Assembly (NCBI RefSeq): GCF_036417845.1
Contig: NC_089980.1
Span: 113,485,169 to 113,549,168, forward strand
Reading direction: 5' to 3'
DNA length: 64,000 nt
Origin: Apteryx mantelli
Taxonomy: Eukaryota; Chordata; Aves; Apterygiformes; Apterygidae
In this document: positions 1-64,000 of the stretch, piece by piece
How positions within the stretch are numbered: the stretch's first letter is position 1
Layout of the letters: every line of letters starts with the position of its first letter
Made by a program: the position numbers and the translations under genes
Notes under the pieces: generated by a model
Seen by the model: the letters and a program-made list of their open reading frames with translations, nothing else
Database searches by the model: none
Told to the model about the DNA's origin: nothing

Positions 1-3000
1 TTCACTTCTCTTTAGGTTATAGTAACCCTAGTTATGTACCCAGTCTTGGGCCAGAAGGGGAAAATCTTGTTCTGTAGGTAAAAGTGGTAAAGAGGGAATT
101 AAAATAGCACATTCATGCTCCCATTCAGTAAAGCAAGCATATGGGCCTTGGTGCAGTGACAGTTATATAAGCACACGTGTTCCTGTAAAGAGATTAACTG
201 TATGGTGCAGAATATATAAAGTTACTTAAAACACTAGAAAATCCATAACAAGGAATAGAATCTCTGTTTCAGCAGAGGGATTTGTGAACTGTGCTAACTC
301 TGTTCATGTCACCACACACAGAAATATGTATCTATTCTTTGAAAAGTCCAAGGTTTTGAATAAGGCTACAGTTGATGAGGGATTTATCCTATTCAAAGTA
401 TTAAATTCTGAAAACATATAGAGTTCAGGATCAGACTTCCAAATCATGAAAAATACTTGAATCAATGCTTGATATACCAAGGCAATACAAATGCTTTTTC
501 AATTCAGTGTTTATTTGTGACATGTCTTCTGGCATGATATTATTACCTGGCAGTCTTCAAAAGCCATTTTGGCACTTGTACCTGCCCAGGAGGACCAACG
601 TAATGCACTTTTAGAGTAGACCTCAGGAGAGGATATGCACCAAAGTAAAGTACCCACTTAAATCCCACCTCATCCATCAAAACAGGTTCTAAATGAGTGC
701 AAAGTGAGACAGATTTTTTGTGGCTTCTGTGTGCAAGGGTTATTTTCATTCTGTAACTGTTTATAACGCTGAGTCTTCTGTCTGGTGTGGACTCCATGTA
801 ATCTTATTTTTATCTTATGTACATCAACAGAGAAAATGATTCTTTGCTTTAGAGATCTTAGTTTAAAATGCTGGACCAGTTCTCGCTTATCTCACTCCTG
901 TCCAGAACAGCAAGTCAGGCAAAGGACTCATCCATCATAATTCTGAAGCCAGACTCTTGTTTGATATCAAACCATTAAAGTTGCAGAAAAAAATGTGAAC
1001 TAAGGACCTCAACCTTTCCCCTCCATAAAGTCAGAATACCCTTCTCCAAGCACCTGTCCCTGCTGCCCTCGTAGGGCTGGCAGAGCATGGAAGAAGTGAG
1101 GAAAAGCTCTGACAGATTTTTGACTGCCATGGCGTTTGGCAGAAGCTGGAATAAATCACAAGGAGAAATTAGGTTATTTTAGGAAAAGAAGAGCAGAAAA
1201 CAGAAAGGCACTTCTATCTTCAGCTAAACTAAGTGTAAATTCGGTATATCCTTTCAGTATATATTACTGAATATTCAGTATATTCCCCCTTTTCTCAGCA
1301 TTACAGACAAAGCCAGGATTATTATTTTTTAAATGTTGGGAGGGATTGTTTTCCATAAGCTTGTAGCACATATCAGTGGGCACCAAAGGAAAAGAATCCT
1401 TGTAAACATGGCTATATGCTCAGGTGAGTCTCCAAACACACTTTTCTGTGTTTTCCTGAGGCGTGTATTTTTTTCTTTGTTTGTCTGTAGTGACTTCTGT
1501 TCTCTTCCTTACTCTCTCTGCACAAAAGCACTATCCCTCTTATGCTCTGTGTTTTGACCTCTCAGACCACACTCCCCACCCCAAATGCATTGTTTCTGCA
1601 TTGAGAGAGAGGAACATAACTACTGGAAAAAAGCAGTTAAGTCCCTTCACAGAACTAGACTGTAGCCTCAGTCCCAGATGTGGGTGCATATTTCTGAGTA
1701 TGAAAGAAAAGCAGATGAAAGGCTGGAAAGGTTTTTCTGGTTGTTGTGCTGTAAAGGCAGAAAGCTCAAAGAAGATAAGAGAGAAGCGGCCAAGGGAGTA
1801 CCAGCTGCAGCCTGAGCCAGTCTTGGGAATGCGGTCCTGAGAAAGGCAGCTTTTGGGGCTGAGAACTGCTCCAGGACAGGCTTAGAGCTGTAAACTAAGA
1901 GACTGATTTTTCTCTGTGTTTGGAGAAAAAGGATTTTGTATTTTCCTGCTGCTGATGTAAATAAACAGGATTATATCAAAGAAACTCCCTACTCCATTAT
2001 CAGTATCTCCTCATGCGAGCAACTTGCCAGCCACAAACTTTGGCTAACTGCTTAGGTCAAAAAGAGGTAACAGTATATATTTATACAGAGTGAATAATAC
2101 ATGAATGCATTGCTCTCCAAGTGTGATATTGTGTTCTTTATAATGTCATTCATTGATCTATATGGCACAAACAGTGGGAGCAGGTCAATACAGTTAAAGA
2201 TAATTAAGAATTGATTAGTACCTGAGAAGTCAAATGAAAAGTCACATTTTCCCCAATGGTTGGAGTTGTTAAATTAATTGATAAAAGCAATAATCTTTGT
2301 CTGAGATCAAAATCTGGTTGCTCCTCACTATTACTAAGATACTTTGTATAATTTAATGTTGGCATGTTTTCATGATGTTGCACATGCCCTGGGTACCTTA
2401 GCCTTTGTAATGCTAAGGGACGCCTTCTACTTCCAATTCTGTGCCTGCCTTTCACTTGCAGCTCTGCAAACTTTGCACCCAAGCTGCTGGTCAGCTGGGG
2501 GAGGACACTTGCCTGGGGACTCCCATCACTCCTTTTCCCTGTTGGCCACCAGGGAGAGTTTTCCCTTTTGCTTTCTCTCTCCCTCTCTCTCTCCTTTTAT
2601 TTTTGTTTTTCCCCAGAAGTAACTTTTACTGTTAATGTATGCTGTTTGCTATTTTTGCTCGCTAATCTTTGTGCATGTGAACCTGTCAGAAAAACCAAAA
2701 CATTAATTTTGGAAAAAGAGACAAACAGTCTTTCATTTATCCATTATAAAGCATTTAATTAAAGGGGAATTTTCATGAGAAACATAAAGTACATCAATAA
2801 GCTTCTGCAATGCCATAAAGTCTTTTAATCTATTCCAACACATGCTCAAGGCACATACACTCTTTTGTGAAGTATTAATAGTTTATATAAATTTTTTGCT
2901 GAACATGAGTCCTGAAGACCTCTAACCATTGAGAAGTGCTTTCCACAACTAGTTCCAGCTTCTTGGAGTGACTTTGCAAACTAACTGTTGATGTTGTTTG

Positions 3001-4827
3001 CTTCCAAACATTATCTATCCTGTGTTGATGGCTGACCTAAGGATTTTGGGAGATTAGGAAGGCAATCCTTTGTGTTAAATTCGCCTGTCCTCCTTTCTTC
3101 TAACTTCATACTTAGGGGTGGATCCCATTGCTTGTCTATGAGGGGAACCTCTAAGGACCTCACTGAATACTCTTGCAGCAGAATCATGGCTGCGTGGTTG
3201 ATTATTTTTAAAAATAATCTTATTTTTTTCTTAAAAGTGTTAGAGTGACTTTTCTAAGAAGATTTCTCATTTTGTGCATGATGGGAGTATAATCAGTGGT
3301 GGAGTCCTTGTTTCCTCTCCTCCTACCAAAAAAAAAAAAAAAAAGGAAAGAAAAGAAAAGAGAGAGAAAGGAGGAAGGTAAGACAAGGCAAGAGATTTGC
3401 ATTTCTGGACAGTATCTCTGCAGTGCTGGTTCCATCTTTGCTGTATCTGACCCTTGCTTCTGGCACATCCCTATGCGTCTGGACAGAGGTCAGTGGTTTA
3501 GTTTTTAGGAAGCAATCTTGCTTTAGCTTAGGCTCCTTGGCTAGTTGCGGACACTTCTTTGCACTGCTCTGAATCAGTATGGCTTGGCTGGACTTATGCT
3601 TATCTCCTGATAAGCATTTGGCTCCACATTGCAAGACATGAAAAAAATGAATATTTCTTTTATCTCTCTCATTTTGAAGGATATGAAACTGGTTTGCAAA
3701 CACACATTTGAAATGAAATGTATTTCAACTTTTTTGTCCTAAAATTTCTTAACATTACCAGTGTTTCTACTGTTTTGTTTAAGTACTACTACAATAAGTA
3801 ATTAATAACCTTATAGTCCTTGTGCAAATAAATCTACTTTTTCTGAATTGTAAGTTGATTTTGTATTGAAAAGTAGTCTTTGTGAGTAGTATTTTATTTA
3901 AATTCAACGATTTTTATTCCTGAAGTGGAAGGTATAGTTGCATTCTGTCACATGTTTTCTAAATAAATTATATATGAGTTTGAATCCCATATGTGGCATA
4001 AATCACATACGCTATGTAATTTTTTGCATCATATTACAAATATTACTGTGGATAGTAATTCTATACTTCATCTGCACTTCAAATCTCACCACTGGCTTTA
4101 TTTTAATGCCTAAACACATGCTTTCTTATGCCTGGCATATACCAGAGATGATGATGTGGTAGGAATATTTAGATTCATATAATACATATTTGTGCCACTG
4201 CATTTTGCCTGTAAAGTTCTGCTGGGATTTCTTTCAACATTCTAAGCTACTGATTAGTTTCAGGTTGCGCTTTCTCTCTTGAAATGGAGGCAAAAAAACA
4301 TCTTGCTAGAGAAATATTTCATTCTTTCTGCTCCCACCACAAATGCTGAATTTCTTTCAATATGGCCTGAAGCCCAGGACAAGCAATATTCTGTAATGTA
4401 CCAGTGACAGGATTAAGATTCAGTAGTTTGTGATCCATCAGTGTAGAAATGGGAGCTGTATACCATTGGCAGGGCAGTTCACTGGAAAGGAAATGGAATG
4501 TGTACCGTACTTTCTATCAATCATGTCACTCCTGAAATATCAGACCTTGCACTTGTGATATTATGGGTGAAAAAGCAATTTATATGTAATTATTGCATTT
4601 CTAAAATGTATTAGTGATCATTTCACTCTCCTTTAGATGTTTGCACAGTTGTACTCCTGATATTAGAGGATTTATTTTGCTGCAGGAGAAAGATGAAAGT
4701 GATACTAATAATATTTCTTAAACACAAAAAATATTTACAAAGTCTTCTTTGGTAAAGTCTGAGAAATATATAGAATGCTTCATGGATGATGGAGAGAATA
4801 GCTTGTCATTTGTTTGGTATTTATCAA
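1..4827. other. Unassigned AT-rich DNA, no gene seen
   Basis: No exon with paired splice sites and a compatible open frame was found. It holds a pyrimidine-rich tract around 2570-2605 and an A17 tract at 3328-3344 running into purine-rich DNA to about 3378. Open frames here are short and lack codon or domain character. It may be intronic or intergenic relative to the plus-strand gene starting by 16.5 kb. Confidence 0.6.
3328..3378. repeat. Poly-A followed by GA-rich simple repeat
   Basis: Seventeen consecutive A followed by GGAAAG/AAAAG-type purine repeats. Low-complexity DNA, or a very old retroposon tail. No body of a retroposed gene is visible next to it. Confidence 0.85.
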
Positions 4828-6625
4828 TTTAAGGCCAGAATTACTAGATCGTCTAGTCACTCATAACAGGTCATTGCATTTCACCCTGTTTTTCTAAGGC
4901 ACATCTTTCACAAATGGATCAAATCTTTAATTGAATATTTTTGCCAGTAATAGGAAAACCTAATGGTTACATATTCTCATCACTGAAATTTTGTGCCGTA
5001 TCTTTCATATGAATTTGTGCGGATTCAACTTCAAGCTGCTGATTCCCACTTTGCTTTCTTCTGCTAGATTAAAGGGCTCGTTAGTACCTGGTGTTTTCTC
5101 CCTGAAAATGCACTTATATTCTGTAATCAGATTGTCACTTCATCTTTTGATAAAACTGAATAGAGCTATTTCATCTCTCACTGAAAAGCATTTTCTACAA
5201 CTCTCAAATTATTCTGTGTTCTTTTCTGTACTGTTGAATTTTCAACAACTTTTTCTAGAAATAGACCCCAAATCTGGATGCAGTCTTCTTGTATTACTTT
5301 CACTAGTACTGTATACAGCAGTGTGATTGCAATGCACCAAGAGTTTATATTTAGTTACTAGTCTACTGTGATTCTTAGATGATTTTTAATCACTGCTTTC
5401 CAGGATACAGTCTGTCATGCTTGTTGGTTCTTGGTTTCTACAAATATGATTTTGCATTTTGCTGTACTAAATTATATTCTATTTAAATAGCCCAATTTAG
5501 CAAGTGAGACAGATTGTGCTGTATGACTGCTTTTTCCTCATCATTATTTTTATCTCTGCTAACTGTACAGTCACCTGCAATATTTTTTTAACTAGCTCAC
5601 TGATGAAAATGTTGAATAACATCAGCCCTTGAACCAGTTCCTTTGGGGTTATATGAGAAACACTCCCAGTCAATGGAAGACTTTTCCTTGACCACAGTTC
5701 TTGAAGGTGTTTCAGTAAAGCGGTATCAAAAACTGAATCCTTACAAGATTCCTCTCAGGTTCAAGTCCTCAACCTTCCTACTGTCAGTCTTTTAGCTTGA
5801 TCACAAGAATGGTCCAGCCCCACTTCAGAAACTCTTTTGAATTTCCAGGATGAATCTGTTTGCTTCACAGCTTCATCCATTTTCAAAGGGTATTTTGAGC
5901 TCACTTGCATATGCAAGCTTTGAGTATTAGAAGTTCCCAAATACCAATGGTTTCTGGCATCTTTGCACACTACTTCATGTCTCTTTTCCCCATTAATAGG
6001 GACAAACACAGAAGTAGTCCCTAGACTGATTACAAGAAGGACTCCACTCTATAAAATATAAGAAAAGCACCACCCCTTAACCTGGGTGGCTCTTCTGGGA
6101 GCTAGAATGTATTATACAGAGCAGAGAGGGCACTCACATCCTTTCAGGAGACTCCAAGGTCAATCTAAAATTCAGTGTATACATTCTCCATGTTAGCTTT
6201 TAACCTATTTACCATGCACTTTACTGATATTGTGTGAGGCTCATTTATTAATCATAGTGGAATGTAGTACACATCAAATGCTTTCCAAGTCTGTATATTA
6301 CATCTATATAATTCCATTTATCAGTCTTATGAAAGAAGGAAATCAACCTTATTTGATGAGATCTGTCCCCCATAAAATCACAATTACTGACATTAATTAT
6401 AGTCCTATTTCAAGTTTTTGGAGAAACTTCTTATCAACATTTCTGACTTTCTGCACAATTTTGATTGGATTTGATGCCAACCTAATAACTCATATGTCCA
6501 TAACATTTATTTCTTTAGAGATAATACCTGAGATGATCACATTTCTATTCTTCCGAAATTTCCCTACTATCCTAGTACTTGTTATATTGAACATAAATCA
6601 TACTGGGTTTGCCAGCTAACCAGTT
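4828..6625 (-). mobile_element. Ancient CR1 LINE fragment, interrupted
   Basis: Read on the minus strand, this matches the 3' half of the old CR1 lineage shared by reptiles and birds. The left edge (TTTAAGGCCAGAA ... TAGATCGTCTAGTC, from about 4828) is the CR1 3' end in reverse complement. The blocks at about 5040-5300, 5390-5460 and 5600-5700 are the reverse complement of the reverse transcriptase C-terminal region, including the GAAAATGTTGAATAACAT stretch. CR1 similarity stops near 5710 and resumes near 6185 with upstream RT sequence through about 6625. The 470 bp between are unrelated and probably a later insertion. Many indels and stops; no coding capacity remains. Recognition is by memory of the CR1 consensus, so edges are approximate. 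Confidence 0.8.
5712..6184. other. Non-CR1 segment interrupting the ancient CR1
   Basis: About 470 bp that do not align with CR1 although both flanks do, in the correct order. I recognise no terminal repeats, poly-A tail or target-site duplication. It could be an old unclassified insertion or CR1 sequence too decayed to see. Confidence 0.5.
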
Positions 6626-6811
6626 TAAGACTCCAGAATATGAGCCATGCCAATGTGAAACTCTTTATCACTCTTAAATGATTTTTATGTAGTGGAAATT
6701 CAATGCATTTTATCTGATCCTTATTCGAGCATTCAATACAGCACCATGTAGGAAGATATTAGTTAAAATGAAGAATGGTAAAAATGGATAGAAATACAGG
6801 AGCTAAGAAGA

Positions 6812-7335
6812 GAATTAGCTAAAGAGAACATACCAACAAGTTGGTTGAAAGAATTCTGATGGAAAGAGATTGCCTGTAGAGCAAGCATTCCTCAAGGATT
6901 GGTCTTGGAAGTGATCTCATATAACAGTTTAATTAATGACCTTGGCAGAAATAGTAGGAATGTGGTAATGAAATTTGCTGATGACAAAATTTGGGAAGTA
7001 TTATCAATACAAAAAAGAAATTGGACGACCTCAAGGACTGCAGTAATAGAATAGGATTACATTTAATAATGAAAAGTGCCAGGTCATGCATTTAGGGACT
7101 AATAAGAATTTCTGCCACGTGCTGAGGACTCATCAGTTGGAAATGACAACAAAGGAGAATGATCTGGATCAGTCAGGGTATGACAATAGGAATACTCTGT
7201 GAAAAGGGCAGGTAACCCAAGTATGTATCTGGTAAAGTAGTTCCAGTAGAGAAAGGTGAATATTAGGTCCAGTGTAGAGTGCACAGAGGGTGAGACCCTC
7301 ATCTGGAACACTGTAAATAGTTCTATTTATCTGTG
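6812..7335 (+). mobile_element. Ancient CR1 LINE RT fragment (sense)
   Basis: A plus-strand fragment of the CR1 reverse transcriptase region. Landmarks in order are the decayed VPQG block (ATTCCTCAAGGATTGGTCTTGG, about 6889-6910), TTAATTAATGACCTTGGCA (about 6930), the FADD block (AAATTTGCTGATGACA, about 6970), the GCCAGGTCATGCATTTAGGGAC block (about 7078) and GTGAGACCCTCATCTGGAACACTGT near 7290. Frames are broken and the catalytic DD region has lost bases after GATGACA. It lies close to the opposite-strand fragment ending near 6625 but has its own boundaries, so I treat it as a separate insertion. Confidence 0.85.
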
Positions 7336-10300
7336 TTCAAATTTTCCTGAGCTTTGTAAAATTAGCCTTTCTGAAGACCCAAATATAATATACCAGTTTA
7401 CTTTATCTTGTGTTTGCCTGTCGCTAAGCAACCTCCAGTTCACAGTGTAAGAATTAATGTATTTGTATAAGGTACCTTGCCAAATGATGAGTATTGCTCT
7501 CTCCGGGGCCTATGTATGCTTTTATATGCAGTTGTGCTGCATGAAATCCAGCAGATTATTTATATTTATATAGGTTCCAGTCTATAAAATCTTTATCCTT
7601 GCATGGTCATGACTGACAGTTACTAACCATCTCTCTAGAAGAGTATAGGATGGTATTTAAAGATACTTAGCACTAGCCTGACTTTTTTGTCTTTGGTGAA
7701 GTGCCCCTTTGGCTTAACTGAGAATAGAGTGAGGAGCACTTTTAAAGCTTTTAAAAATCCAGCAGTGCAATAGGCTTTCACATGAAGTTCACTGAAATCA
7801 GTAAATGGACATATATTATAAGCAACTGTTTTGGAGAAGCTTATCAGCATCTAAAATCTTCCGGAACCAATCAAAGCATTCAAGACAATACAAGGCTGTA
7901 GGACTAGCAGAAGGTCCAAGTTGCCTTCCAGGTTATATGGAATATGTATACAAAGAGATCAGATAGAGTTCTGAGAAAGAGCCTGCCTATATTTGTGTTA
8001 TGCATTGCTGAAACCAAGAAGTTTAAACAAAATATTTTTATTTCAGTGAATTGGCATTTTTTGACAAAACTCTTGCTTTGTACTACCAATTTTTCACATG
8101 GAACTTTTGCAGGACTGGGCTTTCAGTTCAAAAGGAGCAAACTAGAGCAGCATCAGGCTTCCTGACATCGTCATATTTCAAAGGAATGTTGCCATGCAGT
8201 TTTGAGGTGTCATTACACATAAATATATATAAATATACCAATAAAGAATGATGACATTCTGATGAATTGTTGCACTACAACATGACCATTTTGCTCTATG
8301 GGATAAAACTCCACAGGTGGCAATCACAACCCTATCACATTCTTCCAGAGGAGGGAAAAACCCCACTCCCACATGCCTTTATGGCTGAGCCAGCAGGTAG
8401 CTTTATCACTTGCTCACAGCTGTATATTGGGGTTTTTAGCCATGGGATTTACTGCATCTTTGGACTGGAGTAAGTTTTTTGTGTGACTGTGCATGGGAGG
8501 ATGGACTGAGGAGCATAACTTCAGAAGGAACAAAATAAAAAAAAGTACTAGTAGGGGTTGTATGGTCAGATTTCTCACAACCATTCAAAGGCTTCACATC
8601 TTCAGCTGAAGTTTTTAATCTTCTACTTTCAAAAATATTGTTTTCAGCCATAGTCCTTCTAATGCTTATCGCTGGTTCCTGGCTATCCAATCCTGACATA
8701 AGCCAAAGAGAAATAAATGTGCCAGAGCCTTTCTGTGCTCCCTAACACATCTTTCCTTATAAATCTATGAAGTGCAGGGAAGTGAAGGACAAATGAAAGC
8801 AATAGTTAATGCAGATTTGTGTAAATGTCACAACAGGTATTTGATACATGATGGTGTTAGTGTCTTACAGCAAAAGGTGCAAGGAAGGTGAGATTTTGGT
8901 GATTATGAATTAAAATATCCTTGCAGTATTAAAAACTACACAGATTATTTTGATTAATGGCTACAAGAGATGTAAATCAGTGATGGAACAGTAACCAAAA
9001 AATGGAAGCAGTACTTTCATGAGAGGTTTAATAAAACCATTCACAAAATTCTTTGATATTGATAGGTCAGTTGAGAAATGTATATTTAAAGTGAAATGCT
9101 GGTTAGTTCAGCTTGTACTCACTGAACAGCTTAATCATAGAGAAAACATAGCTTTGGTTTATCCAAAATGTTAAATTAACCAGTATTGTTCACATAATTC
9201 TTAAAGGCTTGTTCTTCAACTTTGTTACCTGGATAATTTTGCTTAAGTGTGTAGCTATAAGTGATCCAACCATTCTGTTTCTATTTATCCATGTGCAAAG
9301 AGGGAGCCATCAGAGACAGCTTTCTTGGTGAGAAGAGTTTTGCTCTCCTGCGCCTGCCTTCTCCCCCTGCTGAGGACCATGGCACCTAAGGGAGCACAGT
9401 GGGTGTACGCTGGAGGCATTCTCAACCAGCCCTAAAGACTTCATTTTGGAAAAGATGCCATAATACATTCATAAGGCAAAAATTGCCTTTTCAGGTGCCC
9501 CAGAGAAATAACTTGTCAAAATGCCACTGCTACCACAGTTTCAATTGGGTTTCTTACCAGGGAGAAGTGTGACACAAACTCCTGTTTGTTAGTGGAATGA
9601 AGCCAGCCTGGAGGTACAGAGTGCACCTGCGGGCTGTTGCAAAGTTATTTCTGATTCCTTGGGAGCCATCCCAGCTGATGATTGGAATATATCCGTGAGT
9701 TTCATGATCTGCTGCAAAGGAAGAATTTTGGCCAGGTTAACAGAACTGACATTTTAATCCTTCCCTCTTTATCTCCAATTAGGCCCACAAAGCGTGAAGA
9801 AAGAATGCGTTTGTCTTGAATACTGTGTTAGAGCTAATCACACTGTTAGTACTTGATTTCTTTTTCAATTATTCTCCCATCTTGACTGTGGAAACATTTT
9901 GTTCAACATTGCATGGACTATGAATTCTTCCATTTTTATTTTTACTATGAATAGTGATAAAAACACCTTGATCACTGGAATTATGTATGCCATTCATTTT
10001 GTCCATGTGTTTTTTACACGTAGCTATTTAAAGCTATTTATAGCTGTTTATTTGGGGACTGTCTTATATAAAAAACCTGTTATTACATTTCAATGACAGG
10101 TGTTTATAAATAGCTGAAACCAACACAGTCATAGAAATAGAATTATTAAATAAAATACATGAACTAGGTGATTCAGAGGCTTCTGTAGTGGGTTAAAAGC
10201 AATTTATTTTAAAAAGGAATAAATTAAATATAGTCTCTCTTCTTCACTTTATAGTTTAAATAAATACTTGTTTTTAAAACTCCTTTTGTTTGTAATTAAA

Positions 10301-13300
10301 ACAAAGTTGTACTTTTTGGCTGATAGAAAACATTGTCTGCTGAAATTTCTACTATGAGAAAGAAAATGTGTATTGAATGACCATTTTAATACACATGCAT
10401 GTACTACAGAAGATAACATCTGCTCAAGACAATATTTTGAGTAAGAAATTTACTTACATTCTTTAAGCTCTCATAGTGTAAAAAATGAAACATATTAACA
10501 ATCCTCTGCAGGAGTATAGTTTATTAGATAGCTTTGAATGGTGTTTTACTGAACAGGCCCTAAAGTTAATGACAGATGTCTATGAAACTAAACTTGGAAA
10601 TTGTTTATTACAATTTTGCAATTTAACTTGTCTGACCAACAAAAGAAAAATGAGAAACACTGTAGGAAAAGTTTAAGACAATCTTCACTGGTACTTGGTA
10701 TGCTATTCAAATAGCTGCTGGCTAGGAAGGGAAAGGGAAATGTGCCAACACAAGGTGACGAGGGAGACCAGCAGCAAGAAAGAAAGATTTGCTGTTTGCA
10801 GACTTGACTGGTTGATTTGACCAGAAAAATAATTACAGATCTCCTAACCCTTAAGGAGTATTGCAGCATCATGCATCACAAACACTGCTTTTGGAATACA
10901 GTATCTCAGGAGCAATAACATTTGTGTATTGGAACTTGTAAAATTTTAGAGTAATCTTGCATTCTCCTTTTATCTTTGATACTCTTTCTTTACCACATCT
11001 TTTCCAGTAATTGGTGAGTAATTAAATAGACAGATTGTACTGAGTTCAGTAAATGCCCTAAACATAACTCCATTAATATGGCCATTAAAATGTTGTGTAA
11101 TATCACAAGCTCAAGTTTATAGTTTTTCCTGATCACATACAAGAGGGGAACATACAACTATGCACAGTTTACTATGCTAAATGTGTGAAATAATAATGAT
11201 AAACATGCCATAAATTCAGTGTGGATGTACACATCTATATTGTGATTTTTCTGATTCAGGTTATGACAGCTGCAGAGGATTATGGTTTCAAAGTTTTGCC
11301 ATGCTAAATTCTTGAAAGTCACTATTTTATTGGTTGTAAGTTATTTACTGAAATTAGTGTCAATTCCTCTATGTGGCTAAACTGAAAATAAAATTTAAAC
11401 AGAGAAGAAAAAGAAGACATTTGATACATAAGATTGAGCAGTATTTGCCCTCAGAGTAATAAGAATATGAAAGAAAATCAACAAAACTGGATATTAATTT
11501 TTATTGAGTGGTAATCAAAATAACTTTCTTACATGCTTCCTGCTTTCAAAGATAGTTAAACGCAGAATCTTGTTTTCCTGGAGTCATTCAGGCATACAGT
11601 AACCAAAGCTCCAAGGAGATGAAACCTCTTATTTCAGCAGATGTTTTAGCAAATAGCATTCCTGCTGAAATTTCTGGAGGACTTTTCAGTCTAACACAAT
11701 GACTAATTTACCTCATGGGTTTTCACTCTTCTTATTTTAAATTTTTTTGCCATCATGCAAACTGTAGTTTTAGTTATATTTGACAAGTTTAGTGTCTACA
11801 GGCAGTAATAACCTGAGGTTGCTGCCATGCCTTTATTTTTTTAATGGTTTTTTTTGTGTCATCTCACAATTAAAGGTCCACCACAGCTGGATGTTTTTGT
11901 AATGTAACGTTACAAATAAATAATGTTACCTTACTCTGGCATTTTGAACACATCAGAGATTTTCCAGATTTTAATGACCTTTAAAATTGAAAAATTGTTC
12001 AGGTTGCATATAGAACCAAATATACATGAAAGCAATTGTTTTCTTGATATTCTGTCCCAATTTTGAGAAGCAAACTTCTTTCATCTTCATCTTGTTGTAG
12101 AAAGTATCATGAATTACATGAGAGGTGCTTTTATCTAAACCTTTTAGAAGCACTTATATATATAATCAGATCTTTCTTATTATAGCCTGAATAAAGTAAA
12201 GAAGCGTAAAAAATTGCACCTGACTACAAAGCTCATCTATGCTTCGCATTCTGAGCTGACTGCAAAGTTCAGCATACCTATGTGTTATAAAATCAAAATC
12301 AAGTTCTGATGAAGCTGGGGTTATAGGATCAGCAATGCTTTCTTCTCTTTTGATTTAAGTTTGCACAGTTCCAAGCACAACTGTTTTCTGGTCCAAGTGT
12401 GGGATGCCCAAATGCCACCATGATAAATAGAAGAGAAAAAACATAATTTTTCACATTGACATTCTTTTCCAATTCTGTCCTCGAATATTATTTTAGCTTT
12501 ATGCTTTCTGTGAAGAATGCTTTATACTTAGTGTTGCATTTCAAAAAACAAGAAATCTATTATTTCTGAAGAATACACTGTATAACATATATGCAAACTA
12601 GGACTCATGGGAAGTAAGCATTGTGATACATCCCGTTCCTGTTATGTACCACTGTCTTATATAGATTAATGTTATCTAATAAATTACTTTAAAAAACCTC
12701 CATAGTTATTTAATCAATATATTCTTCAGTGCAGGTTTAGACGTGATTATTGTTCAATAACAGTTCTGCATACCATTCCAATATACCTTTTCTGCCACTT
12801 TGCTCCAATTTATACACAATTTTCATTTATGCAGGTGTGCCACTGTTTTCAGGGAAGAATACTTAGCGTGAATCTCAGTAAGTGGACTTATACAGAGAGT
12901 TCATGAAATTTTAAACACTGTAAACAACAATGCATTAAATGAGCTCTTCATGTTGCAAGTCATTCTGTATAAATGTGCTAATAACCCTTGTGGTTCAGAT
13001 ACATTTGGTGTAGCTCTGTATTAACAAAAGATTATTTTAAAGCAATCTCCACCCTCTTGCTTATTTTTTCTGTCTTGCTATCTTAATCAGTTTTTTCACA
13101 TATTATACAGGTTTGCCTGGCTTCAGTCAAATGATTACTTTAAAAGACTCTTAGATGCTTTAAGGATTATTTGAATTACCGATTTACTGGATGGCATTCT
13201 TCTTTCTGGGTGGATACTGATGTACAGCTTCAGTATGGCGTTATAAAATACAATTCTCCTAAGAATGCCTGTCTTCTTGAAGTTCCTCAAAAAATTGAGC

Positions 13301-16300
13301 TCTTGACCATATGGCAATTAGATAACAGTTTTATTATTTTTTATGATTTATATTACCATTGCGCATAGGAATGCTAATCATAATCTGTGTATCAGGTAAT
13401 ATACAAACACAGAACAAAAAGCCCCTAAGCAGTCTGCAATCTATGTATGGGACCAGAGGATGGATGCTTGAAATGGGTGAGCATAAAAAGACAACGAGAT
13501 ATCGGTCAGCATGACTGACAGCGATCTTAGCTGTAAATCAAAGTTTCAACAAGTGATTTGAAGGAGAACAATGAAAGTCCTTGCAGATACTCAGTGAGAA
13601 TTAATTTTACGTGAGATTTGGCATGGGACAAGGTGAAAATGTGGTTAGAAAATGTAACATAATTACGTAAGTGTACAATAGAGGCTGGCCTCCTGGGACA
13701 AATGCAGGTGAGAGTTACAATTTTGAAACTGAATGTGAGCTGTTAGATCAGGGCTGGAGCTTGAATAGGAAATATCTATCCTATGCTTGAGGTGGTAGAA
13801 AAACACAAGGATGAAGGATGGTAGTCAGTTATCAGTGTGACACTGATAGTGTTCGAGCCATAATAGATCTAACTTTTACTTTTATTTTTGGGCAGTGCTA
13901 CTCTGGTGTCAGGTGAAGTAACATGTTATTTTAGTTGTGTTCTCATTTGATTGTATTTCTGAAGAGTTTGCAAGCACTACAAAAACCACTTGGAGCAAAG
14001 GTGTTGCTTTCACAAACACACTGTAGATAATAATTCTGGAGGGAAAAAAACCCAAACTGTCCAGTGAGTAAGCATTTAAATAAATAGTTATATTTATTTG
14101 AAAACATTTCTATGGGATTTGGTTCAGTTATCTGGAGAATAATGTATGAAACCTTGGGCCAGAGACGTATGAACTTTCTGATGTAGCTGCCATTATGTTA
14201 AGCTTAAAAATAGAGATAATACATATATTTAATTTTCTCCAAATTTATCTGAAAAAAAATTCAGAGTGCCAGTTACTGTTACAGATCTGTGGCTTGCTAC
14301 TGGACAAATATTTTAAACCAGAAAAATATGTTATTTTTATTGAGTCTGTAACTTCAACATTACAAATGGAAATAACATGGAACATGTTCCGGCTTCAGTA
14401 TTCTGAGGCATTTTAACCATGAACGTTTGAGGAGGCTGTATTAGGGAACATATCTTTAAACAGGTTTAAAAAACTGTTACAAGTACCTGACATAGTGTAA
14501 GGGCCATGTATCTTTTCAAGTCTAGGCTTGAGGTGACCTGCCGGTCATCAGCTGTCTTTCTGCTTGGGAGAGTGCTGAAGTGTTCTGCTACTTGTGCCTG
14601 CTCTGTCTGCTTTCTCCTCTTCCCTCCATGTTCACTTTTGACAAACCAGGGTTGTGTCTTTTTTTTACAATTGTAAGCGATACTTCAATAAAGGTTGCTA
14701 CTCAGGTCAGTGAGACTAGACATCATAATAATTCCTAGAGATCAATTACAGATTGTTGTGTCAATAAGTGTTTTTGTTTTTATAGCACCAAGGATTGCAT
14801 TGAGCTTCACAGATTGAGATGCAGATATACTTCCTGCCCAGAAAGATATGCATTTTGAACAATACAATGTGAGAGAGCTACTCTGAATACAACCAATATC
14901 TGACTGTTTTTATTTCTGAAAGTTTGTATACTTGGAAAATTAAGGCCCAATTATCCTTGAGACCCCCCTGTTCACCCGATGCACTCTTTTCCTTCCCATG
15001 AGCTTCCTCTGCATGTTTTTGATTTCTTTCTTGCTACCCCTCTCTTCTTCCAACATATTTCTAAATTGCATGTTCATCTCCTACCCCATAGTCTCTGGGG
15101 AGGAAGGAATCAGAGCTTTAGTACTTGTGGAAGATTGGAGACAATACAGGATAAGTGATGGAGACAGTTGTAGTGAAAACACATATGTACATCAGTGGAA
15201 GAAAGCTTTTATGTATTGAAAATAAGTGCCTAGTGAGAGATGGCATTGAATGAATACACAGAGTTAATGAAAGTGGGATAAGCAAGAACTGCATATGTAA
15301 CTTATGTAAGTATCCATACATAAAAGTATACTGAGGTTAATTGCTATTATATATTGTAGGTAGACAATATACAAATGCTTAAATGTTTTTCCCAAACTTT
15401 GGTCTGTATACTGCTACACTCTTATGGTGTCTGAAGTGATTAATCTATGTTTTCTAAGTGCTTTAGGACAGAAAGAGCTGTGTGATGCAACAGGCCATCA
15501 GGCATCTCTCCTTGTACTTGCATGGGCAAGTCAGGTATGGGAACAAAGTAACCCAAAGTCATCATTATTCTGAAAATACTTGTTTAGGCTTTTCTGCAGA
15601 GTCATATTCTAGAAAGATTCTGTGGCAGAGAGTGGATTCTGAATTATTTATTATTGGGACCACTGGGAGGGCAAAGCAGGGCACAGTTTGTCTGTTCATG
15701 GCTTTCCATTGTGTGGGCCTATGGTTTTTAACATAATACTTTACATTTCAAAGTTGTCAAAGAACATCTTATGTGATCAGATTTCAGTTAGTGTAGGAGA
15801 GTGTTTTCTTCCTTCAAGAATTCATAAACAGAATGATTGCAATCTCATATGTGGCTACAACTGGTCAGCCAAAACCTGTCCTACTCCTTCTGATTACCCC
15901 TGAAATATACAACCTATCTCCAATACTTCTGCTTCCACTTAATTCTTGCTTTAGCACTGAGCTAAAATACATGGGTTTTATGGATTCAGAAATAGCTTTC
16001 TGTGGGCATTTGTCTAAATGAAGCTTTTCTTACCCAAATGTTCAGAAAAGGCAATTGTAAAAGCCAAGTGAACTTATCTGAAACAATTTTTTTTTAATGA
16101 TATCATTTTTCTATATTTAGAGTTCACACCCTGCAATTCTAGATACCTAAGAGGGAAGTAGAACACTCAGTACCTGCCTGGAAACGTTTACTCCTTTGAA
16201 AGGGAAAACTCCAAATTAACAGTTCAGCACCGGAATGATCTTTCTGTTAGTTATTGTACTAGGATAACTCTATAACAAAATTAGTTACTTGCTGATGCAC

Positions 16301-16545
16301 TGGAATGACAAGTCATATTAATGATTTTATATCAGCAGTGTAAAATTCATTGTGTTAATTGATTAGGTAATGTTATTACTTCTATGATTAAATTATGACT
16401 TTGTATCATACCTGGGGTTTCAGAAATATGTGTTAAAAAGGTAGCTATAGTTATGCTTCTCTTCAGGTCAGTAGTTTTTCATATTTATGTGTTACGTAAC
16501 TTAAAATTTACTGAATAAAAATAACATTTTTTTTTTCTTTTCCAG
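7336..16545. other. Unassigned AT-rich DNA upstream of the first exon
   Basis: No supported exon, RNA gene or recognisable transposon. A 12-bp perfect palindrome TGTAACGTTACA lies at 11903-11914. Several acceptor-like sites (for example near 14785) lead into short frames without a matching donor. It is either the first intron or 5' flank of the plus-strand gene beginning at 16546. Confidence 0.5.
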
Positions 16546-16640
16546 TACAGATGAGTGTACTTTCCACTCCTTCTCTTGCATCTGAACCCTTATGTAGTGA
16601 GGACTCGGAGTGCCACAGCCTAGCTGATGACCTAGCCAGT
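16546..16640 (+). CDS. Coding exon A of an unidentified host gene (partial)
   Basis: A long T/C tract and TTTTCCAG precede position 16546, and a strong donor (AGT|GTAAGT) follows 16640. The open frame reads TA-CAG-ATG-AGT... and gives a Ser-rich acidic peptide starting QMSVLSTPSLASEPL and ending HSLADDLAS, with no stop. The other frames contain stops. If the acceptor is the TACAG four bases further on, the exon starts exactly at the ATG at 16551 and could be the first coding exon. If it is 16546, one base comes from an upstream exon, which I did not find in this window. It ends in phase 0, matching exon B 281 bp downstream. I do not recognise the family; the segment looks like a disordered, phosphorylatable region. 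Confidence 0.75.
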
Positions 16641-16921
16641 GTAAGTCTGCCTATAGTTGTCAGAACACTTGCTATGAAAAAGGGACTTTCAAGTCATGGC
16701 TCCAGACCATTTTCAGAGCCTTAAATTTCTCTGTTCCATGAGCTGTCTAGCCATTAGGTAACAGGCCTAACCTGGCCCACCTTCTGACTATTTTCTGTTT
16801 TCAGCAGCTCAGTTTTGAGGGTGGATGGTATACCTTCCACCTCCCAATAATGGAAAACCAGATGGTTAGTCCCATATCTCCTGGGATGTGAGCTGAGGTT
16901 GCTCTATTTCTTAACTCTTAG

Positions 16922-16979
16922 GTGAGTTCTCTAACAGCTAGTCGTTATAGAAATGGTGGACAACCTACCATCACAGCAG
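16922..16979 (+). CDS. Coding exon B of the same host gene
   Basis: A 58-nt exon bounded by acceptor CTATTTCTTAACTCTTAG and donor GCAG|GTAAGA. It starts in phase 0 and ends in phase 1. Translation is VSSLTASRYRNGGQPTITA plus one base, and joins exon A in frame to give ...DDLAS-VSSL.... The short 281-bp intron between A and B, the consensus splice sites and the Ser/Thr-Arg character support a real exon pair. The product is not recognised. Confidence 0.75.
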
Positions 16980-17190
16980 GTAAGATTAGTTGTATTGATG
17001 ATTGCAAATAGTTTTTCAGACTTCTCTGCAACATAGGTAGAGATTGGGTTCCTGTGTGCAGCGGCACGTTAGGAGAAAGAGAGGTGCATTTCTCTCTGGA
17101 AGAAGCACTCTGCACATGCATGGCTGACTAAAATGGAGCCTTTAGGAATCCAGGCAAGCAGAGACAGGCATCCAGTAAAGAAAGTGGCCT

Positions 17191-17221
17191 GATATGTTGA
17201 TATGATATGATATGATATGAC
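17191..17221. repeat. (GATAT)n microsatellite
   Basis: Five tandem TGATA/GATAT pentamers in a row, preceded by one imperfect unit. Lies 0.2 kb downstream of exon B, inside the intron. Confidence 0.9.
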
Positions 17222-20200
17222 TTAGAGATTGGTATTCTGTTTGGGACTTAGAGAGGAGTATTAAGCATTTATGTCTTAGCTTAAACAAGACTGAATACCC
17301 TCTCTTGTGTGCAAATTTAAGAATGATTATCTATGTTTGAGAGTTATTTGAATATTTATAAAAGATGACAGGGTAATCAAGAATAATTTGAGAGTAACTT
17401 TGATGCTGTTCTTATGGAAGTATAGACAGACAACTCTTATTCAATCATTCTATGGGATAACAGCAGTTTTACTGAATATAGATATGGCATTACAGCTGCT
17501 TCAGATTGAAAATCTAGTGAGTTGTCTTGTGAATGACTGACAATAGCGAGAGTTGAAATGATAATACGCGTTTCTCCTGATGGTATGGGAGAAGAATTGA
17601 GACAAAAGGAATGTGGTACTACCATCTTAACTGTCATTGCTGTGAAGTCAAGGCCCTTCGGAAGAGGTTTCTTTAGGAAACCAATTTCAAGTCCCTACTC
17701 TTTTAGGTTCAGATCAGGGAGTTGCACTAAGGTCTTCCAGGTCTATTCTTTAGTTTATAGGTGTGAAAACTTTTCTCTCTCTCTGGACCAGTAAACAGTT
17801 AATGTAGATACAGGAAAAGTATTACCCACAGGAAAAAATAGCATAATAAAGAAAGATTCCTAAGTGAACGGCACAGTGAAAGACTTCCAGTAGCTAAGAG
17901 ACTAAATTGCAAGTGCTTCTCTTGCCTAATTCTCCTTCTGTGTTTCTAGCATTTCCATACAAGATATTAGAAGTGTTTCCCAGTAAGTCTGGATGTCATT
18001 CATATTGTACCCACAAAAAACTTTGATAAATGAGCTTTCCCTAACAATAAAAATTTCATTGAAAAATTCTAACAAGCTCTTGTCTGAAATTCTCTGATTT
18101 TTTTGGGTTTTTTTTAGTATTTATTTACCTAGAAGTCATTACAAGGCATTGCATTACATAAAAATGATGAGCATTGCACTGGTGAATATAAATAATATCT
18201 GTGAGGCTGAGGAAAACATTTATCATTCTCATTAAGATATGAGCTCACCCTTACACTTTTGAAAGCTTTGTGGAAGATTATTGTTGAATGACTTCTAAAA
18301 TTAATGATAGTTGCTGTGCAATGTATAGCTTAAAGGATTATCTAAGCACACCTACATACAGAGGCTTTGTGTTCTCTATTCATTTTTTTTCTGTTGAAAG
18401 TCCTACAAATAAATATTTTATGCTGATTCTGCATTTTACATAATGATAATAAATTCAGAAAATACAGAAATGGCACTAAGTGTCAGCTGCTCTGATTGTC
18501 TATGGCAGGATAAATAAATTTATCATTTTTACAAAAGGGATTTAGGTGCAGAAATTTTTGCCCTGTGTCTACAAATACTATGTGTTGATTTGCCTTTGAT
18601 GTTACTCTTATACCAGCTTTCTGACATAGACTTTTGCCAGTTGGCTTTCAATGTATGCATGAAAAATCTCAGCTCTTGTATGAGCAGAAAAGAATGTAAT
18701 GGACTTTATGTCGTTTGGAGAGGAAGTAAATTTACACCAGCAGGAAAGCACGTTCTGTTTTACGTCCTGGGCATATTGACAATAGTGTTTTCATTCAGGT
18801 CGGGAGTGCACTTTCAAAGTGAATCTCTTGACCTCCCCACTTATTTTCCTCAGTTCACATTGTGGGTTGACCTCAGTACACAAAAAATTGATTTTGGACA
18901 AAATGAAATTGGAAGATGGGGCCCAGTCACGAATGGGTCCATGGGACAAGACTAAAGCAAGACCAAAATAGAACAGCCCTGACTTACGTGTCCTGTAGAT
19001 ATCCAGTCCCCAGCACTATCTCACTCCTCTGCTCCCATTTGTCTACAAGATTTGCTAATGTAAACATAGTTGCTCTATCCCCTTTGGAAGTGGGGTGGTT
19101 TCCAACACAGTTGTGCCAGAATAGCTGTAGTGGTATAGATTCTCTAAAACAGACCAGTTTTTAGCAAGAAAAACCTATCCTGAAACACGGTTTGGAGGTA
19201 TTGCTGCTGCAATAAGAAGCTGCTTATCACACATGACAGGTCAAGCAGTGAGCCAAATCACAGGCCCTTCAGTAGTATCATCAGTCATATGAGAACTTAT
19301 TTTCTGTTTGCCCTTTTCTTGGTGAAACAATGGCTGGAATCCTATCATCTTGGAATGCCCAGCTCATATCTATAGTAAATACAGAGAAGATGACGGACAC
19401 TTCATGCTTTACAAAACATAGTCTGTTTCTTGCTAGTTGGGGGCCAGTTACTGATAGTTCCAGCCAATTTTGAATGCAGCCTGATTTCTGAGAAGATTTA
19501 TCCCACTAAAGTGGTCTAATAAATGAGATATTTATCAAAAAGTTTTATGGAGTACTGATTCATTGTATTTTCTGTTTCCTGTATTATAGGAAACATTAAC
19601 TTTCTGGAAAAAAAAGTGCTCTCTCTGTGATAGGACTAAGACAATGTGGATTGCCTTCAGTGACTTTGGTTGCTGCACACTTTTGATTTAGAAAAAAGCA
19701 TCTCTTAGCCTCATATTTGATTCATAGAATTTCAGGCAGGGCCAGGAGCTATGCATAGTACGTGCTACTAAATGTTAGGAGCAGTTCCTTTAAACATACC
19801 ATTTCTGGAGCTGCTTATTGATTAAACAGCTATGTATAGTAGTGTGAGATCTGACAATAACAAGCCTTTTCTCTTGCTGCCATTAGGACCCTTAGATAAA
19901 GAAGTTACTATTAATTATATTATATAAAGTGTGTCCATTGCATTGAAGAAAATAAGAGCACTGAAAACCAACATGGATTTCTGTCAACTTTCCCTATTGC
20001 CTGATGTTTCACAGGTCATTAAAATTTGTATGCTTCCTGTGACTTAGGAAAACCAGTAAGGACTTATAAATAGAGGTAGGTGCATTGTGGATACAATTTT
20101 GTCCTTTTGTTTCAAAAAAGTGGATTTCATTATTTAGAAGGAGGGCAGATCAGTGGAAAAATCACTGTTCTTTTCTTTGCTACTAACTTCTACTGCTAGC

Positions 20201-22096
20201 ACTTTAAAGTGATTTTTTGGTACTGGGTAATGGTTGTCATCTCCATTGCATACATTATCCCTACTCTGCTTTAATTTAAAAGCACGAAACCTTAGGCCTT
20301 GGTCCAGTACAGCGTTTAAAAGTATGGTTAACTTCACTTTTAAAAATATGATTAACTAACCCATGTGAAAGTCAAATGTGATGGTTAACCGTACATGTAA
20401 GCATTTAAATACACTGTGAGTATAACTAAAACAGTCTGCAGATACCCTGTCCTGCCTTTGGTTGGATGTTGTGCACTCCAGAAGGATGCACTGGTTTCCC
20501 TTCCATCACTTCTCTCACTGTGCCTGTGGCACCTCAGAAGATGGAAAGTGGATTTTAATTTTGTTTCAAGAAATAAAATACTTATGTTTTTATAAATTAA
20601 AAAATCAACCAGCTGGAGAAAAGCACTGCCCCCACCCAAACACCAGCAGTTGATGGAACCAGTTTCTGAGCCTCTCTATTTTATTTTACAGTGACTTTTC
20701 TGTAAGGAAATATATAATGTAAAAATAAAATTGTAATTCTTCCTGACCTGCTTTGTGAAACTACCTGGGCCAAACTACTGGACTGACACTGTTCATGGAG
20801 TTTTATGATAGTATTGTAAGCGTAATGGTAGGGGCAGGGGCTCTGTCTCATAAGTCAGAATTTTATCTCTGCCTGCAGAGTCCTACCTGGAACACCTGAA
20901 CAAGTATAACAAAAACCAATAGTCTGCTACTAGTAATGGTCCAGAGTAGTTTTCTTCCTCCCATTAACTAGGAGAGAAGAAAAGAGGGGACATGGGGACA
21001 TAGTATTTACACTCCACTGTACACTCAATCTAGTGTTCAGGGCTTCATTGTTTGTGCTGTGCATCTCTGAATTAACAGAAAATTGATATCATGAGAAGGA
21101 AGACTATGGCATGGTAAGCTCCAGAAAATTTGAATATATATTTTATTTTAGATCTTTTTTCTCTCACCCTGTCTTATATCAAAAGAATGCCTATTTTAGC
21201 AGCTACCTTTGACTTCAACTTTCAATATTTTGGAGTGAAATTTCTCAGTGAGCTAGCCTGGGTGCAACTCTTGGCTTTCATTTTAAACTTTATGCATCTT
21301 CTCTTTTTGGTCTATTTTTTGCTATAGTATAAATAGAGCTGTTAATAATGCTTCACACCACTGTCACTTACTAAAGAGAGGTAGCTGTTTTCCATTATAA
21401 GCCTACCTTCCATGCCTTATCCTTAAGAAATACTTAGAAATTTTTCTTTCTACTTCAAAATTTGTGTGTAAGATCTGTGGCCAGAGGATAGCTTTTGATG
21501 AAATTTGATAACATTTAAGTCAGTCTTCTAATTTAGTTTTTAATAAAAGGTGAAAGCAAAAGGTGACATAATGATGGATGCCTGTACTACAGGGTGTCAA
21601 AGCTTTTCAGTTGCCTGTCTTTCTGCCAACAATTGGACATGCTGTGATCATAAGTGCCAAGGAGTTAAAACAGAATGACATTTTTATTTCCTAATGCTGG
21701 CAAAACCGAAGTTTGGATGCCCAGAAAACACTGATGACCACTGGCTCCCTTAACACCTAACTTACTCCAGTATCCAGTTTCTGACAGATTTTAAGAGGTT
21801 TGAAAATGAAGCAAAATGAAGCACCATAAACTTAGGAAAATGAAAACAATCTTATTTTCCTAGAGCAGGTTATACAAAGGAAGTGTAGTATGCACTTGTA
21901 ACCTCAAGCACCAAAGGCTCCAAGAGGCTAACTAGTAAGTCTGAGTTTGTGCTGTATTTTGAAACCAGGAAATATAAATAAGCATGATTTAAAAAAATCT
22001 TAAAAGCACTTTTAATCTCTTTTTGTTGTCTCATGAATAGGCTTTTTTTCCTGTTAATTTATTTAAAATCTTTCAGGTGTATATCACCTTTGTGGA

Positions 22097-22168
22097 ATTT
22101 TTTATTTTTTAATTTTTATTTATTTATATTTTTATTTATATTTTTATTTATTCTTTATTTTTATTTTG
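22097..22168. repeat. (TTTTA)n/(TTTA)n AT-rich low-complexity tract
   Basis: About 70 bp built of TTTTTATTTA and TTTATTTATATTTT variants. It produces the hydrophobic Phe/Leu-rich chance ORF seen across this stretch. Confidence 0.9.
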
Positions 22169-22861
22169 TGTTTCTCTTTTTGTGTTCCTCTTTCTCCTTT
22201 CTTTTATACAGCATTTACCTTTTGTCGTCCCTCCCTGATATGTGCTTGCATTACTATCTCTGTGTCAAGACATAGATTCAGAATGTCAAAAGACTTTTAT
22301 ACTTACATAGGGAGAGTATTCTGCATGGTCTCATTATATTTGTACAGGTTTCTAGTCAGTGTTAATATGTCTCTTCACTGTATCTTCTGAGTCTGGAAGA
22401 GGATGTGTCCTCTGAGTTAAGCAAAAGCTACTATAATGATTTACAGACCACTTATGCATGATATTCTTATGCTCTATGTTTATGTTGAGCTTGAGCTGAA
22501 TCTTCTGCAAATGTCTCCTTGAAAAGCATCAGCCAAATTCCAATTCTAGTACAAATGAAATTAAAAAAAAAAAAAGTCAGATTTTGAAGGGATTATCTGA
22601 CACCTATCTAGGGTTTTCCTTAGTTCTCAGAGCATGCTTGCCTGCCATACCCAGGCAGTTCCCATTTGGAAATCAGTTGTGCTCAGTATTTCAATATGAC
22701 AACTACTTAAGATCACCCCTCAGTTATGGTATAGGCTCCTGCATTGTACTCTTTCTTTTTATAACGTTTGCCAAATGCAGCTGTGCCTAGATGGGTCATC
22801 TGTGATGTCACAGGGTGAGAATTACCCTGGAGCTGTCCTCAATGAAGGCTATCATGCTATT

Positions 22862-22912
22862 CCCCCCCCCCAAACAAAACAAAACAAAACAAAACAAAAC
22901 AAAACAAAACCC
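22862..22912. repeat. Poly-C followed by (AAAAC)n microsatellite
   Basis: Ten consecutive C followed by eight to nine AAAAC units. A composite simple repeat prone to slippage. Confidence 0.95.
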
Positions 22913-25900
22913 AACAACAATAATTTTGCCAGTTTTCTTGTGGTGTTCACAGTCAAAGATACCCATGCGTGCTGGTTCAGAAAAAGACAGAGTTTTTTCT
23001 GTGGGAAAAGTCCCCTGTGACTCTGCACTTGCCTCTCACATATCACCTTCTGATTACACACATACTTGCTCTGAGATTTTTGTCTAGAATTTCTGGAGCT
23101 GCATCATAGCACACGCCAAAAGGAGAGCTTTTAGGAATTTGTCCATAATTCATTGCTGGAGAACTAGCTTTCCCCTAATGGCTCCAGAGGTGGGGTTCTG
23201 GCTCCAGAAGCTCCTCAGTGAGTTTGTGCTAGAGGGCCAAACTGTCATTAGACTCATGAAATTGTCTAGTTACTTGTCATTTGAATGTCTAAGTAAAGAA
23301 AATATCCTCAGGGTGGCATTATAATTATGTACCAAAGTCATGGTTCTTGGACTATTCCCTTCCAAGTATATGCTAGCATGTGTGTGTTGTGTTAGCAGCT
23401 GTGTTTGGGACCACAGCCTCAGCTTGGCAAAATTAGCTTTACCTGGTGATCTGCAAAGCTAGATAGGGTTGAGAACAGAACACAGCTGTATTAAGTGCCA
23501 GTCCACCTCCAAGTAAGAGGAGGCAGAAATTTTCACAGGACTGGAAGACAGGGAAACAAGAAATTGTTGGGAATTTCTTTAGGGGACTCATGGCTATGGG
23601 TAGACAGGCTAGTAGCAGGTCATATGGTTGCACATCTGGAACTGAAAGAAAGCTCAAGCTATACTTACCTTGGGAAATGAGGATAAGGAGTTTTTTGGTG
23701 GATGACAGGGTTTGGAGGAAGAAAGCAAGCTTGAATTGAGATGAAACTTATTGTATGAACACCAAGGTATCTCTGCCTGGGAATACGGCTAGAAACTGGG
23801 GTAGTTCATTGTTCATGTTCATTAACACCTTTAAACTAGGCTTTGGGAACATGTAAATTCTGCAAACTGAAGTACTGATGGCAATTAGTTTACAAAATAC
23901 ATATTCGAAACTTGAAAATATGAATATATTTTATAAAATATATTTGCATATATTTTATGATTCAGTGTATCTTTTTGATTTTTTATTAAAAATAGAAAAC
24001 TATAAACTATTATATCTGTGTTCAAGATCAAATCTTCATTATGCTAGGTCTTACGCTTACAAAGACAATTCTGCTGCAATGCTGTCTATGTAAATCTTTA
24101 TGTGCAAGAAATAATTTTGTCTGAAAAATCTCATTGAGTTTCTGTGGATAAAGCCACATGCATTAGCTTTTCACTATTACTGAAATTGTTTCTAGACTTT
24201 AGATTCAGTTAGGTAAATGATATAGGTTGTTGGAGGAAAAGATTTCTATTAAATAAATGAGCCAAAGGGACAATATATCTGCCTCACATCATGACATTAT
24301 TTGATGATTACAGTGCAGCTACAAACAAAAGTGTACCCTAACCGATCCTTCTGCAGAACTGGAATCTCTGTCTGTTATCTTTTCCTGAATATATGGTTTA
24401 AAATTTATTTTGGATTTTTCCTATAAAAATAAGGTCCTTACCACTTTATACAGGAGTTAGCGAGGCATTATCAGTGTGGTGACTGCTTTAGAATAGCTCC
24501 ACTCAAAAAGCATTCAGCTAGCATAGTTTTAGGCATCATAATCTCTTCAAGGGAGGAGTGTCTAAGGACAGTAAAGTTAACCTGATTCACTTCTATAAAA
24601 TACCTTGGGAGCTGCAACTTCTACCTGAACAGTCATCAGTAAAAAGGAAAAAGTGACAAATGATTCCTTTGTTATGTATATCAATGTGGCATCTGATCTC
24701 CAGTGATGATCCCCAGATACAGAGGAAGGAAATTACATCTGAGCTATAATTAATACTAACCTCTGAATTCTATTTATATTTGATCACCTCTATTGTTTGA
24801 CTGTAAATAACAAATATCCTAAAGTATTAAGACTTCTAAAATTCATTCTATTTTATTTAATAATACTTAAAATTTAAATGGTTTCCTTATATTTTAGTTG
24901 TTTGTAAAGTCTCTAAGAACAAACATGTAATTGCACCCATATCAAGTATGGGTACAAAAGGTAAAATATTGATTCTACTGAAGGCAATGAAAATTTTCCC
25001 AGTGACTCACATAGAAATAAGTCACACTTAAACCCTGGGAAATCCTTTTCTTTAATATTTAAGTGTGTTGAATATCTGTTTAGATATCCTGAGATGGGCA
25101 TTATACCTACCAAATTTGCTGTTTACTTCTTCTGGCCAACCAGACCTTTGTCATGTTGCTGTAAACCGAGTCTTTACTGCAAGCTTGAGTTAGCTTGGGT
25201 TACCTAAGATTTAGCCTCTCTACAGTGAAAGTAGTACCCAGGCATCACAGACTTTTACTTTAGCAGCCCAGAATCTCCATGATGTCACTATCTTAAGCAT
25301 GAACCATACCTGAATTTCCCTCACATCCTCTAACAGATCCATTAATTTGAGGTAAAGTAAAAGGTAATGTAAAGATTTATAGGGGGTTGATAGAGTGGGA
25401 TTAGAGGTTGCACTTCAAGTTATTCCTTGGACTAAGAGTGTAGTACCTACAAGTCTTGAGACTTAGGCAGTTATTTTTGAGAAAATTATTTTTCAACAAT
25501 AAAAGTAAAAACACTGCTAATTCTGAGTCTGACAGAGGAAAGAAGTAGAGAGGAAAATCAACAATCCATCTGTAGCCCTCTGCTTGAGCATCACATGAGC
25601 CCCAGCACTGTCAGGGAGCTACTGAGAATTTCGGCACAGGGATGATGACAATGTGCTTTGAAATGCATCCAAACCCAAAGGTTTGAAAATGCCAGGGCCC
25701 CATCAGGAAATTTCTTGAGAGGAAAACACTAAGTTTCTAAGAACAATCAATCTTCATGTTCATGAATGAGTTCAGAAAATAATGGTATAAAATTGTGCTA
25801 TTTAGTTATTTAGCATTTGCTATTTAGCAATTGTCCATGATTAAGAAGTATTTATCAGCTTATGGCATTAATGTGGTCCTCATTACACTGTCAGACTTTC

Positions 25901-26695
25901 AAGGACTTAGGAAATCCGAGACAATATGTACTGTCAGAGATATTTGATCGGTTCCTTTCAATCATGCTGATCAAAAAATCACAGGTTAAGACAGGATGAT
26001 AACCTATACATACTCAGAAGAAGAAGCACATATAGATCTATCATATTTTGGGGTATATTTATGCTACATACAAAGAAAGTGTGAAGTGCATGCTACATTT
26101 ATATCTCAGATAAGCTCTCAAAATAACAGCTATGTTGACTTACATAATACACAGATCTTGTACTGGGCAGGTGGTCTGGCTGAATTTAATCCAGAAATAT
26201 AATACAGAGGTGGTGTAAATACAACCTGAAACAATTTTCTTTTAAAATTTGAGCAAATAGTCGTGGAATTTGTTCAAAATATTTAACTGGTTCTGGCCAT
26301 TATTCCTTCCATTGAAGTTTACAAATCCTTCATACCCTGAATAGTAAAAAAAAAATGTTATTAATGTTGTGAAGTTTTGTTTTGTATGTTAATGTAGGAG
26401 GGATTTCATTTTCTCATGATAAAGCGCATGTATAATACTAGATTCACCTTCAATTATTGTTAAACAAGCAGAAAATGTGTAGCTTAGTTATAACATCCCA
26501 GTTGTACCTGTTAACTGATAAACATCTGCCCAGAAAGATACTAATTTTCAGACAAAAAATTGCAGTTGCTTGATATCCTTGCGTTGAATTTTAATGTGAC
26601 TGAACTAATGGCGTAAATATATGGAAAGCATATGAAATAACAGCATTACGTCTTCAAAACGTGACTCATGTTCTGCTTTACTACTGAGTAAATAG

Positions 26696-26716
26696 TTTTT
26701 TTTTTTTTTTTTTTTT
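26696..26716 (+). repeat. T21 tract just upstream of exon C acceptor
   Basis: Twenty-one consecutive T ending 15 bases before the exon C acceptor AG (26730-26731). It may serve as part of the polypyrimidine tract of that acceptor. Confidence 0.9.
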
Positions 26717-26731
26717 AAACATTTGTTTAAG

Positions 26732-26784
26732 GCTTGAATGATCGAGGACAAGGCATTGCCAGGAATATACCAGTGGAGCACGCT
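26732..26784 (+). CDS. Coding exon C of the same host gene
   Basis: A 53-nt exon between acceptor ...ATTTGTTTAAG and donor GCT|GTAAGT. It enters in phase 1, as required by exon B, and leaves in phase 0. With the G carried from exon B it encodes GLNDRGQGIARNIPVEHA. Only the phase predicted from exon B avoids the early TGA, which supports the assignment. The acceptor is unusual: the T21 tract is followed by AAACATTTGTTTAAG, so the pyrimidine stretch is not contiguous with the AG. Product not recognised. Confidence 0.75.
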
Positions 26785-28144
26785 GTAAGTATAAATGTGC
26801 AGGGTTCATGCCAAAGTCTAGTTACAGATGAGCAGTTCCCCTTTGACTGAAAGGGATTTTCATTGTACTGTGTACATAGTACAAAGCACAAAGCATTGGT
26901 AGAATAAAATAGCTAGCTCTGAAGCACCTCTCTCTTCTATAATTGGAGAAAGGATGATTTTGTACTGTTGTATCTACAGGATTTTTGGGCTAAACCAGTG
27001 TCCTGCCTTCCCCTGGGAAGCCATGCAATAATAGTGTATCTCATGCTTTGCCACTGTAATTGATGGATGCTGAGGAACCTGGGTGTGACATATAAGCCCT
27101 AAGTCCTCTTGCATCCTATTCCTGAAATTGTCACCTTGTGGCCTTTAATGCCTTCTTTGTAGTACCCCCATGACGATGCCTTACACGGTAAGGCTACTAA
27201 CAATAGTGAGCCGATCTCTTCTGGTGTAGCCCTCTTAAACCAGGTCCCATTGTAAGCTCACAGGAATAATACATTTGTCAGGCTTGGAGACTGTATTTTT
27301 CCAATCTCATGTCAGTGGTATTCTTCCAATTTATCACTTAGAAACAGATGCCCTGATGTTGATACTTTTAGATTTAATTTCTTGTTGGTGCATAATTTAA
27401 GCTGTGCTTTCGCCTCAGGTCCAGCCAAGGTTAATTTGTATTTGTAAATCTTAAGCCTAGAAACAAAGTGTGTCTGTCCATCTGTGAAATACCCATGATA
27501 TTTTTCCTACTCAAGTCTAGCAGTAGAATTACTTAGCTCTCTGGATAGTGAGTTATTCCAAACAAAACAAAATATTTTTGTGATAATATTGCACATCACA
27601 GCTGTAGGTTACCTAAATAGGCATTGTATCCATTACTGTTCTGTTACATTGTTCAATACATCTATTATGTTCCATCAAAAAAGGGAAAACATATATATTA
27701 TGAGTAGCAAGAAAACCAGCAGGTTGATAATTGCTCTATGCTCACTAATATGAATTACTAGCTGGCTCATCTATAATTGTAATTAACACCTCCTGCCTCA
27801 GCTATGCAATTAGCTGATGTTACTACAAATTTTTGCTATATATTTAATCTTTATCTTGTTTCTCTGGCCTGCTCTTGTATTAAATTTATAAGTAGATCTA
27901 TAAACTATATATGGAGCTGCCATGGCAGTTCCTCATTAGTCACAGGAATTGTAATAGAGGCCTGTGTGCTTGGACCGCTGGCATCTCCAGGGAGTTCACA
28001 CTAGACACACTCCATCCTAGTTTGGTAAATGTGCCTGCTGTGTATCTTTTCACATTCGCTGTATCTGTTCTAGCATCTGTCTTAACCTGAATTCATTTAG
28101 CTAGCTTTCTGCGCCTACAGTCACTTCATGAATTTTTCTTCCAG
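26785..28144. other. Intron between exons C and D
   Basis: About 1.36 kb without recognisable repeat or open frame of interest. Confidence 0.65.
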
Positions 28145-28177
28145 ATACCATGTTTTAGGAAGTCCCAAACAGTGCAG
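28145..28177 (+). CDS. 33-nt microexon D, probable cassette exon
   Basis: A 33-nt exon with strong sites on both sides: acceptor AATTTTTCTTCCAG and donor GTGCAG|GTAAGA. It is symmetric (phase 0 to 0) and encodes IPCFRKSQTVQ. Because exon C leaves in phase 0 and exon E enters in phase 0, inclusion or skipping both keep the frame, the classic configuration of a regulated microexon. It could still be a chance pair of splice-like sites, since 33 nt is a short open stretch. Confidence 0.6.
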
Positions 28178-28199
28178 GTAAGAAATTCTGGGGCAAAAC

Positions 28200-28570
28200 T
28201 GTTTTCCTCTAGAAATGCTTTGTGGGGAAAGGTCTCCCAACCCCAGACTGGGCTGGACTCAGCAAAACCTGCCAGGTGCTACTGCTGGGCTCCGAGGCTC
28301 GCTGAGCGGGCGCCAAAGGGCCTGTAGAGACCCCAGCTTTCAGAGGCAGGAAGCACGCCCAGCTTGGCAGGCACACGGGCACTTCGCTGCTGGCAGCCCG
28401 GCTTGCCAGCTCCTGTGCCAACCGGCTTGCCAGCTCCTGTGCCAACAGGCTTGCCAGCTCCTGTGCCGCCCTGGGGCTCGCCCACAAGTGCAAAACAGTG
28501 CATGGGCTGTGCAGCCGCAGCCCAGCTCGCTGTGCAGCACCTTCCCAGGACAGAGAAGCCCTATAGCATT
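28200..28570. other. GC-rich island with 24-bp tandem repeat
   Basis: A sharply bounded GC- and CpG-rich block in AT-rich intronic DNA. At about 28398-28469 a 24-bp unit CGGCTTGCCAGCTCCTGTGC-CAAC occurs three times (third copy diverged at its end). Several frames are open across the block on both strands because of its composition; one plus-strand frame encodes repeats of GLPAPVPT. An acceptor-like site ends at 28396 and a donor-like GTAAGT starts at 28596, giving a 199-nt potential exon in phase 0 to 1, an alternative to exon E. No expression evidence; origin unknown. Confidence 0.6.
28398..28469. repeat. 24-bp minisatellite, 3 copies
   Basis: Three direct copies of a GC-rich 24-bp unit containing GGCTTGCCAGCTCCTGTGCC. 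Copies 1 and 2 are nearly identical; copy 3 begins with A instead of C and ends GCC instead of AAC. Confidence 0.9.
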
Positions 28571-28599
28571 TCTGCTGCTTATGCTATGGAAAAATGTAA

Positions 28600-31500
28600 G
28601 TGTGCTTGAAATTATGCATAATATTGGGGGAGTTTGGGCCTGATGTGTCACAAGTGCAAGCTCTTTTCAGGCCCAAAATATTGTTTCCCACAGGGTAAAC
28701 AGAGGTATGAAAGACCCTCTTCCTTATGCTCTCAGTCTAAAAAGAGGCCCTCCTGGCCCTGTTCCTGCATATTCTGGTCTTGTTTTGGGCCAAGGAAATA
28801 CAGGAGAATGGATAGAGTTCAAACCATTTCTTTTCAGGTCAGAGAGAAGAGTTTTTGACACTAGGTGGTACTAAAGACAAAGGCCAATGTTTTCAATCTT
28901 TGGTGGTTAAAGATAGGCAGCTCCAACCCTTGCACCACAGCTCATATTATGCCTGGAATAGATAAACTCTATTAGATCAATTTTCAGAGTGTAGGGCTAT
29001 GTGACTTCTTGTGAAAAATTTGTCTTTGTTGTCCATTAGGACTTTTTCAGGTAATCCTTCGAAAATCTGTGAAACTACTCTTTGACATAGGTTGGGGTAA
29101 ATCTAACACAAGATATCACTTGCTAATACAAAACAGCATGCATTATATTTTGATCCTTCTGTGTTCAGTTCTGAAAATACATTTCTCATGAGCAACACTG
29201 GGAATATTTTGCTGCTCCAGCTGCCCCCTCAACACTTTTCACTGTATAATATATTTTACGGCTTCATTTAAAGCATGGGGATCCATCTATCAAGGGTATT
29301 TCTGAAGATATTCTCTGTTAATTTAACACCAACCTCCACTCTCAGATGGATGAGCATGTGATTTCCTTGATTTTTCACTGCTGTTTCTCAGTTTCTGACT
29401 TCTTCCTTTCTGTTTCTTGGCAGCTGCCTCCGCCTCAGTCACTGCTTGATCAAGGCTCTCTTCTCCCCCTTCTAATGTGCAGTGCTTGTTTAGGAACTCA
29501 ATCTTAAATCTGTTATCTGAGTCTGTAGAAGCCATTAGACATGATTTTTGCTAACAGGTGAAAGTAGAAGTGAAACTTCTTTGGATGGTGAGATGTATTT
29601 GATGCCAGAAGCAAGGAACTCTAGCCTTGAAAAATCTATAAGCAGTTTTTAAACTTTTTTTTTCTTCTTCAGTATCCTGGCTTTTAACTTCAAGATCTTT
29701 ACTGTGTTTATTACCGCAAAAGTTAAAATCAATGTGTGCTAGCTATCTCTTCACAGGCATCGCAATGAACTGCCTGCTGATCCCATGCAATTCAAATCAC
29801 TCTTAAAATGCGTTTTACTAAAAATACTTTGCTTTTATGTAGAAGATGACACTGAAATGGTTACAGCAATATAACATGGATTTTTTTTCTGAGAAATATA
29901 CAAGCAACACTAAAGCTACAATATTATATGTACACAATCTTGTTATCAGCAGTGGACTTGATTTGAAAAGATTGATTTTTAAATAAATAAATGTATTGAC
30001 AGGCTTCTGAATAGCAGATAGCAGACTTTTGGGCATTGTACAAATAAATACTGTCAGGATAAATGCTTTGTTCAAATAAAATTCAAAAAATAAGAGAGAA
30101 CAATAAAAATTGTTATTCTGTGTTTCCCCCCAAACAATAAGCATTTCAAATTTAACTTTGCTTGGATTATACATAAATATGTTAGCTTGTACCAGTTAAC
30201 TCATACTGAGGTAAACTGGAAAAGTATGCAGTTGCATTTTTTTAATTGTCTTTGTATTCCATTAACATTTTGAATTGTACATATTAAAAAAGATCAATTG
30301 AAGTAGACATATTAAGAACGTTATCTCAGCGCACAACTATATGTTGCTTCTCCACGATCTGTTTATGCTAGAGAACAGAAATGCCTCAGTAATATCTTTA
30401 ACTCAATTAGAAAAGATTTGTTGTTATTTATGATAGGTAAAAGCAAAGTGGAGCTAGCTTAGGTCAAATTTCAGACAGTTTGGCTGAAATTTTCAGTTCT
30501 TTCCTGTCATAATTTCTGGCCATGCAAGAACTGCAAGGTAAGGAATAGCTTGGGACATGGAGGACTGCATGGTAAATACCAAGCATATGTAGAAAACATC
30601 AGTGGTAGCAGTCTAGGCTTGACTTATTAAGCGATGAGGTTCACCCATTAGGTTTCATTTGACTTATCCTCTTCAGCTGAGACCTAAGCACCTAACACTT
30701 AGCACTAAATTGTAACTTTACAACTTTGCCAGGTTGCCATGTATGTGTGAAGAGAAGCTCTTGTGGCAGCTGATGGAAGCATTATCCTAAATCAAATGCA
30801 AAGTTCCTAAAGAAAAGAACAGAGCAGTGACAGCTGCCACCACCCTTTATAGCAAGCACCATGCTCTGCTGGCTGACAAGATAGGGCAGGTGGAACAGAC
30901 CTGCACAACAGGCAGAGCTTCACTCCTTTGCTTGTGGTGTCCTAGCTTTCTGCTGCCTTTGAGTGTACCCATTTTTATTTGCCTAGAGCATAGAACATGT
31001 TTGTTTTTGTCCAGATGCTAAGACTTCAGAGGCGGAAACAAGCCATGTAAAACTTTGCAGGACAACACCTAATATGTTCCTTGTATAATTAGCAAAGTCA
31101 TCCTCATTGTGCCTTCATTTGTTTCCTTGTGTAACTGGTTAATGTCTGCTTTTGTATGTATTGCATTCACTTTCTCTTTCCCTTGTATTTAAATGAGATT
31201 AAATGTTTCCTAAATTATATTTGTTAATAAAAAATAGTATTTGGTGAAAGAATCAAGAAAGAAACCATAGTAAACCCATTTGACTCAAGCAGCAGATTAT
31301 AGGTAAAATCAATATTGCAAGAAGACAGTGCTGTAACTGCACTTTAATAGCATAACAAAATGCCTGCTCTTAATTAATCCAAACTGTAATGCTTAACTCT
31401 TCTTTTGTAAAAACAAAAAAATAGTGCAAGCTCACAACTACCATTAGCTTTTCCGTGTGCTTCTAATTCCTGAACAGGTTTGCCACAAGGACACACCTGG

Positions 31501-32166
31501 AGGAGGGCAACCCTGCTAGGCTCAGGCTCCGGCAAGGATAGTGCTCTTGGTGTCTCAGTGTGGGGTGCTTCTGTGAATCAAAGAACTCTTTGGCTAATTT
31601 TGACAATCAAACTAAATCCCAAACTGATCCTGTAAGGCCTGGCATATGTAGAACATGGATAATTAGAAAAGTCTAACAAAGATTTTTTTAAAGTATTTTG
31701 AGTAATAGTGAACTCATTGGGGGTGGTACTTCTTGAGTTAACAATACTTGGATTGTGAAATTTCCTTTTCCCCCTTGTGGGAGACGTGGGGGAGGGCCTG
31801 TGCTACTGAGGGCATATGTGGAGGAGGCAGTCCCTGAGGAAGCTTCTGGGGAAAACTTCAGTCTTTCTACCAAACAGACCCTTAGACAGTGCATCTTGGA
31901 GAGACTTCTCATTTCTCTGTGTGTTGGCTACTGTACTTGACTGTGGCTTGCTTAGATCACTCAGATACAGACTCCTCCTTCTCTCCTGCTTGGACTGGCT
32001 TTGCAGAGGGCTGAAGAGGGGAATCATGGAAGATGAGGCACTAATTGCTGGACCATCAATGAATGTCTTATAAGGCATTTCAGAACAGGAACATGGCAAT
32101 GGTGCAATTTCAGTGGTGCATTTTCTGTCAAACTGTACATAGATTTCATATGCTTACTCTTTTTAG
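28600..32166. other. Intronic DNA between the GC-rich block and exon E
   Basis: AT-rich, no confident gene. It contains one lysine/glutamate-rich minus-strand open frame at 29323-29535, listed separately. A strong acceptor-like site near 29672 has no usable downstream donor. Confidence 0.6.
29323..29535 (-). other. Charged 70-aa open frame, possible pseudogene or exon remnant
   Basis: A minus-strand frame starting MASTDSDNRFKIEF, with a central EAEAAAKKQKGR run and a basic Ser/Lys C-terminus. The residue mix (E, K, S, few hydrophobics) looks like a nuclear or coiled-coil protein tail and unlike the Phe/Leu-rich chance frames nearby. In genomic context there is no good promoter, no clear poly-A tail and only a weak acceptor-like CTTCTACAG inside the first codons. 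It may be a retrocopy fragment, an exon of a minus-strand gene, or chance. Family not recognised. Confidence 0.25.
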
Positions 32167-32218
32167 GACAATGAGTCAAGTTTACTGAATGCCCACTTCC
32201 GATATCACCTACAAAAAA
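32167..32218 (+). CDS. Coding exon E of the same host gene
   Basis: A 52-nt exon between acceptor CTTACTCTTTTTAG and donor AAAAAA|GTATGT. It enters in phase 0, matching exon D (or exon C if D is skipped), and leaves in phase 1. Translation is DNESSLLNAHFRYHLQK plus one base. It has no stop in the predicted frame. Together with exon F it forms a charged segment with a heptad-like spacing of hydrophobic residues that would suit an amphipathic helix. Product not recognised. Confidence 0.7.
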
Positions 32219-32491
32219 GTATGTTGTGATGGATTTTTTTTGATATAAAGCTGAAATTTTTAACAATAGCATACTATTTCTATATGAAGTGACTGAAAAG
32301 CGCCTTTATTCCTTTTTGTCAGGAGCACAAACATACTTGGATGGTTATACTAGCTTTCTTTTATCATCTTCCAATACCTACTTTTAATTTCTTCTCTCCG
32401 TTTTAATTTACTTTAACATTCAAAATTGTAATTTCTCTTCTACAAATGGCAGACATAGAAGTTTAATTGTTTGGCGTTATTACTAAGTCCT

Positions 32492-32522
32492 TCCCCCCTC
32501 CCACCCCCTGCCCCCCCCCCCC
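32492..32522. repeat. C-rich simple tract
   Basis: C6, C5 and C12 runs separated by single T/A/G interruptions. Confidence 0.9.
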
Positions 32523-34142
32523 TTATTGTTTCCTTGGCAGTTACAAATAATTAAGCTCATTTCCAAGAATATGCCATCATGTCACATCATAAGCATTTCC
32601 TTATGGATTGCTGTGGAAGATGGAGGTACTATCTTTCTCACAGCAAAATCCTACCTACATTAGTTTACCCTCCTTGATTTTTCATTTTTCTCTAATTGTT
32701 GGAAGCATATGGTTCTTTCTGCTAGGACACTCAAGCTCCTTGCTTTCTCTGTGGGCATCAAGACAGACAGATGAAGATGTCTTTAGCTGCTGCTTAGCTC
32801 TGTGGCTATCTTCACTTTCTGATGATAAGCATATTCAAAGCCACCTTAAAGCTGATCCACTTGATAAAAGAACTGCTAGAACCTTCCTATAAACCTAAAG
32901 TCAAATACTCAAGCTAGAAGACGACTGTGTAGCTCATTGGTGCACACCAATCCAATGCTATGATATGAACATGAATACATTGAATGTGGCCTGGTAGATA
33001 AGTGTTATGTCTTTTTTCCATTTGAGATATATAAAGACTAGTGATTATGGCACACCCTTAGAATACTGGGTCAAGTTTGAAACCCAGCAGGTGCTTAACT
33101 CCTAAGGTATTGGTTATTCTGAAGTTTTTTTTTCCCCTGTATCTACTTTTTCATTAATAGGAAAATTGGTACTTCAGGCGTCTAATTCCAGTGTGATTGT
33201 GTCACAGGATTCAAAATAGCAGGAGGCTTTTCTTTCCAGCTAGATCAGCCAGGTACATGCCATTCCTTGCCCTTTACAGATTTTGACTTTTTTATTTGGG
33301 TTCTCAGTTAATTTGGTTGCAGAAGATGGGGAACACCCAAATCCATCAGTGTATCCTATAGATACAGTGGTCACCTGTGCAGAAGCTGGGTACCATGGCA
33401 CTGGGCTTTATCAAGCAAGAGCTCTGATCTCCAAAGTCACCAGGGGAGCTGACTCCATTGGTTTCAAGTACTAAAATATCCTAGAGATGCTGAGTTTTAG
33501 GAAACTAACTTTCATTGACTTTCAATTAGGATCTTCAGCATTAAATCTTGCAAAATGCTGAGTTTTCTTAAAATACAGTGAATAGCCACAGCTCTCCTTA
33601 AAAACAATTGGATTTGAAGCTGCCTAACACCTCAGAAAATTGCTCAGCACTTTGTTGGATCAAGCTTTTAAAAATGTTACTGTCAGTTGGCTATAATCAG
33701 TTTGAAAATTCTTGGACACTTTTGGAAATACTTGCAGATCATGAGTGTGCAGCTTTGGTATAGGATATTAAAAGTGATTTAAGAATAGGAAAGTTTTATA
33801 ATAGACACCCAGACATAATCAGTTTATTATGAGGCTCTTCTAACAGCTCAGAAAGAGTTTTGTTGTTTTCTAAACATTTAGAAAGTGATCATTATGTCTC
33901 TCCTAAAGAACCATTGCATCCTGCTATATAAATAGTGTTTTGAGTGTTACAGAGTATTGACTCTACATACCTTAACACAACATTATGTCAATCCAGCTGC
34001 CAAGCGCAGTATTTGTCCATGTTTTTGGTATGACAAAAATCTTTACAAAATCTTTTCTATCTGGATGTGAAGAAAACTGTGATTCAAATGACAAAGTTAT
34101 TTCATCCTACAATGAACGTTTTCTCTTTTATCAGGCAAATGA

Positions 34143-34174
34143 TCTCTCTCTCTCTCTCTCTCTTTTTTTTTTTT
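34143..34174. repeat. (TC)n dinucleotide repeat plus T12
   Basis: About ten TC units running directly into twelve T. Confidence 0.9.
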
Positions 34175-37100
34175 AAAGAAAAAGGAACCATGTCGATGAG
34201 ATTTGAAAAGCTGACTTGTAGCCTGCTCCCAGAAACAAACCCCAGGACTGTGCGTGGGGCATGAAGGAAGGCTTCCTGGGCAGAGCAGGGAAGGAGTCAG
34301 GCATCGCAGAACGGGATCCCAGGGAATGGCGGGCTTGGTAGGAAAATGCCTACAGCTGGTCAGAAGAAACACAAGAAGTATTAGAAACCAAAAGATTTAA
34401 GTGTCTGACTCCCTTCCCCTTCTGGTGACCAATCTTTTGCTCCCAAGACTGTTTCAGGATTTTGAGGAAAAAAAAACCCGCACTGCATATACATAGACAC
34501 TTAATTCCTCAGCTATGTTTAAGGACACCCTGAGAATACTTTTTGAATGGATATAAGCAAAGGAGTGCTTCGTTTATCAATTTTCAGCATTGTCAGGCAT
34601 GAGCTACATACCAGACTGCTCATAAGACTGAAGCTCTAAATGTCATGCCCAGGAACAGACCTTGGAAACATTTAAGTAAAAAGTAGAGTGTATTAAAGAA
34701 TCATTGCAAGGAACATTTAAGTTAAAAGTGTAAAGTCCTTTCAAGCCATGACTAATCCTTAAAGTAAAATTAAACTGTTTTTATTATTAAACATTTTAAA
34801 ATGCATTTAAACTTAATATATGGTCTACACATACATTTACATTTTCAATAAATTGGAAACTTAGCTCATTATAGAATTATAGTTGCCATATCCTTCTTGT
34901 TGATTCATTTTTATTGATTAAAAAATCATTTAAAGGTGCTTTTATTCCAAAATAGTGCCTACTTGTAGATTCATACATGCAGCAAAGATGTTACTAAAAC
35001 CAAAGCTGTTATTTTAATGCAAATGCACAAAGAATGCATTTTGTTGGTTTTTCAAGCTTCTTAAGGAAATACAAAATATATTTTCAGTTTATGTTTACAA
35101 TTTCAGCCTAGATATTGTATTTACTGTTGGTTTCTATCATCTGGAAAAATTCTTAACTAGCGTCAATATAAGTAATACAGTTCTGCTTTCTGATTTTCTG
35201 TGATAGTAATTTTATATTGCCAGTGATAGTAATTTTTTTTAAGTATTTGACTCTTGCATGAATTACTTTATAAGTGTTCTTTAATTCCTTCTGAATTAAT
35301 TCATGACAGATTTATATATGGTAATCAGTTTGAATATCTAAAATAAGTGTTAAAGAAATCATAACATGCAGGCTTAGCTTTTGGCTATGAATAACTGGAA
35401 TAAGTTCAGATAAATTTTGGTGCTCTAGAGGTTATTACAAATGTCATAGTTAAAGAAAGTTTGGTTTGGCAATGGATAGGAATTGCATAGTAATACAGTA
35501 GTAATATTTATAGAGGAGTCAAGGATATTTCAGATAATATTACTAATATCACTTTAAAATTGCATTACTTTGGGAGGTACTGCCCTAATATTAGCTGCAT
35601 TTTAACAACAGTCTAATTCAGCTTCTCCATCCCTGCTGAGAATCAAACAATCCCCTTTCTTGTGAATTAGTGTTAATAAGTCTTCAACAGATTCAGCTGT
35701 GGGATAATTAATGACATGCTTGTTCTTGCCAGAATAGTTCAAGTGGGCTTCATGCAGCATGCTGAGCTATTATCTTCTAGTGGGGTCATGCATCATGTCA
35801 ACCAGATAACAGCACTGGCTGCACAACAGATTTGGAAATTATATAATCAGAATAGCTCAGTTTTTTAGACCCTGTATGTGAATGCTTCACCAGGGATTTT
35901 GCAGGGGAACAGCTGAAAGTTACTGCATAATGTACTTACAGTGAATAACATGCTTGAAATTTGGTTCCTAATTTATTTCAGTTCAACTGCATTTTCTGTA
36001 ATGTACAGTAAAAACATACATTTGTGACATAATCATGCTGTTTACTTCCTTATATTCATAATATTCTTATAGATACTTACAGACATGTGGCACATCACTC
36101 TGCTTATTCCTACACAATAGCTGAAGAGGGTGGGCAAAACCTCTTCACTTTTGCCATGTTTGCTGTTACTCAGTTTGGTTTTCCAGGGCCAGGAAGGAGC
36201 CATACAGAGGGGAAACAGCAAAACTCCCTCTGCTTAGTCCTTCTTTGTTATGGCATGCCTGGATCCTGGCATATCTGCACTGCTGTTCAGTCTCCCCCTT
36301 TCCCCTGCCAGTCTGTTGCTGGCTGCGTTTGAGCCTGTTAATTATCACTTATGGCATGTCAACATCAATAGGGTCTAGCTACTGATCAGGGCTCCAGTGT
36401 GGGGTATTGGGTATACACAAAATAAAACATGGTCCCTACTCAGATATACCATGTAAGTCAGGTTAACAGATGTAAATACAGCTTCAAAGGGACTTCTTTG
36501 TAAGGCCCAATAGATTCATGTGAAAACAGCTATAGTCGTCTCCATCAATGGATTTCTTCTCTATCCATTAAGCTCTTTTTGCAAGAAAATCTCTCATGGA
36601 CACAAGAAGAATGTGTCTTCATTCAAGAATTCATAGAGGTACTGTTCCTGCTCCCAGCTCGGCTGCCCATTCCCTATTTTAAGAGCTATTCCTGTCTTCT
36701 GGGATTTTTTTTCTCAGGGGCTACTTCTAACTGCTACTTTTTCTCTGAGCCTCATTACTTCACCCATGCTGTCTCCCCTTGGACCACTACCTGACTTTTC
36801 TGCAACATATCCCTTGTATCTCTCTTGTCTCAGCTTTCCCTCAAATTTTACCTGTTTGTGATCTGATTCTTCAGACATCAGTTGGGAATTCTCTTATGGA
36901 ATAATGGAATAATTTCATAGAAGCCTATGTTTTAATTTCTTTACATATACTATATTAACAGCAAATGATGCAAGGCTGATTTTGAAAGGAGCAGATATAA
37001 ATAGATGCACAGAAATATCTTTAATTTCTAGATCTACCTCCTTCATCATCCTTTTCTGGCAATATTTTATATTTCTAAATGTTTAAGAAAATCTTTCTTA

Positions 37101-38391
37101 TCTCTCCCTTCTCCCCTTTCTTAATATCCTTGTGTGACAAGAAAAATAAAGGAGGAAGATTGTATCTTTAACAGTGGAAATCTGTTTATGAACCATCTGG
37201 GCTGAAATATCACACATCCACAATGTGTTCCTCCCAAAGGTTTTACTCCCAAACAATTTAGGTTGAAGTTTGTGATGGACCTCCCAGATTTTCTCTATCG
37301 TGTGTTTTCTGACACAGCTGAGCAGCTGCCAACCCTCAGAACGGTCAAATTCTTCCTGGCAAGTGGTTGGCAAGTAGTAGGATCATCTCATGCAGGCCCA
37401 TTTACACCTGTAAAGTGTAACTTAGAATGTTTAAACAGGTTTTCAGATTACTTACTGTCTTAGATACTGTCAGAAATACAAAAACCGTGCATTTACAGAT
37501 CTGCCCTGCAACCAAACTCACACAATAATCTGCCAGCTGAAGAGCAATTTAACTGGAAGGCTGCTGTCAACTACATCAAATACATGTTCTTCTTTTAAAC
37601 TGCTGAGATCGATAATGTACATCTGATGGCAGAATGGAAACAGTGTCCTGAGCTAAGCCTGTACTGTTCATTTTATCTCACTGAACCTCACCCCGACTCA
37701 TCATCAGAGCTTGACTTCCCTTATTGGATTGCCAGTGGTGGCAATTTTCTGGCATGTGTAACGCAGTCAGTCTCCCCAGAGAATTAGAATAAGATACCAA
37801 ATGCACTTCATTTATTTAAACCGTATTTCAGTGAAGATCTTTGGTGGAAAAAGTGTCTTGTATTAAATTGCTAATCTACAAATCTTTCAACATAAAACAC
37901 TTGCACACAGATTGCTCATTCTTCTATGAGAAGAATATCTTAAATAACCCCTTCTGAGAGATACACTTGAGACCATCAGTTGCCTTGTGTGTATTTCTCT
38001 GCTACATTTACTCAGAACCTGAAGATGCTGCACATTTCTTGATGTATTTTACTTTGGTAATATCATTGTGATTATGCTGCTATGTAACACATGGTGAAGC
38101 AGAATAAATTATATCCTTCATCCTTCTTATGCATTTTCCCTCTGTCTCTTTAAGTGTGCTATCAATGTAAAACAGACATCTGTTAACTACCTCTGCACTC
38201 TTTTTCTCTATATTCACCATGCAGCAATACAGTAACTAATGGCCAGACCGTTTGGAATAGATAGAAGAAAACAAGTTACTTGTATCTTATGATACCATGC
38301 TGCTTCAAGTTGTTATATGTTCAGTAGGTGTAAAAGTGATTGAAAGCACATAGGTCTAGGCAGTTATCTGGGTTTCCTTTATAGTCAATGC

Positions 38392-38409
38392 AAAAAAAAA
38401 AAAAAAAAA
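38392..38409. repeat. A18 homopolymer
   Basis: Eighteen consecutive A within intronic DNA; no adjacent retroposon body recognised. Confidence 0.9.
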
Positions 38410-39476
38410 GACCACGTTTGAATGTCATTTGACCCTAAAGTAGAGATGTAAAATAGTTCATAAGAATTATATCCTGAAGAGTTTACTTCTCCCCACTGAC
38501 TCTAAAAGGACCTTAATGAAATTAGTTGAGATATAAATATAAATATTTTTCAAAGCAGAATTTATTGCCTAAACTTAGGTGTTGGATGCTGTCTTAGAGG
38601 TCCCAGATATCCAGGTCCCCTGCCAATAAGGAAAGGTGTGGATCTCCAGTAGGTTCTGTGTCATTCCCGCCAACTCCATTTAGGTGGCTTAAATATCCTA
38701 GAAGATCTAAAGTGGCACTTTACACCTATGTTTAGACACTGATTTGCTTCTCAGATGTCTAAAATGAAGCGAATGAATTCTACTGATATTGATCAAAATT
38801 ATCATTAGGGGTCAGGTTGGAGTAAATTTTAAACCAGTTGCTTTCAGAAAGATTCTTTTGGAATTTTACCTTTGAAATGGCCAGTAGAGTCTGGTTCTCA
38901 GATTTACCTGATGGGCCACCATTACATAACAAATGTAACTGTTTCGGGGCTGACCTTGGTAGCCCACTAAAAATATCAAGTGCAATACCAAACAAGTTAG
39001 TTTAACTACAGTGGTAGAAGCTGATATGAAGTCAGATCCTACAGAAAATATTTACAGCTCCAGTGATAAAATGCAAATTCCTTTCTATGGGTTAACAGAA
39101 GTTTATATCTTACTATTTGTTTATACAAAGCAATGGTCCATGAAATTATAAAAAGTAAAAAAAAGAACACTATCATTACTATTGTTCTCATAAAAAAAAA
39201 AGATCAAGTATGTTTAAAAATGTACTTAGCTTTCTCTGCTGTCATTCTGTATTGTTACTTACAGTACGAACCCAAGTTTTCAAACTGAGATAGGCATTAC
39301 ATGTTCCGTTAATCCTAGATTCCCAAATTAAATATAGACAACTGTGTTAGAGATTTTCTATGTATTATCTACAACATTTATGAGACAAAAAGTTGCTCCT
39401 CCAGAATGAAGTTACTGGCTGATTTTTAGTGCACTTGCAAGACTTGTGTTTCATACATATCCTGCTAGCAGTCAAT

Positions 39477-39521
39477 TCTTTTCTTTCTTTCTTTCTTTCT
39501 TTTTTTTTTTTTTTTTTTTTT
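39477..39521. repeat. (TTTC)n plus poly-T
   Basis: Five to six TTTC tetramers followed by about 22 T. Confidence 0.9.
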
Positions 39522-40134
39522 AAGTCTTCAGATGACTAATTAACCTGAGTTCAACATTTTACTGAGTAAATAGCATTTGTATACAGGATGCCTGATGGAA
39601 GTTGGGAGTAGATTTTTCTTTGCATTTTTCTGAACTATCCCTTTGGGAAAATGGCAAGAAAGATAATGTTAAAGAATTATGCAGAAAGGAAGAGAAGGAA
39701 ACCTAGTCAGGACAATTCTTACAAAATGTTGGTAGTTTTGATAGGTAGCTATGGAATGAAAAGGCTGATTTGAGAGCCATCTCTCTTTTTGCACAATGAA
39801 CAGAAATGAAAATAACTCAAAGCTTGTAAGTACTTGAGGTATCAAGCTTTATATTCTGACTGTGTGTGTGGACATGCAACAGAAGCATGGTGGTGTGATT
39901 TTTGAGTCCTTTTGGGCAATATCAGTTTTAGTGCTAGACAAGAGGAAAGATACCATGTCAGAGAGAGTTTTAACATTATTTTGGCCATAGATGATTGCAT
40001 TTTTGCCTCTATTTCATTTAGAACTTTTGTAGTGTGCATCGTTGCATGAAAATTAGAAATTTACTTTGGCACAATTTATGTGTAATTCAGAATGTCTGTG
40101 TGTGTATCTGGGTGTATAACTGAGACACGCATGA

Positions 40135-40290
40135 CCACAGAATCACAGAACCATGGAAGCTGGAAGGGATTTTGGGAGTTCCTTCAGTCCACTTGGGTCT
40201 TGAAAGCCTCCAAGGATGAAGATACCACAACTGCTTAGGGCAGCTTGCTCCACTGCTTAGCTGTCATCATAGTGCCTCCTCACTAGCTAA
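40135..40290 (-). mobile_element. CR1 LINE 3'-end fragment (older copy)
   Basis: Reverse complement of an avian CR1 3' end. AATCACAGAACCATGG is the decayed terminal octamer repeat, followed by GCTGGAAGGGATTTTGGGAG and CCTCCAAGGATGAAGATACCACAAC, which correspond to the well-known GGTTGGAAGGGACC and CTCCAAGGATGGAGATTCCACAAC blocks. Similarity fades after about 40290. It is 5'-truncated as most CR1 copies are, and clearly more diverged than the copy at 60.3 kb. Confidence 0.9.
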
Positions 40291-43200
40291 ACAGGTGTCT
40301 CCCATGGCAGATGAGTAGGTCAGTCACAGGCACTCATGCACTGCCTATCATTTACCAAGTATATGTGTACCATTCAATTTAAGAAAGAAGGCCAGTTTAT
40401 ACTGGCCTAACAGAGCCAGGGAAAGTCGAAAGAATGCATTTGATTTCTTTAGAAATGTAAAGGCCTTTTTTTCTGCATATTTTTTAAATAGAAACCAAGA
40501 CTGAGTATTCCTGCCCATTCTGGCTACATACACATGATCTTTATTTCTCATACTTGGATGTATAGCGGTTACTCTGACTGATCATTATGGTGTCTGTCTC
40601 ACTGTTCCAGGCTGTCCTCATACACATTACCAATTCATGGCTGCCAGCATAGTCTAATAAGCTCATTTTTGAAAGTTGATTTTTGATAATATAAACAGAC
40701 ATATTTCAGAATTTATGGGAGATTTGATTATGGTAATTTCTTAGCAACTGATCCTGGAAATTTAAATTCTTTTAACCCACTTCCTCAATATGTTCTTCTT
40801 TTCCTATATAATTCTCATCTTTTTCTACATAATTCTCATTGCAATAAGATACATCACGTTCCTCTTCAAGAACACATTTAGGGTGGGATTCATCTGAACA
40901 AATGAAGATGTGTACAGTACATCTAAATTAGTCAACTGAGACTCCATAGTCATTGAAGAGAAATAGGTCTCTCCAGGGTGTGATTTATATTATCCTACAG
41001 TGCACATCTGAAATAGATTAGATGAATGGCTGTCTGAATGTGCCTGTTGCTCTACATTGATAATACAGGGACACTATGGTGAGAAACTCAGTTGTAAATG
41101 TATACACTGTATGTATTTAAACTTAAATAAATTATAACCTAAAAATCAACTGTGCCATTTCTTACTTGAGTTCATTTTCACAAAAGATTTTTTTAATACA
41201 ATTTTAATGTAATTTATTTTTATGTGTGCACATGAATGTAGTAAAAGACAATTTTCACATTTGGATAATACCTTGTCTTATTCCCAAATATCCTGTTTTT
41301 CAAGGTTATTGCTTTCAGGCCAGCTGCACACCCTACCTGTGAACACCCTAGAGTGTTCACTGCTAATGATTCTTGAAGTATCAACATGGACACGTATTAA
41401 CCTGTTTCTCCAAGCAATGCTTTATGACAGAATTGTGTTGGTATTTTGAGGCCAAATTTTGCAGCACTTATTCAGAATAAGTGAGAATATAATAATAGTA
41501 ATAATAATAATAGTAATAATAATATGTGAACATTAGTCCTGTAAAACAGACAGACTGACTAGGCTGAATACCTGGAACTTTTTATTTTATTCTTTAGTTA
41601 AAGAAGTGATTCTAGAATCTGTTCTCACTTACATGTGCTGAAAAAGAAAAGAAAAAGGTTTAGTTAGGTCCACTTTCAAGGTCTTTTGAAGCAATGTATA
41701 TACTTTTGACAGCTCATGAAATCCTACACTCTCATTTGTTAATAGTAACCATGTCTGTAGGAGCATGCAAGTAATTTATTTCAAGAGACAACCGATTCCA
41801 CTTGAATTCTGGTGGTTGTTGCTCTGCGTGTTAAAGTGCAGACATTGTTTGACCCAGGTAAAATGGTTTTCATTATGTTTCTTCACCTGAAGTGGTGAAC
41901 ACATTCCATCTAAATTCCATCTTGGTTTGTGTGCCCTACAATGTATGGCTTGTAAAGCAGGTCTCGCTCTTTGGCAGTCATTTGTGCAGCCACCAGCTTT
42001 GTGTTCACATTGTTTTCTTCTAGGTTCTCTTAGAGAAGATGCATTTGCCTGATGATCTCATTTAGCTGTAATTCTCACTCTTAATTTGATATATATGCCT
42101 ACTTTTTTTTTTTTTTTTGAAAAGTTGTTAGATGTTTTGGGGTAATCTATAAAAAAACAAAGAAAACAAACTGGCTGAAGATTTTTTTAATTCTATAGTA
42201 ACCCAGGTTGTATTGATATGCAATTGCAATGTTTTTATTCTTGCCATAAGATATTGTGACTATTAAGTTTTAACCACACTGAACTCTGTCCTGGTTTGTT
42301 GCTTCCTTGCACCTGTAGCTTTCTAGGCACCAGGAGTTCATCTTCTGAGCAAGTGGGAAACTACCTCATGCTGAGTAGGTCGGCATGCGCCTTTGGGCTA
42401 ACTGTCATTAGGATCCAGAAACTGACAGAACAGATTGAAAAGTCTGCAAAGGACCAGATTTGACAGGTATTTTCAAAACCTTTATAGCATACACTGTTAG
42501 CATAAGATAGCAGTGCCCACCTCCTGTGATAGGTTAATGATTAGAGTGCTATTGCAGTAACCTGAACTTTAATTTTCTCCTCCTTTGGAGGGGAGGGGTC
42601 AACTCCACATATCCTTTGTCCTGACAGATGTGTTTAACATTAACTGGCATTGGAAAACAAAAAACAAAAAACAAAAGCCCCAGAAAAACTGCTAAGTGAA
42701 AGGAAAAGAATCAAACCTTCCAGCACATCCCCTGGGTTACAGTCTCTCTGTCCCTCCTCTCATCTCCTGCAGTGATACTGAGCTGTTTGGCTTTAATTAC
42801 TTTGTGATGGGACTACCTTTAGAGAAAGGAGAAAGTTGCATGCACAGTGAGCACTGTTGGAAAGACAAGAGGACATCCTGATAAGGAAGACATGGAAGTT
42901 AAGGGTCCCATATCCCAGGCGAGTGCTCCAGTCTTTGTATGGTTATGTGAAATGTGGACCCAATCATTGCCTCTGTGAACAATTAAGAAAAAAGAGCGAG
43001 CCCTTCTCAGTGTGGGCTGTGTGGGGAAGCCTGTATGTCTCATGGTAGGTCTGGGCTCCATTCTAAGGACAAACGTCTGGAAGTTATGCATGTGATATTT
43101 AACTGGAATTCCTGCAAGTCCTTTGCTGGATCTGGATATAAAATCCTTAAAGAATCTCACAACTCTCTACCTACTAGTAAGATTCTGCAAGAGTGAGTCT

Positions 43201-44089
43201 AGTCCTTCAATCACTTGCTAACAAGATAATTTTGGTGTTGGTACCTCGTATTTATTAAGCTTGTTACAAGTCCTTCACAATCAAATCCTTTACCACCCTT
43301 TTAAAATGAATTGTAAAGTACAATGACACTTCAGTGCTTTGCAGGCTGCCTGCCTGACCATCCTCCATTTTGCAGAAGTGAGACAGTCTTGCAGTCAGTA
43401 GGACTTCTGGTTTCCTCCTACTGCTCTTGCCAAAGGGCTGTTGCCCATGTGCTATAATCTTTATTCAGACATACTGCCTCCAAGAGTAAAAGGGCTGCTC
43501 AATTTTCCATGTCCATTTAGTGTTCATTCTTTTCTGACCCTGTCTACAAGCATATAGACCCAATTAGTACAAATTTCCACTAATGGCTTTGGGACATAGT
43601 CTCCTGATTGTTAGGAATTTGTTTGTGACAACATATCATATATCAATGGGTACTGAGCAGTAACAACCTTTACAGAGTGCCACCTCAGGCTAACTTATGT
43701 GATGTTACACACTATCTGTCTTCTCTGATTTGTTTTCTGGTTCTGTACCTGTAAATGGGACAGTCCATTTCCTCGCCAGTGAGGAAGCTACCATTCTTCT
43801 CATTTTCAGATGAGAACTGAGACATGGTTTATATTCTCTTGGAGGAGAGTGTACTTCTCATTATATCTCATGGCATATGCATCTCTACTTTGACTGCGTA
43901 AAAACAGAGCTTCAAATCAGTGCGATAATTAATACCCTGTGCTGCTGAACCATATTTTGCTGCCACTTTGGAAAATCTTTGTAATTTTAACAAGACTATA
44001 TTAAAATCTTTGAGATCATCATTAAGTTGTCGACCAAACTCTTCCTTCCTCTTTCACCATTCTGCTCTGCTTGATGTGGAATTGCTCTA
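40291..44089. other. Intronic DNA between CR1 tail and L2 fragment
   Basis: AT-rich, with an (AAT)n tract at 41486-41525, T16 at 42103-42118 and an A/C-rich repeat at 42655-42677. No supported exon; an acceptor-like site ending at 42023 opens only onto short frames with no donor. Confidence 0.6.
41486..41525. repeat. (AAT)n trinucleotide repeat
   Basis: About thirteen AAT/AGT-type trinucleotides with occasional G substitutions. Confidence 0.9.
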
Positions 44090-44620
44090 TCCCAGGACTC
44101 TGCATAACGACCATTGTATTTTCTGATTTTTATATGCTGTCTCTTACTTCAATTTTTCACCATCACAGTATAATGTCCTTTTGCTATGCTGATGGCACTC
44201 AGCTCCCTCTTTTTCCTGATGCTTCAGCTGCAACCTATGTTTTGTCACAGTGTTTGGCAGAAATTCAGAACCAAACATTCCAATTTTAAAGTGAATTTGA
44301 GCAAGATGGAAGTAAAGCTAGTTATCTCATGGCACAAACTCACAACAACCCTTTTTGCAACAACATAACCTAATAGTCCTGTGTTCTTTGTGCAGTTAAG
44401 TATCTTGATATTATTTTTGTATCAATGTCTCTATTTTAAAGACTAAATAACATATATATTCAGACTAGAGATGGGTTTATCACTTAAGAAATGCTGCTGG
44501 AGAAAAAACATTTATATTCCATTCCCAGAGTGATGATTCAGTCACTGACAGTGTTAATCTTCGTCTAGTCAAAGAATGTGCTAATGCAACTTTATGCTGA
44601 TATTACGACTATACTCAATC
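44090..44620 (+). mobile_element. Ancient L2 LINE reverse transcriptase fragment
   Basis: The translated stretch FYMLSLTSIFHHHSIMSF followed by CYADGTQLPLF matches the L2-clade pattern IYMLPL...HGISFHCYADDTQLYLSF. The second catalytic Asp has become Gly. Downstream, CLAEIQ, VNLSKMEVKLV and YLDIIFVSMSLF follow the order of the L2 blocks CLADI, LNPSKTEVLLI and LGVIFDSSLSF. Near 44575-44620, GTGCTAATGCAACTTTATGCTG resembles the DYCNALYAG block. Frames shift between blocks, so it is a dead fossil. L2-clade elements are old and inactive in birds. It lies inside the large intron before exon F. Confidence 0.75.
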
Positions 44621-45594
44621 CAAATGCTTCTTCACAGTTTATTAATTTATTCCAAATTACCATGCCACAGACCTGTTTTTCTCTAGATCCCTCAAAGTTT
44701 TTATTTTTAATTTAATATTCTTTCAAAATGTTATTGATAAGTTATTTCTTAAGCCACTCAGAGACACTTTTAGGACCGTGCCATTGCAATTATTCTTATT
44801 TTCTTGGGGAGAGTAGGATATAGCATCTTTTCCTCATTAATTGTGTCAGTCTCCAGTGTTTGCCTTAAAGGTTTTGGTTGCAAGTTTATTAATTTTTTAT
44901 GAAATAATATTTCACCACTGTTTCCCAGCTATGACTAAGTCAATGACTTATCAGAAGTTTGTTGTGTTAAAAAAAGATGTTAGTGATCTAACATTATGCT
45001 AAATTGCAAAAGAAAGACTCTATGAAGAAAATATTGATTCCCCAGTAGTTACTGCAGTACAAATTTTACCTTTTAAAATTCAAGCAGTTATTGAATCCCT
45101 GCTTTTTTTTGACCCTGGTTAGTACTTTCTGTCATCTTGTTGCAACAACAGCTCTTATGCTGCACTTATGTGTGCATCTGACTTAATTCTTGTGAATAAT
45201 CGTGTTGATCACAGTTGGATTAGTCAAACTGTTCGGCCCCAAATGCATACAGTACTTTTTATTGTGTTTGCCTTAGAAGGAGCCCAGAACATTTACAAAG
45301 GTTATGTTTCTCTCACCTCTCCCTTCTTGTCTTCCATCTTTTCCTTTGATGTACCTTTAGCTTAGATTTTTAATTTTTTTCTCTGTTCCCTAATGGTCAA
45401 ACAAATCTTTCCTTTGATAAAGGTGAATCCTTTATCTCTGTAGTAGTCAGACTTTGAAATTTAGCTGGAGATCTAGTTATGAGTTTTTGTCATGCTAGGT
45501 TAAGCAGTTTATGTTGTTTAAACAGAAAAACGGTGTTTAAGTTATTAGTCCTTGGCCATGTACTCAGTAAAAAAATGTTGGTATTTTGCTGAAG
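44621..45594. other. End of the large intron before exon F
   Basis: About 1 kb with no recognised element, though the L2 fragment may continue weakly to about 44700. Confidence 0.55.
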
Positions 45595-45664
45595 GGAGGA
45601 TGGAAAGACACGAAGAGCTAAGTCAGCTTGTTGAAGCAATGAGAGAATCTGCCTACATGAATAA
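45595..45664 (+). CDS. Coding exon F of the same host gene
   Basis: A 70-nt exon ending at a strong donor ATAA|GTAAGT. With one base from exon E (phase 1) it reads RRMERHEELSQLVEAMRESA and continues YMN, leaving in phase 2. The peptide is rich in E, R and Q with regularly spaced L/M, so it is likely helical. The acceptor (TATTTTGCTGAAG) is weak. An alternative AG four bases later would need a phase-2 upstream exon. Coding character is convincing in this frame, and the other frames contain stops. Product not recognised. Confidence 0.65.
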
Positions 45665-45965
45665 GTAAGTCATTCCTTGAAGAAAGGAAATTGTGGAAAG
45701 TGAGAGAAAGCAGCCTGGCAGGTCTACTTTATCAGCATAAAGTAGAGTTTGTTGTTTACCTGATGCTGTTATTGCTCCCATTTCATGTCTTCTGCCTTTA
45801 TTCCCAAAGTTTAAATGAAATTAAAGTTGTGAACGGTATTGTGACTCTATTGGCCAGTAAACCCGTGAGGATGTTTAAGTATGTTGCATCCAGAGTGTAT
45901 GACCTATTAAGTGGCAGAGTAAACTGACTGTTTCAGGTCCTGATCTAATAAAATATAATTAATTT

Positions 45966-45975
45966 GGGGGGGGGG
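45966..45975. repeat. G10 homopolymer
   Basis: Ten consecutive G in the short interval between candidate exons F and G. Confidence 0.9.
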
Positions 45976-46054
45976 AACCACTTTCAGTTACAGAGGACAA
46001 AATAGAAGTTATTTGCTTTTCAATTTTGGGTAATTTTCATGTTAATATCTACAG

Positions 46055-46330
46055 ATTGAGAACTGATATAGTAAAGGACCTAAGCACTTCAGGAATCAGA
46101 GACCTTTGTGGCTTCCTGAAAGGAATCTGTATCCTAGACTTAGGTTTCTGGCTCCAATTAAGTGCACAGAAAATACTAAGCAATGGACAAAGCACAAAAC
46201 CCAGCATCCTACCCAAAAGCATCAGTGTCTCTCTAAAGCACATTTCTTACTGCCATCCTTTTTCAGAGTTCGGGAAACAGTCAGGTTCTTCTCTCTGTTC
46301 CAGTTTCCAATTACTGTCCCTTGTCAATAG
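46055..46330 (+). CDS. Candidate exon G (start supported, end uncertain)
   Basis: An acceptor (TTCATGTTAATATCTACAG) ends at 46054, 390 bp after exon F. Entering in phase 2 as exon F predicts, the frame reads K-LRTDIVKDLSTSGIRDLC and stays open for about 100 codons to a TAA at 46359-46361. Possible ends are the donor-like AG|GTATCT at 46331 or the TAA itself as terminal exon. The first 17 or so codons look coding; the later Leu/Ser/Phe-rich part looks like chance intron, so the true exon may be shorter. No domain recognised. Confidence 0.35.
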
Positions 46331-49320
46331 GTATCTGCTATTATTCTTTCAAAGAGAATAATTTTTTGTTTGTTTTTGAATGATAGTGGTGTCATGTAAC
46401 ATACTATTTATAGTAATTACTGAAGTCAGAGACCTATGTTGAGTATTTTTATCCAGCCCTAGGGAAAGGTCCAGGATCTGGTTTGTGTCTGGATGGAGCT
46501 GTAGCCTGAAGCTCTAACTCTCCAGGCTAAGATGGAGAGAAATACCTGCCCTTCTGCATTTCCTGTGGCTCAGGACAAGACAGCTACCCTACAGCTCTGG
46601 ATGAAGATTTTGGAATATAATACAGAGAGGGTGTGGAAACCCAGACAGACTCTTGAGAGTGGGGAAAGGGGAAAGAGGAGAAAATAGGAAGATGGAAGAT
46701 AGCAAATTACTGCAGAGCAACTTATATGGAGTAACTGTCAGTGAGGGCACCCTGTGTGTAACTAAGAGAGAGAGCTTGAAGGAGAAGCCTGGTCTCTCTC
46801 AATAAAAGTAAGACACATGCTTATCAAAGCCCATTCAAAAACTAGTTGTGAATGCATGGGGCTCTGTGACTGAACCAGAGTATCCTGAGACATCCTTGTC
46901 TAAACCTAATGAAAACCAGTATGCTTTCTCTGGCATTTAAAAGAAATGGGAATGGGAAATGAGGAAGATGAATTGTGCAACACTTTCTGTGCCTGCTAGA
47001 GAAATTGGTGGCATGAGCTTCTATACTGAAGGGAGGCTGAAGCTAAATATGAAGCAAGTCCTCAGGGAAAAGAACTCTACGTATCTTTACATACATTGCC
47101 TCTGGCCCTCAGACCATAGCAGGTGGATGTCAGCTTTGGAGCGGGGTGGGGGGAAGATTACCCTGTGTCCTATCCCATAAAGTGATTAGGTGCACTGGTA
47201 ACTCCAATGATTTCAATAGTACTGCTGTCCTACTTAAAGGAAAGGATATATTTGCATGCATTGCCAGACTCGGATCAAGCACTTGATCCACCCTGACTAC
47301 ATGTCCTGTTTGGGTCCTACGTGTTATTACTAAAAAGTGAGATTCCTGGAAAAAGTTGTTGTGTCCTCTAGTCAATGTCCTCACACTTAATCTCACAGTG
47401 TGCTTGCATTCCAGAGCCTGAAATTAGCTCAAGATATAGGAAATAGGCTTAAAGCATAACCTGTAAGTTAACATGGGCATCACAGTAAGCTGACTTAATG
47501 GAAATGATTTCCCTTTGTGAGTAAGTTGCAGACAGTTCATTTTCTATGTATATTTGACTTCAGGCAACTTGAGTTTTAGAAACACCTTCCATGCATTTTG
47601 TCAGTCGCACAAGGATATTGTTGCTTAGATAAAGCATGATATATGTTTTTCTATTTTATACTTTAGTCTTTTGAAAAGAAAATTAAGCAAGCTGTGCTTA
47701 TCCTGTTGTTATGGTTTCAGGCTACCTTTAGCAAGTTACCATTTACCAAAGCATACCTCAAGGTACCTTTAAAAACTGCACTAAAATTTTGCTTGGAGTC
47801 CAATACATTGCATATTGATTAATTTTGCTGTAGTGCTGTGAGTGCTTAGTACTTTATTGTGATAACATACACAAATGGGGTTGTTATTGTAAGATACTAA
47901 GATGCCATTAATGCCTCTTTCTGCACAGCATGGGGTGACCTTGCTCAATTTTTTCATACAGAAACAACTGCATATTGTGTATGTGTGTCATGCTTCCTCA
48001 GGAGAAATCATACAGGACAAAATAAAAACCAAAGTTAATGCAGGTCAGTACTATGCAGCATAGAAAGCTGCTAAAATACTGTGAGTCTTTCTCAACTGAA
48101 CATTTGAGATATGCTTTGCCCAGTCAGGGTATCTCCCTTTGAGCTTTACATTACCTTATTCATGTGCTTTCCAATAGCTTTGCCTTTGCAATCAAAGCCC
48201 CCCTCCCCAGCGCTATGAGACACTACTAGGAAGTTGTCATCAGTGTGAGTTTCCTACTATTTGCTCCTTTGTGAAACCAGCAGCACACATTTTGACAGAG
48301 ATCAGGGTACTGCATGCTCCCATAAAATCTCAAAGGTCTTTTAGCCACTCTTCTGTAATCCAAATCAAAGTATTGAATTAGTGTACTTATTTTGACACCT
48401 CACAGCCCATCTGCTTTCTTCCTCTGATTTCTGCTATCTGGTCAGAACAAATTCCTCGGCTGAACAATACCGTTGGTTTTGGGGCTTTTTTGTCTTTCTA
48501 TTCCTCTTTTGTTCAAGGTTGTGCCTACCTTCTGAGACAAGGCCACACAGTACTTCAGAAAGTCACTGTAGAGTATTAGGTCTTTTAATTAAATTTGTTT
48601 TCACTGTGCTATGTCCAGAACCTTGTTTTCCTTCCCTATTTGCTTATAAGGCCCCTTTCTAATTTGCAGGGTAAACATGCTAACTTTGCTAAACCTTATT
48701 CCAAGATTTTAAATGCTTGTTTGATCTGGCTACAGTTTATTGCTTTTTGTACCACTGTAACATAGGTGCAGCTCCTGGAAATGATTGCAAGTTTGTTTAA
48801 CTTTTTTTGCACCTGTCTAGTCAGTTTGCTGCTACTCTCACACCTAACTGTAACCACATTCACAAGTGTGTGGATTGTTTGGTTGGTCTGATGGGCTGGA
48901 GCTTTCAAAATTAATTCTGTTTGCTTCCTGAATATTCCCTATTGTGGTGCTGATTACTCGTCACCGGAGCCACGTGTTTTTACTATTTCATGCTTGCTTG
49001 CCTCTGATTTCTTTGACATTACCTGCTTACAGAGATTCCATGGCTGCTAATTACAGGATTTTGAGTGCCTGCTATCTCTGTATTTTAAATGTGGTCGAGG
49101 CATTTGTTAGCTGTTCTGTATGTTGAGAGACAATGCTATGAAAGCCAACTTAACAAAAGTCAGCTCCATTTTATCAAAATCTGAGGACTGTTGTTTAACA
49201 CTCTGCTTCAGAAAGGGGGAAAGTCAGAGAGTGGAAAGATTACATTCACGATAGCATTTTTCCTTTTTATGCTCTGGAGAAGGTACTACAAACATCAGGG
49301 CAGAAAAAAGTGATGCGATT

Positions 49321-49343
49321 CCCCCCCCCCCCCCCCCGCCCCC
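49321..49343. repeat. C17 homopolymer with G-interrupted extension
   Basis: Seventeen C, one G, then five C. Confidence 0.9.
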
Positions 49344-52300
49344 ATGTGTCTCCTTTCATATTGCAATGCAATTTGTTTTTACTGGTCATCAGTCTTAGTG
49401 ATCACTTAAGTTAGAAGTAACAAAATGCTTTCCAAAAGCCATTGTCTGTGTATACTGATGTGTCTGACTTTCATTTAAAAATGGCTTTGATTTGTAAAAG
49501 GGAGTTTGGAAGTGATATAATTTTTTTTTTCTTCAGTGTCTTTACTGGATAAAGTCATGATTCAGCACCTTTCACAATGTTAATTTAACCATGGAAAAGC
49601 TAATTATGGTCAGTTACTTCCTCACTGGAGCAAAAATGCTTAGTAGAAAATTTCTATCTAGAGATTTCCTGTCTTTTTATCACTGTCAGAAGCTTGAAGT
49701 TTAATCTTGCATTATAAACCTTCCACACTCCTTCTAGAGTGACTATTTTACCAAGTCACTGTTCTTCTAATCTTATAGCTCTTAGTCTTGGCAAAAGAAA
49801 TGACCTGGCTGGTTCCTGGAATAGCTTAATAATTCAGGCACTGTTTCATAGTGCCTTTGAAATGTTTACCAGCAGGTTGCTTATTGAGAATTTTTATTTT
49901 GTTTTCTTGGCAGTGATCTATCTATTCTCTTATAAAAGCAATCAGCATATGTATATAGTAACCATTCCAGCAAGCTGATCCATCCATACCATCCCATAAC
50001 TAGGCGATATAGAGTATTAATACATCATTGCAGGTCAGCCACATATTCTTTACAGTGTATCATCTCAGATGTTCTTGTAGCTGATACAAAGTATTCCCTC
50101 CTCTTCCCCCGGCAACTATTTACGTATAGCATATTACTAATTTAAACTTCAATATTTTTAACTGATGTGTCTCAATTAGGGTGTGTATTACATTGCTGGT
50201 ATATTCAGAGGAATGAACTCATTTGTATGAAATAAGAATCAATCCTGACCTTGAATCAAATCCAAACAAAACATCTGAAGGGTTCAGAAAAGTTTGGCTA
50301 ACTATTCCTGGCTAGTTCATCTGCCTCTGTGCTTTCATGATCTATGAGGACGGGGAGAAAAAAAAAAAAGGTGATATACAGATAAGACTTTCTCTGAAAG
50401 TCTATTTTTAATAATACTTCCTTACTAGTCCAACTTAGCAAACCTAAGAAATTGTGAAAAAGCACTAAGAATGTTGATTCTGAAGTGGTGAATGAATTCA
50501 ATGGCTTTTGGATATCTGTCCCTCATCAATACCAATGACAAAGACCCCTACAATGAATTCATCTATGCCAGGTACACAAAGAAATCAGATGCTTGCTTTA
50601 TTTTGCTTAAATACTACTTTGATATGTCTGGTGGCTCTACTTACTCTTTAAAAGTATGAAGGTTTTTTTGAGGGAAATTCTCAAACTTCATGAAATTATT
50701 ATTATAACTCTCTTATACCAAATGATCTTTAGCTACAGCAGCTTACGTTCTTGTGCAAATAATATGTATGAAAATGTTTTATCCTGAACTCAAAGATGTG
50801 TCTGTCTCAATAAATAGGATATATAATTATGTAAGTGGAAATGGCTAATACTAGTCTGATTATTCTTTAACTAGTCCATCAAAGTTGATTTTGCATGGAA
50901 GGGGAAGATGTTCAAATTTCTCTGTTATTTGCCTTTGTTAAGCATTCAAAATTTGTGAAAGATGTATGCAGGGTAAATCAGAATTTTCACCTATAATATT
51001 TTTCCTATGATGTTAAGTACCATGGCAGTGGATGTAGAAGGGAAATAGATATTCTCAGCTCATATTAAGCTTGTATTAAGTACAGAGAAGTTTCTTCTAT
51101 TGATTTGCAGGGCATCAACAATGGATCCTTGAAATTTGGCTCTATTTTGAAAGGCACTTTAAAATCTCTCAGCTAATGGACCTCAACCAGTTGCTAGTAA
51201 TACAGAATTTGGAACACAGGGTAAGCAGTAGACAGCACTGCAAACACACCGGATAGACCTCATCACTTAAGAGATCTTTTTGTCCTCACACAGTGCAGAC
51301 ACTTATCTCAGGCTGAGCAACTGGTTATAATGTACTTCCTGAGGCATGAGAAAACTAACTAAAAGCCATCATTTTTTAATTAGAATTTTGTGAATAAATT
51401 TTCACATTTTCCCTTAATTAATCAGTTAAATCATGGCTCTTTTTGTAGTGTCAGCTCTTATTTTAAGGTAGCCATGTTTTACTATAAAAACCAGTTTTAT
51501 AGCTGCTGAACTATGACAGTATTCCAGATCAATGCAATGACCTATCAAAAGGTGAATGTACAATGATCTGCGAGCAGAGAGAAACTGGAGATCAGAGGAA
51601 CTTGTGTGATATAGAACCATAATGATGGGGGTAAAAGAAAAGAGGTATTCTGTCTGTAGTGTCAGTTTTTCCTTCTTCCGTCCTAGAATGAAAAGGTTTT
51701 GACCACATCCTGTTGACAGTGACTCCTCCTGAGAATGATCAAAAGGTCTACAATTTCATCTTCCTTCTTTATACTGATATTTGCAATGTACAGCAGAGAG
51801 CAGAAAAGCCCCAAAAGATGTGAAAAAAAAACAATGGAAATCTGAGCTGCTGACTCTCTGCAGCTCCTTGGGGCTGACATTTGGTAAGAAAAGTTGTCTA
51901 GGTCAAGAGGAACACAGAACGTAAATAGCATGACTATCAGAAGAAAATAATAATTGTAAAATCAGCTTGGTTTTGCTAATCTGTCTGTAAGTTGTTCTTT
52001 ATAACAGGAGTAATGAAGTTTTAACCTGGAAATAACTTAAGTATACTAATTCACAGCATCATTACAAGATATTTACAGACAGGATGCAGTTTCATGTTTA
52101 TGACAAGCTCCACGCTTATGAATTTTAATTCTGTGCTGGTTATCATTCATTCTTTCATTATCCAGCTGTGAGATCAGTGCAGAGCATATAGGGTAGCTCT
52201 AACCCTTCTGCAGTGTAACTTGCGCAAAATGAAAAATTCTTGGTAAATAAGAAATTAGCGACATTCTAAAGACTTGCAGAAGAGACAAAATGATCAGTTT

Positions 52301-52845
52301 CTTCATACAACTGAAGAGCATCTGTGGAGTGAGGCAGGGGGGAAGTGTAAGTATTCCACTTAAAATAGCAGCTGGTTTCACATCGCTAACTGACAAATCT
52401 GAAATTGTGATTCACTGGCTAAAAAACTTTGGCATTCTAAACCTACTATTAACCTTCTGCAGAGGGCAATTGAGAAAAAAACACAGGCAGAAACAATTCA
52501 AGCCCTAGCAGCACCACCATCTTCAGAAGAAATCAAAAAGCTGTACATCAGCTCAAGTCACCACTCACGAGACCATAAAGGCATTCCCTCTTGCACCACT
52601 TAATTATGGTGCTGCAGCATTTATTCACAGACAGAAACTGTGATTTATACACGTTTGGGAATATGAGACTGCACCAGTTGATTTTAGTGGCACAATTACT
52701 ATTCTCCTACACAAGAAAAAGTGTGACAGGTCAGATTGAAAATTGTCAATGCTGTCTTTTATCTATTCCTAATAAAACGCTAGCAAAGCCCTTGTCATTC
52801 AGACTGTGGAATATATGTTCGGTCTATTTCTACCCAATGTCAATG

Positions 52846-52905
52846 CATTTTGAGAGCATGCTGTAGTACGCAGCTCATTTTGAGAGCATGTTGTAGTACG
52901 CAGAT
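52846..52905. repeat. 30-bp tandem duplication
   Basis: Two adjacent copies of a 30-bp unit beginning CATTTTGAGAGCATG and ending GTAGTACGCAG(C/A)T. They differ at two positions (C/T after GCATG and the penultimate base). A recent local duplication of non-repeat sequence. Confidence 0.95.
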
Positions 52906-54054
52906 AAGATCTTTATTTTATAAAATAATTCCATGCAAAGGAACACAAACAATATCAAATGAAATACAAGACTTTTATAGTCTTAAAAGAAAAACATGGC
53001 AGCAGCTTGTCAGAAAACATGGGAGCTAACATGAAAGTTGTCATTTTCTGCTTATTACCTCAGCTGTATCTCTAAGAAACATCTGCTCCAGTGTTCTTCT
53101 GGTCACTTTGGAGCACCAAAGCCTTTGCTGGAATTAGAGAACTACTATTGCCTTTCACAAGTTTAATAAACTTTTACGGATTTTTAAGATACCAAGCAGA
53201 TTGATGGGGTCATGTTACTTATCTTGCTGATTGATTCAGAAGTCTGGATGTTTCACACAAAAGAAAACTGGAGTGTTTTATGAAATAACTGTACAAGATC
53301 AAGTTCCTTATCACCAATAAAAAGTTTGCATTTGTCAAAGTCAAAGCTACTTTTCGCTGAGAAATCTCATATCGGGCATTTTCTTTGAATGACCTACAGG
53401 GATGGGATTTCACTTTAGATTAAGACAGCAACATTTAGGTGTCTGCAATATAGGTGTCTACATGTGAGGTAAGGGTCTAAGCTCCTTTTATCACCAATGG
53501 GGATCAAGTCAGTACAGCCAGCGGAGCCTAGGTTCAGCTCAGCCTCGAGGAAATAACAGCAGCTGAAACTCTGTGCTCTGCTGACTGGGGGCTGCACTCC
53601 CCCGCCTACCCATGTTGGCAGTGAGTTGCCTCAGAGGCATCTGTGTAGGGCTGTTAAATATTTCAGAGTGCCTATGGGAGACTCATGCTCTTTGCTGGAG
53701 CTGCTGGAGGCCACCTCAGGTGCCAACAGGACAACTGAATCTGGCCCCTAAATCTCCACTGAGTATGAGGGGAATTCAAGCATGTAACACACATGTTGCC
53801 ACCTATGTTTTAGATAAGTAACTGCTGGTGTCTGAATGTGGAGCTGACTAATACACTAGATGTCCTTATTTTGTGACATTCATAAGAATTATTTTAAAAT
53901 TAAAGTTTGCTTTAGAAATTGTGATACCTCATGGAAATTGATGGTGAATGGTAATGAAAAAAAATGTTTATTTTTGTGTTTTCTTGCCTGGACAGATCAT
54001 AGCTATTGCACAAGGCAGGATAAACTGAAGAGAACTTTTATTAATGAACATTTT

Positions 54055-54340
54055 GCAATGCCCTTGTCAGGGAGTGGCAAGGGCTGGCTGCTCCCTAAGG
54101 GGCAGGGACCAGGGAGTCAAGGGCAATAACATGGCAGGGCTGGGCCAGGTCTGGCCACCAGGGCCTGTCCCCCGCTCTGAGGGAGCAGGGCCCCGGGGGA
54201 GCCAGGGCAGCCCCAGTCCTGGGGGAGTTGGGCACCGCCGTGGGGCTGGGGCTGGGCAGGGGCAGGGCTGTGGCAGAGCTGGAGCTGGCACCACTGTGGC
54301 GTCGTGGGGCAGCGACTGATGGCCTCCACGGGGCCCTGAC
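54055..54340. other. GC-rich island with G-quadruplex motif
   Basis: About 285 bp of very GC-rich sequence with GGGGCTGGGGCTGGGCAGGG-type runs on the plus strand at 54242-54267, fitting the G3+N1-7 quadruplex pattern. Open frames on both strands across it are composition artefacts (Gly/Pro/Ala-rich). It is abruptly bounded by AT-rich DNA. No transposon or exon recognised. Confidence 0.65.
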
Positions 54341-54559
54341 AGCTTTTCAAATTTATGCATTTTTTCAACTACATTTTGCTTTTTCCAGCTCAGCTCAAAG
54401 CGGTCATAGAGAAATGATCCGGGAGGGCTAACTCAATACTATTCACACTCTCATTATTAGAGGGAGAGCCTACCTCTGATTGAACTGCACTAACCCAAGA
54501 CAATCTTCTTTTAGTACAAAATAATTATTTACTGCCACGTTGTGCTTTTGCCTCTTACT

Positions 54560-54830
54560 TCTCCTGAGTAGCTCCTTTCCCAGCAAGGCAGCGCTGATGC
54601 TGCAGGCAGCTTTCCCCCTTCCTCCCCTGCAGCCACGCAGCACCGAAATGTCAGAGCAGAGCTCTCGCCCTAACGAGGCTGCTGGGTGCTTGTGCGCTCG
54701 TGGGAAGCAGCAGGATGGTTTCGGGAGTCCCTGAGCACCTTGCACTGCCGCTCCCTTCACGTCGCTGCCTTCACCCCTCGGAGACGGGTCCCCCCGCAAG
54801 CCGGGACTGCTGGGGAAGCCAGGGACTTTG
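54560..54830. other. Second GC/CpG-rich patch
   Basis: GC-rich, with several CpGs in AGCACCGAAATG, CTCTCGCCCTAACGAGG, CACGTCGCTG and CCTCGGAGACGGGTCCCCCCG. It could be a small CpG cluster or regulatory region. No promoter element or splice-bounded exon can be defended. Confidence 0.45.
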
Positions 54831-57034
54831 AGATGGAAAAGAGTGAAAGACCTGTCTCCCTATCAACAGCTCTCCAAAATCCCAGTGACCCTTTACAGAA
54901 AAGATTTAATACTATTACAATACTTGACAGTGCTATGGTAATCTCCAGCTTGATAAATATTCATGATTAACAAAATTCCTGTTTTCCTTTTGATTTGGTT
55001 CAGTTTTCTTCATTAAAGAGACAAGGATGACTCTTCTTCATTCTGTTTCTACCTAAGGAAAGTACAATATTAGTATAAAGATAATTATTGATGCAGCTGT
55101 AGCAGTTGCCAACAAAATCACTTGTTGCAGAGTTGTGAACAATAGCTGGAAAAGCATTGAACTAACTTCTTTGATTGAGCGCACATTTTATATTTGGCAT
55201 CACTGAAGTTACTTTTCCTGTACTTCCAAGTTAAACTTACAGAAATGGGGATTGGAGACTGATATACTACCCTTTTTTGCTAAAGTGAACCCCCCAAATG
55301 TACTTACCACTGCACTTTGTAGTAAAATGGGAGATGTGATTCACTGTTTTTCTGTCTCTTTTCCCTAGAGAAGCTCATAAGCCTTTTTAGTTCTCATTTT
55401 CTTTTTCCTTTTCCTTTTTTTAAATCACAAAAGAGAGTCTTTCCTAGAATTTTAGCCATCAAAGTCAGTAAGTTGAACATAACTATGTTATGCCGAAGTG
55501 GGATGCTGAGATAATGAGTAGAGAAGTAATTCCATTATGGCACATCATCTTTTAAAATTAGCCAGAGGGTGGGAGTATAGTTTTTTTTTTTTTTTTTTTC
55601 CTGTAGCAGAGTGTAAGAGGAAAGGATGGTAAGAGCTCCTTTCAGTTGATAACCAGGGAGGTTTGCAATTGATTTGAACATTTCTGAACCACTTCACGAT
55701 ATCCCTCATGCTAAGAGGTATAATACAGACTAACAGTAAATCTAGACATCCATTTACTTATGACTTCTGACATATTTTATGTGAAAGTCTTGACTGCTTA
55801 CCACCCCAGATGAAGTGGTTACTGATGATGTGGAAAGTCAAATTCAAATTTATCTTGAAAATTCTTTGGACATAGTGGGTGCATGGAACTACTTACTTTT
55901 AAAATTTTCTTATTATCCATGGAGGACATTTCCAAGGTTAATATTTGTAGATTTTTTTTGAAATAGTAAATACTCTTAAACAAAGAAAAAAAAAGTGTTT
56001 GGGACACTAAGAAGGCTGAGTTACAACAGCTTTGCATTGAGCAGACCAGGAAAAGCATCATTTACTGCACACTCTTCTTCCTGCTGAGGTGGCGTAGTAA
56101 TTGTATGAGGTTAATGCATGTCACATCATTAACTTAAATGTTTTTCATTCTCTTCATTATGAAATATGAAAAGATGGTGTTCTTCTCTCTTAAGCATACC
56201 TGAACCAGAATGTCCATCTGCTGTTAAAACAGTGGCATTTGAAAGGAACCTCTTCCATAACATGAAGGGACTTCATCTTCACTCCAAAGTCAGTGGTAAC
56301 CTCTGTGTGATGCTCCTGTGAATCAGTTCTGTTCTTAGTCAGCACGAGGCAATGGCCCGGGGCTGTTCCCAAGGCCTCGCGCCACCTCCCAGCCCTCTCC
56401 GCCAGCTCCCGGCCCCAGGGGACCTCTCCTTTTTGTCTCTCCTATGCTCCACAAATGGGCTAAGAGCTGTGAGCTTAAAATTAATTATACAGATCTCACA
56501 GAACTATCTTTCCAGGTGGCTGTTAGTGATTTTTTTACCCACAGAGTTTATTCGGTGTCGGCAGACTATTTTTTAGTGGAATTTTGGAGCCATTATTTTA
56601 AGAGCCATTTGAATCTATTTTTAACAGCTACAAAAATCAAAATGTCGCGATCCTGCCTGTATCACTCTCTTCCCTGAAGATTTTGGTAACTGTGCTGTTA
56701 AACTCTGTCGTTTTTAAGTCGTAGTTATGGAAATTTTCCTAACACCTACTTTGTTAAATACAATTAAAAATGCCTGATTTGAAAATAGCTTAAATGTTGT
56801 GATAAAATAATTAGGTTTCTTATCTTGAAACTTGACAAAAACAGTCAGGAAATGGAGAAATATATGTAAGATTAAGTTACTTCTAAAGACTGGTAGAATG
56901 TCACTCTTAATTACCCGGACAGCTGATGAATATCACCGTGTTACACAAAATGGAGATAAGAGCACATGGAAAAACACGTATATAGCTTTTGTAAATTAGA
57001 AAATGAAAGTATTTTTCAAAAAAACACATTTTAA
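54831..57034. other. Unassigned DNA with a short GC patch
   Basis: T19 at 55581-55599; a GC-rich patch at about 56343-56440. Near 56512 an acceptor-like CTATCTTTCCAG opens into a frame (to 56677) with clustered CpGs (TTCGGTGTCGGCAG, ATGTCGCGATCC). It has no donor and ends at a stop, so coding status is unproven. Confidence 0.5.
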
Positions 57035-57420
57035 AATCATAAAATGTATGACTAGAAGGAACCTGAAGAACTTGAAATAGGATCCTGCATACCAAGACCA
57101 TTTCTGAAAGGTGCTGCTCCAAGATATGTGAAAAATGTGTGAAAATTAGCCCTGCCTTTGATAGACATGGGCAGAAATTAACAATCATGTTTTCTACAAC
57201 AGTATTTTCTATACTGAAGGGCTATTTTTGCAATCTTCCTCAGCTAGTTTTCTAGTCTAGAAGAAGCTCTCATCTTCATTGCACACCTCTGGACTCCTCC
57301 CAAACCACCTACCCCTTTCTTTCATGGGCTGTCCTGCACCTCCCTGAACTGCAGCCGAGGGCTGGAGGGCTGGTACTTGCCCAGGGGAATTGCTGTTTGT
57401 GCGGCCCTACATCCGGCATT
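57035..57420 (-). mobile_element. Old CR1 LINE fragment
   Basis: In reverse complement, AATCATAAAATGTATGACTAGAAGGAACCT matches a CR1 3' end (AATCATAGAAT...GACTGGAAGGGACCT). From about 57235, CTTCCTCAGCTAGTTTTCTAGTCTAG and TCATCTTCATTGCACACCTCTGGACTCCTCCCAA match the CR1 block CTTCCTCATAGGTCATGTTTTCTAG...TCTGGACTCTCTCCAA. The middle is decayed, with a deletion between. Edges approximate. Confidence 0.65.
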
Positions 57421-59943
57421 CCTCTCAGCACATGCCACAGCACCTTTTAGAAAAAATATCAATCATGAACTCAGGCTAAAATGTGAAAAAGCTACTATGG
57501 AATAAGTCAGCACTTATGAGCCTCCCTCTGGCTACGTACCTCTGTCCACTTCTCTGCTCTGGGCTGAAAAGTGATCTGCCCCTGCCCCCCCCCCCAAAAA
57601 AAAAAAAAAAATTACTTGTCTCCTGGATTGATTCTTTGATCTGGTTTACAAGATAGCTATACCAATGTTTTTCCGTCACAAATGGAAGGACAATGTTGGA
57701 GTAGGAGAGTGAGACTTCCTTATGGTATGACTATTTTATATCAAATTAACATATTTATTGAACTACAGCTTTCAATATTTATTTAAATAATATATCAAAT
57801 AACTGTTAGCCTCCCACTATACTTAGGATGAGGTATTAACCCCAAACCTTTTCTGTAGAGTTTCTGCCTAGCCAAGTTTGTCCCCATTTTGTCTTGTATC
57901 TTTATTTTTTTTTCCTTTTGGTTGTAGAATTTTTTACTTCTATTGAATTTTATCTTACTAATTACAGATTGTTTCTTCCATTTAGTGAGACGATTCTGAT
58001 TCTAGCAGTCCAGCCATCAACATAAATTTTATATGTCTGCTCTCCCCTCCAACATTCAATCTATTAGTGAAAAGCCAGAACAAGCCTATAAAAGACTTTG
58101 ATAGATATAACCTCTGAAGATAGCCAGAAACTATTGAGCCCTACTGTTTGAACAGGGCTTTTCAACCAGTCTTTCCACCATAAAATAATTTTAGCTACAG
58201 TATATTTCCATAGTAAAGATACGAAATGTCTATTGCTTCCCCTATCAATTCTACACTGTCAAAGAAGATGAGATGATTTTGACAGAATATGCTTTTGCAC
58301 TTCCTTGTGAGATGTTTCTTATCATATTTCCTTCAGGGGCAAATTCGTGCTTCTATTCTTGGTGCAATTCCTTCATGATCAGTTTATTCAAGACCTCTAA
58401 ATGCTGCTGTGGGATCTTCTGCTTTACTTATTATCTTCTCCCCCTATCAGATTGCCACCGCCAGTGACACTGCCTCTGTGGAAGCTGCTGGCTATCTTTC
58501 TTACCTTTCTTCTTTCTGCATTCTCTTGATCCACCTCATTATTTCTCTGTGCTGTAGTGATGAGTCACTAGTTTTGTATATCTTGTAATCTCCTTGCCTT
58601 TGTGTAAGCCTTCACTTCCATGGTTTCTAACTTGATGCATCTCAGATGCTTTTCAGGGTAGTCCTCAGAAATTTCTGACATACATACATATTCAGATAAG
58701 TAGTTGGGTAACGTCCCATCACTTGCATTCCTTGTATTCTTGAAAAGTAAATTGGAACACAGTAATTTTTTGTCTGATTAAATAAAAGTAGATAGTTAAT
58801 AGTTAAGATTCACCAGAAATAAAAAATATGTCTTTATATCTGCTTAAAGGAGATACTCAAGCTTCCCTAGTATGTATGAGAAATGTAATCTAACTGCAAA
58901 GTCAACTGTGCCAAAGCATCTGAAATATGTTTTACACTTGATTACTCTTAAAAATATCCCTACATTCTTCATTACCCTTACTACTGGATCTATCGTGGTC
59001 TCATGTTACAGCAATTTCCTTCCTTTTAGACTCCAGTCTTCAAAATGCTGTTATTAAATTATCTCACCTGCCTTACATTACCCTCATCTTCTAATTAGTT
59101 TGGTAATTTCATCTGCATTTCCACATTTGATTCAATGTTCTCATATTCAGTCCAGTTCGACTTTTCCCTGCCTTTCACACAGTCTCAGTTTCCTTAATCC
59201 ACCACCTAGCATTCTTTATATGCTCTCTCTTTTCTTTCCCCGTTATTTATGTTTTCCTATTGGAGCTAACTTACATCTTTGGTAAGCCAGCTTCCACCCT
59301 TCTCTTTGAAATTGTTCTTGCACCAGTGATAATATATCCATCAAACAAAGAAGTGATATGAAAAAATGTTATAATCCTATTTTTGACAAATCTGTCCTCC
59401 ACTTGGCATTACGTGTTCATATTGAATTACCTTTCTTTCTAAATTTTAAGCTCGCAGAAATTGGAAGCTGCACTGTGCACACTGTCTGAGCTGAACACAT
59501 TATTCCAAATATAATGATGATTTGATGAAAAACAAGAATGATTCTTGCTACTTTACAAAAGAGAAAAAGAATATGGTTATTGTTGCCATATTTAAAACTG
59601 TGCCTTAGATGTCATTTAATCATTCTTGTAGTTAATATAATAATAAACCAATTTTTTAGAAATAATTATTTTCTATCACAATTTAATTGATTTCACAAAG
59701 TACTGGAATTTTTCTGGAATAAATGACTTTAGAATGTGAGTCATTTTAAGCACAAGAATCTATGAATTAAAAATTTATTAATGTTGATGCAAGGTTGGCA
59801 TTTGTAAGGACTTCATGACCATTACTAAACTTTTTGAGGAATGATCTTGAGTGAACATTTCAGAATTGTCTTGGTCTTTCTTTCAAAATTGAGGATTATT
59901 TAGAATTGGTCCTCCTTAGTATATTTAGAAAAATGTTTTAAAT
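57421..59943. other. Unassigned AT-rich DNA left of the CR1 pair
   Basis: A C11A16 tract at 57585-57611, otherwise no recognised gene or repeat. A weak L2-like block around 59030-59060 was not strong enough to call. Confidence 0.55.
57585..57611. repeat. C11A16 composite homopolymer
   Basis: Eleven C followed directly by sixteen A. Confidence 0.9.
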
Positions 59944-60317
59944 GTGGCGCAAAGTCCAGATGGAGACCTGTAGCTAGTGTGTCCCCCAGGGGTCAATACT
60001 GGGTCCAGTATTGTTCAACTTCTTCATCAATGACCTGGATGAAGGGACAGAGCGCACCCTCAGCAAGTTTGCTGACGATACAAAACTGGGAGGAGTGGCC
60101 GATACGCCAGAGGGCTGTGCTGCCATTCAAAGAGACTTGGACAGGCTGGAGAGGTGGGCGGAGAGGAACCTCCTGAAGTTCAACAAAGGCAAGTGCAGGG
60201 TCCTGCACCTGGGGAGGAAAAACCCCAGGCACCAGTACAGGTTGGGGGTTGACCTGCTGGAAAGCAGCTCTGCAGAGAAGGACCTGGAGGTCCTGGTGGA
60301 CAAGAAGTAAACCATGA
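59944..60317 (+). mobile_element. Young CR1 RT fragment in plus orientation
   Basis: A 374-bp sense fragment of CR1 ORF2 covering the VPQG block to just past the region encoding [12 protein letters not shown]. Its open frame from 60011 includes FINDLDEGT and [13 protein letters not shown] and shares with the neighbouring full copy the unusual FNFFINDL, so the two belong to the same subfamily. Over about 99 residues it differs at about six positions. Damage: a 1-bp deletion near 59979 (CTAGTGTGTC versus CTAGCGGTGTC) and a TTA-to-TAA stop at 60308-60310. It is truncated at 59944 and cut on the right by the 3' end of the minus-strand CR1. Confidence 0.95.
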
Positions 60318-60367
60318 ATCACAGAATCGCTGAGGTTGGAAGGGACCTCTGGAGATCATCTAGTCCA

Positions 60368-60391
60368 ACACCCCTGCTCAAGCAGGGTCAC
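60368..60391 (-). promoter_or_regulatory. CR1 3' UTR hairpin
   Basis: Directly after the ORF2 stop, the minus strand reads CCCTGCTTGAGCAGGGG, which folds into a 7-bp stem (CCCTGCT/AGCAGGG) with a TG-type minimal loop. The CR1 3' UTR is short, about 75 nt from stop to terminus. In CR1 the conserved 3' end is thought to be the RT recognition site; the hairpin assignment to that role is inference. Confidence 0.6.
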
Positions 60392-63382
60392 CTAGAGCAC
60401 ATTGCACAGGATTGCATCCAGGCGCGTTTTGAATATCCCCAGAGAAGGAGACTCCACCACCTCTCTGGGCAACCTGTTCCAGTGCTCTGTCACCCTCACA
60501 GTGAAAAAGTTTTTCCTCATGTTCAGATGGAAGTGTCTGTGTTTCAGTTTGTGCCCATTTCCTCGCGTCCTGTCGCTCGGCACCACTGAAAAGAGTCTGG
60601 TCCCATCCTCTCGACACCCTCCCTTCAGATACTTGTACACGTTGATAAGATCTCCTCTCAGTCTTCTCTTCTCCAGGCTAAACAGGCCCAGCTCTCTCAG
60701 CCTTTCCTCATAAGAGAGATGCTCCAGTCCCCTAATCATCTTTGTGGCCCTTCGCTGGACTTGCTCCAGTAGTGCCACATCCCTCTTGTACTGGGGAGCC
60801 CAGAACTGGACACAGTACTCCAGATGGGGCCTCCCCAGGGCTGAGTAGAGGGGCAGGATCACCTCCCTTGACCTGCTGGCAACACTCTTCCTGATGCACC
60901 CCAGGATACCATTGGCCTTCTTGGCCACAAGGGCACATTGCTGCCTCATGCTTAACTTGGTGTCCACCAGCACTCCCAGGTCCTTCTCCGCAGAGCTGCT
61001 TTCCAGCAGGTCAACCCCCAACCTGTACTGGTGCATGGGGTTATTCCTCCCCAGGTGCAGGACCCTGCACTTGCCTTTGTTGAACTTCAGGAGGTTCCTC
61101 TCCGCCCACCTCTCCAGCCTGTCCAAGTCTCTTTGAATGGCAGCACAGCCCTCTGGCGTATCAGCCACTCCTCCCAGTTTTGTATCGTCAGCAAACTTGC
61201 TGAGGGTGCACTCTGTCCCTTCATCCAGGTCATTGATGAAGAAGTTGAACAAGACTTGACCCAGTACTGACCCCTGGGGGACACCGCTAGCTACAGGCCT
61301 CCAACTAGACTCTGTGCCACTGATCACAACTCTCTGAGCTCTGCCATTCAGCCAGTTCTCAGTCCACCTCACTGTCCACTCATCTAACCCACACTTCCTG
61401 AGCTTGTCTATGAGGATGCTATGGGAGACAGTGTCAAAAGCCTTGCTGAAGTCTAGGTAGACAACATCCACTGCTCTCCCCTCATCTACCCAGCCAGTCA
61501 TTCCATCAGAGAAGGCTATCAGATTGGTTAGGCATGATTTCCCCTTGGTGAAGCCATGCTGACTACTCCTGATCACCTTCTTGTCCTCCACATGCTTGGA
61601 GATGGCCTCCAGGATGAGCTGCTCCATCACCTTTCCAGGGATGGAGGTGAGGCTGACTGGCCTGTAGTTCCCTGCATCCTCCTTCTTGCCCTTTTTGAAG
61701 ACTGGCGTGACATTGGCTTTCTTCCAGTCCTCAGGCACCTCTCCTGTCCTCCATGACCTTTCAAAGATGATGGAGAGTGGCTTAGCAATAATGTCCGCCA
61801 GCTCCCTCAGCACTCGTGGGTGCATCCCATCAGGGCCCATGGATTTGTGGGTGTCAAGTTTGCTTAAATGATCTCTAACCTGATCCTCCTCGACCAAGGG
61901 AAAGTCTTCCTCTCTCCAGACTTTCTCTCTTGCCTCCAGGATCTGGGGTTCCTGAGGGCTGGCCTGAACAGTAAAGACTGAAGCAAAGAAGGCATTCAGT
62001 AACTCTGCCTTCTCTGTATCCTTCGTCACCAGGGCACCCACCCCATTCAGCAAAGGGCCCACATTTTCCCTCGTCTTCCTCTTGCTACTGATGTATTTGA
62101 AGAAGCCCTTCTTGCTGTCCTTGACATCTCTAGCCAGATTTAATTCCAAACGGGCCTTAGCCTTCCTCGTCGCATCCCTGCATACTCTGACAACGTTCCT
62201 GTATTCCTCCCAAGTGGCCTGTCCCCCTTTCCACTTTCTGTAGACTTCCTTCTTCTGGTTGAGTTTTGCCAGGAGCTCCTTGCTCATCCATGCAGGTCTC
62301 CTGCCTCCTTTGCTTGACTTCCTACTCATAGGGATGCACCGATCTTGAGCCTGGAGGAAGTGATGTTTGAATATTAACCAGCTCTCTTGAACACTCCTTC
62401 CTTCTAGGGCCCTCACCCATGGGATTACTCCAAGTAGGTCCCTGAAGAGGCCAAAGTTTGCTCTCCTGAAGTCCAGGGTTGCGATCCTACTTATTGCCCT
62501 GCCTCCTCCTCCTCGGATCCTGAACTCCACCATCTCATGGTCACTGCAGCCAAGGCAGCCCCCGACCTTCACATCTTCCACCAGTCCTTCTTTGTTTGTT
62601 AGTACGAGGTCCAGCAGCACACCTCTCCTTGTTGGCTCCTCCACCACCTGTGTCAAGAAGTTGTCACCAATGCTCTGCAGGAACCTCCAGGACTGTTTGT
62701 GCCTAGCTGTGTTGTCTTTCCAGCAGATATCGGGGTGGTTGAAGTCCCCCATGAGAACCAGGGTCTGGGATCGTGAGACTACTTCCAGCTGTCTGTAGAA
62801 GGCCTCATCGACTTCCTCTTCCTGATCAGGTGGCCTGTAGTAAACACCCACAACAGTGTCACCCATGCTAGCCTGCCCTTTGATCCTTACCCATAAGCTC
62901 TCGACTCGCTCTTCATCCACCCCTAGGCACAGCTCCATACATTCCAGTTGCTCTCTCACATAAAGAGCAACTCCACCACCTCGCTTTCCTGGCCTGTCTT
63001 TCCTAAAAAGCACATAGCCATCCATGACAGCACTCCAGTCATGCGAGCTATCCCACCATGTCTCTGTAATGGCAATGAGATCATGGCCCTGCGACCGCAC
63101 ACATATCTCTAGTTCTTCCTGTTTGTTCCCCAAGCTGCGTGCATTGGTGTACAGGCATTTCAGGGAGGTGATCAAGCATGCAGGTTTCCCAGGAGGGGTA
63201 AAAGAGGATCCTCCATAGCCACATCCCAGGCGCACTTCCCTGGCTGCATTCACCTGCTGGAGGCATCCTGACTTGAGCAGTCTTTTGCCAACTACCCTGG
63301 CACTATAACTCTCCCCTTCCCCCATCTTTCCTAGTTTAAAGCCCTCCTTACCAGGTTGGCCAACCTGTTGGCAAAGACACAC
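60392..63382 (-). CDS. CR1 ORF2: endonuclease and reverse transcriptase polyprotein
   Basis: A 996-codon uninterrupted frame. Residues 1-72 are a poorly conserved lead-in; the start Met is the first in frame and overlaps ORF1, so a later start is possible. Residues about 73-290 form an APE-type endonuclease: YTNARS (79-84), TETWW (106-110), YYRPP (181-185), GDFNHP (212-217) and SDHEM (280-284). Residues about 500-790 are the reverse transcriptase: [10 protein letters not shown] (571-580), YLDFSKAFD (642-650, catalytic D644), [10 protein letters not shown] (699-708) and FADD (730-733, catalytic D732/D733). The C-terminal part (about 830-996) carries the CR1-typical [12 protein letters not shown] and [10 protein letters not shown] blocks. 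All catalytic residues I can check are present. The length fits a full CR1 ORF2. It nicks target DNA and copies the CR1 RNA. Confidence 0.97.
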
Positions 63383-64000
63383 GTGCCCCGTCTCGTGAGG
63401 TGGATCCCATCTCTCCCCAGCAGTTGTCGATCTTCAAACAGGGTCCCATGGTCGTAGAAACCAAAACCCTGTTGCCAACACCAGCAGCGCAGCCAGTCAT
63501 TAACCTGGAAAGTCCGTCTCCTCCTCCTCTCATCCATCCCCCTCACTGGCAGGATTGAGGAGAAGATGACCTGGGCTCCCAGACCCTTGACCACCATCCC
63601 CAGAGCTCTGAAATCCTGCTTGATGGTCTCCAGTTTGCCCTTGGTGTCATTGGCGCCCACATGGAAGAGCAGCAGTGGGTAATAGTCTGAAGAATGGACG
63701 AGCCTAGGCAGTCTTTGCATGACATCTCTCACACGAGCCCCCGGCAGGCCACAAACCTCTCTAGACAAGAGGTCAGGTCGACAGATAGATGCCTCCGTCC
63801 CCTGCAGCAGGGAGTCCCCCACAACAATCACCCGCCGCTTTTTCCGGGCGTTCCGACAGGGCACAGGGTCTGTTGTCCCAGGTACTTCCCTGGCAGCCAT
63901 GCCCATCTCCTCCTCATCCTGGAGGGCACTAAACCTGTTCTTCAGCTTCAGGTCTTCAGGAGGAGTAGGAGCCTTTCTCCTCCCACGAGCAGTGACCAGT
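63331..64000 (-). CDS. CR1 ORF1 protein with SGNH esterase-like domain (partial)
   Basis: The frame ends at 63331 and is open to the window edge. Upstream of the first in-frame Met (63906) it continues through 31 more codons, including a [18 protein letters not shown] segment common before this domain in CR1 ORF1, so 63906 is not the true start. From that Met, VVGDSLLQG (GDS at 30-32), HVGANDTKG (GAND at 84-87) and GRDGIHLT (DGIH at 166-169) are the block I, III and V motifs of an SGNH hydrolase, with Ser, Asn, Asp and His present. ORF1 proteins of CR1 bind RNA and the esterase domain may act on lipids; neither activity is shown here. It overlaps the ORF2 frame by 52 nt in a different frame, suggesting coupled translation. 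Confidence 0.93.

Follow-up and report, generated by a model that had tools for sequence, protein, structure and literature searches.

A complete, probably non-autonomous CR1 element of the kiwi Apteryx mantelli, nested in an older CR1 and headed by a TATA-bearing 5' unit

We analysed a 64,000-nucleotide stretch of the Apteryx mantelli genome (the window) whose right end carries a CR1 LINE on the minus strand. The element continues past the window edge, and it is complete in sequence extended to the right: it is about 4.55 kb long and runs from about position 5863 to position 1315 of the locus sequence L009. Window positions equal L009 positions plus 59000, and values beyond 64000 are extended coordinates. 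The first-pass annotation had named a truncated 5' end as evidence against its proposal; the 5' end is not truncated and lies at about extended coordinate 64863. In element positions (E), the ATG of ORF1 is at E472 and that of ORF2 at E1539. The set of parts is complete, comprising one 5' unit, ORF1, ORF2, a 3' hairpin and an octamer tail (Table 1).

Table 1. Positions of the parts of the CR1 element and of the older CR1 around it.
Feature	Position	Strand	Description
CR1 3' UTR	60315..60391	-	CCCTGC/GCAGGG hairpin (short), then the octamer about 1.5 times (ATTCTGTG ATTC)
ORF2 from first ATG	60392..63325	-	977 codons; APE-type endonuclease and reverse transcriptase; no stop or frameshift
Reverse transcriptase motif B, codon 690	61256..61258	-	glutamine; proline in nearly all homologues
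ORF1, C-terminal 222 codons	63331..64000	-	SGNH/GDSL esterase; open to the window edge
ORF1, ATG-started sub-ORF of 191 codons	63331..63906	-	downstream of the TGA; esterase domain match kept
ORF1, portion past the window	TGA codon 84 at L009 5141-5143 (extended 64141-64143); ATG at L009 5392	-	
Older host CR1, left part	59944..60314	+	94.3% over 369 bp
Older host CR1, right part	L009 5864-6480 (extended 64864-65480)	+	86% over 632 columns

The assignment to CR1 made from the letters of the window is confirmed by the Pfam domains, the catalytic residues, the ORF1 esterase and the 3' end. ORF2 matches RVT_1 (108.3 bits), Exo_endo_phos (53.8) and Exo_endo_phos_2 (36.9), all above the cut-off, and its best PDB match is the LINE-1 ORF2 protein. 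ORF1 matches Lipase_GDSL_2 (36.2, above the cut-off), and thus has the SGNH/GDSL esterase that is a trait of CR1. An ORF1 homologue from Struthio is 83% identical, and for five Apteryx owenii ORF2 proteins the identity in the aligned parts is 93–97%. The proper 3' end that had been proposed is also present, since the element ends, as CR1 elements do, in an octamer microsatellite (...GATTCTGTGATTC) and not in poly-A. Octamer-based tails were found in 33 of 39 other copies where the script located the tail, and the tail of the window copy is shorter than those 33. The 3' hairpin folds no more stably than shuffled sequences (z = 0.09), and the idea of an especially stable hairpin was dropped. ARAGORN, run with the bacterial code, found no tRNA in the window, and no Rfam family reached its gathering score there.

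ORF2 is open, and the 996 codons first given for it hold for the minus-strand frame 60392-63382 when counted from a GTG; counted from the first ATG, there are 977. The ORF1 stop TAG (63333-63331) and this ATG are 5 nt apart. The catalytic residues of the endonuclease and reverse transcriptase, including the catalytic aspartates, are intact and agree with 90–99% of the aligned non-kiwi homologues. The earlier statement that all visible endonuclease and reverse transcriptase catalytic motifs are present is right for the catalytic residues, but the reverse transcriptase core is altered in motif B, where proline 690 is replaced by glutamine. At this position, 240 aligned homologues have P in 222 cases, L in 7, A in 2 and Q in 1, with a gap in 5 and no coverage in 3, and the column is also P in L1 in the alignment to the PDB match. 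The other 40 genome copies have P (39) or S (1) and never Q, so that P690Q is private to the window copy.

We compared ORF2 and ORF1 with copies that were all chosen by their likeness to the window copy. Of 13 copies that span ORF2, the window copy and a sister copy (SIS, locus L049) among them, 8 have it open, and its covered part is open in 20 of 28 partial copies. ORF2 is thus commonly open in this CR1 family. In a substitution-only simulation, ORF2 stayed open in 31% of cases at 1% divergence and in 9% at 2%, which makes the stop-free ORF2 a weak proof of very recent age, and we did not retain it as such. The window copy also illustrates how poorly an open ORF2 predicts competence, as its ORF1 is broken just past the edge.

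ORF1 had been described as open through the window edge. The 222 codons inside the window are indeed open and carry the esterase match, but the description is misleading. The full-length ORF1 would have 353 codons, and an in-frame TGA occupies codon 84 (extended 64143-64141), some 140 bases beyond the end of the window. The first-pass annotation had itself named an ORF1 stop beyond 64000 as evidence against its proposal, and this stop was found; ORF1 of the window copy is not intact. ORF1 was read in 20 other copies, drawn from 38 elements besides the window copy and SIS, and in 15 of them it is open from end to end. The 191-codon sub-ORF with its esterase match counts against the reading of the window copy as non-autonomous.

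The genome searched comprises 1,504,198,195 bases in 408 contigs. A search with the 3' 1.2 kb gave 5,105 candidates, of which 40 were scored, and 41 matches were listed: the window copy, 39 others at 97–98% identity and the short inverted neighbour. A search for copies over 97% identical had been suggested as a check. With the copies at 97–98% over the 3' 1.2 kb, the proposal of a young family was right; no copy above 98% over the 3' 1.2 kb was listed among the 40 scored of 5,105 candidates. Each of the 39 other copies aligns from a point within the window element (E281-E3305) as far as E4544-4548, in keeping with the 5' truncation and intact 3' ends typical of CR1. One of them (L040) actually begins at the start of a 5' unit without containing a full unit. 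A 26-base pattern at the ORF1 start occurs at 781 places in the genome within 2 mismatches.

We counted 22 sites private to the window copy against 40 others of varying coverage, with 15 in ORF2, 6 in ORF1 and 1 in the 5' UTR. This low private divergence indicates a fairly recent insertion. The ORF2 changes comprise 10 replacements and 5 silent changes, a ratio that shows no clear constraint since insertion. Five of the 15 fall within 12 bases of a glycine-rich stretch, and these may be the product of one slippage event.

Taken as a whole, the locus is best explained, with a probability of roughly 0.8, as a full-length and fairly recent CR1 insertion, most probably of CR1-Y, into an older CR1, the inserted copy probably not being competent on its own. 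This lack of competence is suggested by the ORF1 TGA, the private P-to-Q change in motif B and the single 5' unit; to judge from the sequence, P690Q and the ORF1 stop would probably prevent autonomous movement. In the proposed course of events, a parent element would have been transcribed from one of its TATA-bearing 5' units, with the RNA beginning about 31 nt downstream of the TATA box. This one RNA would have served for both ORF1 and ORF2, across the TAG-GAAAG-ATG junction, and reverse transcription would have been primed on the 3' octamer tail. The element would then have been inserted by target-primed reverse transcription into the older, oppositely oriented CR1. The sole 5' unit of the window copy has a TATA box that would give an RNA without any full unit.

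Galbraith et al. (2021, PMC8665684) have reported that kiwis have high numbers of intact CR1 elements, and that CR1-Y expanded before and during recent kiwi speciation. The same paper states that all full-length ratite CR1 elements are CR1-Y, and it is from this statement that the present family is most probably to be identified as CR1-Y. It describes a 3' hairpin and microsatellite in kiwi CR1-Y, both shared by the window copy, and takes as intact a CR1 with endonuclease and reverse transcriptase within one ORF, a definition that also covers the window copy. The words "ORF1", "UTR", "promoter", "monomer" and "TATA" do not occur in its main text, so that, under these words at least, it deals neither with the integrity of ORF1 nor with the structure of the 5' UTR. 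The recent CR1-Y expansion and the many intact kiwi copies are thus already published, and this kind of element is known. The window copy is one of the ordinary members of this known family, which was active recently; it is complete but probably not autonomous. It is one of many, given the 781 ORF1-start places in a bird group with a reported recent CR1 burst (PMC8665684).

The ORF1 stop could also be read in another way. It is conceivable, albeit rather unlikely, that a sub-lineage moves despite the TGA, by readthrough, by translation that starts internally at the 191-codon ORF with the esterase match, or with proteins from other copies. SIS lies 0.81 Mb from the window copy and has different flanks, and is a separate insertion. 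The two are 97.6% identical over 4,549 aligned columns, without a single difference over E3-E369, and SIS is the nearest copy to the window copy in a tree of 25 ORF1 rows (support 100/99). Since this separate insertion has the same TGA, a stop-bearing element may have been mobile, either in cis or with help. The TGA is also found in two further copies of the tree (L010 and L054), and the exact context of codon 84 occurs with TGA at 22 places in the genome, 10 of them on one contig (C3).

However, the four TGA copies do not form one clade in the tree. They require three changes, of which the starred branches force at least two, and a single TGA clade is therefore unsupported. Codon 84 is a CpG site. 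Among 27 copies it is CGA in 17, TGA in 4, CGG in 2 and CAA in 2, and it is not covered in 2; among the 25 readable copies, TGA thus stands in 4 and CAA in 2. Because the site is a CpG that has changed elsewhere too, the TGA could possibly be explained by recurrent mutation. Moreover, the 22 TGA sites are a small minority of the 545 sites that have the exact context with any codon.

The first-pass annotation went further and proposed a potentially retrotransposition-competent element and a candidate master copy. The window copy is full length, its ORF2 is open, its catalytic residues are intact and its family is young, all of which would fit an autonomous copy that is competent at present or a master. 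However, we consider this very improbable. The ORF1 stop contradicts a competent copy, the change in motif B is private to this copy, and only one 5' unit is present. In addition, the window copy departs from the majority of its alignment column at 58 of the 2,934 ORF2 sites, and the other 11 spanning copies do so at 30–64 (SIS was left out, and the window copy was counted in the majority). It is no nearer to the majority than its relatives and so is not master-like. Neither competence nor the role of a young master copy could be upheld.

The preferred reading, an insertion into an older CR1, is also supported by the flanks. To the right of the insertion the host CR1 resumes and runs on as far as a CR1 3' end, and the joined flanks are colinear to CR1, with a gap of 1–3 nt at the junction, where CR1 elements leave little or no target-site duplication; the size of the gap depends on where the junction is placed. 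The left part of the host is 91.9–94.3% identical to 41 copies of the element compared with it, and the window element ranks first by a narrow margin (94.3%, the mean being 93.0%); the right part is 84.2–87.1% identical to them, and there the window element ranks seventh. An origin of the inverted piece in the same event, by twin priming or template switching, would suit its position next to the 3' end and its slight closeness to the window element on the left, but it is hardly credible and was rejected, because the piece resumes beyond the insertion, its two flanks make up one CR1, and its right part is no closest match to the window element. Gene conversion between the host piece and the element was likewise unsupported, as the window element leads only by a small margin on the left and ranks seventh on the right.

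The tandem TATA-bearing units of the 5' UTR are the part of this family worth following. In the window copy, one unit of about 377 bp, which carries TGTATAAG, is followed by a 50-bp repeat of the unit start (94% identical) and then by ORF1. In the CR1 family here, the 5' UTR is built of tandem units of about 361-384 bp with a TATA box in each. The unit start is GAGCGCAGC, and the TATA box, TATATAAG, lies about 31 nt ahead of it. Three copies (L050, L052 and L053) have two units, and a fourth (L051) has two and a truncated third. The unit-start pattern was found at 682 places in the genome within 2 mismatches. A list of 100 exact unit-start places resolved into 90 arrays, 81 with one start, 8 with two and 1 with three, with a spacing of 361–384 and once of 724.

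In mouse LINE-1, tandem monomers in the 5' UTR act as promoter repeats and stand in variable number before ORF1. The number of units ahead of ORF1 is variable here as well (two or three starts in 9 of 90 arrays), and copies that begin at unit starts are a further point of agreement with such a promoter. Mouse LINE-1 belongs to a different LINE clade, however, and the units here carry a TATA box, mostly 31 nt before the next unit start; the likeness between the two is one of description.

On one contig (C1), an exact unit start lies upstream of 18 of the 51 exact ORF1 starts. We examined 20 of the remaining 33, a choice that favours copies lacking units. By eye, 12 of these were assigned a 5' end no more than 4 nt from a unit start (7 lack a full unit and 5 have one), whereas simple arithmetic for even truncation (18 of about 500 positions) predicts 0.7 of 20. 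The rest comprise 4 that begin inside a unit and 4 that were not assignable. The distance from the TATA box to the next unit start is 31 nt in 6 of 8 copies where the script found a TATA box, and 17 nt in 2. The copy starts and the TATA spacing together would fit an RNA that begins at the unit start.

We lean somewhat towards a joint explanation of these observations, in which the promoter of the kiwi CR1 family would be a tandem array of TATA-bearing 5' monomers, convergent with that of mouse L1. Each TATA box would start the RNA at the next unit, and each jump would shed at least one unit, from three to two to one to zero. Lineages would then last only by regaining units, and the window copy would represent the last promoter-bearing step. 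We found no report of tandem 5' UTR monomers in CR1 in a limited search of open-licence literature, mostly by title and the opening of the abstract. If transcription data confirm the TATA-bearing units, CR1 would join those LINE clades whose promoter is monomeric, and one could count in kiwi genomes how often promoter units are gained and lost.

Chicken CR1 elements have been described in a study whose main text has no "TATA" or "monomer" and uses "tandem" twice (PMC2734521). According to this text, chicken CR1-B and CR1-F are about 4.5 kb long and consist of a 5' UTR, ORF1, ORF2 and a 3' UTR, the same layout and length as in the window element, and the chicken subfamilies have distinct 5' UTRs. 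For chicken, no more than six elements were reported to be full length and to have intact promoters (PMC2734521), whereas the kiwi genome has the 781 near-exact ORF1 starts given above, counted whatever their 3' extent.

In the CR1 family to which the window copy belongs, the 5' UTR is arranged in tandem units of about 361-384 bp. Every unit carries a TATA box, and the number of units per copy is 0, 1, 2 or 3 (copies L050-L053 and L074-L093).

Our genome-wide exact-context search showed that 10 of the 22 copies with the in-frame TGA at ORF1 codon 84 (ORF1-TGA) are located on contig C3, which holds 9.4% of the bases. This excess may simply be explained by a contig rich in longer CR1, because 10 of the 40 elements in the compared set also came from C3. 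L049, the sister of the window copy, did not differ from it over element positions E3-E369, yet the overall divergence was 2.4%; a mosaic structure or local conversion is possible.

Coordinates of CR1 features on contig C3 of the source genome (G000)
Feature	Location	Remark
Sister copy L049	C3:112733195-112740195	
ORF1-TGA copies	C3, 110.55-131.10 Mb	9 of the 10 exact-context copies on C3, inside ~21 Mb

Comparison of flanks revealed that copies L021 (contig C383) and L030 (contig C379) have the same 3' flank, and they are therefore probably a single insertion that is in the assembly twice. The 39 other copies with 97-98% identity over the 3' 1.2 kb may represent 38 insertions.

Weak CR1 ORF2 matches (40-44% identity) at 6860-7166 of the window probably mark an old CR1 remnant. 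Among the protein records, a CR1-like ORF1 protein listed under Klebsiella pneumoniae (P0123) is encoded on a contig of 2.9 kb and has the look of contamination from an animal. In Grus japonensis, several ORF2 products resembling CR1 (P0115, P0119 and others) have probably been misannotated, since they bear the name "mitochondrial enolase superfamily member 1".
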